Shown in pieces: positions 1-45,639 of a DNA stretch of 45,639 nucleotides. A program made the translations under genes and the position numbers. The stretch is from a virus. Each line of letters begins with the position of its first letter. The first letter of the stretch is position 1. Below the pieces are notes generated by a model. That model saw nothing but the letters and a program-made list of their open reading frames with translations. It had not been told where the DNA came from and made no database searches. The DNA lies in the IMG/VR virus record IMGVR_UViG_3300043398_000221, positions 1 through 45,639 of that record; one strand, written 5' to 3'.

Positions 1-34
1 CAGACTATTTTGAAATTGAATAATAAATAAACTA

Positions 35-958
35 ATGGCAACTGGAACATACGGCATAGTTAGACCAGCGGATATCACACCTGATGACGTTGAAATTTTT
101 TACCATTTTACTCCTTCAAGAGATAAAATAGGTAACAATACTTTATTGAAATTAAACCCTAATGATGTTTTAATAAAAACAGATAATCCTAATAAAACAC
201 AATCTGGCGTTGTTGGTACAGAACTGTTTGGTGGTCTTTACACACTTAAATTACCTGCCGCTAATTTTGCAACAAAGGGTATCTATACCATCATAATAAA
301 ACCAGTGGAAATTAGAACAAAGATTGTTGATGTTGGTGTATTATCGGCTTTTCCAGACACACTAGGATTGTTATTCGACACAACATCAATCTCACAAAAC
401 TTTTTAACAAAGTTTGAAAATAATGGATTGGTTGGTTATCGTGTTGAATATTTGAATACAACAGGTAACGTAGCTGATGCTAAAATAAATAATTTTTACA
501 GAGTAATCACCTCGAATAATCGTGCTGAACCTGTAAACCAAAATTTAACAAATTCAAACCAAAAAGCTATCAGATATCGTTTTAACGACAACTCTAGTTT
601 GGTATTTTGTACCGTTTCACCGTCTTCAGCATCAAACGTAAAACCTAATGCTTTACCATTTATCGGCCAACCAAATCAACAGGTTATTATAACCAATACG
701 TTTGTCAACCCATTGATGATTGAGGTTGAAATGGTGGAACACGATATTGAAACACTTGCTTTTGCTTTGTTTGGAAATCAAACAAAATCTATCGAAGACG
801 GTATTTACACAATATACAACTTTAACAATGATATCTATAAACAGTACGACTTGTATGAAATTAAAGATAGATTCACTGGTAAACCATTGTTTGATGTTAG
901 AGAACTTCGCACATCAATTGATTTTAATAAAACATTTACAACTATTACAACTGTTTAA
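35..958 (+). CDS. Virion structural protein, unknown role
   Basis: 307 aa, ATG start. No domain recognised. The protein is rich in Asn, Thr and beta-prone segments, has no signal peptide or membrane segment, and opens a run of large late genes in the same direction. The next gene begins 6 nt after its stop, so they are probably co-transcribed. A tail or baseplate component is an inference from position and composition only. Confidence 0.6.
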   Translation: MATGTYGIVRPADITPDDVEIFYHFTPSRDKIGNNTLLKLNPNDVLIKTDNPNKTQSGVVGTELFGGLYTLKLPAANFATKGIYTIIIKPVEIRTKIVDVGVLSAFPDTLGLLFDTTSISQNFLTKFENNGLVGYRVEYLNTTGNVADAKINNFYRVITSNNRAEPVNQNLTNSNQKAIRYRFNDNSSLVFCTVSPSSASNVKPNALPFIGQPNQQVIITNTFVNPLMIEVEMVEHDIETLAFALFGNQTKSIEDGIYTIYNFNNDIYKQYDLYEIKDRFTGKPLFDVRELRTSIDFNKTFTTITTV

Positions 959-964
959 TAAGCG

Positions 965-3673
965 ATGAACAATAAGATTAAGGTAGCTGGTTATGCTAAA
1001 AAGATACAATATGGTGAAAACATAGAATATACTAATTTTTCACCAGACATTGTTGGCTTTCAATTAGCCAGCAATGGCGGTACCCCTTTGTTTACATTGG
1101 GTAGCTTCAACATCACCACCAATCTTGACCCAAAGCTTGATAAATACTACAATATAGCCAAATTTTCAAACTATCTAACGCTAGACGCTTTAAACGTTTC
1201 ATTAAATGATAGTATAACTCTTTTGTCAGATAATGCTGGTGTATACCTTAATTTGGATAGAACAAATTTGGATTACTACGCATTGTTTGGTTCATTATCT
1301 GAATATATAAGAGTTGCGTTAGAAGATATCATCATAAATTGGCCAGCATCTCTTTATGTTACACCTACAAACTCAGACGTTCAAGGTAATTTGGTAACTG
1401 GTATTACTTTTACCGATTATGCTTATGATGCTTTGTACGAAATAGCAACGTTTAAGATTGACACAGACCTTATTGTTAATAGATATGGTATAAATTACCT
1501 AACAAACGGTACTATTATCAACACTTTTAGTGAAACCAATGACTTAAGAAATATGACAGTGAATTATGATTCATATGTTGTCTTTTTTAACGATACTGAG
1601 TTCCCAATCCTTGATTTTACGGCGGCTACCGATACAACAAACAATTACATACATGTAAAAGTACAAGGTGACCCATTTTCATCACTTACAAGTTTTACTC
1701 CAACATATCACGTTAAACCTAAGAAGGTAATTGAAGAAACGTTTTTCAATTCATTACCATCTTTTCAAGCTTATTTGTTGAATAGACAAATAACACCAAA
1801 ATATACCGCAACATTTAAGTATCCAACAAAAACTGAGACTGGTGTTGTATTATACATAACTGATACATTAACATGGCCAGTATCCGATGGTTACAACATT
1901 GATTTTGATACTGACGACTATGTAAACTATGCTACTAGATTATTTGATTTAGCAAATTCAAATGATTTGTTTTCTAGTAAGCTTTTGAATAGATTTTTAG
2001 TTTCTGAGTCAATAACATCATTTGACACAACACCAGTACACGTTTCTGATTCACAACAAGACACTTCTGGTGGTAAAATGAATAAAACGCTTCAGGTATA
2101 TGGCGTTGAATTTGATAAAATAAACGAATTTATCACAGGTATTCAATTTGCCAATGTTGTTTCTTATGATAAACAAAACAACACACCAGATGCTTACCTT
2201 AAAAACTTGGCTAGAGTTTTAGGTTGGGAATTAGTAACATCTGTATTTGAAAACGATTTATTGGCTAACTATGTAACAACAGCTCAGTCAACATACTCTG
2301 GTCAATCAGTTGGGTACACACCAGTTGAAGCCGATATCGAATTGTGGAGAAGAATTATACTTAATTCACCATGGATTTGGAAATCAAAAGGCGCTAGAAA
2401 AACAATAGAATTCTTTTTAAGGTTTATTGGAACCCCTGAAGGTTTAATAACTTTTAACGAACACATCTATAAAGCCAACGGCCCTATCAATGTAGATTTG
2501 TTTCAACAAATATTGCAATTACAAGGGTTAGATGATGATATTTCACTATATCCAATAGATTCTGATGGTTATCCTAGACCTTTACCAAACACCGATTCCA
2601 TGTATTTCCAAAACGATGGTTTATGGTATAGAGAAACAGGTGGTACTGGCTCAACAATAGATATTTTGGACGGTAATAACCCACACGTTGGCCCGTATGA
2701 CGGCGGTAACAGGTATATGAACCAGTTCAGAAGACTTATACCTAATTTTAGTGCGGTAACTGCCACAACAATCACAACAAATACAAGTGATGTTAACCTT
2801 TACAATAACTATGATTTTGGTACGTTTAACGTGGATACTGGTACAACAGTTTCTACTGTTCAAATAACAACACAAAGTGGTGTTGACTTTAGCGATTGCG
2901 TTATTTTCACACCTACAATTGAGGCTGACCCAAATCCAGTGACAGTTTATAACGAATGTGGTTGTGTTGACGCTAAAGACGATAAAATTATGAGCCTATG
3001 TATAGAGCGCATAATCCCACCAACTGGTTATACATGTTCTAATTTGCTTTCATACTATAATGATGACACTGACTTAGGTATGTATGAATTTTCATTCTAC
3101 CAATACGATATCAATGGAAACGTATATGTTGATAGCAATAATGAACCAATATACAACAATACGCCGTATGTACCACAAGAGTGTTGTTTAGCAATAGGTG
3201 GTACACCACAATACTACATAGATTACCAAGGGCTATCAAGTACTGTATTGAATAGCGGGTATATATGTTGTGATACAACTAGTAGGTGTGGGTGTATAAT
3301 AGCTTGTGGCTGGATGGTTGACCTATCAACGATTATGTTACCACCACTTTCAGAAACATATAGTGGTCCACAATCACAATATTTGCAGTTTTTGACGCAA
3401 GGTGGTAGCTCAGCAATAGTTACTCCAGATGGTTGTAACTGCATACCAAACTATACAACACCAGTACCTAACGTATATGACCCATATACTGGGCAAGTTG
3501 GTTACGGGTGTCAATTGACACAACAAGGTGTTGATGATATGGCGCTAGGTTTAGATAGCTATATTTATCATTACTATTTGGAACGAAGCAACAATAAGGC
3601 TTCTTGTTTCGATGAAGGTGATGTAACAATTACGATGAATAACATTGTTTTACCTAGCGGTGAAACTTTATAA
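965..3673 (+). CDS. Large tail/baseplate-type protein
   Basis: 902 aa. Around residues 370-510 a segment (DKINEFITGIQFANVVSYDK, then ARVLGWELV, then SKGARKTIEFFLRFIGTPEG) resembles the tail-protein families in which a 'GT..AIE..LR..G' stretch follows a run describing successive partners; this suggests a baseplate or tail-tip protein. The C-terminal third is Cys-rich (CGC, CC, CCDTTSRCGCIIACGW), which may give disulfides or metal sites in the particle. The N-terminal half is beta-rich without recognised domains. Tail assignment is moderately supported; the exact baseplate role is not. Confidence 0.6.
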   Translation: MNNKIKVAGYAKKIQYGENIEYTNFSPDIVGFQLASNGGTPLFTLGSFNITTNLDPKLDKYYNIAKFSNYLTLDALNVSLNDSITLLSDNAGVYLNLDRTNLDYYALFGSLSEYIRVALEDIIINWPASLYVTPTNSDVQGNLVTGITFTDYAYDALYEIATFKIDTDLIVNRYGINYLTNGTIINTFSETNDLRNMTVNYDSYVVFFNDTEFPILDFTAATDTTNNYIHVKVQGDPFSSLTSFTPTYHVKPKKVIEETFFNSLPSFQAYLLNRQITPKYTATFKYPTKTETGVVLYITDTLTWPVSDGYNIDFDTDDYVNYATRLFDLANSNDLFSSKLLNRFLVSESITSFDTTPVHVSDSQQDTSGGKMNKTLQVYGVEFDKINEFITGIQFANVVSYDKQNNTPDAYLKNLARVLGWELVTSVFENDLLANYVTTAQSTYSGQSVGYTPVEADIELWRRIILNSPWIWKSKGARKTIEFFLRFIGTPEGLITFNEHIYKANGPINVDLFQQILQLQGLDDDISLYPIDSDGYPRPLPNTDSMYFQNDGLWYRETGGTGSTIDILDGNNPHVGPYDGGNRYMNQFRRLIPNFSAVTATTITTNTSDVNLYNNYDFGTFNVDTGTTVSTVQITTQSGVDFSDCVIFTPTIEADPNPVTVYNECGCVDAKDDKIMSLCIERIIPPTGYTCSNLLSYYNDDTDLGMYEFSFYQYDINGNVYVDSNNEPIYNNTPYVPQECCLAIGGTPQYYIDYQGLSSTVLNSGYICCDTTSRCGCIIACGWMVDLSTIMLPPLSETYSGPQSQYLQFLTQGGSSAIVTPDGCNCIPNYTTPVPNVYDPYTGQVGYGCQLTQQGVDDMALGLDSYIYHYYLERSNNKASCFDEGDVTITMNNIVLPSGETL

Positions 3674-3688
3674 TATTAAAAAGGTAAA

Positions 3689-6600
3689 ATGCCTCAGTGT
3701 TTAGATTTACAAACAATACTTAACAATGGTGTTCTAAATGAAAACCAAGACGGTACTGTATCGGTATATATGCCTAACGGTAGTGTGTTGGGACCAGTCA
3801 CATTAACTGAACAATGTTGTTTGGCTTTAAGTGATACCTATACTTGGGATAGCAATGCACAAGCATGTATGTGGAATGGCGGGGCTTCATGTAGTATTGA
3901 AACCGCTTTTAAGATAACCTTAAACCCTAATGGTAACGAGGCTGTCCTATTTGCGACTGAACCAAATAAAACATGTGTTCTTAATATTGAATTTGACTAC
4001 CTTTTCAAAATAAAATGTGAAACGCTTAACAACATTTTGTTGTTGACCCAAAACCCTAACGGACCATCCCCATATGCCGATATATTGGCAGAAATTGCGC
4101 TAGTACAATCACTCATAGAAACTCAAACAGTAAACTGTGAGGTAATCGCTAACGAAATAAGCTCAGTTGAATATTCAATTGAAAATACTGATTATTCAGT
4201 AGAATATGAGGTACCTAGCGATATAGGTGGTATTGTGAAATCAAACAAAGTCAAGGTCACTTCAACCAATACAAGTAGTTTTACAAACACAGCTTTTAGT
4301 GCTAAAGATATATCTGACAGAGATACAAAAACTATCCCTGCTAAAACGAAACCAATAGATAATACTTTAAAAGGTACACCAGCCCCATTAGTGTCATCAC
4401 AACAGACACTAGGTGGCCCAACTACGTTAACTTATTGTATCGTTAACCCACAAGGTTTAGCAGCGTGGGAGACAATTTTAGGTTCACTGAACTATCAACT
4501 GTTCTTAAACGGTGACCCAGATTCATATACTGGTGCTGATGTTGAGGCATTGTTGGCACAAAACGAAGCTAACGTAAATGCCAACCCACAACAACCACAA
4601 TTAATATATGCATGTACAACACCTTTTGGGACACTTACCGATTTATTAAACCAATTGGATGAGTTACAGATTCAACAAGAAAACTGTCAAACGCAGCTGC
4701 TTGCTTTATACACACAATTGAGCGATTTACAAGCTCAATTAGGTGCCTTGTTGGGTAGTGGTTGTACATCACCAGTTAATTTCTTTGAAACCTTAGATGT
4801 TTCGTTGAATGTTGATGTTGTTACATCTTCAGGTACAACCGTATCTGTATATGAGGACACAACTTTATTCCCACAAATAGGTTTAGGTAACCTTTATAAC
4901 TATTTGACAGCGACTGGCTCAACTTTAAACACCGCTACAGGGTTTTATGTATGTGGTGGTTTAGACTGTGAACCAATGTATATAAATTCAACAACGCCAA
5001 ACACTTGTTTAACTGTGTATAATTCTTTAATGGATGCCCTATACATTGAATCAGGTCTTAGCGGTACTAGTGGTTATACTGAGTTTTTAACAACATTGCC
5101 AAATGAATCATTTGCATCAAATTGGGTACATCATTCAGTTACAATTACTGATGAATCAGTATTAACAGCGTTAACCAACCAAAATATTACTGTAAGTTTA
5201 AATTTGAATCATTCATGTGGTGACATATGTATTTTATTGGATAATCTTAAGATAAATAAAGAATGTTCCGTTATAAACGAACAAACATTATTTGTTACTG
5301 AATCACCAGGCTTTGAATTAGAGCGAATTCATGATAACAAAAAATCATGGCTTAAGAGTGAAGCGTATCAAGATAGGTATTTTGAATTAGCAGATGTCGA
5401 TGATACAAACCCAATTAGAATCACACACTACGATGTGAATGATGAGCGTTTGATAATAAACTCAAAAGAAATTGACTTGGACATCAACATTGCTGGTGCC
5501 ATTTTAACTGACATTTGGAACTACGTTCAAAATAATCCATGTATCCTTACTGGTGAGACAAATTGCGACCCATGTGTAACATGTGATTATAAGCAGTTCC
5601 AAGATGATGCGTATTTTGAATTCCAAGACGATGAATCATATGATTTCATGGACAGCCCATGTGAAGATGTGTTGAACTTAACAGCCTCAACATGTTGTGG
5701 TGATAACCTTATAGACTTTAACGCATTGTTGACAGAACCGTTATCTGGTCTTACAACAATTGAAGATTTTGAGTATTACTTAACATCTGAATTAATTGAC
5801 GTAAAAAACAGACAAACGATAAGCGCTTATGCTACGTTAAGAGCTCTTTACGATAGATACGTAAATAGTAGTTGGTATTGCGACAACCAAAGTGCTGCTT
5901 ACAATTACCTAACCATGGACCAATTCGCTAATTTATTAGGTGATTATTGGGTTGACATTATTGAACAAGTAATTCCATCAACAACAATTTGGGGTAGTGT
6001 GAAGGTTTATTCAAACACAATATTTGACACACCTAAATTTAAGTATAGAGGTTATTCATCATTGTTCTGTAATAACCCATTCATAGGTGAACACGTTGTA
6101 AGCCCAATTAACGGTACACAAGGGTTTTCAGCTGATGTTGAAACACAAATGGTAACATTAACACCATCATTGACATCATCAACAGTAACTGTTTCAACAA
6201 CATCAGTATGTGATGTGGTTTGGTTAGCACAAATGAACTCTGCAAATGAATTCATAGGTAGTGTAAGAGTTACCGATTCAACATTCTGTGAAGATGTAAC
6301 AGATGGTCCTATTAGTGAATGTACATTACAAGTGGATGTTCAAGTTAGTGGATACTCAGCAACGGCTTATTTGGTTGGCGCCGCTACGCCAGTAATTTAT
6401 AGTTGGTCTAACGGTCAATCAGGTCAAACCGCAACATTTGAGACATATGGTGATTACACATTAACAGTAACTGATGCTAATTGTTGTGTTGTTGAAGTCA
6501 ATGTAACGATACCACCAGTTCTAGTAGCTTGTTGGTATACACTCCCAGATAGTCAAACATTCGTAGATACTGGATTCAGAGGTTTCTCAACACCTGTATA

Positions 6601-6994
6601 TGTTTACAATATGCCGTCAATGGTGGTAAATGGTTCTGAAATAATAACTGATACATCACCAACGTATTTATTGGATTCAAGTAATTTCGATACTGTTTCA
6701 ACACCTGCTGGTTTAACTTATACTAACTTCGTTACGTTTATGAACCAAGCTTTTGCTCAAATTGGTGCAACTAATTACACAGCTCAATTGGCCCTTAATG
6801 GTCAAACAGCTGGTGAAAACCCAAATCAAGGTTTCTATATTATTAGACCTCTTGATGATACATTTACAATTCAAGTAAGTGAAACAAACACTGGTGACTA
6901 CTACTTTACTGAAAATGACATGTTAGGTGGTGGTACTTACTTTGACGTTGATTGTGACGGAATAACAGTTGAAAATGGTGTTGTAGTAGAATGA
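3689..6994 (+). CDS. Large Cys-rich virion protein with SprB-like repeat
   Basis: 1101 aa. The N-terminal half has a predicted helical stretch near residues 320-350 (QLDELQIQQENCQTQLLALY). Near residues 880-945 lies a unit with IYSWSNGQSGQTATF and GDYTLTVTDANCC, matching the pattern Y-W-S-N-G ... G-Y-T-V-T-V-T-D-x-x-x-C of SprB repeats found in Bacteroidetes surface adhesins. Many Cys pairs (CDPCVTC, CCGD) recur through the protein. It follows the 902-aa tail gene after 15 nt and overlaps the next gene's ATG by 4 nt. An appendage or baseplate-attached adhesin is inferred. Confidence 0.6.
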   Translation: MPQCLDLQTILNNGVLNENQDGTVSVYMPNGSVLGPVTLTEQCCLALSDTYTWDSNAQACMWNGGASCSIETAFKITLNPNGNEAVLFATEPNKTCVLNIEFDYLFKIKCETLNNILLLTQNPNGPSPYADILAEIALVQSLIETQTVNCEVIANEISSVEYSIENTDYSVEYEVPSDIGGIVKSNKVKVTSTNTSSFTNTAFSAKDISDRDTKTIPAKTKPIDNTLKGTPAPLVSSQQTLGGPTTLTYCIVNPQGLAAWETILGSLNYQLFLNGDPDSYTGADVEALLAQNEANVNANPQQPQLIYACTTPFGTLTDLLNQLDELQIQQENCQTQLLALYTQLSDLQAQLGALLGSGCTSPVNFFETLDVSLNVDVVTSSGTTVSVYEDTTLFPQIGLGNLYNYLTATGSTLNTATGFYVCGGLDCEPMYINSTTPNTCLTVYNSLMDALYIESGLSGTSGYTEFLTTLPNESFASNWVHHSVTITDESVLTALTNQNITVSLNLNHSCGDICILLDNLKINKECSVINEQTLFVTESPGFELERIHDNKKSWLKSEAYQDRYFELADVDDTNPIRITHYDVNDERLIINSKEIDLDINIAGAILTDIWNYVQNNPCILTGETNCDPCVTCDYKQFQDDAYFEFQDDESYDFMDSPCEDVLNLTASTCCGDNLIDFNALLTEPLSGLTTIEDFEYYLTSELIDVKNRQTISAYATLRALYDRYVNSSWYCDNQSAAYNYLTMDQFANLLGDYWVDIIEQVIPSTTIWGSVKVYSNTIFDTPKFKYRGYSSLFCNNPFIGEHVVSPINGTQGFSADVETQMVTLTPSLTSSTVTVSTTSVCDVVWLAQMNSANEFIGSVRVTDSTFCEDVTDGPISECTLQVDVQVSGYSATAYLVGAATPVIYSWSNGQSGQTATFETYGDYTLTVTDANCCVVEVNVTIPPVLVACWYTLPDSQTFVDTGFRGFSTPVYVYNMPSMVVNGSEIITDTSPTYLLDSSNFDTVSTPAGLTYTNFVTFMNQAFAQIGATNYTAQLALNGQTAGENPNQGFYIIRPLDDTFTIQVSETNTGDYYFTENDMLGGGTYFDVDCDGITVENGVVVE

Positions 6995-7329
6995 GGATAA
7001 AAAATAGAGATAGAGTTGAAAGAGGTAAACTTAAGAGTTTTGACGACCTACCAGAATCTAAAAAAAACATTTTTTTGGATATTAAAAATGAGGTTTCAAG
7101 ATTCTTCAGTCACCTTGGTGATGAACCAGTATATGTGTACGGTAGTCATCTATGGGGAAATTGGGATGAAGAATCAGACTATGACGTTTACGTTAAATCA
7201 AGATTTATTGAAAATGTGTCCGAATTTTACCAAAAACTGGAATTTTTTAAATCTTACTTGGAAACAAAATTAAAAGTTAAGGTTGATATAGTTATGATGA
7301 GAGATGACATAGGTATTTTAATACCATAA
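6991..7329 (+). CDS. Minimal nucleotidyltransferase (MNT-like)
   Basis: 112 aa; the ATG overlaps the stop of the preceding virion gene (ATGA). The signature VYVYGSHLWGNWDEESDYDV (residues about 46-65) matches the G-S-x(n)-S-D-x-D motif of the polymerase-beta nucleotidyltransferase superfamily. A third acid comes from VKVDIVMM near residue 100, so the catalytic triad looks intact. Small members transfer nucleotides to proteins, antibiotics or RNA; some are antitoxins paired with HEPN proteins, but no HEPN gene is next to it. Substrate unknown. It is out of place in a tail operon and may be a moron. Confidence 0.75.
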   Translation: MRIKNRDRVERGKLKSFDDLPESKKNIFLDIKNEVSRFFSHLGDEPVYVYGSHLWGNWDEESDYDVYVKSRFIENVSEFYQKLEFFKSYLETKLKVKVDIVMMRDDIGILIP

Positions 7330-7332
7330 ATA

Positions 7333-7340
7333 TATTTATA
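7333..7340 (+). promoter_or_regulatory. Putative phage late promoter element
   Basis: TATTTATA, ending 13 nt before the ATG of the SHAEG fibre gene. The same motif at nearly the same distance precedes the genes at 24893, 28053, 30037, 32082 and 44197. No host-type TAnnTTTG box is seen here. Confidence 0.5.
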
Positions 7341-7353
7341 TAAAAACAAAACA

Positions 7354-10053
7354 ATGAAATTAACCGATAGAACAATATTAACAAACTTAAATGTAACCGA
7401 TTTAATCCACGTAGTGGTAACTGGTGATACAAGCCAAAACCCAGCTGGGTCTTCATTTAAAACACCATTATCTAGCGTTGTGTCTTTATTAGGGCAACAA
7501 TCAGGTAGTTATTGGACCTCTGGTTCAACGTGGAGTGGAACAAACTATCCTATCAAGGCTAATAATAACACTGGTTTGGATGCAACTGGTAATTATGCAA
7601 TTGCGATGGGTTCTGGTACAACAGCTAGCGGTAATTATTCATTCGCTAGTGGTGTTGGAACTGTAGCCGCATACAATTCTTCTCATGCTGAAGGTAGATA
7701 TACAACAACTGGTGGTTTAGCTTCCCATGCTGAAGGTTCAACCACTATTGCTGATGGTGACTTCTCACATGCTGAGGGTGAACTAACATATGCATCATAT
7801 ATTGCATCACACGCTGAGGGTACAAACACATCAGCAACAGGTGAAGGTTCTCACTCTGAAGGTTCTGGTACAACAGCTGTTAGTACAGCATCTCACGCAG
7901 AAGGTTATTTAAGTGTTGCTTTAGGCAATTATTCACACGCTGAAGGTAGACAAACAACTGCATCAGGCGTTACATCACATTCCGAAGGTTGGTCATCACA
8001 AGCTAATGGTATTGCGTCACATGCTGAAGGTTATCAAACTAAAGCTAATGGTGTGCAATCGCACGCTGAAGGTTACCAAACAACAGCATTGGGTAATTAC
8101 TCACACTCTGAAGGGTTTTTGACCAAAGCACAGGGGTTACAATCACACGCCGAAGGTTCTTCAAATATAGCCAGTGGTGATACATCACACGTTGAGGGTT
8201 ATCTAACAACAGCATTTGGATATGCATCACATACCGAAGGTCAATCAACAACTGCATCAGGCGCCACATCTCACTCAGAAGGCTCTGGCACAACAACATT
8301 AGGTCAAGCAGCACACTCTGAAGGTTACCAAACTATAGCATCGGCAACAACATCTCACGCTGAAGGTTATCAAACAACAGCTATTGGTTTGGCATCACAC
8401 GCTGAGGGTCAATTAACAAAAGCTAGCGGTGCAACATCACACTCAGAAGGTTATGCAACAACTGCTGGTGGTGTTTATTCACATGCTGAAGGTTATTTCA
8501 CAACAGCCAATGGTGATTATTCCCACAGTCAAGGTGACAGAACCATTGCAAACGGAATTTATTCACACGCTGAAGGTTCGTTAACAACTTCGACTGGTGG
8601 TTTTGGCGCACATGCTGAGGGCTACAATACGACAGCAAGTGGTAACTACTCACACGCTGAAGGTGCTTACACAATCTCATCAAACAGTGCGTCACACTCA
8701 GAGGGTTTATATACAACAGCATCTGCTCAAGGTGCCCACGCTGAAGGTTATACAACGACAGCATCAACGCTTTATGCGCACTCAGAAGGTGCTTATACAT
8801 TAGCTTATGGTACAGCAGCACACGCTGAAGGTAGTAATACATCAGCGGGTTATTTTGCACACTCAGAAGGTGCGTATACAAAGGCTATTGGTAACTACTC
8901 ACATACTGAAGGGTATTTCACAACCGCTAATAATGATTTTTCACATGCCGAAGGTACTGGAACAACAGCTAGCGGTGTAGGTTCACACTCACAAGGTCAA
9001 TTAACTATTGCCTCAGGTCAAGTTTCACACGCTGAGGGTTCTGGTACAACCGCTAGTGGTATAGCATCACATGCTCAAGGTACTTATACAATAGCATCTG
9101 GTAATTATTCTAATGCTGAGGGTAGAGGTTCTTTATCATCTGGTGTTTACTCACATGCTGAAGGTTATTTAACCACCTCTAATGGTATTTCATCACATGC
9201 TGAAGGTGACCAAACAAGGGCTAGTGGTTTAACATCACATGCTGAAGGTTATCTAACTATTGCTGGTGGTATTCAAGCTCACTCAGAGGGTGCATATACA
9301 ACCGCCACTGGTGATTATTCACACGCTGAGGGTTATGGTTCTAGAGCGTTAGGTATATACTCACACGCTGAAGGTAGAGGTACTTTAGCTAATGATTACG
9401 CACACGCTGAGGGACACGATTCAACAGCATCTGGTACTAACTCACATGCTGAGGGTTCTTCAACCCTTGCATCATCCGACTATGGCGCACATGCTGAGGG
9501 TTATGGGTCAACTGCGGCTGGTTCTTATTCACACGCTGAAGGTGGTTTTACAACAACATTAGCCAATGGTTGTCACACAGAAGGTTTGTATACAATTGCC
9601 ATGGCAAATGGAGCACACGCTGAAGGTGGTTATACAACATCTTCGGGTACTTATTCACACTCTGAAGGTTCTGGTACTACAGCATCAGGTGCGTACTCAC
9701 ATGCACAAAACTTTGCAAATAAAGCAACTGGTATTGCATCACATGCTGAAGGTAGTTATACTACCGCTAGCGGTGTTGGCGCTCACGCTGGTGGTTTAAC
9801 AAATATTGCGTCTGGTAGCTATAGCTTTGTACACGGTACAGGTTCAACAGCAAGTGGGTATGCTACAATAGTATTGGGTACAGACATTACTGGTACAATA
9901 CCACAAGCGGTTTATGTGTCACCATTGATTTTAGCTAGATTAACAACGGCTCAAAGAACAGCATTAACAGCAACCAACGGTATGATGGTATATGATACTG
10001 ATGAAAATAAATTTAAAGGCTACGAAAACGGAGCTTGGGTTAACTTGATATAA
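7354..10053 (+). CDS. Tail fibre of SHAEG head-type repeats
   Basis: 899 aa. Residues about 75-830 consist of roughly 50 repeats of about 14 residues with the core SHAEG (variants AHAEG, SHSEG, SHTEG), each followed by a pattern like xxTTASGxx. This is the architecture of the YadA/trimeric-autotransporter head and Hep_Hag type repeats, which form left-handed trimeric beta-rolls. A non-repeat N-terminus probably attaches to the particle. The C-terminus (AQRTALTATNGMMVYDTDEN, then GYENGAWVNL) is of a kind common at the ends of phage fibre proteins. Likely a trimeric host-binding fibre. The repeats are also visible as a 42-nt periodicity in the DNA. Confidence 0.85.
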   Translation: MKLTDRTILTNLNVTDLIHVVVTGDTSQNPAGSSFKTPLSSVVSLLGQQSGSYWTSGSTWSGTNYPIKANNNTGLDATGNYAIAMGSGTTASGNYSFASGVGTVAAYNSSHAEGRYTTTGGLASHAEGSTTIADGDFSHAEGELTYASYIASHAEGTNTSATGEGSHSEGSGTTAVSTASHAEGYLSVALGNYSHAEGRQTTASGVTSHSEGWSSQANGIASHAEGYQTKANGVQSHAEGYQTTALGNYSHSEGFLTKAQGLQSHAEGSSNIASGDTSHVEGYLTTAFGYASHTEGQSTTASGATSHSEGSGTTTLGQAAHSEGYQTIASATTSHAEGYQTTAIGLASHAEGQLTKASGATSHSEGYATTAGGVYSHAEGYFTTANGDYSHSQGDRTIANGIYSHAEGSLTTSTGGFGAHAEGYNTTASGNYSHAEGAYTISSNSASHSEGLYTTASAQGAHAEGYTTTASTLYAHSEGAYTLAYGTAAHAEGSNTSAGYFAHSEGAYTKAIGNYSHTEGYFTTANNDFSHAEGTGTTASGVGSHSQGQLTIASGQVSHAEGSGTTASGIASHAQGTYTIASGNYSNAEGRGSLSSGVYSHAEGYLTTSNGISSHAEGDQTRASGLTSHAEGYLTIAGGIQAHSEGAYTTATGDYSHAEGYGSRALGIYSHAEGRGTLANDYAHAEGHDSTASGTNSHAEGSSTLASSDYGAHAEGYGSTAAGSYSHAEGGFTTTLANGCHTEGLYTIAMANGAHAEGGYTTSSGTYSHSEGSGTTASGAYSHAQNFANKATGIASHAEGSYTTASGVGAHAGGLTNIASGSYSFVHGTGSTASGYATIVLGTDITGTIPQAVYVSPLILARLTTAQRTALTATNGMMVYDTDENKFKGYENGAWVNLI

Positions 10054-10054
10054 C

Positions 10055-10297
10055 ATGCCACAATTATTAAAGAAAATAGAGGGTAGTGTTGATTCAGGTA
10101 TTTCTTCAAACACATATTTTGTTAAAGAAGTGTCTGGGCTCATTCAACAAGAGGATTATATTGATGTATCCTCTTTTGTTGCTTACCTACAAAATTTTTC
10201 TCAATGTGAGTTCACCAGTGGTTTGTCAAAACCACAGCTATTTGGTTTGAGTAATAGCTTTAACAAACAAGTTCAAACATTAAACATAAGTTACTAA
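10055..10297 (+). CDS. Small protein in fibre operon
   Basis: 80 aa, starts 1 nt after the fibre stop and ends 1 nt before the next gene, so translation is probably coupled. No known domain, signal peptide or membrane segment. The position suggests a fibre-associated or assembly protein, but this is only contextual. Confidence 0.5.
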   Translation: MPQLLKKIEGSVDSGISSNTYFVKEVSGLIQQEDYIDVSSFVAYLQNFSQCEFTSGLSKPQLFGLSNSFNKQVQTLNISY

Positions 10298-10298
10298 A

Positions 10299-11717
10299 AT
10301 GAGGTATCAAGAACCAATATATATTCAAAACGAAAATTCAGCAGTTAGAAACAAAGATGCTTACAATGTAAACATGAGTTCTGATATGTATGTTTTTGAG
10401 GCACCAGTTTTTACGATGAGCGGTGCTTCAAAGATTGATTGTTCTGGAAATTCTGAATCACACATTGTTTCAACAGCTACAACTATTCCGTTGGTTTTTG
10501 ATTTTACTGGGAATACAGATACCTTTACTGATACGTTAAACTCATTTTACTTTGAAGTTTATAAGTACAGTCCTAGTGCTACTGTATTTACAACACCACC
10601 TGTTTATAAATCTCAATTGGTTTCATATACAGCAATAACTGGTACAAGTTCATATACTGAGAATGTACCAATATCGGCATTAACCTTAGATGGTGAGTAT
10701 CTAATAAAAGGATACTATAAGGTAGATGCTCAAACATTTTTTTTAAATCAGCTTGGTAAGACATATGATACCATTAATTTTAGATATGGTTCTGAATACG
10801 GTCTATACAATCCAGATTTAGACTTCTACTTCATATCAATGTATGAAGCCTCTAAACCATTATTTGCTGATACCGCCGAATCATTACCACAAGGTCAATT
10901 AGGGCAACAAGTTATATTACCAGAAGATGGTGATACGGTATTTGTGGTAAAATACCCATACGGTGGACACGTAATGGTTACTTTAAACGGCCTTATATTG
11001 GCTAGAGATGAAGATTATACCATCTCAGGTAGCGTAGTTACGTTTTTAGCACCGACCTATAAAGGTGATGTGGTTACTTTTGTGTATTCAGTATCCGCGA
11101 ATAGAGGTTTGGTGGGTGATAACATACTAATTTCATCACCAATTACTAGTGGTGCAACCGATAATGAAGGTACAAACCTAGTTTATTATAACACGGATAG
11201 TGATAAATTTGAAGTTTACACTGAATTAGAACCAAGTTCTGGTGGTGCGATACTAGTAATGGTTAATGGTGTCACGTTAGCAAACAATATTGACTACTAT
11301 AAATCAAAAACCAACAATAAAAGAATCATTCTTGAGGGTGATTTAATTGTTGGTGACATGATTACATTGGTTTATTACCCAGTAACAAACCTTTCTAGGG
11401 GTATAAACACGAATTATCCGTCTGTTTTATGGACCATAGCTCGTTCACCACAGACAAATAACGGGTATTTTACATTAGAAGTGTCAAGAAGCAACACATT
11501 TTCCTCTTTGACATACTCACATACCCAACAATATGTGTCAGGTGTATCTCAATACACAGACAATTTTGTTGCGAGTGGTACGGTTGGTACTACTTACTAC
11601 TATAGAATAAAAAATGATAAGGTTTTTGACCCTATTTGTGGGCCGTCATTAACCTCTACAACATATAGTGATACTATATCAATTGTTGTTGAAAGTAATG
11701 CGATAAATTCGTACTAA
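10299..11717 (+). CDS. Fibre/appendage protein with two NG-DY modules
   Basis: 472 aa. Two related beta modules are visible near residues 223-270 (VMVTLNGLILARDEDYTI ... GDVVTFVYS) and 320-362 (ILVMVNGVTLANNIDYY ... GDMITLVYYP). They share the pattern NGxxLxxxxDY followed by GDxxTxVY, a module often repeated in phage tail-fibre and spike proteins. The C-terminal region (residues about 375-450) reads like a fibronectin-type fold (YFTLEVSRSNTFSSLTYS, TVGTTYYYRI). Virion appendage role inferred. Confidence 0.6.
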   Translation: MRYQEPIYIQNENSAVRNKDAYNVNMSSDMYVFEAPVFTMSGASKIDCSGNSESHIVSTATTIPLVFDFTGNTDTFTDTLNSFYFEVYKYSPSATVFTTPPVYKSQLVSYTAITGTSSYTENVPISALTLDGEYLIKGYYKVDAQTFFLNQLGKTYDTINFRYGSEYGLYNPDLDFYFISMYEASKPLFADTAESLPQGQLGQQVILPEDGDTVFVVKYPYGGHVMVTLNGLILARDEDYTISGSVVTFLAPTYKGDVVTFVYSVSANRGLVGDNILISSPITSGATDNEGTNLVYYNTDSDKFEVYTELEPSSGGAILVMVNGVTLANNIDYYKSKTNNKRIILEGDLIVGDMITLVYYPVTNLSRGINTNYPSVLWTIARSPQTNNGYFTLEVSRSNTFSSLTYSHTQQYVSGVSQYTDNFVASGTVGTTYYYRIKNDKVFDPICGPSLTSTTYSDTISIVVESNAINSY

Positions 11718-11734
11718 TAAACTTTACAATTGGA

Positions 11735-11772
11735 TATTTATAACTAAAATAAAGGTAAAACAGATATTTATA
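11735..11772 (+). promoter_or_regulatory. Two TATTTATA late-promoter-like boxes
   Basis: TATTTATA occurs at 11735-11742 and again at 11765-11772 in the 59-nt gap before the ATG at 11777. The upstream copy leaves a 34-nt leader, the downstream copy only 4 nt. The gap otherwise contains only AT-rich sequence. Confidence 0.45.
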
Positions 11773-11776
11773 CGAT

Positions 11777-13927
11777 ATGAGTTACATAATTAACAGTACA
11801 AACCCCTTCGTTAGCGTAAAATTGACTGAAAAAGGTAGAGAACAGTTGGCATTAGGCCGACTTAATTTTTCATTTTGGGCAGTTGGCGATTCCGAAATCA
11901 ACTATGATAGAGAAGCTATCGTTGACGCTAACCCATTAGACGTTACCTTATCGGCCACAAGTAAAGTTTTGAGGCCAGTTGATAGACAACCTAACATAAA
12001 ATATTTCATATATCCAAGTATTTCAACATCACCATATCAAAGCATGACAAATGCCAATATGAATGTTGTTAAAGCTGTGGTGAATAATGAAGCAGTTGAA
12101 AGAGGGTTTTTTGATAATCAATTGACAGCTTTCACAACAAATTTAAGTTCAGATTTAACCCCATATCAAGAAACTATTTCAAACACTTATTTAAGTGGTG
12201 GTACAATCTTGACAATGACTGGTACAACAATACAAGCTGGTAATTTAGTGCTGTTAAAACCATCTAACTCTGTATTGGGTAACGTAGCTATGAGCTCAAC
12301 AACTGAAGCAATACCTAATCTTTGGTTCCAAATACAATCAGTATCTGGTAACCAATATACGGTAGATAGAAACCTACCAGTTCTTTCAGGTGTTGGTAAC
12401 TCAACAAATATTATAGTTTACCGTCAAGGCGAAGTTTATGACACAATATCAACAGGTAACACAACCGCATATTGGGATTCAGGCACCTTATTATTCAATT
12501 CAAACGTAAACATTACATGTCATGACGTTCCAGTATGGAACATGAATAATGTATGGTGTGAGAATATGGCTGGTATGACAGCCGATACAGCTTACGAAGA
12601 CTATACTAAGTTTGGTTCTTACCCTTATTTAGGTACCAAAGCGCCATATCTTGAATACTGGTGTACAAGCACTGGTTCAACGTCTTATAATTGTAACGGT
12701 CCAGGTATTAGTTACCCAGATGATGTTCATAAAGCTATTTCAATCATACACTACACCAACAATGCAATTTCTAACCTATATGGTGAGTTTTTCTATGTTG
12801 ACGCGACAAACAACAAGTATGTTCAAGTACACATGCCTAATTTGATGTATCATAGAGCTGGTTATTCAACTGGTACTGGTACTGTGATGGGTATGACATT
12901 TATTGCTTCTGGAGACATACAAACTATTGGTAGTAGCGAAATACAATACATTGATTTGGTTGAACACCCAGATTTCATTTCTTCGGCTAACACAACATCA
13001 CTTGTTGTTGGTAAAGTTTTACCACAATATAAGATGATTATTATTGATAACGAGGAAATAGTTGCCGCTATGTCATACAAAGCCAACAGAAACTGGACCC
13101 TTCCAGAATTGGCAGCAAACATCATAGCACCTAGCGGTGCGACAACTAGCGGTATTCTAGGTGTGAATGAAACGATTTATTTGACATACACATTAGATAA
13201 TTCTGGTAGCACAACAGGTTTGACAAGTAGTTTACCATGTCAAAATTATGTTAAGGTCACAAATACAACTTCATCATCTAAAGACATTGCTTTTAGAATA
13301 AACGAAACTGACTTGTTACCATATATGCGTAAAATAGAAGACTTATCGTATGACGGTTATGGTTGGTACGCACATAAATTCAAGTTACTTTATCAAGTTG
13401 TAAGCGGAGATACTGTACGCCCTGACCCAAGCGCTTGGTTACAATATGATTACACAACAACTGGTTTGACTGGTACCGCTGGTGCTACTATTGACCCATT
13501 TGCTTTGGAGAATCAAACCCCAGGTTCACAGGACTGTGGTGTAACAATTGGATTTGTGTTAAATGACCAGATTTATTCAGCATCAACATTGTTTAACTTG
13601 TATCCAGTGTTGAATATGGCGCCAACTAACCAACCAACTTATCTACAGTTTGGTGATGAAAGATTCTTCTACGGTAATATTGAAACATACATAGGTGCTA
13701 CAATATACAAAACAATATTTGACTTAAGTGTTAATGGTTCACAGTTTGACATCACAACAAACCCAACTAGAAGCACAGACCCAAACACCAACCCAGCAAA
13801 TCTAAGAATTACGGATGTTGGTATTTATGATAACGCATATAATTTGGTTTGTATAGGTAAATTGAGTAAACCAGTAATACTTCAAACAAACAACACAATA
13901 ATGCTTGAATTAAGCATGGATTTTTAA
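11777..13927 (+). CDS. Virion protein, paralogue A
   Basis: 716 aa. The N-terminus (VKLTEKGREQLALGRLNF, FWAVGDSEINYD) and C-terminus (LRITDVGIYDNAYNLVCIGK ... IMLELSMDF) both align by eye with the next gene's product, while the long centres differ. No known domain recognised. Its own late-type promoter motif and the structural neighbours support a virion component. Shared ends with variable centres would suit paired tail or fibre subunits docking in equivalent places. Confidence 0.6.
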   Translation: MSYIINSTNPFVSVKLTEKGREQLALGRLNFSFWAVGDSEINYDREAIVDANPLDVTLSATSKVLRPVDRQPNIKYFIYPSISTSPYQSMTNANMNVVKAVVNNEAVERGFFDNQLTAFTTNLSSDLTPYQETISNTYLSGGTILTMTGTTIQAGNLVLLKPSNSVLGNVAMSSTTEAIPNLWFQIQSVSGNQYTVDRNLPVLSGVGNSTNIIVYRQGEVYDTISTGNTTAYWDSGTLLFNSNVNITCHDVPVWNMNNVWCENMAGMTADTAYEDYTKFGSYPYLGTKAPYLEYWCTSTGSTSYNCNGPGISYPDDVHKAISIIHYTNNAISNLYGEFFYVDATNNKYVQVHMPNLMYHRAGYSTGTGTVMGMTFIASGDIQTIGSSEIQYIDLVEHPDFISSANTTSLVVGKVLPQYKMIIIDNEEIVAAMSYKANRNWTLPELAANIIAPSGATTSGILGVNETIYLTYTLDNSGSTTGLTSSLPCQNYVKVTNTTSSSKDIAFRINETDLLPYMRKIEDLSYDGYGWYAHKFKLLYQVVSGDTVRPDPSAWLQYDYTTTGLTGTAGATIDPFALENQTPGSQDCGVTIGFVLNDQIYSASTLFNLYPVLNMAPTNQPTYLQFGDERFFYGNIETYIGATIYKTIFDLSVNGSQFDITTNPTRSTDPNTNPANLRITDVGIYDNAYNLVCIGKLSKPVILQTNNTIMLELSMDF

Positions 13928-13938
13928 TATAAACTAAA

Positions 13939-15141
13939 ATGGGATTTATATCTACAGCAAATACTTTAACCTTAACAGCTAAACTTACACCGTTTGGTAG
14001 ACAAAAACTTGTGTCAACAAATAATGCTTTGATTACGAGTTTTTCATTGGGTGACTCTGACGCTAATTACAATACATCAGAATTGCTTACAACTGGAGAA
14101 GTACCTGCAATATCAGGTGATTACGGCGCCAATGCTTCATATAGCAATAGCACAGCTGTATATGTGAATATGAAATCTCCATTGATATATAATTCAAGCG
14201 GTGTTTTACGTAAACCAGTAGAGAAACAATCAACAATCGTTTCAATAGAGCAAGTGAATAATGGATTTACAACAATAAGCGGTAGTAACCTAACACATTT
14301 TGTTGTTGATAGAAATAGCACAACAGATAGCTATGTAAACTTGTATCAATCCTTCGGTTTACCTCTCAACACAACTCAAGATTACAAATACACTGGTACA
14401 ACATACGCTAAAGGTGGTTTTTCAGATACAGCTATGAGTGGGTTAGCGCAAACAAAGATTCTTGTAGTCTCTGCGAAAGCTTCAACAGCTGGTGAATGCT
14501 TGGACGGTAAAGCAATAAAATTGTATCTACCAACATCTGCTGGTACATATACTATTTATTCAACATTTAGAAAAACTGGTATTTCATCAGCCGTACAAGA
14601 TGCTAACATAAGAGATACATCATTGGATAATAACGGGTTTGATGATAACGTAGCAGTATTGGTTTGTGATGATATCATGAAACCTAATGGTGGGTCATCA
14701 ACATTGAGTTGGGCAACTGGTTTTGGTACAACAAAACCATTTAGTGTTGGTGGAAAATATTTCTATAATTTACAAACAAGTGCTAACCTAGGATTAACAG
14801 CTGATACGGTAGTTGGGTTAGCTTATTTGAATAAGGGTATATTGGTAATCACCAACCCAACAATTGTGAATAATTATACATCAAGTTCGGCCACCACATC
14901 AGGGTACATGACTTTTGATAGCGTATCAACAACAGTATATCAAAATATCACATGTATTGCAGGTAGAGGTGAATTCGGGGGTTCAACAAACCCATCTTTT
15001 GGGGCTAGTGACACACCTAGAATAAGTGAATTGGGTTTATATGATATTAGCGGTAATTTGATAGCGTTGGCTAAGACTGACAGACACGTCACCAAGAATA
15101 TCAATGAATTTAAGGTATTTAACGTAAAAATTTCACTATAA
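13939..15141 (+). CDS. Virion protein, paralogue B
   Basis: 400 aa, 11 nt after paralogue A. N-terminus AKLTPFGRQKL ... FSLGDSDANYN and C-terminus PRISELGLYDISGNLIALAK ... FKVFNVKISL match the ends of the 716-aa protein, with an unrelated and shorter centre. Tandem duplication followed by divergence is inferred. It closes the first structural block; an inverted repeat and a change of gene class follow. Confidence 0.6.
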   Translation: MGFISTANTLTLTAKLTPFGRQKLVSTNNALITSFSLGDSDANYNTSELLTTGEVPAISGDYGANASYSNSTAVYVNMKSPLIYNSSGVLRKPVEKQSTIVSIEQVNNGFTTISGSNLTHFVVDRNSTTDSYVNLYQSFGLPLNTTQDYKYTGTTYAKGGFSDTAMSGLAQTKILVVSAKASTAGECLDGKAIKLYLPTSAGTYTIYSTFRKTGISSAVQDANIRDTSLDNNGFDDNVAVLVCDDIMKPNGGSSTLSWATGFGTTKPFSVGGKYFYNLQTSANLGLTADTVVGLAYLNKGILVITNPTIVNNYTSSSATTSGYMTFDSVSTTVYQNITCIAGRGEFGGSTNPSFGASDTPRISELGLYDISGNLIALAKTDRHVTKNINEFKVFNVKISL

Positions 15142-15151
15142 ACTTTACCTT

Positions 15152-15173
15152 TTAATTTACTAGTGTAAATTAA
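15152..15173. repeat. 9-bp inverted repeat after structural block
   Basis: TTAATTTAC, loop tagt, GTAAATTAA. It is a perfect AT-rich palindrome between the last structural gene and the RuvC-like gene. With no T-tract and weak pairing it is a poor terminator; it could be an operator for the gene at 15190. Confidence 0.4.
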
Positions 15174-15189
15174 TTGAAAAAGTACAATT

Positions 15190-15825
15190 ATGAGTAATTA
15201 CATACTAGCATTAGACGTTTCAACATCAACCATAGGCATCGCCTTATTCGAGGATTTGGGCACCAAAGGTGAGTTAAAACTGTTACACCATGTTAGCCCT
15301 AAGGTTAAACCAAAACCTAGTGATAAAATGGAAGAATTGTTTAAAAAAGTTGAAATTTTTCAAACTGAGTTTTTAAACAAATACATTGGGTTTGGAATAA
15401 CTAAAGTAGTTATTGAAGAACCTTTGTTACAATCTAACAATGTCTATACCATAGCAACCCTTTTGCGTTTTAATGGTATGATTTCAAAGGCCGTTTATGA
15501 TACATTGGGTATTATCCCAGAATTCATATCTTCTTACGATGCTCGTAAATTTGCCTTCCCAGAATTAATGGCTGTAAGAAAAACCAAGAAAGATGGTACA
15601 GCATTAACTGAAAAACAGATAGCTAAAAATGAACCAGTTTTGTTTGGTGGTTATCCGTTTGATGTGGATAAAAAGTATGTACTTTGGGAAAAGGTTGCTG
15701 ATTTGGAACCACAAGTTACTTGGTTTTACGACAAGAACAACAAACTTAAAAAAGAAACGTTCGACACCTCTGACGCATATGTTGCGGCTCGTGGATTAAT
15801 GAGGAAGAACGGGTTATGGGAATAG
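15190..15825 (+). CDS. RuvC-like Holliday junction resolvase
   Basis: 211 aa. The N-terminus ILALDVSTSTIGIALFE has the first catalytic Asp (D9) of the RNase H-fold RuvC family on strand 1. VIEEPL places Glu at residues 76-77, and DTSDAYVAA near residues 190-198 supplies the C-terminal acid. It would cleave branched DNA during recombination or before packaging. It is somewhat longer than bacterial RuvC (about 170-180 aa), with an insertion around residues 120-170. It lies just before primase and recombination genes. Confidence 0.8.
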   Translation: MSNYILALDVSTSTIGIALFEDLGTKGELKLLHHVSPKVKPKPSDKMEELFKKVEIFQTEFLNKYIGFGITKVVIEEPLLQSNNVYTIATLLRFNGMISKAVYDTLGIIPEFISSYDARKFAFPELMAVRKTKKDGTALTEKQIAKNEPVLFGGYPFDVDKKYVLWEKVADLEPQVTWFYDKNNKLKKETFDTSDAYVAARGLMRKNGLWE

Positions 15826-15853
15826 GTATCCCATTAAAATAGCATACCCATAC

Positions 15854-15884
15854 TTGCAAATACGGAAGTTTTAGCGTATATTTG
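15854..15884 (+). promoter_or_regulatory. Host-type promoter of primase gene
   Basis: TTG (15854-15856), 20 nt, TATATTTG (15877-15884), matching the Bacteroidetes primary-sigma promoter. The ATG follows 4 nt after the -7 box, so the mRNA should be leaderless or nearly so. TTGCAAATA and TATTTGCAA form an inverted repeat across the promoter. Confidence 0.75.
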
Positions 15885-15888
15885 CAAT

Positions 15889-16851
15889 ATGGCTCACTTT
15901 TCAATATCTGATGTACTAGAGAGTTTCCTTGGTGAACATAGGAAACACAATGAAGATACGGGGCAAATCTCTTTTGATTGCCCCGCTTGTTCATTAGATA
16001 AAGGTATGCCAGATGGTGATGGTAAAGGTAACCTAGAAGTCAATTATAATTTAGGTAAATTCAGGTGCTGGGTTTGTTCTGAAACAAACCATATGCATGG
16101 TAACGTAACTCGTTTAATTAAAAATTACGGGACCCAAACCAATCTAAGGGATTATCTTTTATTGAGACCAGACCAAGCGGCTTCAGTATCGACTGAAGAA
16201 CGTGAAGAAATAGTGGTTACCCTACCTGTCGGTTTTAAAGAACTATCTAAATGCACATCTAAGGACTACAAGTCTGACTTAGCTAAAAAATATCTATATG
16301 ATAGGGGTATTACTGATGAAATCATTAAAGACTACCGTATAGGGTATACCATACGTGGAAAATACTTTAATAGGATAATAATACCGTCCTATGATGCTAA
16401 TGGAAAGCTGAATTACTTTGTTGGTAGATGGTTTGTTAAAGAAAAACCACTCAATAAGTACCTAAATCCAGACGCTGAGAAGTCTGAAATCATCTTCAAT
16501 GAAGGTAAAATCAATTTTGACACAACAATATATCTTGTTGAAGGGGCTACTGACCATATTGTGATACCTAATTCTATACCACTACTAGGAAAATACATTT
16601 ATCCGAAGCTTTTAGAACTACTTCACGACAATGCTATGGCGTATATCGTCATAGTTTTGGACGATGACGCATGGGAAGACGCTGTTAGGTTGTATAAAGA
16701 ACTTAATTTTGGTGATTTAAGAGGTCGAATAAGGATAGTTAGGTGTCCTGAAGGGTATGACCCGTCAAAAGTTAATGAAAAATTGGGTAGTAAAGGCGTT
16801 GCCAAGCTATTAATGAGTGCTAGACAATTATCAGAACGAGAATTGTATTAA
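15889..16851 (+). CDS. DNA primase (zinc finger plus TOPRIM)
   Basis: 320 aa. A zinc-binding domain has Cys31-x2-Cys34 and Cys60-x2-Cys63 (CPAC, CWVC). A TOPRIM domain follows with Glu218 in VEGATD and acids at 258-260 (VLDDDAW). Together this is the core of DnaG/T7 gp4-type primases, which make RNA primers. No helicase domain is fused; the helicase must be elsewhere. It converges with the reverse-strand gene that follows, their stop codons overlapping by 4 nt. Confidence 0.85.
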   Translation: MAHFSISDVLESFLGEHRKHNEDTGQISFDCPACSLDKGMPDGDGKGNLEVNYNLGKFRCWVCSETNHMHGNVTRLIKNYGTQTNLRDYLLLRPDQAASVSTEEREEIVVTLPVGFKELSKCTSKDYKSDLAKKYLYDRGITDEIIKDYRIGYTIRGKYFNRIIIPSYDANGKLNYFVGRWFVKEKPLNKYLNPDAEKSEIIFNEGKINFDTTIYLVEGATDHIVIPNSIPLLGKYIYPKLLELLHDNAMAYIVIVLDDDAWEDAVRLYKELNFGDLRGRIRIVRCPEGYDPSKVNEKLGSKGVAKLLMSARQLSERELY

Positions 16852-17267
16852 CTCTTGAAGTTATTTCTAGTAATTACAAGTGTTCTTAAGTAATGATTTC
16901 CAGGCATAAGCTTATTTGTAACCTCCACACCACCTATTTTTTTCCAGAAAGGACACGCAGTATCAAAACATTGTAGAATAATGTTCTCTATTTTAGGTAA
17001 TTTGGAAAATAAGAACTCTATACCTAGTGTTCCGTAGCCTTTACCTTGTTCTGAAGCGTTATAACCGCCTTTAAGATATATACTGTTAGGGTAAGATTTA
17101 CCGTCAATAGTGACGTTACCTAATTCACCAATACCAAAAGTAACAATTGGGTTGTTGTCTAGGTATATGGTATTGGGACCATTTTTATTTAAACTGCCAT
17201 CATTGAAACGTAAACTAGAAAATTTACTTAATTCTTCTGTTAACCTTTGTTTGATAAAATCTTTCAT
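16848..17267 (-). CDS. GNAT-like acetyltransferase
   Basis: 139 aa from the internal ATG at 17267 (MKDFIKQRL). A longer frame to 17372 exists but would run through the promoter and start of the divergent gene. The segment GYNASEQGKGYGTLGIEFLF matches GNAT motif A, the acetyl-CoA pyrophosphate loop Q/RxxGxG/A, and FWKKIGG resembles the end of motif B. Acceptor unknown. One of only a few reverse-strand genes here; it shares a palindromic control region with the nuclease gene. Confidence 0.65.
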   Translation of the reverse strand: MKDFIKQRLTEELSKFSSLRFNDGSLNKNGPNTIYLDNNPIVTFGIGELGNVTIDGKSYPNSIYLKGGYNASEQGKGYGTLGIEFLFSKLPKIENIILQCFDTACPFWKKIGGVEVTNKLMPGNHYLRTLVITRNNFKS

Positions 17268-17289
17268 TGTGTCATTTCTAGATAAATAC

Positions 17290-17323
17290 TTGCAAATATG
17301 AACAAAATGTCGTATATTTGCAA
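17290..17323. promoter_or_regulatory. Palindromic divergent promoter/operator
   Basis: Plus strand: TTG (17290-17292), 20 nt, TATATTTG (17313-17320), ATG 5 nt later at 17326. TTGCAAATAT (17290-17299) and ATATTTGCAA (17314-17323) form a perfect 10-bp inverted repeat with a 14-nt centre. The minus strand therefore also reads TTG ... CATATTTG, one mismatch from a -7 box, toward the acetyltransferase gene. Confidence 0.65.
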
Positions 17324-17325
17324 AT

Positions 17326-18108
17326 ATGGCTAAGATACAAAAATGGGTAGGTCCAGTATACCTAGAACCCATTCAACATAAATATCACCATAGAGAAACA
17401 GGTAAGATTTACAAATCAGTAACTACCACCCTGACCTCTATTGAACCGCATTTCGATGCGGAAGCTGTTTCTTTGGCCATAACCAAGCAACTTGATTCTG
17501 TAAAACAAGAGCGATACATTGGTATGAACCAACAACAAATCTTGGATTATTGGCAAATGCTTAATGATGAAGCCAACATATACGGTACCAAGGTTCACGA
17601 TATTGTTGAACGTTATCTTTTAGCTAATAAGTGGTATTTCCCAGAGGATGATGAAGTTGGTTTATTTGAACAGAAAGTCATTAAAGGGTATGATAACTTA
17701 AAAATCGAAGAGGGTGTCACCATGTGGCCTGAACGCATATTGTTTTCTGAAGAATATGAATTGGCTGGTACCTCAGACTTGATTATCGACATAGACGATG
17801 TTTTCTTTGATGTAGCCGACTATAAGACCAACAGAGTGTTCAATTTCTATAACCCATACGGTTATCAGACTCTACACAAACCATTTGACCACTTGCAAGC
17901 GTGTCAATGGTCAATATACACACTTCAGTTAAGTGTTTATGCTTACATGTATGAACTTGAGTTTCCTAAGCGTAAATGCCGTCAAATCTATGTTTTATAT
18001 TGGAACAAAGAAACTGAGTGTTTTGAAAAAATACAGATAATGTATCTTAAGCATGAGGCTAAAAAGCTAATTGAGATGCACCATTATAACGTAATGAAAA
18101 ATGCATAA
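17326..18108 (+). CDS. PD-(D/E)XK nuclease (RecB/Cas4-like)
   Basis: 260 aa. The core motifs of RecB-family exonucleases are present in order: GTKVHD near residue 87, AGTSDL with Asp151, VADYKT with Asp165-x-Lys167, then QLSVYAYMYE as the Q-x3-Y motif. Such enzymes resect or process DNA ends. Neighbours are primase and SbcCD-like genes, consistent with recombination-linked replication. The predicted mRNA is leaderless. Confidence 0.8.
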   Translation: MAKIQKWVGPVYLEPIQHKYHHRETGKIYKSVTTTLTSIEPHFDAEAVSLAITKQLDSVKQERYIGMNQQQILDYWQMLNDEANIYGTKVHDIVERYLLANKWYFPEDDEVGLFEQKVIKGYDNLKIEEGVTMWPERILFSEEYELAGTSDLIIDIDDVFFDVADYKTNRVFNFYNPYGYQTLHKPFDHLQACQWSIYTLQLSVYAYMYELEFPKRKCRQIYVLYWNKETECFEKIQIMYLKHEAKKLIEMHHYNVMKNA

Positions 18109-18313
18109 TTTTGTAGGACACCCAGAATGGAAACAATATCCAATTGACGATATCGTTGCCGAACTATTAACCGAAGATATAAAGGTTTTAGTATTGCGAC
18201 CAATATTATTTTTTCACGCAGAAGAATACACAACAATGGCTAGGATAAAGGCTAATTTCACTGATGAGGCCATATCTAAGCTGATACATGATAAGTTTAT
18301 AAAAATTATCTAA
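18101..18313 (+). CDS. Hypothetical small protein
   Basis: 70 aa, overlapping the nuclease gene by 8 nt, so probably translationally coupled to it. No known domain. Soluble, with a short helical C-terminus (DEAISKLIHDKFIKII). Function unknown. Confidence 0.55.
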   Translation: MHNFVGHPEWKQYPIDDIVAELLTEDIKVLVLRPILFFHAEEYTTMARIKANFTDEAISKLIHDKFIKII

Positions 18314-18364
18314 AGTTTTACACAGTTTGGCTGCGTGAATGATACTTATAGTAAAAGTTCATTC

Positions 18365-19402
18365 ATGAAAACCAAAAAGATTTTATTCATCACATCTGAC
18401 AGAGTTAAGGATTACTACGGTATTACCTCTGGGCTATTCAATTCTGCATCGTTCGTAGTATCTTTTTTGAAAGAAAAAGGTATGGATGCTAAATTAGTCT
18501 CTGTCACAGATTCGAATTCAATCGACAGGGTTGTAACAGAATTTAACCCAGATATTGTTGTCGTAGAAGCCTTATGGGTCCCACCAGCAAAGTTTGCTGA
18601 GTTACTTAACATCAAACGCCATGAAAACAGAAGATGGATTGTTAGAATTCACTCTAAAGCTCCATTCTTGGCTATGGAAGGGTTAGCAACCAAATGGATT
18701 AGTGAATACACGCTAATCAAAGATGGCTTGATTGAAATAGCGCCAAACACAAAAGAACTCACAGAACAACTTCAGACTGCTTTTCCGTTCGGGACTTTTA
18801 TTTACCTTCCAAATGTATATCAATTTAAAGATATAGATATAGAGAAAAAACAGTTGGATGAAACACACATTGATATCGGCTGTTTTGGTGCGATAAGACC
18901 AATGAAAAACACCTATCAACAAGCTTTGGCGGCTATTGAGTTTGCTGAGCGTATAGGTAGAAAATTAAGATTTCATATCAATTCATCACGTCTAGAACAA
19001 AGCGGTAACAACGTTCTTAAAAACTTGATTTCACTTTTTGAATATTCACCACATGAATTGGTTCAACATGGTTGGTACCACCACAAAGAATTTTTGGAAG
19101 TGTTATCTAAAATGGATTTATGTATGCAAGTTTCTTTATCTGAATCTTTCAATATTGTAACAGCCGATGCGGTTGCTGTTGGTCGCCCAGTAGTGGCTTC
19201 ACACGATATTGACTGGGTTCCTTGGTATGCTAAAGCAACGCCAACATCACAAGAAAGTATTGTTAGAACCATGAACTTGGTTTATGCATACCCTAATTTT
19301 GCTGCTAAGTTACAGAAATGTTATTTAAAAAGATATAATAAAAAAGCTAAACGCATTTGGTTTAACGAGGTAACTGAAGAACATTATGGCAAGACTATTT
19401 AA
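18365..19402 (+). CDS. Glycosyltransferase, GT4/GT-B type
   Basis: 345 aa from ATG 18365; an in-frame GTG at 18335 would add 10 residues. N-terminal Rossmann-like start (KKILFITSDRV, then ILVVEALW-type strand at DIVVVEALWVPP). The C-terminal half has GCFGAIRPMKN and, near residues 265-295, SLSESFNIVTADAVAVGRPV, matching the E-x7-E region that binds the sugar nucleotide in family 4. It could modify phage DNA, virion proteins or host glycans; no nucleotide-hypermodification partner is seen nearby. Confidence 0.75.
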   Translation: MKTKKILFITSDRVKDYYGITSGLFNSASFVVSFLKEKGMDAKLVSVTDSNSIDRVVTEFNPDIVVVEALWVPPAKFAELLNIKRHENRRWIVRIHSKAPFLAMEGLATKWISEYTLIKDGLIEIAPNTKELTEQLQTAFPFGTFIYLPNVYQFKDIDIEKKQLDETHIDIGCFGAIRPMKNTYQQALAAIEFAERIGRKLRFHINSSRLEQSGNNVLKNLISLFEYSPHELVQHGWYHHKEFLEVLSKMDLCMQVSLSESFNIVTADAVAVGRPVVASHDIDWVPWYAKATPTSQESIVRTMNLVYAYPNFAAKLQKCYLKRYNKKAKRIWFNEVTEEHYGKTI

Positions 19403-19556
19403 CATATTTAAGAAATTCAATCCATTCGAAGCTCAACGCAAAGAAAACAGACGCCACGAAGAAGAGCGTGACAGACATCGTAGAGACTTTGAAGAAAAAC
19501 ATTACGGTAAAGATGACCGTGATTGTGATGGCGGGTATTGGCATTATCACGACTAA
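19386..19556 (+). CDS. Small charged protein
   Basis: 56 aa (MARLFNIFKKFNPFEAQRKE ... GYWHYHD), overlapping the glycosyltransferase 3' end by 17 nt. A short amphipathic N-terminus is followed by a highly charged Arg/Glu/His helix and an Asp/His-rich end. Codon use is coherent and the overlap suggests coupled translation. Its sequence EKHYGKDD echoes the EEHYGKTI end of the preceding protein, which may reflect a local duplication. Function unknown. Confidence 0.5.
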   Translation: MARLFNIFKKFNPFEAQRKENRRHEEERDRHRRDFEEKHYGKDDRDCDGGYWHYHD

Positions 19557-19560
19557 AAAC

Positions 19561-19591
19561 TTGCATTTTCACCGATTATTTCGTATATTTG
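19561..19591 (+). promoter_or_regulatory. Host-type promoter of sbcD-like gene
   Basis: TTG (19561-19563), 20 nt, TATATTTG (19584-19591), with a leader of about 12 nt to the ATG at 19607. It probably drives the run of genes 19607-23364. Confidence 0.7.
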
Positions 19592-19606
19592 CAAAAATAC
19601 GGATTA

Positions 19607-20419
19607 ATGGTAAAAAAGATAGTACATTTAGCTGATATACACATCAGAACCTTCAGACTCCATCAAGAGTACAAAGAAGTTTTTGAAACCCTTATCAAAG
19701 AATTAAAAAAACTTCGTGAAGAATACGAGAGGGAAGAACTACGTATTGTGATAGCTGGTGATTTGGTTCACCAAAAAATAGTTATATCAAATGAACAACT
19801 GGTTTTGGGTACGTCTTTTATATTAGCCCTAGAGAAAATAGCGCCAGTCATCATCATCGCTGGTAATCATGATTTGTTGGAAAACAATAAAGATAGAATG
19901 GATAGCATAACTCCAATGGTTATGCTTCTACCAGATTCAAACGTCAATTATTTTAAAGAAAGCAAATGTTATCTTGATGATAACATTGTTTGGTGTGTTT
20001 ACTCAATATTTGAAGAAAACAAACGACCAAATATAGAAGCTGCTAGACAAGAGTTTGGTGATGACAAAACCTATGTCGGGTTATTCCACGCACCAATTAT
20101 TAATGCCAAAACGGATATCGGGTATGAGTTTGACCATGGGGCCGAACTGGATATATTTGAGGGTTGTGACATGGTGATGCTGGGTGATATACACAAACGC
20201 CAATCATTTAACCATAAGGGTATACCAATTGCGTATGCTTCTAGTCTTATACAACAAGATTTTGGCGAAAACGTAGATAAACATGGGTACTTGTTGTGGG
20301 ATGTTGAATCAAAAACATTTACAGAACATGATGTAGATAACAAATATTCGTTCTTTCAATTTAAAATCAAATCCATTGAAGATTTGGAGAACGATGAAGA
20401 AAAACTTTTAAATTTATGA
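19607..20419 (+). CDS. SbcD/Mre11-like nuclease subunit
   Basis: 270 aa from ATG 19607, chosen because the promoter -7 box lies just upstream and would be inside any longer frame. Calcineurin-like phosphoesterase motifs are in order: HLADIHIR near residue 7 (D-x-H), GDLVH near 50, GNHD near 84, LFHAP near 160 and MLGDIHKR near 195. It is the short form, equivalent to T4 gp47, and works with the SbcC-like ATPase encoded 1.4 kb downstream to process DNA ends. Confidence 0.85.
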   Translation: MVKKIVHLADIHIRTFRLHQEYKEVFETLIKELKKLREEYEREELRIVIAGDLVHQKIVISNEQLVLGTSFILALEKIAPVIIIAGNHDLLENNKDRMDSITPMVMLLPDSNVNYFKESKCYLDDNIVWCVYSIFEENKRPNIEAARQEFGDDKTYVGLFHAPIINAKTDIGYEFDHGAELDIFEGCDMVMLGDIHKRQSFNHKGIPIAYASSLIQQDFGENVDKHGYLLWDVESKTFTEHDVDNKYSFFQFKIKSIEDLENDEEKLLNL

Positions 20420-20667
20420 GTGAAGAAAGAGGTGGAATGACAATCAAACAAATGAGAGATTTCATTGTGTCATTACCAAAAGAATTTGATGAATATTTCG
20501 TAGTAAACGGCGAAGTAGCGGCTGTACAAGGTCAATTCTATGTTAGAGTAGATAAACCAGTAGTGCAATTAAGTGTTGATGAGGACAGCGGAGAATTGCT
20601 CATCTTACATCAAACTGAAGATGAGATTAACGATATTACCAGCAATTTGAGCGATGACAATTCCTAA
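20416..20667 (+). CDS. Hypothetical acidic protein
   Basis: 83 aa. The ATG overlaps the sbcD-like stop by 4 nt and its 3' end overlaps the next gene by 14 nt. No recognised domain; acidic C-terminus. Its position between the two recombination subunits suggests shared expression, not necessarily a shared complex. Confidence 0.6.
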   Translation: MSEERGGMTIKQMRDFIVSLPKEFDEYFVVNGEVAAVQGQFYVRVDKPVVQLSVDEDSGELLILHQTEDEINDITSNLSDDNS

Positions 20668-21007
20668 GGAGTTTAACGATGAAATATGGGAGTACTGTAG
20701 GGCCAATGGTATCACCAACATTGACGATTTTGTTATTGGTGTGCTAAAAAAAGGTTTCACTGCTGAAAAATTTGGTTCAACCCCTATGGTACAAAAAGTC
20801 GTGGAAAAAGTTGTTGAGGTACCAGTAGAAAAAGTGATTGAAAAAATCATAGAGGTACCAATCAATATCATTGATAAAGACCTTGAAGAGCGTTACAACA
20901 AAATTGTTTCAGAAAATTCTGAATTACAAAAAAAGATATCATCACTAGAACAAGAATTAGTCGATGAAAAAAATAAAAAGAAGAAAGACCTTTACGGAGA
21001 ATCATGA
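20654..21007 (+). CDS. Hypothetical coiled-coil protein
   Basis: 117 aa. The N-terminal part (EFNDEIWEYCRANGI, DDFVIGVLKKGF) looks like a short ribbon-helix-helix or similar helical unit. Then come VEKVVEVPVEKVIEKIIEVP repeats and a C-terminal coiled coil rich in Glu and Lys (about residues 75-115). It overlaps the next ATG by 4 nt. Function unknown; it may bind or bridge to the SbcC-like protein. Confidence 0.6.
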   Translation: MTIPKEFNDEIWEYCRANGITNIDDFVIGVLKKGFTAEKFGSTPMVQKVVEKVVEVPVEKVIEKIIEVPINIIDKDLEERYNKIVSENSELQKKISSLEQELVDEKNKKKKDLYGES

Positions 21008-23364
21008 GCGAAATAGCTACAAAAACATACATACCACCAACAGCTAAGGTTAAGGTTAAGTGGGAAGATAGACCTGAAAATTATTCTAAAGAGAATAAGA
21101 ATTTAATCAAAAATCATTTTGCTAAAAAGTACGGTATAAACAAAAACAATATTACCGTATCTTATATTCCAGTTAAGCTTAATAGTAAAGGCGAATTGGT
21201 GGAGATATCAGGTGCGAACATTGATAATATCATGGATTTGAATTATCAAAGAGCCCTTATGAAAGAGCTTATTGAACGAGATGGTAAAAACATTGACTTT
21301 GACAGAATCATTGCCTTGGACAACAAGGTGAACGCTGAGTTAACGATTGATATGACGGTATCACAGCACAAGAAATGGTCAATCAAATGGTTGATGCTAG
21401 ATAACTTCTTGTGTTTTGGTGAGCAAAACTATATACCTTTTAGCAAACTACAAGGATTAACTGTTGTGAATTCAGTACCAGCTAATCAAGGTGGTAAAAC
21501 AACACTCACCATTGATGCTATCAAATTTTTACTTCATGGTACCACAACCAAAACCGATAAAAACGAAGAGGTCTTCAACGATTTTAGTGGTAAAAATGAA
21601 TTGGTTGTTAGGGGCATGATTGATATTGAGGGAGATGAAATAATCATCGAACGTAAAATGAAGCGTTCGGCGTCAAAAAGTGGTGGTTGGACTGTAACCA
21701 ATAAGGTTAACTACTACGAGCTATTACCAGATGGTGAAGAAAAGGCTATGAATGAAGAAGACGCTAAACGAACAACGATTAAAATCAAAGAAACTGTTGG
21801 TAGTGAAAAAGATTTTGAACTATTGGTTTTGGCAACTGAAAATAATTTGGATGACCTCATCGGATTAACAACCACTGAATCTGGTAAGATATTAACTAGG
21901 TTGATTGGTTTAGAAGTCCTTGAAATGAAGGAAGAAATTTCCCGTAAAATGTATAATGAGTTTGCTAAGAAAAAGAAAGCAAACGACTATGACGTTATTA
22001 CGTTGACGAATGAAATCGAAGAAGACGAAGCTAAGATTGAACTTCAAGTTGAGATATCTGTCATACTAAACGAAAAAATTGAAGCGAACAAAAAAAGAAT
22101 TACGGAGTTAAATGAACTAAACGATTCACTACTTAACTCAAAAGAAAAGGTTGACATCACTATTAGTGCTATGAACCCGTCCAAGCTTCAAGAAGAGATT
22201 AATGTCTTGACCATAAAGGGTAAAGACACGAAAGACCGTATGACCACTTTGAATGACGCGATAATATCAATGGGTGAGATACACTTTGATGAGGACCGAC
22301 ATTATGGGTTAACAAAATTGATATCAAAGACAACAAGCGATAAGGCAGTTAAAGAAGCCGAGATTAAAAGACTTAAAAGAGTTGTCACTGATTTAATAGC
22401 TGGCGGTATATGTCAATCATGTCATAGAAAATTAGACGATGTTGACAACACTGAGCATATAAATAAACACAATGAAGATATAAAAACTTTAGAGGTTGAA
22501 TTGAACGCTATTGAGGCGTTGTTAGTGGAGTATGGTGAGGAATTAACCGCGCTAGAGGCGGTAAAGGTTCAGATAGATAAAAAGAGCCGAATGGAGTTGG
22601 ATAAGGATAGATTGGAAGTTGAAATCGGTAGCTTGAGAAATCAAGTCATCGCTAAAATGGCTGATTTAAAGAAATACAACGCGAATCTTGACGCTATCGA
22701 ACATAACCGCCAGATAGACATCCAAGTCTCTAAGGTTAAGACGGATATCGCGGTTGAGGAACATACCAAAACCGAAACCATAACCAAAATCGAGCGCAAT
22801 GCCAATGAATTGAAAAACCTAAGAGAAGGGGTTGTATTCAAGACAAAGATGATTGAAACCTTGAAAAAAGAGGAAGAAATTGATAAAATCTTTAGGGTCT
22901 ACATAGACCTAGTTGGTAAAAAGGGTATCAGCAAATTGGTGTTGAGGTCTGTTCTACCAATAATCAATGGCGAACTACAAAGATTATTGGAAGATGTAAC
23001 AGATTTCGAAGTCGAGATATTTATAGATGATAAGAATGATGTTCGTTTTTACCTTAATAAAGGTAACAGTACGAAATACCTTAAATCTGGTAGTGGTCTT
23101 GAAAAGACGGCTGCTAGTTTGGCTTTAAGGGCTGTTTTGGGCAAATTATCAACTCTACCTATGCCAAACTTTATCACTTTCGATGAAGTTTTGGGTAAAG
23201 TGGCTGCTGAGAATATTGATAAACTAAAAGAGCTTTTTGACAAGATTAAGGACATGTACGACATCGTGTTTTTGATAACCCATTACGATACCGTTAAAGA
23301 TTGGGCTACTAACGTATTGACAGTAAATAAGGTAAATGACATTTCAAAATTGTCGATAAAATAG
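21004..23364 (+). CDS. SbcC/Rad50-like ATPase
   Basis: 786 aa. About 130 N-terminal residues precede the usual start of the ATPase. Walker A is at NQGGKTTL (Lys165). Two long coiled-coil arms flank a zinc hook CQSC (Cys470, Cys473). The C-terminal half has the ABC signature SGSGLEKTAASLALR, Walker B FITFDEVLG near residue 725 and the H-loop THYD. This is the architecture of T4 gp46 and Rad50: tethering and ATP-gated DNA end processing with the SbcD-like nuclease. The N-terminal extension is unusual and unrecognised. Confidence 0.85.
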   Translation: MSEIATKTYIPPTAKVKVKWEDRPENYSKENKNLIKNHFAKKYGINKNNITVSYIPVKLNSKGELVEISGANIDNIMDLNYQRALMKELIERDGKNIDFDRIIALDNKVNAELTIDMTVSQHKKWSIKWLMLDNFLCFGEQNYIPFSKLQGLTVVNSVPANQGGKTTLTIDAIKFLLHGTTTKTDKNEEVFNDFSGKNELVVRGMIDIEGDEIIIERKMKRSASKSGGWTVTNKVNYYELLPDGEEKAMNEEDAKRTTIKIKETVGSEKDFELLVLATENNLDDLIGLTTTESGKILTRLIGLEVLEMKEEISRKMYNEFAKKKKANDYDVITLTNEIEEDEAKIELQVEISVILNEKIEANKKRITELNELNDSLLNSKEKVDITISAMNPSKLQEEINVLTIKGKDTKDRMTTLNDAIISMGEIHFDEDRHYGLTKLISKTTSDKAVKEAEIKRLKRVVTDLIAGGICQSCHRKLDDVDNTEHINKHNEDIKTLEVELNAIEALLVEYGEELTALEAVKVQIDKKSRMELDKDRLEVEIGSLRNQVIAKMADLKKYNANLDAIEHNRQIDIQVSKVKTDIAVEEHTKTETITKIERNANELKNLREGVVFKTKMIETLKKEEEIDKIFRVYIDLVGKKGISKLVLRSVLPIINGELQRLLEDVTDFEVEIFIDDKNDVRFYLNKGNSTKYLKSGSGLEKTAASLALRAVLGKLSTLPMPNFITFDEVLGKVAAENIDKLKELFDKIKDMYDIVFLITHYDTVKDWATNVLTVNKVNDISKLSIK

Positions 23365-23383
23365 TTGTTTTATCGACAATTTT
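23346..23383. terminator. 16-bp perfect inverted repeat over a stop codon
   Basis: AAAATTGTCGATAAAA, 6-nt loop, TTTTATCGACAATTTT. The TAG stop of the SbcC-like gene is in the loop region. The right arm ends in TTTT, so it may terminate transcription, but the -33 TTG of the next promoter also lies in the loop, so an operator role is equally possible. Confidence 0.55.
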
Positions 23384-23395
23384 GGAGTATTTTTG
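23365..23395 (+). promoter_or_regulatory. Host-type promoter
   Basis: TTG (23365-23367), 20 nt, TATTTTTG (23388-23395), upstream of the ATG at 23412. The right arm of the 16-bp inverted repeat occupies the spacer. Confidence 0.6.
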
Positions 23396-23411
23396 TATAA
23401 AAAGATAACTT

Positions 23412-23921
23412 ATGAGATTTAGAAATTATTGTGTGATTATCATGGGTAACACACAAGATGTAAACGATGAGATTAGAAAAGTTGCAGAAATGGAGCCAAA
23501 TTTCTTGGAAACCAAAGGTATTACCATTGCAACCTTTACCGCTTTTGTGTCACCATCTGAATTGAAAGAATGGTTTAAAGAACACGGCAGAAACGTCATA
23601 GTATTCGATTTGGATGAAAATTCTTCTGGGGTACACTTTATAAAGCCAGAAATTCAAAAAGGATTATTTGGGTTTACAGAGCTCATTGATTTAGATGAGA
23701 TGAATGAACAATTCTTAGAAAGTGTGGAAAAATCCATTGATAAGTGTGATGAGATAATTGAGAACATCTCTGGCGACACCATCACCAATCTATTGAGTGA
23801 AAAATCAATAGAAAAAATGGATAAAAAACAAAAAGAAGACCTTCTTAATAAGTTGATTGAGAATGGGTTAGAAAAACTAACAGATAGTGATAGAAAACTA
23901 CTTCCTTTGTTGACAAAGTAG
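23412..23921 (+). CDS. Hypothetical protein
   Basis: 169 aa. N-terminal strand-forming segment (NYCVIIMGNTQDV), an alpha/beta region to about residue 90, then a helical acidic C-terminus with Ser/Asp/Lys-rich turns. No known domain recognised. It has its own promoter and precedes the sigma factor gene. Confidence 0.6.
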   Translation: MRFRNYCVIIMGNTQDVNDEIRKVAEMEPNFLETKGITIATFTAFVSPSELKEWFKEHGRNVIVFDLDENSSGVHFIKPEIQKGLFGFTELIDLDEMNEQFLESVEKSIDKCDEIIENISGDTITNLLSEKSIEKMDKKQKEDLLNKLIENGLEKLTDSDRKLLPLLTK

Positions 23922-23931
23922 TAAAAATTAC

Positions 23932-23961
23932 TTGACTTTTTATGTTTTTTTAGTATATTTG
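23932..23961 (+). promoter_or_regulatory. Strong host-type promoter of sigma gene
   Basis: TTGAC (TTG at 23932-23934), 19 nt containing a T-tract, TATATTTG (23954-23961), then a 44-nt leader to ATG 24006. The use of a host-type promoter fits early or middle expression of a sigma factor that would act later. Confidence 0.75.
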
Positions 23962-24005
23962 TTTAACAATTTAAAATAATAAAGTATGTAAGTGTTTAAG
24001 TATTA

Positions 24006-24836
24006 ATGAGTAAAAAATTTGTGAATTTCGATACTGACGATGTTGTATCAAAGTATTTCAAGGACATCAGAAAGTCAGTTGTTTTAGCTCCGTTTGAAGA
24101 AAACGAATTGGCGAAAAAAATAAAAGCTGGGGATAAAAAAGCTTTGGATAAATTAATCAATGCAAACCTAAAGTTTGTGATTTCAATAGCCAAAGAATAT
24201 CAAGGAAAAGGATTACCGTTAGCCGATTTGATAAATGACGGTAATCATGGATTAATAAAAGCTGCGCATAGATTTGACCATCGTAAAGGGTTTAAGTTTA
24301 TTTCGTATGCTGTGTGGTGGATTCGTCAATCAATATTGTTGAGCTTATCGGAAAACGCTAGACTTGTTCGCTTACCTGCAAATGTGATACATAAAATCTC
24401 TAAACTAAGTAAAGAAATAGCTAAGTTTGAATCTCAAAATGAAAGAGAACCAATTTTTGGTGAAATCGTTGATGATGATAATGAAGCAATATCAATGGTC
24501 ATGTACCCTAAGCACACGTCACTTAATGAAGTGATTAATGAAGAGGGTGATGAAATGATTGAATTGATTTTATCAGAAGAACCAGAAGAAACTAAATATG
24601 AAGTGACTGATGAGGTAAAGACTAAAATCAATGAAGCGCTTTCTATTTTAAGTGACAGAGAAAGAGAAATAATTGAGTGTTATTTTGGGATAAATATCGA
24701 ATCGGAACCAATGACGTTAGAAGCAATAGGTGAGCGTTTTGATTTAACCAAAGAACGAATTAGACAAATCAAAGAAAAAGCTATCAGAAAGCTTAGGCAT
24801 AACGCACATGATTTATTTAGCTTGATTAATGAATAG
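24006..24836 (+). CDS. RpoD-like sigma-70 factor
   Basis: 276 aa. Region 1.2/2.1 is at ENELAKKIKAGDKKALDKLI and NANLKFVISIAKEYQGKGLP. Region 2.2-2.4 is at ADLINDGNHGLIKAAHRFD and FKFISYAVWWIRQSI. Region 3 follows (LVRLPANVIHKISKLSKEI), and region 4.2 ends with LEAIGERFDLTKERIRQIKE. The length and sequence resemble the short primary sigma factor of Bacteroidetes (about 290 aa). The -10 reading and melting region is close to the host pattern, while the part between regions 3 and 4 diverges. It should direct host RNA polymerase, probably to late phage promoters. Confidence 0.9.
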   Translation: MSKKFVNFDTDDVVSKYFKDIRKSVVLAPFEENELAKKIKAGDKKALDKLINANLKFVISIAKEYQGKGLPLADLINDGNHGLIKAAHRFDHRKGFKFISYAVWWIRQSILLSLSENARLVRLPANVIHKISKLSKEIAKFESQNEREPIFGEIVDDDNEAISMVMYPKHTSLNEVINEEGDEMIELILSEEPEETKYEVTDEVKTKINEALSILSDREREIIECYFGINIESEPMTLEAIGERFDLTKERIRQIKEKAIRKLRHNAHDLFSLINE

Positions 24837-24861
24837 AAAAAGGGGTCAAGCCCCTTTTTTT
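24837..24861 (+). terminator. Rho-independent terminator
   Basis: AAAAAGGGG, tcaag, CCCCTTTTTTT directly after the sigma factor stop. Confidence 0.85.
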
Positions 24862-24869
24862 ATTTGCGA

Positions 24870-24877
24870 TATTTATA
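24870..24877 (+). promoter_or_regulatory. Putative late promoter element
   Basis: TATTTATA, 15 nt before the ATG at 24893 and right after a terminator, so the downstream genes need a promoter here; no host-type box is present. Confidence 0.6.
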
Positions 24878-24892
24878 ATAAAATTTAAGAAT

Positions 24893-26056
24893 ATGAAAAT
24901 AAAATTTAGTCATATAATGTTAACCCTAGCTTTGATAGTGGCGGGGTGTGCTGGATATTTTTCAGTCTGGGGTTTAAGCCAATTATTTGCTGGTGCCAGT
25001 ACCGCTGTTATTATAATGGCGACTGGCCTTGAAATAGGTAAAATAATAACAACAACAGCTCTCCATAGATATTGGAAGAAAATAGCTAGTGGTCTAAAAA
25101 TATATTTGACAATAAGTGTTGCTGTTTTGATGATAATCACATCGGCTGGTATCTATGGGTTTTTATCTAATGCGTATCAAAAAACAGCGAATAAATTGGA
25201 AATACAGAACGGCCAAGTTAGTGTTTTAGAGAGCAAAAAGACAATGTTCAAAGATAACATTGAAAGCAATCAAAAGATTATTGACCAAAAGAATAAGCGT
25301 ATAGACCAATTAACACAACTCCGCTCAAATCAAGAAACACGTTTGGATGGTGCCACATCCAATAGAAATAGAAGCAACGCTAGAACAGATATACAAGAGG
25401 CTAATACTGAGATACAAAAACTAACAAAAGACATTGACGAAGTAAACTTAAGTAATGTTTCGTTAAACGATTCTATATCTAAGTATAACACACAAATATT
25501 AGAATTGACTGCTAACAGTGAAATATCTGGTGAAGTAGGTCCATTAAAATACATCTCAGAATTAACAGGCGTGGAAATGGCCAAAGTAGTCAATTTCCTA
25601 ATTTTGTTGTTGATATTTGTATTTGACCCGCTTGCTGTTGCATTAGTTTTGATGACAAATAGAATATTTGAAATCGAAGCAACTGAAGAACCTAAACAGG
25701 TTGAACCAAAAATTGTTGAACCAATACAAATGGTAACCAAAGAGTATGTTGATGATACAATGAAAGATGAAAGTCACGATGATGATGTTATAGTCGAAGA
25801 ACCAGTTGTTGAAGAGGAAGTAGTTGAAGAACCAGCGGTTGAAGAACCAACGGTTGAAAAACCAGCGGTTGAAGAACCAGCGGTTGAAAAACCAACAAAA
25901 CCAACAAAAATAACAGTTGAGGATATTAAAGAGGTTAAAGATAGAAACTTCTCCGTTAAAGTTCCGCAACCTAAAAGTAATACCATTCAACGAATAGGTT
26001 CTAATAAATTCAAAGAAAACGGTGACAATAACAAGTTTATTTATAGAAAACCATAA
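24893..26056 (+). CDS. Membrane protein with coiled coil and VEEPA repeats
   Basis: 387 aa. Hydrophobic segments near residues 7-27, 32-50, 68-92 and 223-248 (VNFLILLLIFVFDPLAVALV). A long coiled coil lies between the third and fourth (residues about 97-205). The C-terminal tail holds five five-residue repeats of the type VEEPA/VEKPA, encoded by 15-bp tandem repeats (25823-25897), followed by a basic end. No enzyme motif. The position in a late block suggests a virion-associated or lysis-related membrane protein; I do not recognise the family. Confidence 0.6.
   Translation: MKIKFSHIMLTLALIVAGCAGYFSVWGLSQLFAGASTAVIIMATGLEIGKIITTTALHRYWKKIASGLKIYLTISVAVLMIITSAGIYGFLSNAYQKTANKLEIQNGQVSVLESKKTMFKDNIESNQKIIDQKNKRIDQLTQLRSNQETRLDGATSNRNRSNARTDIQEANTEIQKLTKDIDEVNLSNVSLNDSISKYNTQILELTANSEISGEVGPLKYISELTGVEMAKVVNFLILLLIFVFDPLAVALVLMTNRIFEIEATEEPKQVEPKIVEPIQMVTKEYVDDTMKDESHDDDVIVEEPVVEEEVVEEPAVEEPTVEKPAVEEPAVEKPTKPTKITVEDIKEVKDRNFSVKVPQPKSNTIQRIGSNKFKENGDNNKFIYRKP
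25823..25897 (+). repeat. 15-bp tandem repeat inside coding sequence
   Basis: About five copies of GTTGAAGAACCAGCG with single-base variants, encoding V-E-(E/K)-P-(A/T) units. Copy number could change by slippage without breaking the frame. Confidence 0.75.
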
Positions 26057-26682
26057 TGATTATTGACGACAAAACATATAAACTAGAGACCAAAAACTTC
26101 ATACCAATAAAAACTGAAAAGAAAAGAATCGTTATTGGGAATACTTTTAATTCCGACATGAAACATGTCATTGGTTGGAAAAATAGGTTAAATGGTCATT
26201 ATAAGAAAACAGCATCATTTACAATAGCGAAAGACGGTACGGTGTTTAAACACTTTAATCCTGAGTTTTATTCACATTTTTATAAATCACACGACACTAA
26301 TTCAAAAACTATTACAATATTGATAGAAAATGAGGGTTGGTTGGTTAAAGATGAAAATAATCGGTTTATTAACCTTTTAGGCCATATTTATAAAGAACCG
26401 AGCGAGGTTTACGAAAAAAAGTGGAGAAGCTTTAATTATTGGGCCCCATACACTAAAGAACAGCTTAATGCTGCGGTTGAATTGGTTGAAGAATTGTGTA
26501 AGGAACATAATATAAATCCTACCGCAATAACTCACAATACTAAGATTGACCTATATGATTCACCATTTGGTGTTTTTTATAAGAGCAATCTAGAACCACA
26601 CTATACTGACGTAAACCCTAATTGGTTTTTTGAAGAATTTAAAACAACTCTAGAGAGCTATGAACAACAAACAAGCAATTAA
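26056..26682 (+). CDS. Amidase_2-like protein with altered zinc site
   Basis: 208 aa; ATG overlaps the preceding stop. The fold markers of N-acetylmuramoyl-L-alanine amidases (PGRP/amidase_2) are visible: GHYKKTASFTIAKDGTVFKH near residues 52-72, TILIENEGWL near 93-102, THNTKID near 159, and DLYDSPFGVFY. The usual first zinc ligand strand (IVIHHT) reads IVIGNT, so the first His is missing, which questions catalysis. It may be a virion-associated or regulatory amidase relative. The dedicated endolysin is probably the GH19 protein further on. Confidence 0.65.
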   Translation: MIIDDKTYKLETKNFIPIKTEKKRIVIGNTFNSDMKHVIGWKNRLNGHYKKTASFTIAKDGTVFKHFNPEFYSHFYKSHDTNSKTITILIENEGWLVKDENNRFINLLGHIYKEPSEVYEKKWRSFNYWAPYTKEQLNAAVELVEELCKEHNINPTAITHNTKIDLYDSPFGVFYKSNLEPHYTDVNPNWFFEEFKTTLESYEQQTSN

Positions 26683-27226
26683 CGAACACGATAAAACCAA
26701 ATTAATGATTGATATCATTAGGGGTGGTTATAAAAAATTGTTGTCTGAAGAGGCACCAGCTTCACCAGCTTCACCAGCCAATCAAACGGCTCCATCAGCA
26801 ACACCAACAACTCCAGACGCTTCTATGAACAATGTGGGTACCGACAATCAAGCTGTCAACCAACAAAATCAAGATGCGCAAAATCAAGCTGTTGAAAATG
26901 ATGCTGACACAAAAAGTTATGAAAGGGGTACTCCAGAATATGATGAAGAATATAAGAAATTAGCTGACATTGTTGACCCAAGTGTCAACATTGATTATTT
27001 GAAGGTAAACCCTAAAACGAGAAAAGCTGAAATATCTGGTACAATCATCAATGGCAAAGCCACTTTCACAATGGATATGATGTCGGATGAAGTTCAATTA
27101 GATACAAGTTTAATTGCTTTAAACGACACAAACAGCGAAATAATGCATAAGCTACAAGGCTATTTTAAGAATTGGAAAGAAGAAATGGCTAGAAGCATAA
27201 GCCAAGGAGATTTTAATCAAAATTAA
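26660..27226 (+). CDS. Hypothetical protein with Ala/Pro/Gln linker
   Basis: 188 aa, overlapping the amidase-like gene by 23 nt. Short helical N-terminus (TKLMIDIIRGGYKKLLSEE), then a low-complexity Pro/Ala/Ser and Gln/Asn linker (residues about 32-88), then a C-terminal domain of about 95 residues. The N-terminal helix plus disordered linker recalls capsid- or tail-anchored internal proteins. Function unknown. Confidence 0.55.
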   Translation: MNNKQAINEHDKTKLMIDIIRGGYKKLLSEEAPASPASPANQTAPSATPTTPDASMNNVGTDNQAVNQQNQDAQNQAVENDADTKSYERGTPEYDEEYKKLADIVDPSVNIDYLKVNPKTRKAEISGTIINGKATFTMDMMSDEVQLDTSLIALNDTNSEIMHKLQGYFKNWKEEMARSISQGDFNQN

Positions 27227-27229
27227 ACC

Positions 27230-27589
27230 ATGAAACTAGGGATTAAAGACTATTTTATCATCATTTTGGGTGCGGCTGTGATAATCGCTTTTATGCTTGG
27301 TCAAAGAAGAACTATTGACTATCGTGAAGGTGAGTTACAAAAACTGCATCAAGCGAATGAAGCTCTTCAAGCCAATAATGATAGTTTAGCTAAGGTGAAT
27401 AAAGATTTGGACAACCAAATAGCTAAAATACACACTGAGATTGCAGTTAAAGAAGCTGAGCTTCGTCAATCAAATAAAGAAATAACAAGATTAAATAATA
27501 GACGCAATGAAATACCTACTAACGTTAATCATTTGTCTGGTAATGGGGTCGCAACTGAGCTCTCAAACTATATTGCCAGACACAAATAG
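27230..27589 (+). CDS. Spanin-like inner-membrane coiled-coil protein
   Basis: 119 aa. One N-terminal hydrophobic segment (residues about 7-23, YFIIILGAAVIIAFML) is followed by a long periplasmic-type coiled coil (residues about 33-95). This is the layout of Rz-type i-spanins, which span the periplasm and fuse membranes at lysis. Its 3' end overlaps the next gene by 83 nt in another frame, as in embedded Rz/Rz1 pairs. Assignment is by architecture only. Confidence 0.6.
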   Translation: MKLGIKDYFIIILGAAVIIAFMLGQRRTIDYREGELQKLHQANEALQANNDSLAKVNKDLDNQIAKIHTEIAVKEAELRQSNKEITRLNNRRNEIPTNVNHLSGNGVATELSNYIARHK

Positions 27590-27974
27590 TGTAACTTGCC
27601 AAGTAATTGGTGGTGACACATTAATAGCTATGCATCTAGATGATGCTAAAATTGTTTTAAAAGGCGTATTAGATGGTGAAGTAGCTGATAGCTTGGTTAA
27701 GGTGTTGGTAGAACGAGATAAGGTTAAGAATGGTATTATTGAATTACAAACCAAAGAAATTAAAGCTCTTCAGGAACAATCAAAGAATAAAGACCAACAA
27801 AGAGCTAACTTGGATGCAATCATAAAAAACAAAAACACAGAAATAGCTACTTTAAAAGCAATAATTGCTGAACAAAAACGAGAAATAAGGAAACAAAAAA
27901 TAATAAAAACGCTAGCCTTGATAGGTGACGTAGTTTTACCAGTTGTAACCTTATTGTATATTACAACTCATTAA
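27507..27974 (+). CDS. Exported coiled-coil protein, spanin partner or unispanin-like
   Basis: 155 aa. N-terminal signal-like segment (MKYLLTLIICLVMGSQLSSQ), a long coiled coil from about residue 70 to 125, and a C-terminal hydrophobic anchor (LALIGDVVLPVVTLLYI). A cleaved or lipid-modified N-terminus with a C-terminal membrane anchor is the unispanin layout. The only Cys near the N-terminus is residue 10, in LIIC, not a good lipobox. It starts inside the preceding gene. Confidence 0.6.
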   Translation: MKYLLTLIICLVMGSQLSSQTILPDTNSVTCQVIGGDTLIAMHLDDAKIVLKGVLDGEVADSLVKVLVERDKVKNGIIELQTKEIKALQEQSKNKDQQRANLDAIIKNKNTEIATLKAIIAEQKREIRKQKIIKTLALIGDVVLPVVTLLYITTH

Positions 27975-27992
27975 AAAACCATAACTCAAATA

Positions 27993-28017
27993 AAGCCCCT
28001 TTTTTAGGGGCTTTTTT
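27993..28017 (+). terminator. Rho-independent terminator
   Basis: AAGCCCCT, T-rich loop, AGGGGCTTTTTT, following the spanin-like pair. Confidence 0.85.
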
Positions 28018-28030
28018 GTTGATTTCCTTA

Positions 28031-28038
28031 TATTTATA
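28031..28038 (+). promoter_or_regulatory. Putative late promoter element
   Basis: TATTTATA, 14 nt before ATG 28053 and just after a terminator. Confidence 0.6.
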
Positions 28039-28052
28039 GAAAAACTAACTAA

Positions 28053-28295
28053 ATGAAAAAACCAGTTCAAGAAAATTTGACAAAAGCTGATGTAAACAAA
28101 GAGATAAAGGTTTACATGGACAGCAAAACGTTTAATGATAAGGTTAGTAAAATTGTAAAAGATAGACTCAAAGATGAAAAAGAGTTAGAAGATAAGGTTG
28201 TTGAGATAACAAAAAATGTTATAACACAACTTTATAAAACTCTATGGACCAAGAGGGCTACTTGGATGAATAACCTAAGCAATAAAAATAACTAA
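28053..28295 (+). CDS. Small helical virion-block protein
   Basis: 80 aa, Lys-rich and helical (DKVVEITKNVITQLYKTLWT near residues 48-67), with no membrane segment. It heads a late transcription unit; the next gene starts 1 nt after its stop. Function unknown. Confidence 0.6.
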   Translation: MKKPVQENLTKADVNKEIKVYMDSKTFNDKVSKIVKDRLKDEKELEDKVVEITKNVITQLYKTLWTKRATWMNNLSNKNN

Positions 28296-28296
28296 C

Positions 28297-29997
28297 ATGA
28301 AAAAAATATTGGTAACTGCTAAACAAGCAAAATTACTACAAACACTTAAAGAGTCATCACCAAAAAAAGCAAATGCAAAAAAATTGGTGAAGATTACCAA
28401 AGAGCAATACAATAGAATTTTTGCTAATGGTGTAATCAATGAATCAATTGGACCGATAGCTAAACAATTTAAAAAAGAATTCGGTACCCCAGATTTGAGA
28501 AATATGGGTGAAAATATCCAAGCCGAAGCTGTGGAGTTATTGAAATATTTCTATCGTAAATCACCAGAAATGTCTAAATTCTGGGAATCTAAAGGCTTAA
28601 CTTATGACGCTATTTGTGAGAACTTGGCAAAGCAAGGAATCATTATCAATAAGAATGGTCGTTGTGAGTTATCAAAAGCTTTGGGTGAACCTAAGGTGGC
28701 GATGGAGCGTTATGTTAGCGCTCTTACAGAAATGATTGGTCAAGGTGTTACTGAAGATAGTGATAATTTACCAGCTGGAGCTCAAAACGACCCAAGAGCA
28801 CCGTGGAACCAAAATGATAATTTTACAGAACCTAGAATAGCAAAAAATCAAACATTTAAGGTTATTGCCATGAATAGAGAAATCGCTATTCTTGCAGACC
28901 AACAAGGAGCGCTTTATTCTTTCTACTTTTATGATTTAGATAAAAGCGATTTAATGGATTATGCAAGTGTTGAGATAACAGGTGCTGAGAGAGATGAAGA
29001 TGGTGATATTAGTTATGACTACAGTGATGATTTTGATATAGATGCGGATGTAATAGAAAACTACGTTAACGATAATCTAAACACAATACCTAAAGGTGAT
29101 GGGTTGGATGCATGGGAAGATGGTGTTTTATTAGCAAAAATAGACCCAGAATTAAAAGCTGATTTAATGCGTTTATATGACCACCCTAAAGTAGATGCTG
29201 AAGTACACAAAGTTTTATCTAATATAAACGAAATGAATGATTATGGTGATGAAGGTTCACAAGCTCATTTTGATAGTCTTATGGGTGGTATGAAAAACAA
29301 AATAACATCACCACAACGTTCAGCCGCACCTTCTGGTGAAACAGAAGAAGAAAGAATGGCACGTCTTAAAGCCGTTATTGCAAAACGTAGAGCTGATTCT
29401 GATGCTATTTCAAAACAAATGGGTGTTGGTGAAACAACTGGTGCAGCATCTTCAGGTGCTTTTGTGGCACCAATGTCTTTTAAGAAACCTATGACTGAAA
29501 GTGGTTCACCAGAATACACACACTATGCTGTTAGAAAAGCAGATAACAAGATTGTGAATGGTTGGGATTATTCTAGTTTATATGACCCTGAAACTAGAGC
29601 ATATGATAATGTTAGTGTTAAAGAATACACCAAGGGTGATTTAATGGATATGTTTCCAGAAAGCAAACCAGCCGAATTTAAAGTTGTTACAACTAAATTC
29701 TTAAAGAATAATGGTATAGACCCAATGGATTCTAATAACTGGTTTAAATATGATGCTGTGAACGAAACACTAACCACTGCTGGTGCAGGTAATTTCCAGT
29801 ATGATGCCAATGCATTGCCAGGAATTTCTCGTGATGGTTCTTTCAAAAAGACCAAGAAAACTAAAGCTCAAACCAAAACTCAATGGGCTGGCGGTTCATT
29901 TGTTGATATTAATGAATGTAGTGAATGCACACCAGATAATATCACATTGACTAAAACCACAGATAATATCAATGCCCCATCATTAGGAAAAGGCTAA
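28297..29997 (+). CDS. Large hypothetical late protein
   Basis: 566 aa. Basic N-terminus (MKKILVTAKQAKLLQTLKES), a folded segment at residues 60-150 (EAVELLKYFYRKSPEMSKFW ... LAKQGIIINKNGRCELSKAL), an acidic region near 200-270, a disordered Ser/Ala stretch near 350-390, and a C-terminal domain ending in a Lys-rich tail with CSEC. No known domain. Probably a virion or internal protein by position. Confidence 0.55.
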   Translation: MKKILVTAKQAKLLQTLKESSPKKANAKKLVKITKEQYNRIFANGVINESIGPIAKQFKKEFGTPDLRNMGENIQAEAVELLKYFYRKSPEMSKFWESKGLTYDAICENLAKQGIIINKNGRCELSKALGEPKVAMERYVSALTEMIGQGVTEDSDNLPAGAQNDPRAPWNQNDNFTEPRIAKNQTFKVIAMNREIAILADQQGALYSFYFYDLDKSDLMDYASVEITGAERDEDGDISYDYSDDFDIDADVIENYVNDNLNTIPKGDGLDAWEDGVLLAKIDPELKADLMRLYDHPKVDAEVHKVLSNINEMNDYGDEGSQAHFDSLMGGMKNKITSPQRSAAPSGETEEERMARLKAVIAKRRADSDAISKQMGVGETTGAASSGAFVAPMSFKKPMTESGSPEYTHYAVRKADNKIVNGWDYSSLYDPETRAYDNVSVKEYTKGDLMDMFPESKPAEFKVVTTKFLKNNGIDPMDSNNWFKYDAVNETLTTAGAGNFQYDANALPGISRDGSFKKTKKTKAQTKTQWAGGSFVDINECSECTPDNITLTKTTDNINAPSLGKG

Positions 29998-30015
29998 CTT
30001 TGGTAAAAAACAAGA

Positions 30016-30023
30016 TATTTATT
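30016..30023 (+). promoter_or_regulatory. Putative late promoter element
   Basis: TATTTATT, 13 nt before ATG 30037. Confidence 0.5.
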
Positions 30024-30036
30024 AATAAATCAAAAA

Positions 30037-32004
30037 ATGGATAAGAAAAACATAAAAGATTTACTTAAAAATACTTTTATAGCTGAGGCTGACAATCCTG
30101 GATTGGCCGTAACCAAAGCTATGCACAAAAAGTCTGGTAAAGTAAACAAAGATAGTTTGAAGGATGTCAATAAAAAAGTTGCTGATTTTGAGAAGGGTGT
30201 AAAAAAAGATACCGATAGTGCTGAAATGCCTCAAAATAAATTCAACTATGCTGACGATTTTCAAAAAGACTACCATGACCAAATGGAAATCCTTAATGGT
30301 ATGGAAATGGTTAAATACGATTCAGTACCAGAAGAACAATTTGTTAAAAGAGCTCTTGAAGGTATTGAGGGTAGTTCACAAATGGGTAACAATCCAGAAT
30401 GGGCTAACGTGGTGCCAAAACAACAAGGCTTTTCTGGACCTGAGTTTGGTAAAGAACTTGTAAAAAGAATCAAGAACTCAGTTAAACTCAGAGGTGAAGA
30501 AACACCAGCAGTTGACCTAAGAGGTAAAGACATTCAAGAATTACCAACAGAAATGAAAGGTGACAACGGGTCTAAACCAACAGCATACACTAAGGGTGTG
30601 ATTCCAGGTAAAAATCTTAAAGAATCAATACCTTCTAAACCTAAAGTTAAGCAAGAACCAAACACTCCTTCAAATATTCCAGCTGATGTTACAAAAACAC
30701 CATGGGTTAAACCTGAAGCACCAAAGGTTAAACAAGAACCAAATCCAAGTGAGGGTTCTATGGTTGAAATGGCGTCAACAGCTAAACCAGTTTCTGATAA
30801 AAACAAAATGGTTTTAACTAATTGGGTACAAAAACTTGGTGCCAATGGTGCTGCTGAAAAACTTATTAATCAGTTAAGCGCTACTGGTATAGTTTCGGAC
30901 CTACCAGATTCAATGGAATACGGTCAAGGATTAAATAAAATTGCTGCATTATTAGCTAAACAAGATTTTGATAATGCTGTACATAAAGCAAGAGCGTTGG
31001 CTAAAAAATTAGAAAATAAAGCTATGCGCGATATGATGCAAGAAAACAATAACCAAAAACAAATAAAAGAATCAATGAAAAGATTAACATTCAAAAATGA
31101 ATTCAAAGGTCTTGGTAACGCTTTGAAATTAATTCCAGAGGGGTACAAAGTAGACAACAAAGTATTCGAAATGACCGATGGAAATGAAACTTACAGACTA
31201 CGTTGGGAAGGTAATCTTTCTGAAGGTAAGGCTGTTGTATTATTAGCTTCTGACAAGAAATTGGTCAATGAAGATATAACAAGAATGAAGCAATTATTCG
31301 GTTACAAATCACAAGACACTTTGGGTCTTGTTAAGGGTAACGCGAGAATTGACGAAAACCGTATCTTTGGTGACATCTGGGCTAAGACAAAAAATCTTAT
31401 GACCGAAGGTGAAGACATTGAAAACGCTAAAGCTGACGAAAAGCCATGGGAAAAAGAGAAGAAGTCTTCATCTGAAGCTTCAGCTCATGTTCAAGGTTCT
31501 GTTGCTAAAGACAAGAAAACTGAAGCTCCAAAACCTAAAGAAGGTGAATGGGAAGAAACAACCAAGAAAGCTCCTGAAGCAACTGCTCACGTTTCTAAAG
31601 GTAAAGGCACAACACTAGGTGCAAAACCAAAAGAAGGTAACTGGGAAGATGTTGGCGGTGGAGAAAAGATGATGGAAATCGAAGCTCCAACACCTAAAGA
31701 AGGTGAATGGGAACAAATTTCTGTACCACAAGCACCTGAAGCTAAAGCACACGTTGAAGGTTCTGTATCAACTGATGATGGAACACAGGCACCAAAACCT
31801 AAAGAAGGTGAATGGGACCAAATTTCTGTACCACAAGCGGCTGATGCTAAGAAGCACATCACTATGAAAGAAAATGAAGATGGTGAAGAAGTCATGGATG
31901 AAGAATTCGATATCATGAACGAAGAACCAATGGAAGAAGATGTGGATAAGTTGATGGAGACAATGATGTCTGAAGAATCTGAAGAAGAAAAAACTGAAGA
32001 ATAA
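30037..32004 (+). CDS. Large repeat-containing acidic late protein
   Basis: 655 aa. A folded central part with LKLIPEGYKVDNKVFEM and TRMKQLFGYKSQDTLGLVKG near residues 360-440. From about residue 470 to 610 there are four imperfect repeats of about 35 residues, each containing A-(P)-x-P-K-E-G-(E/N)-W-(E/D) and APEAxAHV. The last 45 residues are strongly acidic. Low-complexity repeats plus an acidic tail would suit a scaffold, internal or decoy protein, but no family is recognised. Confidence 0.55.
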   Translation: MDKKNIKDLLKNTFIAEADNPGLAVTKAMHKKSGKVNKDSLKDVNKKVADFEKGVKKDTDSAEMPQNKFNYADDFQKDYHDQMEILNGMEMVKYDSVPEEQFVKRALEGIEGSSQMGNNPEWANVVPKQQGFSGPEFGKELVKRIKNSVKLRGEETPAVDLRGKDIQELPTEMKGDNGSKPTAYTKGVIPGKNLKESIPSKPKVKQEPNTPSNIPADVTKTPWVKPEAPKVKQEPNPSEGSMVEMASTAKPVSDKNKMVLTNWVQKLGANGAAEKLINQLSATGIVSDLPDSMEYGQGLNKIAALLAKQDFDNAVHKARALAKKLENKAMRDMMQENNNQKQIKESMKRLTFKNEFKGLGNALKLIPEGYKVDNKVFEMTDGNETYRLRWEGNLSEGKAVVLLASDKKLVNEDITRMKQLFGYKSQDTLGLVKGNARIDENRIFGDIWAKTKNLMTEGEDIENAKADEKPWEKEKKSSSEASAHVQGSVAKDKKTEAPKPKEGEWEETTKKAPEATAHVSKGKGTTLGAKPKEGNWEDVGGGEKMMEIEAPTPKEGEWEQISVPQAPEAKAHVEGSVSTDDGTQAPKPKEGEWDQISVPQAADAKKHITMKENEDGEEVMDEEFDIMNEEPMEEDVDKLMETMMSEESEEEKTEE

Positions 32005-32020
32005 TCAATAAAAAAATACT

Positions 32021-32049
32021 AAAAAACCCCCTTTTTTTGGGGGTTTTTT
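32021..32049 (+). terminator. Rho-independent terminator
   Basis: AAAAAACCCCC, T7 loop, GGGGGTTTTTT after the 655-aa protein. Confidence 0.85.
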
Positions 32050-32060
32050 GTTTTACAAAC

Positions 32061-32068
32061 TATTTATA
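32061..32068 (+). promoter_or_regulatory. Putative late promoter of endolysin gene
   Basis: TATTTATA, 13 nt before ATG 32082, between a terminator and the gene. Confidence 0.6.
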
Positions 32069-32081
32069 TAGAAACAAAGTT

Positions 32082-32696
32082 ATGAGTTTAATAAAGTTAC
32101 AAGAAAAGATTGGGGTAACACCAGACGGTTCGTTTGGTCCCAAAACACTTAAAGCAGCTGCGACTTATTTTAAGTTAACACCAGAAGAAGCGGCACATTT
32201 TTTTGGGCAGCTTTCACATGAAACTGGTGGGTTTCACTTATTCACTGAAAATCTTAATTACAGTGCCGCTGGGTTAATGAAAGTGTTTGGTAAGTATTTC
32301 ACTTCACAAACGGTAAATCAATACGCTAGACAGCCCATTAAAATTGCTTCAAGGGTCTATGCTAATAGAATGGGTAATGGTGATGAAGCGTCACAAGAAG
32401 GTTGGAAGTACCGAGGAAGAGGCGCTATTCAACTTACTGGTAAAGCAAATTATCAAGCGTTTGCAAATGCTATTGGAAATCAAAACATAATGAGCAACCC
32501 AGATTTGGTTGCTACTGATTACGCATTCGAATCAGCTAAGTTTTATTTTGACAAACATAATCTATGGGATATAGCAAAGCAAGGTGTAAATTCGAATACC
32601 ATTTTGAAAATAACCAAAGCCATAGTTGGTGGTACTAGAGCATTAAAAGAAAGAACTTCTTTGGTCAACAGATATTATGGATGGCTTAAGTCTTGA
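32082..32696 (+). CDS. GH19 chitinase-type endolysin
   Basis: 204 aa from ATG 32082; a longer frame from 32037 would overlap the terminator and promoter. A short N-terminal segment (LQEKIGVTPDGSFGPKTLKA) resembles a peptidoglycan-binding-like start. The GH19 core has FFGQLSHETGGFH with the catalytic Glu near residue 47, a second acid in FTENLNYSAAGL, and the family motif YRGRGAIQLTGKANY. Such phage enzymes cut peptidoglycan at lysis. No signal peptide is present, so release through a holin is expected. Confidence 0.88.
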   Translation: MSLIKLQEKIGVTPDGSFGPKTLKAAATYFKLTPEEAAHFFGQLSHETGGFHLFTENLNYSAAGLMKVFGKYFTSQTVNQYARQPIKIASRVYANRMGNGDEASQEGWKYRGRGAIQLTGKANYQAFANAIGNQNIMSNPDLVATDYAFESAKFYFDKHNLWDIAKQGVNSNTILKITKAIVGGTRALKERTSLVNRYYGWLKS

Positions 32697-32722
32697 TTTT
32701 AAAGATAAAGAGTGTATCTTTA
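32693..32722 (+). promoter_or_regulatory. Probable host-type promoter
   Basis: TTG (32693-32695), 19 nt, TATCTTTA (32715-32722; last base differs from TAnnTTTG), with the ATG 4 nt later at 32727. The TTG overlaps the end of the endolysin gene. Confidence 0.5.
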
Positions 32723-32726
32723 TCAC

Positions 32727-33194
32727 ATGAATAACAACCAAGAAAAATTTTTAAATTATTTGAGTAAGCCGTTAAGCAAAGCGTCAATAATGATGACTTA
32801 TGATGCTCACAGTATAGTTCATGATAAATGTGAACTATACGGTGATTTTATAATGTCATTTCTTAGGATTGTATTTGACACTTACATGGGTGATGAAATC
32901 ACAAATGAAGTCCAACGACACCAACATTTTGATTGGTGTTGGGATGAAAATGTCAGACGATTTGAGTTAGAAGGTGTGTTGATAGACAACTACATGCTTA
33001 AGGATTATTTCAGTGATTTTATGTATGAGTTTTACTACAAATCTACCAAAAAAAAGGAAGAAGCTTATGAAATGGGTTGTATGAGAGTATGGCAAGATAT
33101 TTTTGATTACAACAAATTAAAGAGTAAATCCGAACTAGAAACATTTCTAGAAGTCTATGGTTTATTTGAAAAAAGTAAAAAAACCTTGTTTTAA
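32727..33194 (+). CDS. Hypothetical protein
   Basis: 155 aa. Helical, acidic, with many Tyr/Phe/His (HFDWCWDENVRRFE, YFSDFMYEFYY, SELETFLEVYGLFEKS). No catalytic motif recognised. Start chosen at the ATG directly after the promoter box. Function unknown. Confidence 0.6.
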   Translation: MNNNQEKFLNYLSKPLSKASIMMTYDAHSIVHDKCELYGDFIMSFLRIVFDTYMGDEITNEVQRHQHFDWCWDENVRRFELEGVLIDNYMLKDYFSDFMYEFYYKSTKKKEEAYEMGCMRVWQDIFDYNKLKSKSELETFLEVYGLFEKSKKTLF

Positions 33195-33196
33195 AC

Positions 33197-33226
33197 TTGA
33201 TTTTTTGATATTTTAGATTAATATTG
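33197..33226 (+). promoter_or_regulatory. Probable host-type promoter
   Basis: TTG (33197-33199), 19 nt, TAATATTG (33219-33226; one mismatch), ATG 3 nt later at 33230. Confidence 0.45.
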
Positions 33227-33229
33227 AGC

Positions 33230-33439
33230 ATGGAACAAAGTTTTACAAAGATGACCCAGTTAATGATGGGCGAAATAACAAACGATATTTTACTAAAAGA
33301 AGTAGAAATCGAAGAAATGGTAAATAACCAAAATTATGGTGTTAGGGACAAAGTGAATTCGATAAGAAGAAGTTTAAGAGAATTGGTTCTTCTTGAATTA
33401 GAACTTCAAAAACTAACATCAATGATAACAACAAAATAA
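33230..33439 (+). CDS. Small helical protein
   Basis: 69 aa from ATG 33230 (MEQSFTKMTQLM). Entirely helical, with heptad-like Leu spacing at the C-terminus (LRELVLLELELQKL), so probably a dimeric coiled coil. The histone-like gene follows 14 nt later. Function unknown. Confidence 0.55.
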   Translation: MEQSFTKMTQLMMGEITNDILLKEVEIEEMVNNQNYGVRDKVNSIRRSLRELVLLELELQKLTSMITTK

Positions 33440-33453
33440 AAACAAAAACAACA

Positions 33454-33654
33454 ATGGAACAATTTAATGAACTTAAAGAATTTATTGCTAAACTAGAAGA
33501 AGAAGCTAACGAATTTTTTGTTAAACACAACAAAGCAGCTGGTCTTCGCCTTAGAAAAGGGTTACAAGATGTAAAAGCAATGGCACAAGATTTAAGAAAA
33601 GCATCACTTGAAGTTGAGAAATCACTAGGTGTTAAGAAAAGAGTACAAAAATAA
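33454..33654 (+). CDS. Histone H1-like protein (Hc1 type)
   Basis: 66 aa. The pattern FFVKHNKAAGLRLRKGLQDV followed by LRKASLEVEKS matches small Bacteroidetes proteins of the Hc1/histone H1-like family, where NKAAGxRxRKAxQDLK is typical. They bind DNA and compact the nucleoid. This copy lacks a long Lys/Ala-rich tail but ends in a basic KKRVQK. It could pack phage DNA or displace a host counterpart; which is unknown. Confidence 0.7.
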   Translation: MEQFNELKEFIAKLEEEANEFFVKHNKAAGLRLRKGLQDVKAMAQDLRKASLEVEKSLGVKKRVQK

Positions 33655-33866
33655 TGGTGGATATACTAGTAAACAAATTATTGATATTGTTGTTTGTGTT
33701 GTCAGGTTTGACAACACTTCGACATGGTTATTATTTTGTACAAGCAGTGATTACATCAACCGAAGAACAACCTAAGAAATATAAATTATCCAAAACAAGT
33801 TTGCTGTTTTTGGGTATATCAATAGCTTATATCTTCTCAGCGATTTTGACGGGAATAAAATTATAA
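33654..33866 (+). CDS. Small two-helix membrane protein
   Basis: 70 aa; the ATG shares its A with the preceding TAA. Two hydrophobic segments (residues about 6-20 and 49-66) are separated by a polar loop with EEQPKKYKLS. Small size and two membrane helices are compatible with a holin-like protein, but a better holin candidate lies at 44197. Confidence 0.55.
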   Translation: MVDILVNKLLILLFVLSGLTTLRHGYYFVQAVITSTEEQPKKYKLSKTSLLFLGISIAYIFSAILTGIKL

Positions 33867-33869
33867 TTT

Positions 33870-34643
33870 ATGTCAAGCATACAAAAGACATTAGATTCTT
33901 TACAACCATACGTAATTGGTATAAGATATGCAAAAGGGGTGCCGATTGTTGACGTGGTATATAAAGAGGGTTGGACAGTTATTGAAACCAAAAATATAAG
34001 TAAGGTAAAAGGTGATGAGGCTATGAATTACTACATGATTTATAGCGAAATAGAAGGTATTGGTTTAGACGACTTACTTGAAGATGTTAAAAAAACAATT
34101 AGCCATAATATTGAAAGGGAAAAGAAACATGATTTACTCAGAGCAAAAATTAATGAGTTAAAAGAAATTTTTAAACGAACACCCCTATCAAAGTTAGCTT
34201 CTTTGAAGTTTACATTTAAAGAAGATGACCTGATACCATCATTAAACGAATTTGATTCAGATATTGATGAGGATTTGGATGAACAAACACCACAACCTCA
34301 ACAACCACCACAAAAAGAAGAGTATTACGAAGAAGAATTACCCGTAGAAGAAAAATCTCAACCATCATTTGATAATCAAGCGATATATCTTGATGAAAAT
34401 CGTCAACCAATAGAAATGAGTGAAGAAGAGATTGAATTGATGGAAGAAGAAGCTAGAGCAAAAAAGAATTTGGAATATTTAGCTAACAAAAATGGGAAAA
34501 AACTAACTGGTGCTATATCCAAAATTGAATTACCACCAAGACCTAAAAAAGCAACATCAACTGTTGATGTTGGTTATGAAACCGATTGTGATTGCGGTCC
34601 TAACGAAGCTTGCGATAAATGCATTGACTCGAAAGGCTTTTAA
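33870..34643 (+). CDS. Hypothetical protein with C-terminal CDCGP motif
   Basis: 257 aa. N-terminal alpha/beta domain (residues about 1-120), then an acidic Gln/Pro-rich linker with EEELPVEEK, a basic patch (NLEYLANKNGKKLTGA), and a Cys cluster CDCGPNEACDKC near the end. The Cys cluster looks like a small zinc or iron-sulfur knuckle. A related CDCGP...C..C.C tail ends the unrelated protein at 38564. Family not recognised. Confidence 0.6.
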   Translation: MSSIQKTLDSLQPYVIGIRYAKGVPIVDVVYKEGWTVIETKNISKVKGDEAMNYYMIYSEIEGIGLDDLLEDVKKTISHNIEREKKHDLLRAKINELKEIFKRTPLSKLASLKFTFKEDDLIPSLNEFDSDIDEDLDEQTPQPQQPPQKEEYYEEELPVEEKSQPSFDNQAIYLDENRQPIEMSEEEIELMEEEARAKKNLEYLANKNGKKLTGAISKIELPPRPKKATSTVDVGYETDCDCGPNEACDKCIDSKGF

Positions 34644-34646
34644 AAT

Positions 34647-34674
34647 AAAAAACCCCTCCATGAGGGGTTTTTTT
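34647..34674. terminator. Bidirectional terminator
   Basis: AAAAAACCCCTC, cat, GAGGGGTTTTTT between convergent genes; tracts on both sides let it act in both directions. Confidence 0.85.
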
Positions 34675-35005
34675 AATTTTGATTAGAGCGTTCTAACGCT
34701 TCTTGTAGTGTATGGATTAACCAAACACCGCCAGCACTAGCCAAACCATTTAAGAAGGTCAGTAAATAAAGGTTTTCAATCTCACCAAATGGTGTTAAGT
34801 GTTTATACCCAGCATAGGTTAACATTGTTGAAATGATAAAACCCATCCATGTACCTAAACACATAAAGCAGTTAAAAAGTTTATGTAGACTATAACCGCC
34901 AGTACCAAAAGTTCTCAAAAAATTTCTCCAACCTTCGAATAAAGAGCCGTATATCATGTTATTACAGGCTCCGTAGCAAACTAAAATAAAAAGTAATGTA
35001 ATCAT
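34673..35005 (-). CDS. Small membrane protein with CxxCLG-type motif
   Basis: 110 aa from ATG 35005; a TTG 6 nt upstream would overlap the -7 box. Hydrophobic segments near residues 2-18, 46-66 and 80-98. FNCFMCLGTWMGF recalls the C-x2-C-L-G-x-W motif of small phage and bacterial membrane proteins such as DUF1360. Divergent from the NUDIX gene, with minus-strand TATATTTG at 35009-35016. Function unknown. Confidence 0.65.
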   Translation of the reverse strand: MITLLFILVCYGACNNMIYGSLFEGWRNFLRTFGTGGYSLHKLFNCFMCLGTWMGFIISTMLTYAGYKHLTPFGEIENLYLLTFLNGLASAGGVWLIHTLQEALERSNQN

Positions 35006-35008
35006 ACA

Positions 35009-35035
35009 CAAATATACAAAAAAGTAGTATATTTG
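35009..35035. promoter_or_regulatory. Divergent -7 boxes
   Basis: TATATTTG occurs on the minus strand (35009-35016), 3 nt before ATG 35005, and on the plus strand (35028-35035), upstream of ATG 35049. Neither has a clear TTG at the expected distance. Confidence 0.5.
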
Positions 35036-35048
35036 TAAATGAAATCTT

Positions 35049-35450
35049 ATGACAATGGAAGAAAGTAAAATACAAGCATCTGGTGTGTTGATTTTTTGTA
35101 AATCAACAGATAGGGTATTTTTATTGTTGAGAAACGATAAAACACCATCATGGTCGTTGGTATCTGGTAGTTTAGAAGAAGGGGAAGAACCGATAGTTGG
35201 TTTACAACGAGAAATAGCTGAAGAACTGTCAATTAATCCTTCTTTGATAGAATATGAGTATTTATATTCAGAGTTGACTCCAAATCAACGAATTATGTTT
35301 AATTACTATAAGGGATATGTTGATGAAGAATTCATACCAATACTTGACCACGAAAATTTAGAATATGGTTGGTTTGGTAAGTCTGAAATACCAGACAACT
35401 TGTTTTATAAACTAGAAGAAAAACTGTTAGCATTATGGCCGATAAAATAA
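35049..35450 (+). CDS. NUDIX hydrolase
   Basis: 133 aa. The complete NUDIX box G-x5-E-x7-R-E-U-x-E-E-x-U is at GSLEEGEEPIVGLQREIAEE (residues about 41-60) followed by LSI. Enzymes of this fold hydrolyse nucleoside diphosphates linked to another group; possible substrates include oxidised nucleotides, ADP-ribose compounds or RNA caps. No residue here decides between them. It overlaps the next gene by 16 nt. Confidence 0.85.
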   Translation: MTMEESKIQASGVLIFCKSTDRVFLLLRNDKTPSWSLVSGSLEEGEEPIVGLQREIAEELSINPSLIEYEYLYSELTPNQRIMFNYYKGYVDEEFIPILDHENLEYGWFGKSEIPDNLFYKLEEKLLALWPIK

Positions 35451-35677
35451 ATAAAGGTGCTATTGAGCATGAAATAGACAGAGAGATAGTTAGCGAAGAA
35501 AAAGGGTTGCTTCGAGATACCTATGTCACTGCATTGAATAAGGTGAGGTATGCTAATCGTATAAAGGCTGGTCTTGGTGAACATATTAAGAATTCACCGA
35601 AAAAACCAATCATAATACATAAAACCAAATGGGAACGGTTTACTATTTGGTTACGAAAAATTTTTACTAAATTCTAA
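35435..35677 (+). CDS. Hypothetical small protein
   Basis: 80 aa, overlapping the NUDIX gene. Charged helical N-terminus and a basic amphipathic C-terminus (KTKWERFTIWLRKIFTKF) that could lie on a membrane. No domain recognised; translation is probably coupled to the gene before, and its stop shares bases with the next ATG. Confidence 0.55.
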   Translation: MADKINKGAIEHEIDREIVSEEKGLLRDTYVTALNKVRYANRIKAGLGEHIKNSPKKPIIIHKTKWERFTIWLRKIFTKF

Positions 35678-35901
35678 TGACTTACGATAATTTGATTAAA
35701 ACAGTTTCAACCATTGTTGAAAATCCAGATATAGATAAAAAGGGATTATCATTGACTTACACACTACCAGAAAAAGAATTTCTGGTGTTAAACGAAAAGG
35801 TTTATTTCGTAACACACCCATACGCCGCAGTATTCGAACCAACTTCTGATGAATTTGAAATTATTTTGGGTGGAATACTTGTAAATGTCAAAAAAGCGTA
35901 G
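35677..35901 (+). CDS. Hypothetical small protein
   Basis: 74 aa, acidic, predicted alpha/beta (LSLTYTLPEKEFLVLNEKVY). Its 3' end contains the promoter of the RNase HII gene. Function unknown. Confidence 0.55.
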   Translation: MTYDNLIKTVSTIVENPDIDKKGLSLTYTLPEKEFLVLNEKVYFVTHPYAAVFEPTSDEFEIILGGILVNVKKA

Positions 35902-35909
35902 TACCTTTG
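35879..35909 (+). promoter_or_regulatory. Host-type promoter of rnhB gene
   Basis: TTG (35879-35881), 20 nt, TACCTTTG (35902-35909), ATG 4 nt later at 35914; leaderless mRNA predicted. The promoter is inside the preceding coding sequence. Confidence 0.75.
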
Positions 35910-35913
35910 CGGT

Positions 35914-36525
35914 ATGGCTAAAAAAATATTGGCTGAATGGCCAGAACATGAATACGTTGCTGGCTTAGATGAAGTCGGTAGAGGTTGTGGTGCTGGTCCA
36001 GTGGTTACAGCTGCTGTAATATTACCTAAAGGTTTTTCCTCACCTCTTATTAGGGATTCTAAAAAACTTTCTGAAAAACAACGACAAGAAGCTTACAAAC
36101 TAATTGTTGATAACGCTTTAGCAATAGCTTGCCATGCTGGGGCCGCAACATTAATAAATGAGATTGGTATTAACCCAGCTACATTTAATACGATGCATAA
36201 GTGTATTGATGATTTGGAAATCAAGCCAGAATATCTTTTAGTTGATGGTACTGTGTGGCAACCTTATAGCGGCACCAATGCCGATAACAGCAAACTTACT
36301 TTGGTACCTAAAGGTGATGATACATATAGTTGCATAGCGGCTGCTGCTATAGTAGCAAAAGTGCGAAGAGATGAGTACATGGGTAAAATACATGAGTTAC
36401 ACCCAGAATACAATTGGGTGAAGAACAAAGGTTATTTGACACCAGACCACATTGAAGCCCTAGGCAAATACGGCAAAACGAGATATCACAGAGACCAATA
36501 TGTGAAGAATTTTGTAAAAAAATGA
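35914..36525 (+). CDS. rnhB: Ribonuclease HII
   Basis: 203 aa, full length for the family. The signature YVAGLDEVGRGCGAGPVV has the first catalytic acids (Asp19, Glu20). LLVDGT near residue 109 and CIAAAAIVAKVRRDEYM near 140-156 give the remaining acids. It cleaves RNA-DNA hybrids at ribonucleotides and could remove primers made by the phage primase or degrade hybrids. Confidence 0.92.
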   Translation: MAKKILAEWPEHEYVAGLDEVGRGCGAGPVVTAAVILPKGFSSPLIRDSKKLSEKQRQEAYKLIVDNALAIACHAGAATLINEIGINPATFNTMHKCIDDLEIKPEYLLVDGTVWQPYSGTNADNSKLTLVPKGDDTYSCIAAAAIVAKVRRDEYMGKIHELHPEYNWVKNKGYLTPDHIEALGKYGKTRYHRDQYVKNFVKK

Positions 36526-36554
36526 AAAAAAGTTGAAAAAAAACTTGACAAACG
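36522..36554 (+). repeat. 33-nt promoter repeat, copy 1
   Basis: A block with ATG, A7, GTTG, A8, CTTGACAAACG is identical at 44903-44935. Both copies sit over the -33 region of a strong promoter, with A-tracts upstream like an UP element. Confidence 0.9.
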
Positions 36555-36575
36555 ATTTTTTTTGTAGTACCTTTG
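36545..36575 (+). promoter_or_regulatory. Strong rRNA-type promoter of Ro-like gene
   Basis: TTG (in TTGACAAACG, 36545-36547), 20 nt including T8, TAG, then TACCTTTG (36568-36575). The block TAGTACCTTTGCA is of the type found at Bacteroidetes rRNA promoters. A 36-nt A-rich leader without a purine-rich SD leads to ATG 36612. Confidence 0.85.
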
Positions 36576-36611
36576 CATAACTTAACACTAAAACAAATTA
36601 AATTCAATCCT

Positions 36612-38051
36612 ATGAATTCTTTATTATCTGCAATGCAAACAAGAGATGCACGTACTGAAAATGGTATGGCAACTAATTCAACTTCGTTGAACAACTGTGT
36701 AGACTTGTTCTTCACTATCGGCGCTATGCGTGGTCAAGATAAGACTCGTCTTATCAACGCTTTTACAAAAGCATTTGCAGAAGATGCTTTGACAGCCATG
36801 AAATTACTTTTCTGGGCACGTGACGTGCGTGGTGGTGCTGGTGAGCGTCAAATCTTCAAGGATATTATGACATACCTTGCAAATAACCGTACTGAGGTTA
36901 TGCGTAAGAACCTTCACTTGGTAAGTGAATTCGGTCGTTGGGACGACTTGCTTGTACTTTTCGGTACACCATTGGAAGACGATGCGTTGTCATTGATTTC
37001 AGCTGGTTTAAAGGCGAAGAATGGTCTTTGTGCTAAGTGGATGCCACGTCCAAACACTGCTAACCGTGAGGCTAAGCGTCAAGCAAATACTTTGCGTAAG
37101 TTCTTGGGTTTATCACCTAAAGAATACCGTAAGATGTTGGTTGAAAATTCCAACACCGTAGAACAACTTATGTGTTCTAACGAATGGGGTGCGATTGAGT
37201 ACTCTAAGTTGCCATCAAAGGCAATGTCTGACTTGATGAAGACATTCTCTCGTCACGATGCTGTACGTTTTGGTGCGTACTTGGCTAGCCTTGAAAAGGG
37301 TGAAACCAAAATCAATGCTGGTGCCGTATACCCATACGACATCACAAAGAACTTGCGTTTCGGTAACTCTAAGGGTGCTGACTTGCAATGGAATGCGCTT
37401 CCAAATTACATGGAAGGTAACACAGAACGTATCATACCTTTGGTTGACGTTTCTGGTTCTATGAGTTGTCCAGCTGGCGGTAGTTCAACTGTTACTTGTA
37501 TGGAAGTGGCAATCTCTTTGGGATTGTACATCTCAGAACGTAACGTTGGGCCATTCAAGAATGCGTTCATCAGCTTCCACTCAAACCCACAACTTCACGT
37601 TGTGAGTGGTTCTCTTAGTGAAAGATACAACCAAATGGCTCGTTCTGATTGGGGTGGTTCTACCAACCTTCAAGCAGCCTTCAAGAAGGTATTGGATACA
37701 GCTGTTAAGAACAATGTTCCAGCTGAGGATATGCCAACAATGATGTTGATACTTTCAGACATGGAGTTCAATATGGCGGTTGGTCATGGTGGTTGGAATG
37801 CAACAGCGCAAGACATGATTGAAAGCATGTACCGTAACGCAGGTTACGAAATGCCAAAAATCGTGTACTGGAACATCCAATCACGTGGTGATAAGAACAA
37901 ACCAGTTCAATTCGATACGAATGGTACTGCGTTGGTTTCTGGGTTCAGCCCAGCTTTATTGACAGGCTTGCTTGCTGGTAAAGAAATGACGCCATTCTCT
38001 ATGATGATGAACATCATCGGAACTGAACGCTACTCTGTAGTTACAGTTTAA
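36612..38051 (+). CDS. Ro60/TROVE-DUF2828-like vWA protein
   Basis: 479 aa from ATG 36612; a longer frame begins in the promoter. The N-terminal helical repeat region has LLFWARDVRGGAGERQIFKD and LVSEFGRWDDLLVLFGTP, typical of TROVE/DUF2828 ring proteins. The C-terminal von Willebrand A domain has an intact MIDAS: DVSGSMS (Asp279), Thr in WGGSTNL, and LSDMEF. Ro60 and its bacterial relative Rsr bind misfolded RNAs and Y RNAs. Arg codons are nearly all CGT, with AAG, AAC and TTC common, unlike neighbours, which indicates very high expression. Assignment to DUF2828 rather than true Ro60 is possible. Confidence 0.82.
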   Translation: MNSLLSAMQTRDARTENGMATNSTSLNNCVDLFFTIGAMRGQDKTRLINAFTKAFAEDALTAMKLLFWARDVRGGAGERQIFKDIMTYLANNRTEVMRKNLHLVSEFGRWDDLLVLFGTPLEDDALSLISAGLKAKNGLCAKWMPRPNTANREAKRQANTLRKFLGLSPKEYRKMLVENSNTVEQLMCSNEWGAIEYSKLPSKAMSDLMKTFSRHDAVRFGAYLASLEKGETKINAGAVYPYDITKNLRFGNSKGADLQWNALPNYMEGNTERIIPLVDVSGSMSCPAGGSSTVTCMEVAISLGLYISERNVGPFKNAFISFHSNPQLHVVSGSLSERYNQMARSDWGGSTNLQAAFKKVLDTAVKNNVPAEDMPTMMLILSDMEFNMAVGHGGWNATAQDMIESMYRNAGYEMPKIVYWNIQSRGDKNKPVQFDTNGTALVSGFSPALLTGLLAGKEMTPFSMMMNIIGTERYSVVTV

Positions 38052-38058
38052 AAATATT

Positions 38059-38093
38059 AAAAGGGTACGGACGCCTAGCGACTGTACCCTTTT
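38059..38093 (+). terminator. Long hairpin after Ro-like gene
   Basis: AAAAGGGTAC and GTACCCTTTT pair, with a nested CGC-cta-GCG helix in the loop. A short T-run follows, so it may be a terminator, an RNA-stabilising structure, or part of a longer structured RNA. Confidence 0.6.
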
Positions 38094-38105
38094 ATACTTT
38101 GTAGA

Positions 38106-38271
38106 AAGATGCATACAGCAAAAAGAAAAATTAAATTCGATTACTAATGCAGACGATTTATTTGGCGCTTAGGTGCTAATGAATCACGTAGGTTATTGGT
38201 CCTTTACTTTCAAAACCAATGAACTTCGTAACTGGGCTAGAAGTAAATGCCCCAACATCTTGAAGCAAAGC
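38106..38271 (+). ncRNA. Candidate structured RNA next to Ro-like gene
   Basis: About 165 nt between the hairpin and a strong terminator contain no convincing gene. GTTATTGGT (38193-38201) pairs with ACCAAT-G-AAC (38215-38224, one bulge), and GGGC with GCCC further on. The closeness to a Ro-like gene and a 3' terminator would fit a Y-RNA-like partner. A 47-codon frame (38179-38322, MNHVGYWSFTFKTNELRNWA...) runs through the same DNA and the terminator; a small or decayed gene is the alternative. Confidence 0.35.
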
Positions 38272-38299
38272 AAAAAAAGCCCCTTTTTGGGGCTTTTTT
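38272..38299 (+). terminator. Rho-independent terminator
   Basis: A7, GCCCC, T5, GGGGC, T6. Confidence 0.9.
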
Positions 38300-38333
38300 C
38301 GTTTTTAAGCTTTACACTATGAAAATTATTGGG

Positions 38334-38341
38334 TAACTTTG
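38334..38341 (+). promoter_or_regulatory. Host-type -7 box
   Basis: TAACTTTG, ATG 4 nt later at 38346 (leaderless). The -33 position reads TTTAC rather than TTGAC. Confidence 0.55.
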
Positions 38342-38345
38342 TAAT

Positions 38346-38561
38346 ATGGAAAAATTAATCATAAAAACAGTCGATTCTTACTCAAGTAAGATATTTAAAG
38401 GTAAGACCATAAACGAGTACATTATTTATAATGCATTAGAAGATGGTACCAGAATAAGCGCCAGAACCGTAATGGGTGATGAGCAAAAAAATTTAGTAAT
38501 AGCTGATGAAATCATGCATCATTTGATTTCAGGTGAAGAACTAACTATAGAAGAGTTTTAA
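38346..38561 (+). CDS. Hypothetical small protein
   Basis: 71 aa, no recognised domain. Alpha/beta, acidic C-terminus (HHLISGEELTIEEF). Starts directly after its promoter; the next gene begins 2 nt after its stop. Function unknown. Confidence 0.55.
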   Translation: MEKLIIKTVDSYSSKIFKGKTINEYIIYNALEDGTRISARTVMGDEQKNLVIADEIMHHLISGEELTIEEF

Positions 38562-38563
38562 AC

Positions 38564-38929
38564 ATGAGTGATAAATATCCACTAATCCTTGTTTTCTATT
38601 TAGACAGAGAACTAATGATGACACAGGGTGTCATCCAACCATTTGCTGAATCAGTGAATGAAGCACTAGCTAAACGCAACGCGAACGCCATGGCATTCTT
38701 TATACCAACAGACGGTGAAGAACGTGTTGAATGCATTAACCCAATCATGATAAAAGAAGCTGATATGGAAAGCATCAACAAGATGGTTGAAGATATTAAA
38801 AATAATTTTTCTGTTGGTGTATCTGAAGATGAACTACCAACACAAGAGATTACCCTAGAAGAAAATAAACAATGCGATTGCGGTCCAGAGACTGGCGGTT
38901 GCGGAGAAGATTGTAACTGTAATAACTAA
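38564..38929 (+). CDS. Hypothetical protein with Cys-rich tail
   Basis: 121 aa. An alpha/beta domain (YPLILVFYLDREL ... MAFFIPTDGEERVECINPI) is followed by an acidic linker and the tail CDCGPETGGCGEDCNCNN, with six Cys. The tail resembles the CDCGP tail of the protein at 33870. A metal site or disulfide knot is possible. Function unknown. Confidence 0.6.
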   Translation: MSDKYPLILVFYLDRELMMTQGVIQPFAESVNEALAKRNANAMAFFIPTDGEERVECINPIMIKEADMESINKMVEDIKNNFSVGVSEDELPTQEITLEENKQCDCGPETGGCGEDCNCNN

Positions 38930-38930
38930 T

Positions 38931-40037
38931 ATGAATCAATTACCACAGAGCCAACTAAACAAGGTTTTAGAGCTCCTTAAGCTACCTCAAGATATGGAGG
39001 TATTTACAGGTCAAATCAACCAATGTACAAGATATGCTCTTGTAGAAAACAGATTGATTGACAAAACTTACGTTAACGAAAACTTTAAACGAGTTGATAA
39101 GGTAACCTCTGAGTTTGTATCATTACCTAAAACAATAGAACTAGGTGTATATAACCATAATTTGTTGTCAGCATATGTTCATTCGTATAATCTGGACCCA
39201 ATAGGTTTTATCGGTTCAGCATATCGTATGAATAAAGATGGTGTTGAATTAACAATTACCACAGGACCTTTTTCTGGTAAAACATATCATTTTAGTTGGC
39301 AAGAAGTAACCATCACACCAACAACTGATGGTTTTGATATGAGGGTTGAAACTGAACCATGGATGAATACGCAATCAAATGGTTTACCAGCTTTAGACCA
39401 AAGAGTTTCTATTGAGCGTAGAACCACAACAAAGATTGGTAGCGTTAGTATTATTCCATCTAAACAACAAGTGACTGTTACAAACGTTAGATTGGCTGGT
39501 CCAGTAAAAGATTACCCAAGCTACACAAAAACAGAGCTTGAAGCTAAAACAGGTTGGGATGAGTATCAAATAGCTGAAGCTATGGCAACAGTGTTTCATA
39601 TGAAAACAAAAAATGTTGACACACATTGCGTAGCGTTAGGTACCGATATCGAAATAAACGATAAAGCATTGACTGGTGTTGTTTACATCAACGGTGCGAA
39701 ATCTAAAGAAATAAACTTTAGAAGTTTAATTTCATCATACAATAAACCATTACCAGATTTTGTTACACGTTGGAAAGTTTACCACCCAAGTAAAACGGAT
39801 GGTAGTATAGCTTATGGTACAGCGTTACCAGTTATTCAAAACACTTCAACTGAAGATAACACCATCAACATTGTAAAAGGCGCTGCGTTGGGTTATGATA
39901 ATGCAACAAGAACTTTGACATATATTGACGGTACAACACTTGTCTTTGATTTTGAATTCCTTCCAGCCCAAGGTAAAAATGAAACATGGGGTAGTGTAAT
40001 AACCCTAGACGACCTTCAAGAAGATATCTACGGATAA
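38931..40037 (+). CDS. Hypothetical protein
   Basis: 368 aa. Short helical N-terminus (LNKVLELLKLPQDMEVF), then mostly beta with no known motif (GVELTITTGPFSGKTYHF, QRVSIERRTTTKIGSVSIIP). Part of a three-gene unit with 38346 and 38564. Its 3' end converges with the reverse-strand gene, with 2 nt between stops. Function unknown. Confidence 0.6.
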   Translation: MNQLPQSQLNKVLELLKLPQDMEVFTGQINQCTRYALVENRLIDKTYVNENFKRVDKVTSEFVSLPKTIELGVYNHNLLSAYVHSYNLDPIGFIGSAYRMNKDGVELTITTGPFSGKTYHFSWQEVTITPTTDGFDMRVETEPWMNTQSNGLPALDQRVSIERRTTTKIGSVSIIPSKQQVTVTNVRLAGPVKDYPSYTKTELEAKTGWDEYQIAEAMATVFHMKTKNVDTHCVALGTDIEINDKALTGVVYINGAKSKEINFRSLISSYNKPLPDFVTRWKVYHPSKTDGSIAYGTALPVIQNTSTEDNTINIVKGAALGYDNATRTLTYIDGTTLVFDFEFLPAQGKNETWGSVITLDDLQEDIYG

Positions 40038-40039
40038 TC

Positions 40040-40693
40040 TTAAGGTCTGGTACTTGTTCGTCTTATTTTAGTATAAGGCCAACCAGTTTTTTCATGAATC
40101 AAATCATACATACGCCCAATAGTAGCTTTGGTGGCGGTACCCATAAACATGATAGATTTAATCTTTTGTTTAGCCGTTACCTTAGCTAGGGTGTGATGTA
40201 ATCTTTGGGCATCTTCCATACATTTACAAATAATCATGTCAAATTGGTTTTCATTGTAAATGATTAATTTGTTGTAAACAACAATCACTTGCTTCACCAT
40301 TTTTTTAGAGTGAGCTCCAGCAACTAATTTTTTTACTATTACACCGATATCTGGTCTATCATCACCATCATATCCGTATATTGTAAAAGTTTCTTCAACT
40401 TCATACGGTAACGAGTGCAGTATCGTCCAATCACCTAATGGTTTTTCCGTATATAGCTGTCCTAACTCATTTCTGAGCGTTCTGAAGGTATCATCAGGTT
40501 GAGTTGGCTTAACAACACATATTTCAAATTTGACTGGCTTAATGCGCCCAGAATTGAGCCATTTTTTAGGGTAGGTAACTTTATTTGATTCCTTGATTTT
40601 ATAGAAGTTTAAAAACGCAGTTTCTCTGGACTTACACCTATGTAAAGTCTTCTTATACAGTCCGTTAACCAATAAAACCACACGATAAACCAT
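40040..40693 (-). CDS. Hypothetical protein, reverse strand
   Basis: 217 aa. Basic; N-terminus VYRVVLLVNGLYKKTLHRCK, a central alpha/beta region (TFTIYGYDGDDRPDIGVIVK), and a helical basic C-terminus. No known domain. It is divergent from dnaJ with only 57 nt between the ATGs, so the two promoters must overlap; a minus-strand -7 box is not clear. Confidence 0.6.
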   Translation of the reverse strand: MVYRVVLLVNGLYKKTLHRCKSRETAFLNFYKIKESNKVTYPKKWLNSGRIKPVKFEICVVKPTQPDDTFRTLRNELGQLYTEKPLGDWTILHSLPYEVEETFTIYGYDGDDRPDIGVIVKKLVAGAHSKKMVKQVIVVYNKLIIYNENQFDMIICKCMEDAQRLHHTLAKVTAKQKIKSIMFMGTATKATIGRMYDLIHEKTGWPYTKIRRTSTRP

Positions 40694-40699
40694 AAAAAT

Positions 40700-40730
40700 T
40701 TGCTTTTGTCATAAAATTTACGTACCTTTG
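40700..40730 (+). promoter_or_regulatory. Host-type promoter of dnaJ
   Basis: TTG (40700-40702), 20 nt, TACCTTTG (40723-40730), 20-nt leader to ATG 40751. Confidence 0.75.
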
Positions 40731-40750
40731 TATAAAAGTGAATAGTTTAA

Positions 40751-41746
40751 ATGGCTAAAAAAGATTACTATGAAATTTTAGGGTTAACCAGTGGTGCGTC
40801 TGAAGCAGATATTAAGAAAGCGTATAGAACTCTGGTTAAAGAATGGCATCCAGATGTAAATAAAACGCCAGAAGCGGAAGAAAAATTTAAAGAAATCGCT
40901 GAAGCGTATGAGATATTATCGGATGAAACCAAGCGTAGGAATTACGACACTTATGGTCATGTTGATAATGAAAACACTAGTGCCTATAATTCCGCTTTTA
41001 GTGGCTTTGCAAGGCGTGCTAAACAAGTACCAGTTGGTGCTGACCTATCAATCATTGTACCTCTAACTCTAGAGGAATTACATACAGGTATCAAACGAAC
41101 GTTTAAGTTTAAACGTGAAGTCTTATGTAGTGATTGTGATGGAAAGGGTGGTGAAGATATTGAGACATGTACAACATGTCAAGGTAACGGACAAGTCTAC
41201 CGTCTGGTGTCAACACCTATGGGTAAATTTCAATCGGTAACAATGTGTCACGTTTGTAATGGTCACGGAACCATACCTAAAATTTTATGTAAAACATGTG
41301 ATGGACACGGTGTGATAAGCCGCGAAGATGAGATAAATGTGGAAGTACCGAAAGGTGTTTTCAACAACTCGATTTATATCATGGAAGGTCAAGGTGATGC
41401 TGTTAAAGGTGGTATCAACGGTAACTTGAACATTAAAATAACTGAGTTAGCGCATAAAACCTTTACTCGTGTTAAAAACGATTTAAAAACAACACTCAAT
41501 GTTCCGTTTACAACACTTGTTTTAGGTGGTAAAGCTGAAGTCCCAACAATTGATGGCACCATAATAAGGGTCAACATTCCACCACATAGTGACATTGGTA
41601 CAACCTTACGAGTTAATGGTAAAGGAATGTCCATTTATGATTCTGAAGAACGAGGTGACATGCTTATCAATTTAGGTGTTGTAATCCCAAAAAAGATTAC
41701 CGATGAACAACGACAATTATTGGAAAAGCTAGAAGAGACACAATAA
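40751..41746 (+). CDS. dnaJ: DnaJ co-chaperone, type A
   Basis: 331 aa. J domain with HPD at residues 33-35. The Gly/Phe-rich linker is almost absent: only a short [12 protein letters not shown] stretch follows the J domain. A zinc-finger domain follows with four C-x2-C-x-G-x-G units ([32 protein letters not shown]; residues about 128-190), then the substrate-binding C-terminal domains ([35 protein letters not shown]). It is shorter than bacterial DnaJ (about 375 aa), mainly at the linker and C-terminus. It would engage host DnaK. Confidence 0.93.
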
Positions 41747-41761
41747 TTTTTTATTTTTTAC

Positions 41762-41792
41762 TTGCAAATATCGAAAGTAGTTAGTATCTTTG
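41762..41792 (+). promoter_or_regulatory. Host-type promoter
   Basis: TTG (in TTGCAAATAT, 41762-41764), 20 nt, TATCTTTG (41785-41792), 30-nt A-rich leader to ATG 41823. It probably drives the genes up to ClpP and the LETM1-like gene. Confidence 0.75.
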
Positions 41793-41822
41793 TAAAAATA
41801 ACAAACATCATAACTACAAACG

Positions 41823-42263
41823 ATGGCAAAATATCGCGAACCCTTTCAGGACACTGAAGAATTGTTTAAGACCGTATTAAGTGAAACTGGTCTTGAGCGT
41901 ATGGTTAATGTGACTGTATTAAGTCAGGATAACCTAAAAGAAATTACGAAAGTAAGCAAAGCTAATGATTTGATTAAACACATGACACAATATGATGTCG
42001 TTGTGCTTATCAACGAAATCATCTTCGACCAACTTACTGATGACCAAAAACGTATCGTTGTTGAGGAAGCTATTTCTCACATCAGCTACGATTCCGAAAA
42101 TGATAAGTTGACAATTTCAAAACCAGATTTCGTTGCACACTCAGGTGTTCTTCGTAAGTTCGGATTTGAAACACTTCAAACACTTCGTGAAAGCATCAAA
42201 TCGTTGTATCAAGCTCAGAAAGAACAGGAAGATGAGTCTGAAGTTCTTAACGGTGAAGCATAA
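41823..42263 (+). CDS. Phage metallopeptidase-like protein, degenerate site
   Basis: 146 aa. FDQLTDDQKRIVVEEAISHI followed by KLTISKPDFVAHSGVLRKFG resembles the putative phage metallopeptidase family, where the corresponding helix carries HExxH. Here it reads EEAISH: the first His is replaced by Glu, although the second His remains, so zinc catalysis is doubtful. Arg codons are all CGN, as in the Ro-like gene, which suggests high expression. Placed between DnaJ and ClpP. Identification is by pattern only. Confidence 0.5.
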   Translation: MAKYREPFQDTEELFKTVLSETGLERMVNVTVLSQDNLKEITKVSKANDLIKHMTQYDVVVLINEIIFDQLTDDQKRIVVEEAISHISYDSENDKLTISKPDFVAHSGVLRKFGFETLQTLRESIKSLYQAQKEQEDESEVLNGEA

Positions 42264-42514
42264 TGACTGTTGAAGAAATCTATGAGTTAGCACCTGACGC
42301 ATTATTATGTGATGGGTTTGATGAAGCAATAATTGGTGTTGCTGAAAGAAAAGGAATGGAGCCAGTTGTGGCTTACAATAAATGGAAAATAATTGACATA
42401 CTCATGAATAGAGATGGGATGTCTTATGAAGAAGCGGTGGAATTTTTCGACTTTAACATCATTGATGCTTGGGTAGGTGAAATGACGCCAATCTTTATTC
42501 AAACAGAACTTTAA
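42263..42514 (+). CDS. Hypothetical small acidic protein
   Basis: 83 aa, helical and acidic; the ATG shares a base with the preceding stop and ClpP starts 1 nt after its stop. EIYELAPDALLCDGFDEAII and the DGMSYEEAVEFFDFNIIDAW segment suggest a compact helical fold. Close coupling to ClpP makes an adaptor or inhibitor role thinkable, but nothing in the sequence proves it. Confidence 0.6.
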   Translation: MTVEEIYELAPDALLCDGFDEAIIGVAERKGMEPVVAYNKWKIIDILMNRDGMSYEEAVEFFDFNIIDAWVGEMTPIFIQTEL

Positions 42515-42515
42515 C

Positions 42516-43220
42516 ATGGACTACGGAAAGGATTTTGAGAATTACGCTGTGAAGCATTTGGGTATTAGTTCAGCTACGTTATACCAGTGGCAACAACTTC
42601 AGGAAAAATTATATGGTGTTGGTGCATCATTAACACCATATATTCTTGAAGAGAAAGAAATGAGGGCAGTGCAGATTGATATCTTCTCTCGAATGATGAT
42701 GGACAGAATAGTATGGTTAGCGGGGCCAGTAAACGACAGAATGAGCACTGTTGTTCAAGCACAGTTGATGTGGATGGACACACAGAGCAATAATGACATC
42801 ACGTTACACGTTGACTCACCAGGTGGGTCCGTGAAATCTGGTCTATCAATCGTTGACGTTATGGATTATATTTCGTCTGATTTGGTCACAATCAACACAG
42901 GTATGGCTGCTAGTATGGGTAGCATCTTGTTAGGTGCTGGAACAAAAGGAAAACGTTTTTCTTTGAAGCATAGCAAGGTAATGTTACACCAAGTATCTAG
43001 TGGTGCTGAAGGTACAATCCAAGACCTTAGAATATCGTTGGATGAGACTGAAAAATACAACAAAATACTTTTTGGTTTGTTAGGTGAATACACTGGTAAA
43101 GACCCAGAAGTTGTTTTGAAAGATGCTGATAGAGATAAATGGTTGACAGCTGACGAAGCGTTAGCGTATGGTATCATTGACGGTATTATTGGTAAAAAGA
43201 AAGAAACAAAAAAGAAATAA
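42516..43220 (+). CDS. clpP: ClpP protease subunit
   Basis: 234 aa. The N-terminus DYGKDFENYAVKHLGISS resembles Bacteroidetes ClpP, so origin from such a host is likely. The core has SLTPYILEEKEM, DSPGGSVKSGL, the nucleophile Ser133 in GMAASMGS, His158 in MLHQ and the Asp of the DRDKW segment (residues 205-209), so the catalytic triad is complete. ClpP forms a double heptameric chamber fed by ClpX or ClpA; no unfoldase is encoded in the window. About 20 residues near 24-40 look inserted relative to cellular ClpP. Confidence 0.92.
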   Translation: MDYGKDFENYAVKHLGISSATLYQWQQLQEKLYGVGASLTPYILEEKEMRAVQIDIFSRMMMDRIVWLAGPVNDRMSTVVQAQLMWMDTQSNNDITLHVDSPGGSVKSGLSIVDVMDYISSDLVTINTGMAASMGSILLGAGTKGKRFSLKHSKVMLHQVSSGAEGTIQDLRISLDETEKYNKILFGLLGEYTGKDPEVVLKDADRDKWLTADEALAYGIIDGIIGKKKETKKK

Positions 43221-43585
43221 TGTCAGAGCAACATCATAATTTAGCTGATTACTATCACAGTATTCGGGATAAAGCGAAAGACTTCTTTGAGAAAGTCCAT
43301 CAAGAAAGTGATGAAACCAAAGAAGCCTTTTCGCTGATGATGTCATCAATCAACGGTGAAAAAGAATTGACCGATGAAGAAAAAGCTAAGATTGGTGAGC
43401 AATTCAAAGATGTATTAAAAACAATCGGTTTGGTCGGGGCCACTATCTTACCAGGTGGGTTCTTGTATTTCTTGATAGCTAAGGTCTTCAAACTGAATAA
43501 GTTCGTCTTACCAAGCGCTTTTAATAAAGAAGAACCCAAAAAAGATGGTGAAAATCCAGACCAAAAAACCATTGATGGTCAATAA
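43220..43585 (+). CDS. LETM1-like small membrane protein
   Basis: 121 aa; the ATG shares a base with the ClpP stop. The region LTDEEKAKIGEQFKDVLKTI, then VGATILPGGFLYFLI and KFVLPSAF near residues 52-102, matches the short LETM1-like form with one hydrophobic segment and the P-G-G ... P-S-A-F pattern. LETM1 proteins sit in membranes and have been linked to cation exchange and ribosome contact. Role in a phage unknown; ClpP coupling is notable. Confidence 0.6.
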   Translation: MSEQHHNLADYYHSIRDKAKDFFEKVHQESDETKEAFSLMMSSINGEKELTDEEKAKIGEQFKDVLKTIGLVGATILPGGFLYFLIAKVFKLNKFVLPSAFNKEEPKKDGENPDQKTIDGQ

Positions 43586-43630
43586 AATAACCAAAATGTG
43601 TAGTTTTGGTTAAAATAATGACCAAAAAAC

Positions 43631-43661
43631 TTGACAAATTGATTTTTTTGTAGTACTTTTG
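43631..43661 (+). promoter_or_regulatory. Strong host-type promoter of tmRNA
   Basis: TTGACAAATT (TTG 43631-43633), 20 nt with T7, TACTTTTG (43654-43661). The predicted start near 43665 leaves about 40 nt of 5' leader for RNase P removal. Confidence 0.8.
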
Positions 43662-43673
43662 TACTGTAATTGA

Positions 43674-43681
43674 TATTTATC
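43674..43681 (+). promoter_or_regulatory. Late-type element before tmRNA
   Basis: TATTTATC, 23 nt before the mature tmRNA 5' end. With the host-type promoter upstream, tmRNA could be made both early and late. Confidence 0.4.
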
Positions 43682-43704
43682 CTTTACACACGTTCTTTTT
43701 TTAT

Positions 43705-44063
43705 GGGGCTGCCTTGGATTTGATTGAATAATGTCAAATATTGTAAGCATGTAGTGCTAAATTGGAAGCACTTTAAACTGTCTATTGAACTTTTAAATGA
43801 CGACACATTTGCTGTCTCTGAAAATTTCCTTGAAGAAGCTACACTTAGCGTCTCTGGAGAGCTTGCGTTGGTCTAAATAACGCTCATGGTAATACGTTTT
43901 ACCTAATGGTGGTAAATCCACTTGATTATGGTAGGCCATACGCTCTAGGTTGATGAGCGTTACGACAACAACATATTCTTGCGCGAGAAGATAAAGATGT
44001 GCTAAACATGTAGAAAGCTTTTGAAGACTATTTAAGACAGGGGTTCGACTCCCCTCAGCTCCA
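43705..44063 (+). ncRNA. ssrA: tmRNA (transfer-messenger RNA)
   Basis: 359 nt. The 5' end GGGGCTG pairs perfectly over 7 bp with CAGCTCC at the 3' end (G-U at one pair), discriminator A, CCA not encoded. The T arm AGGGG-TTCGACT-CCCCT is intact. 5' TTGGATTTGA and 3' AAACATGTAGAAAGC are typical tmRNA sequences. A candidate first pseudoknot is AGTGCT/AGCACT at about 43751-43770. The tag frame is probably 43799-43876: DDTFAVSENFLEEATLSVSG plus ELALV, then TAA in the loop of GCGTT/AACGC. That is 25 codons and ends LALV, not the usual ALAA; the resume codon is inferred. Confidence 0.92.
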
Positions 44064-44114
44064 CTCAATTTTTTATTGATTCTCATTTTAACTTCCTTCT
44101 TAATGAGAAATTAC

Positions 44115-44152
44115 AACCCTCAGTATTTCGCTTACTGGGGGTTATTTTTTTT
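44115..44152 (+). terminator. Rho-independent terminator after tmRNA
   Basis: AACCCTCAGTA pairs with TTACTGGGGGTT and is followed by eight T. Confidence 0.8.
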
Positions 44153-44174
44153 ATATACATTTCGGTTTCCCGCA

Positions 44175-44182
44175 TATTTATT
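44175..44182 (+). promoter_or_regulatory. Putative late promoter of holin-like gene
   Basis: TATTTATT, 14 nt before ATG 44197, after a terminator. Confidence 0.55.
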
Positions 44183-44196
44183 GGAAAAGTAATGTC

Positions 44197-44445
44197 ATGA
44201 AAAAATTTTGGGTAAGTGTATTATCAAGTAACGGGAAGATATCATCTAAAAGATTGATAACACTAGGTGCGTTTGTTATTATCGCTATAGGGTTCATAGG
44301 GAATATGATATGGAAATACACAATAGATGCTGGTATTTTTGATAGCTTAACCTACGTTGTGTTAGGTGGTTTAGGTTCTACTGTTGCTGAAAGATTTGGT
44401 AAGGGTCCTAATTCTACACCACCAGCGGATGAAGAAACCGCATAA
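44197..44445 (+). CDS. Holin-like membrane protein
   Basis: 82 aa. Two hydrophobic segments (ITLGAFVIIAIGFIGNMIW at about residues 21-39 and SLTYVVLGGLGSTVA at about 50-64), a short basic N-terminus and a hydrophilic C-terminus. It has its own late-type promoter and terminator. Size and topology match class II holins that release endolysins like the GH19 protein at 32082. A function other than holin is possible since the genes are far apart. Confidence 0.65.
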   Translation: MKKFWVSVLSSNGKISSKRLITLGAFVIIAIGFIGNMIWKYTIDAGIFDSLTYVVLGGLGSTVAERFGKGPNSTPPADEETA

Positions 44446-44468
44446 AAAAAGGGGTCACCCCCTTTTTT
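44444..44468. terminator. Bidirectional terminator
   Basis: A7, GGGG, tcacc, CCCC, T6 between convergent genes. Confidence 0.85.
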
Positions 44469-44470
44469 AA

Positions 44471-44572
44471 TTATTTGGAACCTGATGGTTTCTCTGTTGG
44501 TTTTACAATCACTGGTCTTGATGTAGTTGTTTTTGGTTTGCCGCAGCCACAACCTCTAGTTTGTGTGTTCAT
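44471..44572 (-). CDS. Very small Cys-containing protein
   Basis: 33 aa (MNTQTRGCGCGKPKTTTSRP ...), read from ATG 44572 to TAA at 44471-44473. The N-terminal CGCGK and a Lys/Thr/Pro tail are distinctive. It ends 2 nt from a bidirectional terminator, and TATTTATG lies 34 nt upstream on the same strand (44607-44614). Too short for certainty, but layout supports a gene. Confidence 0.45.
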   Translation of the reverse strand: MNTQTRGCGCGKPKTTTSRPVIVKPTEKPSGSK

Positions 44573-44615
44573 ACTCTCTGAAATATTTTTAATGATGTTA
44601 TTTTTACATAAATAC

Positions 44616-44646
44616 TTGCATAATTGAAAAATTTGTAGTACCTTTG
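44616..44646 (+). promoter_or_regulatory. Host-type promoter, leaderless
   Basis: TTG (44616-44618), 20 nt, TACCTTTG (44639-44646), ATG 3 nt later at 44650. Confidence 0.75.
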
Positions 44647-44649
44647 CAT

Positions 44650-44880
44650 ATGTATAGAAGAAAATATACAGTTACGTTCATTGATAGTAAATGGTCAGTC
44701 ATTAAAAAAAATGTGAATCTTATCTCAGTTCCGAGATTTGGTGAGTATATATTTTTTGATGGCTTATATTATGAAGTTATGCAAGTTGTGCATGAAGTTT
44801 TTGAAAAACCAAAGTTTTTTGGTCCTAAATCCAGAATACTAATAGTTATCAAACCCTTTTCACACCAAAAAATCGACTGA
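44650..44880 (+). CDS. Hypothetical small protein
   Basis: 76 aa from ATG 44650; the TTG 6 nt upstream belongs to the -7 box. Beta-rich (RRKYTVTFIDSKWSVIKKNV, GEYIFFDGLYYEVMQVVHEV), basic, resembling small SH3-like or OB-like folds but without a recognised family. Function unknown. Confidence 0.6.
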   Translation: MYRRKYTVTFIDSKWSVIKKNVNLISVPRFGEYIFFDGLYYEVMQVVHEVFEKPKFFGPKSRILIVIKPFSHQKID

Positions 44881-44902
44881 TTTTCAACTTTTTATAAAAA
44901 AG

Positions 44903-44935
44903 ATGAAAAAAAGTTGAAAAAAAACTTGACAAACG
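44903..44935 (+). repeat. 33-nt promoter repeat, copy 2
   Basis: Identical to 36522-36554, again placed over the -33 region of a strong promoter. Confidence 0.9.
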
Positions 44936-44956
44936 TGAATTTTTGTAGTACCTTTG
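44926..44956 (+). promoter_or_regulatory. Strong rRNA-type promoter of ncRNA/tRNA unit
   Basis: TTG (in TTGACAAACG, 44926-44928), 20 nt, TAG, TACCTTTG (44949-44956), then CATATATATAAACG. No coding gene follows in the window. Confidence 0.85.
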
Positions 44957-45240
44957 CATATATATAAACGAAAACGTTCTTTAATTTATTAAAAAAATTA
45001 TCTGAAAAGATGGGTTCTGCAAAAAGAACTTAAAACAACAAACAAATACAATTGGTGTAAACAAGGGTCTGAGCCTTATAAAAAAACAGACGTGGTGTGA
45101 GGCCACGTAAAAAATACTACCATGTAAACGGGAGTCATGTAAAATAAATACGAACAGCCATCTTGGGATAAAATATTGACAAAAGAATCATTTCAGCAAT
45201 TAACTCTTTGGATAAGAAAAAAAGTTGATTCTGGTCACAC
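44957..45240 (+). ncRNA. Structured non-coding leader of tRNA unit
   Basis: About 280 nt without a credible gene. Visible helices: AAGG/CCTT (45063-45077), CGTGG/CCACG at about 45091-45107, CATG/CATG (45121-45139), and AGAATCA (45184-45190) with TGATTCT (45226-45232). Probably the 5' part of one long RNA that continues through the tRNAs to beyond the window end. Confidence 0.5.
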
Positions 45241-45311
45241 AGGGGATTGAGCATAAGTAATGCTGGGGGGCGTTGGGCCCCTTTGATGAAGTATCGAACC
45301 TTCATCCCCTA
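45241..45311 (+). tRNA. tRNA-like element, possible Pro (UGG)
   Basis: 71 nt. Perfect 7-bp acceptor AGGGGAT/ATCCCCT, discriminator A, D stem AGCA/TGCT, a G/C-rich anticodon stem. The loop can be read as GTTGGGC (anticodon UGG with G37, as in tRNA-Pro, but with a mismatched closing pair) or CGTTGGG (UUG, lacking U33). The T loop has 8 nt (TATCGAAC) on a 4-bp stem. Either a degenerate tRNA or a tRNA-like domain of a larger RNA. Confidence 0.55.
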
Positions 45312-45320
45312 CTAAAATAT

Positions 45321-45392
<72 letters not shown>

Positions 45393-45398
45393 CAAATT

Positions 45399-45469
45399 GG
45401 GGAAGTCTTCTAATTTTCAGGATACGGCCATATGAGGCCGCGATTGAGGTGTGAATCCTCACTTCCCCA
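45399..45469 (+). tRNA. tRNA-like element, anticodon unclear
   Basis: 71 nt. Acceptor GGGGAAG/CTTCCCC (7 bp), discriminator A, D stem TTCT/AGGA with a D loop lacking GG, T stem TGAGG/CCTCA with loop TGTGAAT instead of TTCGAAT. The anticodon arm CGGCC/GGCCG leaves a 6-nt loop (ATATGA), or 8 nt if one pair opens, so no standard anticodon can be named. Degenerate tRNA or tRNA mimic. Confidence 0.5.
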
Positions 45470-45639
45470 CTAGGGTGCTCAGTAAAGCCTCTTGCGAACG
45501 CAACGTAACTGATGGAAGTAATCAAAGTAGCTCTTTGATGACGCCTTCCAAAATATACTGAGGTAGTTTAAATGCTAGAACGGCCCCATTGCGGGGGTAG
45601 ATAGGGGTGAAAGGCCCTTCCTCGGTACAAAAAGATTTC
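45470..45639 (+). ncRNA. Highly structured non-coding RNA, runs off the window
   Basis: Nested helices: CTCAGTA (45478-45484) with TACTGAG (45556-45562); inside it TTGC-GAAC-GCAA, GGAAG (45514-45518) with CTTCC (45545-45549), and ATCAAAG-tagct-CTTTGAT (45521-45539). Beyond: CCCC-attgc-GGGG and AGGG/CCCT hairpins. No coding frame. The arrangement next to tRNAs in a phage resembles the GOLLD class of large RNAs, as an inference. Confidence 0.55.

Follow-up and report, generated by a model that had tools for sequence, protein, structure and literature searches.

A conserved phage gene island linking DnaJ, ClpP and tmRNA appears to form the core of a phage-encoded protein-tagging and degradation pathway

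Introduction

The question of why phages carry tmRNA is usually answered with speculation. Phage-borne tmRNA, sometimes accompanied by SmpB, is known in huge phages (Al-Shayeb et al. 2020, PMC7162821), and other phage tmRNAs occur in Bxz1-like mycobacteriophages, Bacillus phage G and Melnitz phages (PMC4131195, PMC9004378). The searched text of these three reports (PMC7162821, PMC4131195, PMC9004378) describes neither linkage to ClpP nor a matching Clp unfoldase, and "Clp" is not mentioned in the searched main text of Al-Shayeb et al. The window analyzed here, the whole 45,639-nucleotide stretch of IMG/VR record IMGVR_UViG_3300043398_000221, has a tmRNA gene in one row with genes for ClpP and DnaJ. 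This locus raises the question of whether the phage tags and degrades proteins with its own machinery or with that of its host.

Results

Six elements lie consecutively in the window: DnaJ, a zincin-fold pseudo-metallopeptidase, a small acidic protein, ClpP, a LETM1-like membrane protein and tmRNA. An earlier note on this DNA had described the same row, and every element it named was found where it had been placed. The features of the island and its upstream neighbors are as follows.

36573..38051, + strand: DUF2828/DUF7788 (vWA) protein, phrog_850 "RNA-binding protein", conserved upstream neighbor (Pfam, PHROG, synteny)
40040..40693, - strand: conserved divergent gene, 217 aa, directly upstream of dnaJ, syntenic in most island loci
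40700..40730, + strand: Bacteroidota-type promoter TTG-N20-TAccTTTG, for dnaJ (consensus scan)
40751..41746, + strand: DnaJ co-chaperone, type A J-protein, 331 aa (Pfam PF00226/PF00684/PF01556, phrog_14336)
41762..41792, + strand: Bacteroidota-type promoter TTG-N20-TAtcTTTG, for the pseudo-metallopeptidase/83-aa/ClpP/LETM1-like operon (consensus scan)
41823..42263, + strand: zincin-fold pseudo-metallopeptidase, PF18894 "phage metallopeptidase", 146 aa (Pfam E 1.8e-11)
42263..42514, + strand: acidic 83-aa protein, phrog_13182, pI 4.05 (PHROG; start overlaps preceding stop, TAATG)
42516..43220, + strand: ClpP peptidase, 234 aa, Bacteroidota-type, ~37-aa N-terminal extension (Pfam PF00574 1.3e-56)
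43220..43585, + strand: LETM1-related small membrane protein, 121 aa (NCBIfam NF040639; start overlaps clpP stop, TAATG)
43631..43661, + strand: Bacteroidota-type promoter TTGACA...TActTTTG, for tmRNA (consensus scan)
43705..44064, + strand: phage tmRNA (ssrA), one-piece, CCA not encoded (ARAGORN, Rfam RF00023, clade nhmmer profile, covariation)
43799..43876, + strand: tag reading frame, DDTFAVSENFLEEATLSVSGELALV then stop, 25 aa (alignment with 45 distinct tag sequences)

The consensus scan returned 15 Bacteroidota-type promoter sites on the + strand, compared to 2.7 in shuffles, and divides the island into three transcription units, each headed by such a promoter. The genes for the pseudo-metallopeptidase, the 83-aa protein and ClpP follow one another closely, with start-stop overlaps of the form TAATG. 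A promoter site also precedes the tmRNA in 52 of 60 relatives, compared to 1.4% of shuffles.

The carriers of the island are large Bacteroidota-infecting phages. The DNA of the window has only weak or partial direct similarity to named phages. Among IMG/VR relatives, a same-strand tmRNA lies no more than 2 kb downstream of ClpP in 46 of 63 distinct ClpP loci, at distances ranging from 0.1 to 2 kb. DnaJ is encoded upstream in 32 of the 33 tmRNA-bearing loci with sufficient flank. The two-by-two table of DnaJ upstream and tmRNA downstream (32/6/1/7) gives a Fisher p of 2e-4, a statistic that ignores shared ancestry. The conserved core comprises DnaJ, the pseudo-metallopeptidase, the 83-aa protein, ClpP and tmRNA. 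A survey of related phage genomes, as the earlier note had proposed, thus found the order kept in dozens of related viral contigs, and a picture of genes scattered or lost independently does not hold within the clade. The island is missing from some ClpP relatives (L041, L072, L074-L081). A subgroup (L048, L065) encodes DnaJ and ClpP, but its tmRNA is ~6 kb away and specifies a short host-like tag, GNAEYAMAA. The conserved 217-aa gene upstream of dnaJ has no Pfam, PHROG or NCBIfam match. A structural link of the phrog_850 protein to Ro60 was considered and rejected, as it has no PDB sequence match.

The tmRNA of the window matches Rfam RF00023 with 83.9 bits (E 3e-31). Compensatory double changes in the acceptor stem, the T stem and the GCAUGU helix number 102 cells, compared to a shuffled mean of 30, a level of covariation reached by none of 500 shuffles. 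Each helix retains its pairs in 94.7-100% of cells, and the alanine-identity G3-U pair occurs without exception (33/33 tmRNAs). Given this covariation and the invariant G3-U pair, the tmRNA is not a chance match; the window copy is structurally sound.

The tag is 25-26 aa long, with a stop present, in all 45 distinct in-frame sequences. It follows the consensus [GD]N-x-F-x-[VI]-[SD]-ENFL...GE[LV]A-x-[AV], in which N9 and the E at -5 are invariant and ENFL almost so. The tag start called by ARAGORN (AVSENFL...) was rejected as four codons late; in the alignment, homologs begin at the equivalent of GAC 43799. The ratio pN/pS is 0.43 in frame compared to 1.04-1.27 in shifted frames, which indicates that purifying selection acts on the encoded peptide, its C-terminal E[LV]A-x-A included. 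The tags of hosts have 9 aa and are of the GENNYAMAA type; the phage tag is ~2.5 times longer and unlike them in sequence. The phage tags end as ssrA tags do (ALA/AVA/ALV).

The earlier note had found no ClpX, SmpB or DnaK and had therefore assumed host partners. A tblastn search found neither SmpB nor ClpC in the window or in the first 80 loci. However, the window is a 45-kb fragment, from which the absence of ClpX, SmpB or DnaK from the genome cannot be concluded. A ClpC-type unfoldase is encoded in all six island-bearing records of at least 230 kb, and SmpB in four of these six. SmpB sequences above the Pfam cut-off with the conserved core kept were found in nine records (G002, G003, G004, G007 and five others). 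The ClpC proteins of relatives (L082-L087) have Clp_N, two AAA modules, a UVR-type linker, whose motif was identified by eye, and a ClpP-docking loop [MV]G[FL]. The best PDB match of phage ClpC is ClpC of B. subtilis/S. aureus (767 bits). Judged by sequence, the unfoldase of the clade is ClpC, not ClpX. The earlier assumption of host SmpB and unfoldase is therefore an artefact of seeing only a fragment, and dependence on host ClpX and SmpB is not supported for the clade, in which relatives encode ClpC and several encode SmpB. It seems likely that the window's own genome carries both genes outside the fragment. None of the ten records searched encodes DnaK; this part of the claim stands, and DnaJ must therefore use host DnaK or act alone. 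The ClpC of L088 is broken by an intein-like insertion.

ClpC and SmpB are encoded tens to hundreds of kb away from the island; thus, the linkage with tmRNA extends to ClpP but not to the unfoldase. SmpB is not universal, since none was found in G010 (380 kb), which has two tmRNAs and ClpC. Unfoldases dock to ClpP by an IGF/IGL loop, and ClpCP has a need for adaptors (PMC8138137). Most positions of the hydrophobic pocket that receives this loop are retained in the phage ClpP, but the docking-pocket tyrosine (E. coli Y62) is histidine in 57 of 64 phage sequences, whereas host ClpPs have tyrosine.

These results bear on whether the phage tmRNA instead functions with host SmpB, with host ClpXP recognizing the tag, and with phage ClpP mixing with or supplementing host ClpP. 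Such an arrangement would agree with the fragment that lacks SmpB and unfoldase, with G010 and with the ssrA-like tag ends; indeed, host ClpXP could also read the ends ...ALV or ...AVA. It is nonetheless unlikely, given that relatives encode SmpB and a ClpC with a docking loop, that the phage ClpP pocket is altered relative to host ClpP, and that a tag read by the host need not diverge to ~2.5 times the length and an unlike sequence.

Less likely still is that ribosome rescue is the purpose, with a tag that is protective or neutral or that signals to a sensor of lysis timing or stress, and with ClpP and DnaJ as separate takeover functions sharing a neighborhood. The tmRNA does have its own promoter and a variable distance to ClpP (0.1-2 kb), and Al-Shayeb et al. 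(PMC7162821) mention tmRNA as a possible sensor of host state. Purifying selection on the tag through its C-terminal E[LV]A-x-A argues against this reading, as does a neighborhood kept over dozens of divergent contigs. Moreover, ClpP-bearing phages also have a Clp ATPase (7/7 named phages).

The Ser-His-Asp triad is intact in all 64 phage ClpP sequences. Among PHROGs, phrog_94 ("head maturation protease") fits best, but a prohead protease unrelated to tagging is very improbable and this role was rejected, because NCBIfam scores the protein at 235.6 bits as cellular Bacteroidota ClpP (PRK14514) against 71.9 bits for head maturation, seven of ten large relatives have an S77 prohead protease distinct from ClpP, and no capsid or portal genes were recognized beside ClpP.

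DnaJ has a J domain with HPD at residue 33 (HPD in 49/50 sequences), a zinc domain with four CxxC motifs and a C-terminal domain. The PF18894 protein was called degenerate metallopeptidase-like in the earlier note, and the zinc-binding HExxH is indeed lost across the clade (0/51 sequences), ruling out an active metallopeptidase. Its AF2 model (pLDDT 87) gave selecase/jannalysin minimal metallopeptidases as best Foldseek matches (predicted structure; prob 1.0, E 4e-3). The missing motif and the selecase-like fold together point to a pseudo-enzyme. Weak PDB profile matches of the C-terminal stretch to beta-lactamase (E 0.01) were judged spurious, since the fold matches selecase. A fold search with the 83-aa protein gave no significant match. 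The LETM1-related protein, which has a single hydrophobic segment (residues 69-87), matches NCBIfam NF040639 with E 3e-10, under the curated cut-off, and gives no match to Pfam LETM1. With homologs in about 6 of 80 loci, its gene is accessory and outside the conserved core.

Discussion

The locus is probably, with a probability of about 0.6, the core of a pathway in which the phage encodes its own trans-translation and feeds the tagged proteins to its own ClpCP for proteolysis. A phage-controlled pathway had been suggested in the earlier note, and the gene order conserved in dozens of related contigs favors it. The phage seems to own an almost complete private set of components for tagging and degrading proteins. 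In such a pathway, the host would alanylate the phage tmRNA via the G3-U pair, and the tmRNA, accompanied by phage SmpB, where encoded, or host SmpB, would enter ribosomes that stall on truncated mRNAs in the course of infection. The 25-26 residue phage-specific tag that it adds may be bipartite: an adaptor or the ClpC N-domain would recognize the internal ENFL, and the unfoldase would recognize the small hydrophobic end, GE[LV]A-x-A. Unfolding of the tagged protein would fall to phage ClpC, whose gene lies outside the island, and degradation to phage ClpP. Tag, ClpC and ClpP would then work together as one specific set. The co-translated pseudo-metallopeptidase and 83-aa protein may act as ClpC adaptor or regulator, and are the best candidates for the factor that ClpC-type unfoldases need. 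DnaJ may take part by recruiting host DnaK and keeping nascent or tagged chains soluble. More tentative is a fully orthogonal pathway, in which a private 25-aa degron, a phage adaptor and a ClpC-ClpP pair with a host-diverged docking interface would make rescue and proteolysis independent of host ClpXP.

Like bacterial tmRNA-SmpB with ClpXP/ClpAP, the phage system has a one-piece tmRNA with a tRNA-like domain, G3-U pair, and tag frame with stop; it also has SmpB (in relatives), ClpP with an AAA+ partner and a small hydrophobic tag end. Unlike bacterial trans-translation, it is phage-encoded, linked in order to ClpP and DnaJ, and specifies a tag of 25-26 aa instead of the 9 aa of hosts. It differs further in its ClpC-type rather than ClpX partner and its altered ClpP docking pocket. 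In B. subtilis, ClpCP adaptors include MecA and McsB, and ClpC assembly needs an adaptor or substrate. The phage unfoldase resembles that of B. subtilis in being ClpC by domain content and sequence, but no MecA or McsB homolog was recognized near phage ClpP, where the two small proteins are candidates only. A dedicated pairing has a precedent in Mesoplasma florum, whose ssrA tag is paired with a dedicated Lon (PMC8138137). As in M. florum, a tag unusual in both length and sequence would be matched to a non-ClpX protease as an orthogonal degradation pair. M. florum, however, uses Lon in a cell without ClpXP, whereas the proposed viral ClpCP would function in a host whose own system remains in place.

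Other phages have parts of the system. The jumbo phages Asteriusvirus 121Q (gp464) and Xanthomonas XaC1 each encode both a ClpP homolog (~45% over the core) and a Clp ATPase. Unlike in the island, their ClpP is not beside an annotated DnaJ or tmRNA, and neither genome has a tmRNA match above the Rfam cut-off. The tmRNA of Lak-C1 specifies a short tag, DDEIDFRMAA, and is far from ClpP. The conserved island, its long private tag and the matching ClpC/ClpP appear to be undescribed; the searched literature on phage ClpP/ClpC with tmRNA contains no description of the island, which is weak evidence of novelty since subscription journals were mostly outside the scope of the search.

A tmRNA that shares a conserved island with the peptidase, in genomes that also encode the unfoldase and often SmpB, leads to a testable hypothesis, namely that a whole pathway of ribosome rescue and degradation, private degron included, can belong to a virus. 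If this holds, the tag, the unfoldase and the peptidase are able to diverge together within one cell, and the phages would supply laboratories with a new orthogonal pair of degron and protease. Finally, the standard tmRNA finder, ARAGORN, overlooks about half of the tmRNAs in island relatives.

Layout and conservation of the island

The window is a linear fragment of 45,639 bases from an IMG/VR virus record. Its + strand harbors, at 40751-44064, DnaJ, a protein of the PF18894 'phage metallopeptidase' family (here the pseudo-metallopeptidase), an acidic 83-aa protein, ClpP, a LETM1-related small membrane protein and tmRNA, which bears out the six-element row proposed in an earlier note. The middle genes are densely packed: TAATG overlaps occur at 42263 and 43220, and a single nucleotide separates clpP from the gene preceding it. 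Three promoters of the Bacteroidota form TTG-N20-TAnnTTTG accompany the island:

40700-40730, + strand, promoter before dnaJ
41762-41792, + strand, promoter before the pseudo-metallopeptidase gene
43631-43661, + strand, promoter before tmRNA

The window's entire + strand contains 15 such sites versus 2.7 in shuffles, and the promoter 5' of tmRNA is kept in 52 of 60 relatives' loci versus 1.4% of shuffles. The island thus probably comprises three transcription units with one promoter type, and its host probably belongs to the Bacteroidota. Contigs of relatives are found within Bacteroidetes and Flavobacteriaceae MAGs, consistent with such a host. A tRNA-like stretch at 45397-45471 (GGGGAAG...CTTCCCCA) has a plausible T arm and received no ARAGORN or Rfam call.

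Searching IMG/VR with the ClpP protein as query yielded 80 loci; all counts come from this single collection, in which the relatives are represented by fragments or by records of uncertain completeness. A full-length tmRNA scored >100 bits with a phage-tmRNA profile in 60 of the 80 loci (ARAGORN called 27). The earlier note asked for a survey of gene order in related phages; the order proved conserved, with a same-strand tmRNA at most 2 kb downstream of 46 of 63 distinct ClpP sequences and DnaJ usually 0.5-1.6 kb upstream. Among loci with enough flank, 32 have both, six DnaJ only, one tmRNA only and seven neither (Fisher p 2e-4, for related sequences that are not independent). The order that recurs, on contigs as long as 380 kb, is vWA/DUF2828 protein, 121-aa protein, divergent 217-aa gene, DnaJ, pseudo-metallopeptidase, 83-aa protein, ClpP and tmRNA. 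The LETM1-like gene, present at only about six other loci, is an accessory of the island.

Upstream of the island, the gene at 36573-38051 for a DUF2828/DUF7788 (vWA) protein (phrog_850, 'RNA-binding protein') is strongly conserved as a neighbor, and the protein may be a link to RNA quality control. The 217-aa gene (40040-40693, opposite strand, directly before dnaJ) is 31-71% identical across the clade and without a match to any known family. A subgroup with DnaJ and ClpP (L048:16732-17071 and L065:16733-17072) has, about 6 kb from ClpP, a tmRNA with the short host-like tag GNAEYAMAA instead of the long-tag tmRNA, possibly a replacement event.

The tmRNA and its tag

The window tmRNA is real. 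It scores 83.9 bits with Rfam. In an alignment of 33 sequences, three helices (acceptor stem, T stem, GCAUGU helix) have 97.8% of their cells paired, and the G3-U alanine-identity pair is invariant. Double-sided changes in these helices number 102; shuffles average 30, and 0 of 500 reach 102.

The tag called by ARAGORN, AVSENFLEEATLSVSGELALV, was rejected; it starts four codons late, as aligned relatives start at the equivalent of window 43799. The corrected tag is DDTFAVSENFLEEATLSVSGELALV (25 residues). Tag length is 25 or 26 residues in the 45 distinct sequences compared. N9 and the E at -5 never vary, ENFL is nearly invariant, and the C-terminal ends include ELAVA, EVAFA and EVALA. The pN/pS ratio is 0.43 in frame versus 1.04 and 1.27 in the two shifted frames, showing that selection acts on the tag at the peptide level.

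The phage tag is longer than the host's. Bacteroidota genomes checked have 9-aa tags (GENNYAMAA, GDNNYAMAA, GENNYALAA), and tags of 10 residues are the commonest in the tmRNA database (PMC11915505). The phage tag seems bipartite, as in E. coli ssrA, which has an SspB-binding part and a ClpX-binding end (PMC8138137). Long tags, unrelated in sequence, also occur in other phages of the wider group: GNILENATVGHFVAEDAAVVA in the second tmRNA of G010, a 380-kb relative, and GNTTFWSLVNETVNTPVTEELLAA at locus L125. The Lak-C1 tag, read from sequence, is short (DDEIDFRMAA). The second tmRNA of G010 (L093, G010:C1:327939-328335), additional to the ClpP-linked one, has a 21-aa tag and encoded CCA. At L028:10851-10894, a partial 5' tmRNA piece directly upstream of the complete tmRNA resembles a duplication remnant.

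ClpP and its putative partners

The phage ClpP scores 235.6 bits against cellular Bacteroidota ClpP (PRK14514, N-terminal extension included) versus 71.9 against head-maturation ClpP, and a separate S77 prohead protease occurs in seven of ten large relatives. The catalytic triad is intact in all 64 phage sequences. Docking-pocket Tyr62 is His in 57 of 64 phage ClpPs and Tyr in all six host ClpPs checked, a change that would fit a private unfoldase interface.

The earlier note had the host supply ClpX, SmpB and DnaK. This remains plausible for DnaK, as Hsp70/DnaK had no match in any of the ten large relatives, but is not supported in the clade for SmpB or the unfoldase, which relatives encode: Pfam SmpB matched in four of ten (150-183 bits) and the Clp/Hsp100 C-terminal domain in seven. 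In island-bearing records of at least 230 kb (G002, G003, G004, G005, G007, G010), the unfoldase is present in 6/6 and SmpB in 4/6; G005 carries the same locus as G004 in a shorter record, and SmpB was not found in G010. Five more records contain SmpB, and its core is normal. A sigma-factor gene lies 3' of SmpB in seven of eight SmpB loci read. At each of the seven loci L089-L092, L095, L096 and L097, the gene 3' of SmpB encodes an RNA polymerase sigma factor (one small ORF intervenes in L089), and a calcineurin-like phosphatase gene is often directly upstream.

The unfoldase (821-840 aa) combines Clp_N with two AAA modules that carry Walker motifs and, as read by eye, a UVR-like linker; B. 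subtilis/S. aureus ClpC is the top PDB match (767 bits). The ClpP-docking-loop position retains an [MV]G[FL] loop, which ClpB is not known to have. Unfoldases dock on ClpP via IGF/IGL loops (PMC8138137). At L088 (G003:C1:236000-240500), the ClpC gene is split by an intein-like insertion (Pfam Intein_splicing) that lies within its second Walker A motif, preceding the T of GPTGVGKT. Seven named phages that encode ClpP were checked, namely XaC1, 121Q, two Lak phages and three uncultured phages of 634-642 kb, and all seven also encode a Clp ATPase. This suggests that phage ClpP is normally accompanied by a phage unfoldase. SmpB and a ClpC-type unfoldase are expected in the window's own genome.

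Proposed mechanism and candidate adaptors

During infection, mRNA cleavage and fast transcription may leave ribosomes stalled on truncated messages. The phage tmRNA, charged by host AlaRS and brought by phage or host SmpB, would free these ribosomes and append the phage tag, which would direct the chains to a phage ClpC-ClpP protease while DnaJ and host DnaK keep them soluble. Degradation would release ribosomes and amino acids and clear fragments. The closest functional parallel to the proposed pairing of phage tag and ClpCP is Mesoplasma florum, whose tag differs in length and sequence and is read by its Lon, not ClpXP (PMC8138137). The tmRNA and SmpB of huge phages were already known (PMC7162821); against the literature covered, which was without most subscription journals, the features that seem new are the conservation of a ClpP-tmRNA-DnaJ island, a long tag under selection and the pairing with ClpC.

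The predicted pseudo-metallopeptidase model is confident (pLDDT 87) and similar (probability 1.0, E 4e-3) to selecase and jannalysin, which are minimal metallopeptidases. HExxH occurs in 0 of 51 sequences, and the protein is predicted to be a zincin fold without the zinc motif. The 83-aa protein, for which no known relative was found, also has a confident predicted model (pLDDT 94). Because ClpC assembly requires an adaptor or substrate (PMC8138137) and the two genes lie tightly spaced immediately ahead of clpP, their products are hypothesized to be the best candidate adaptors for ClpC.
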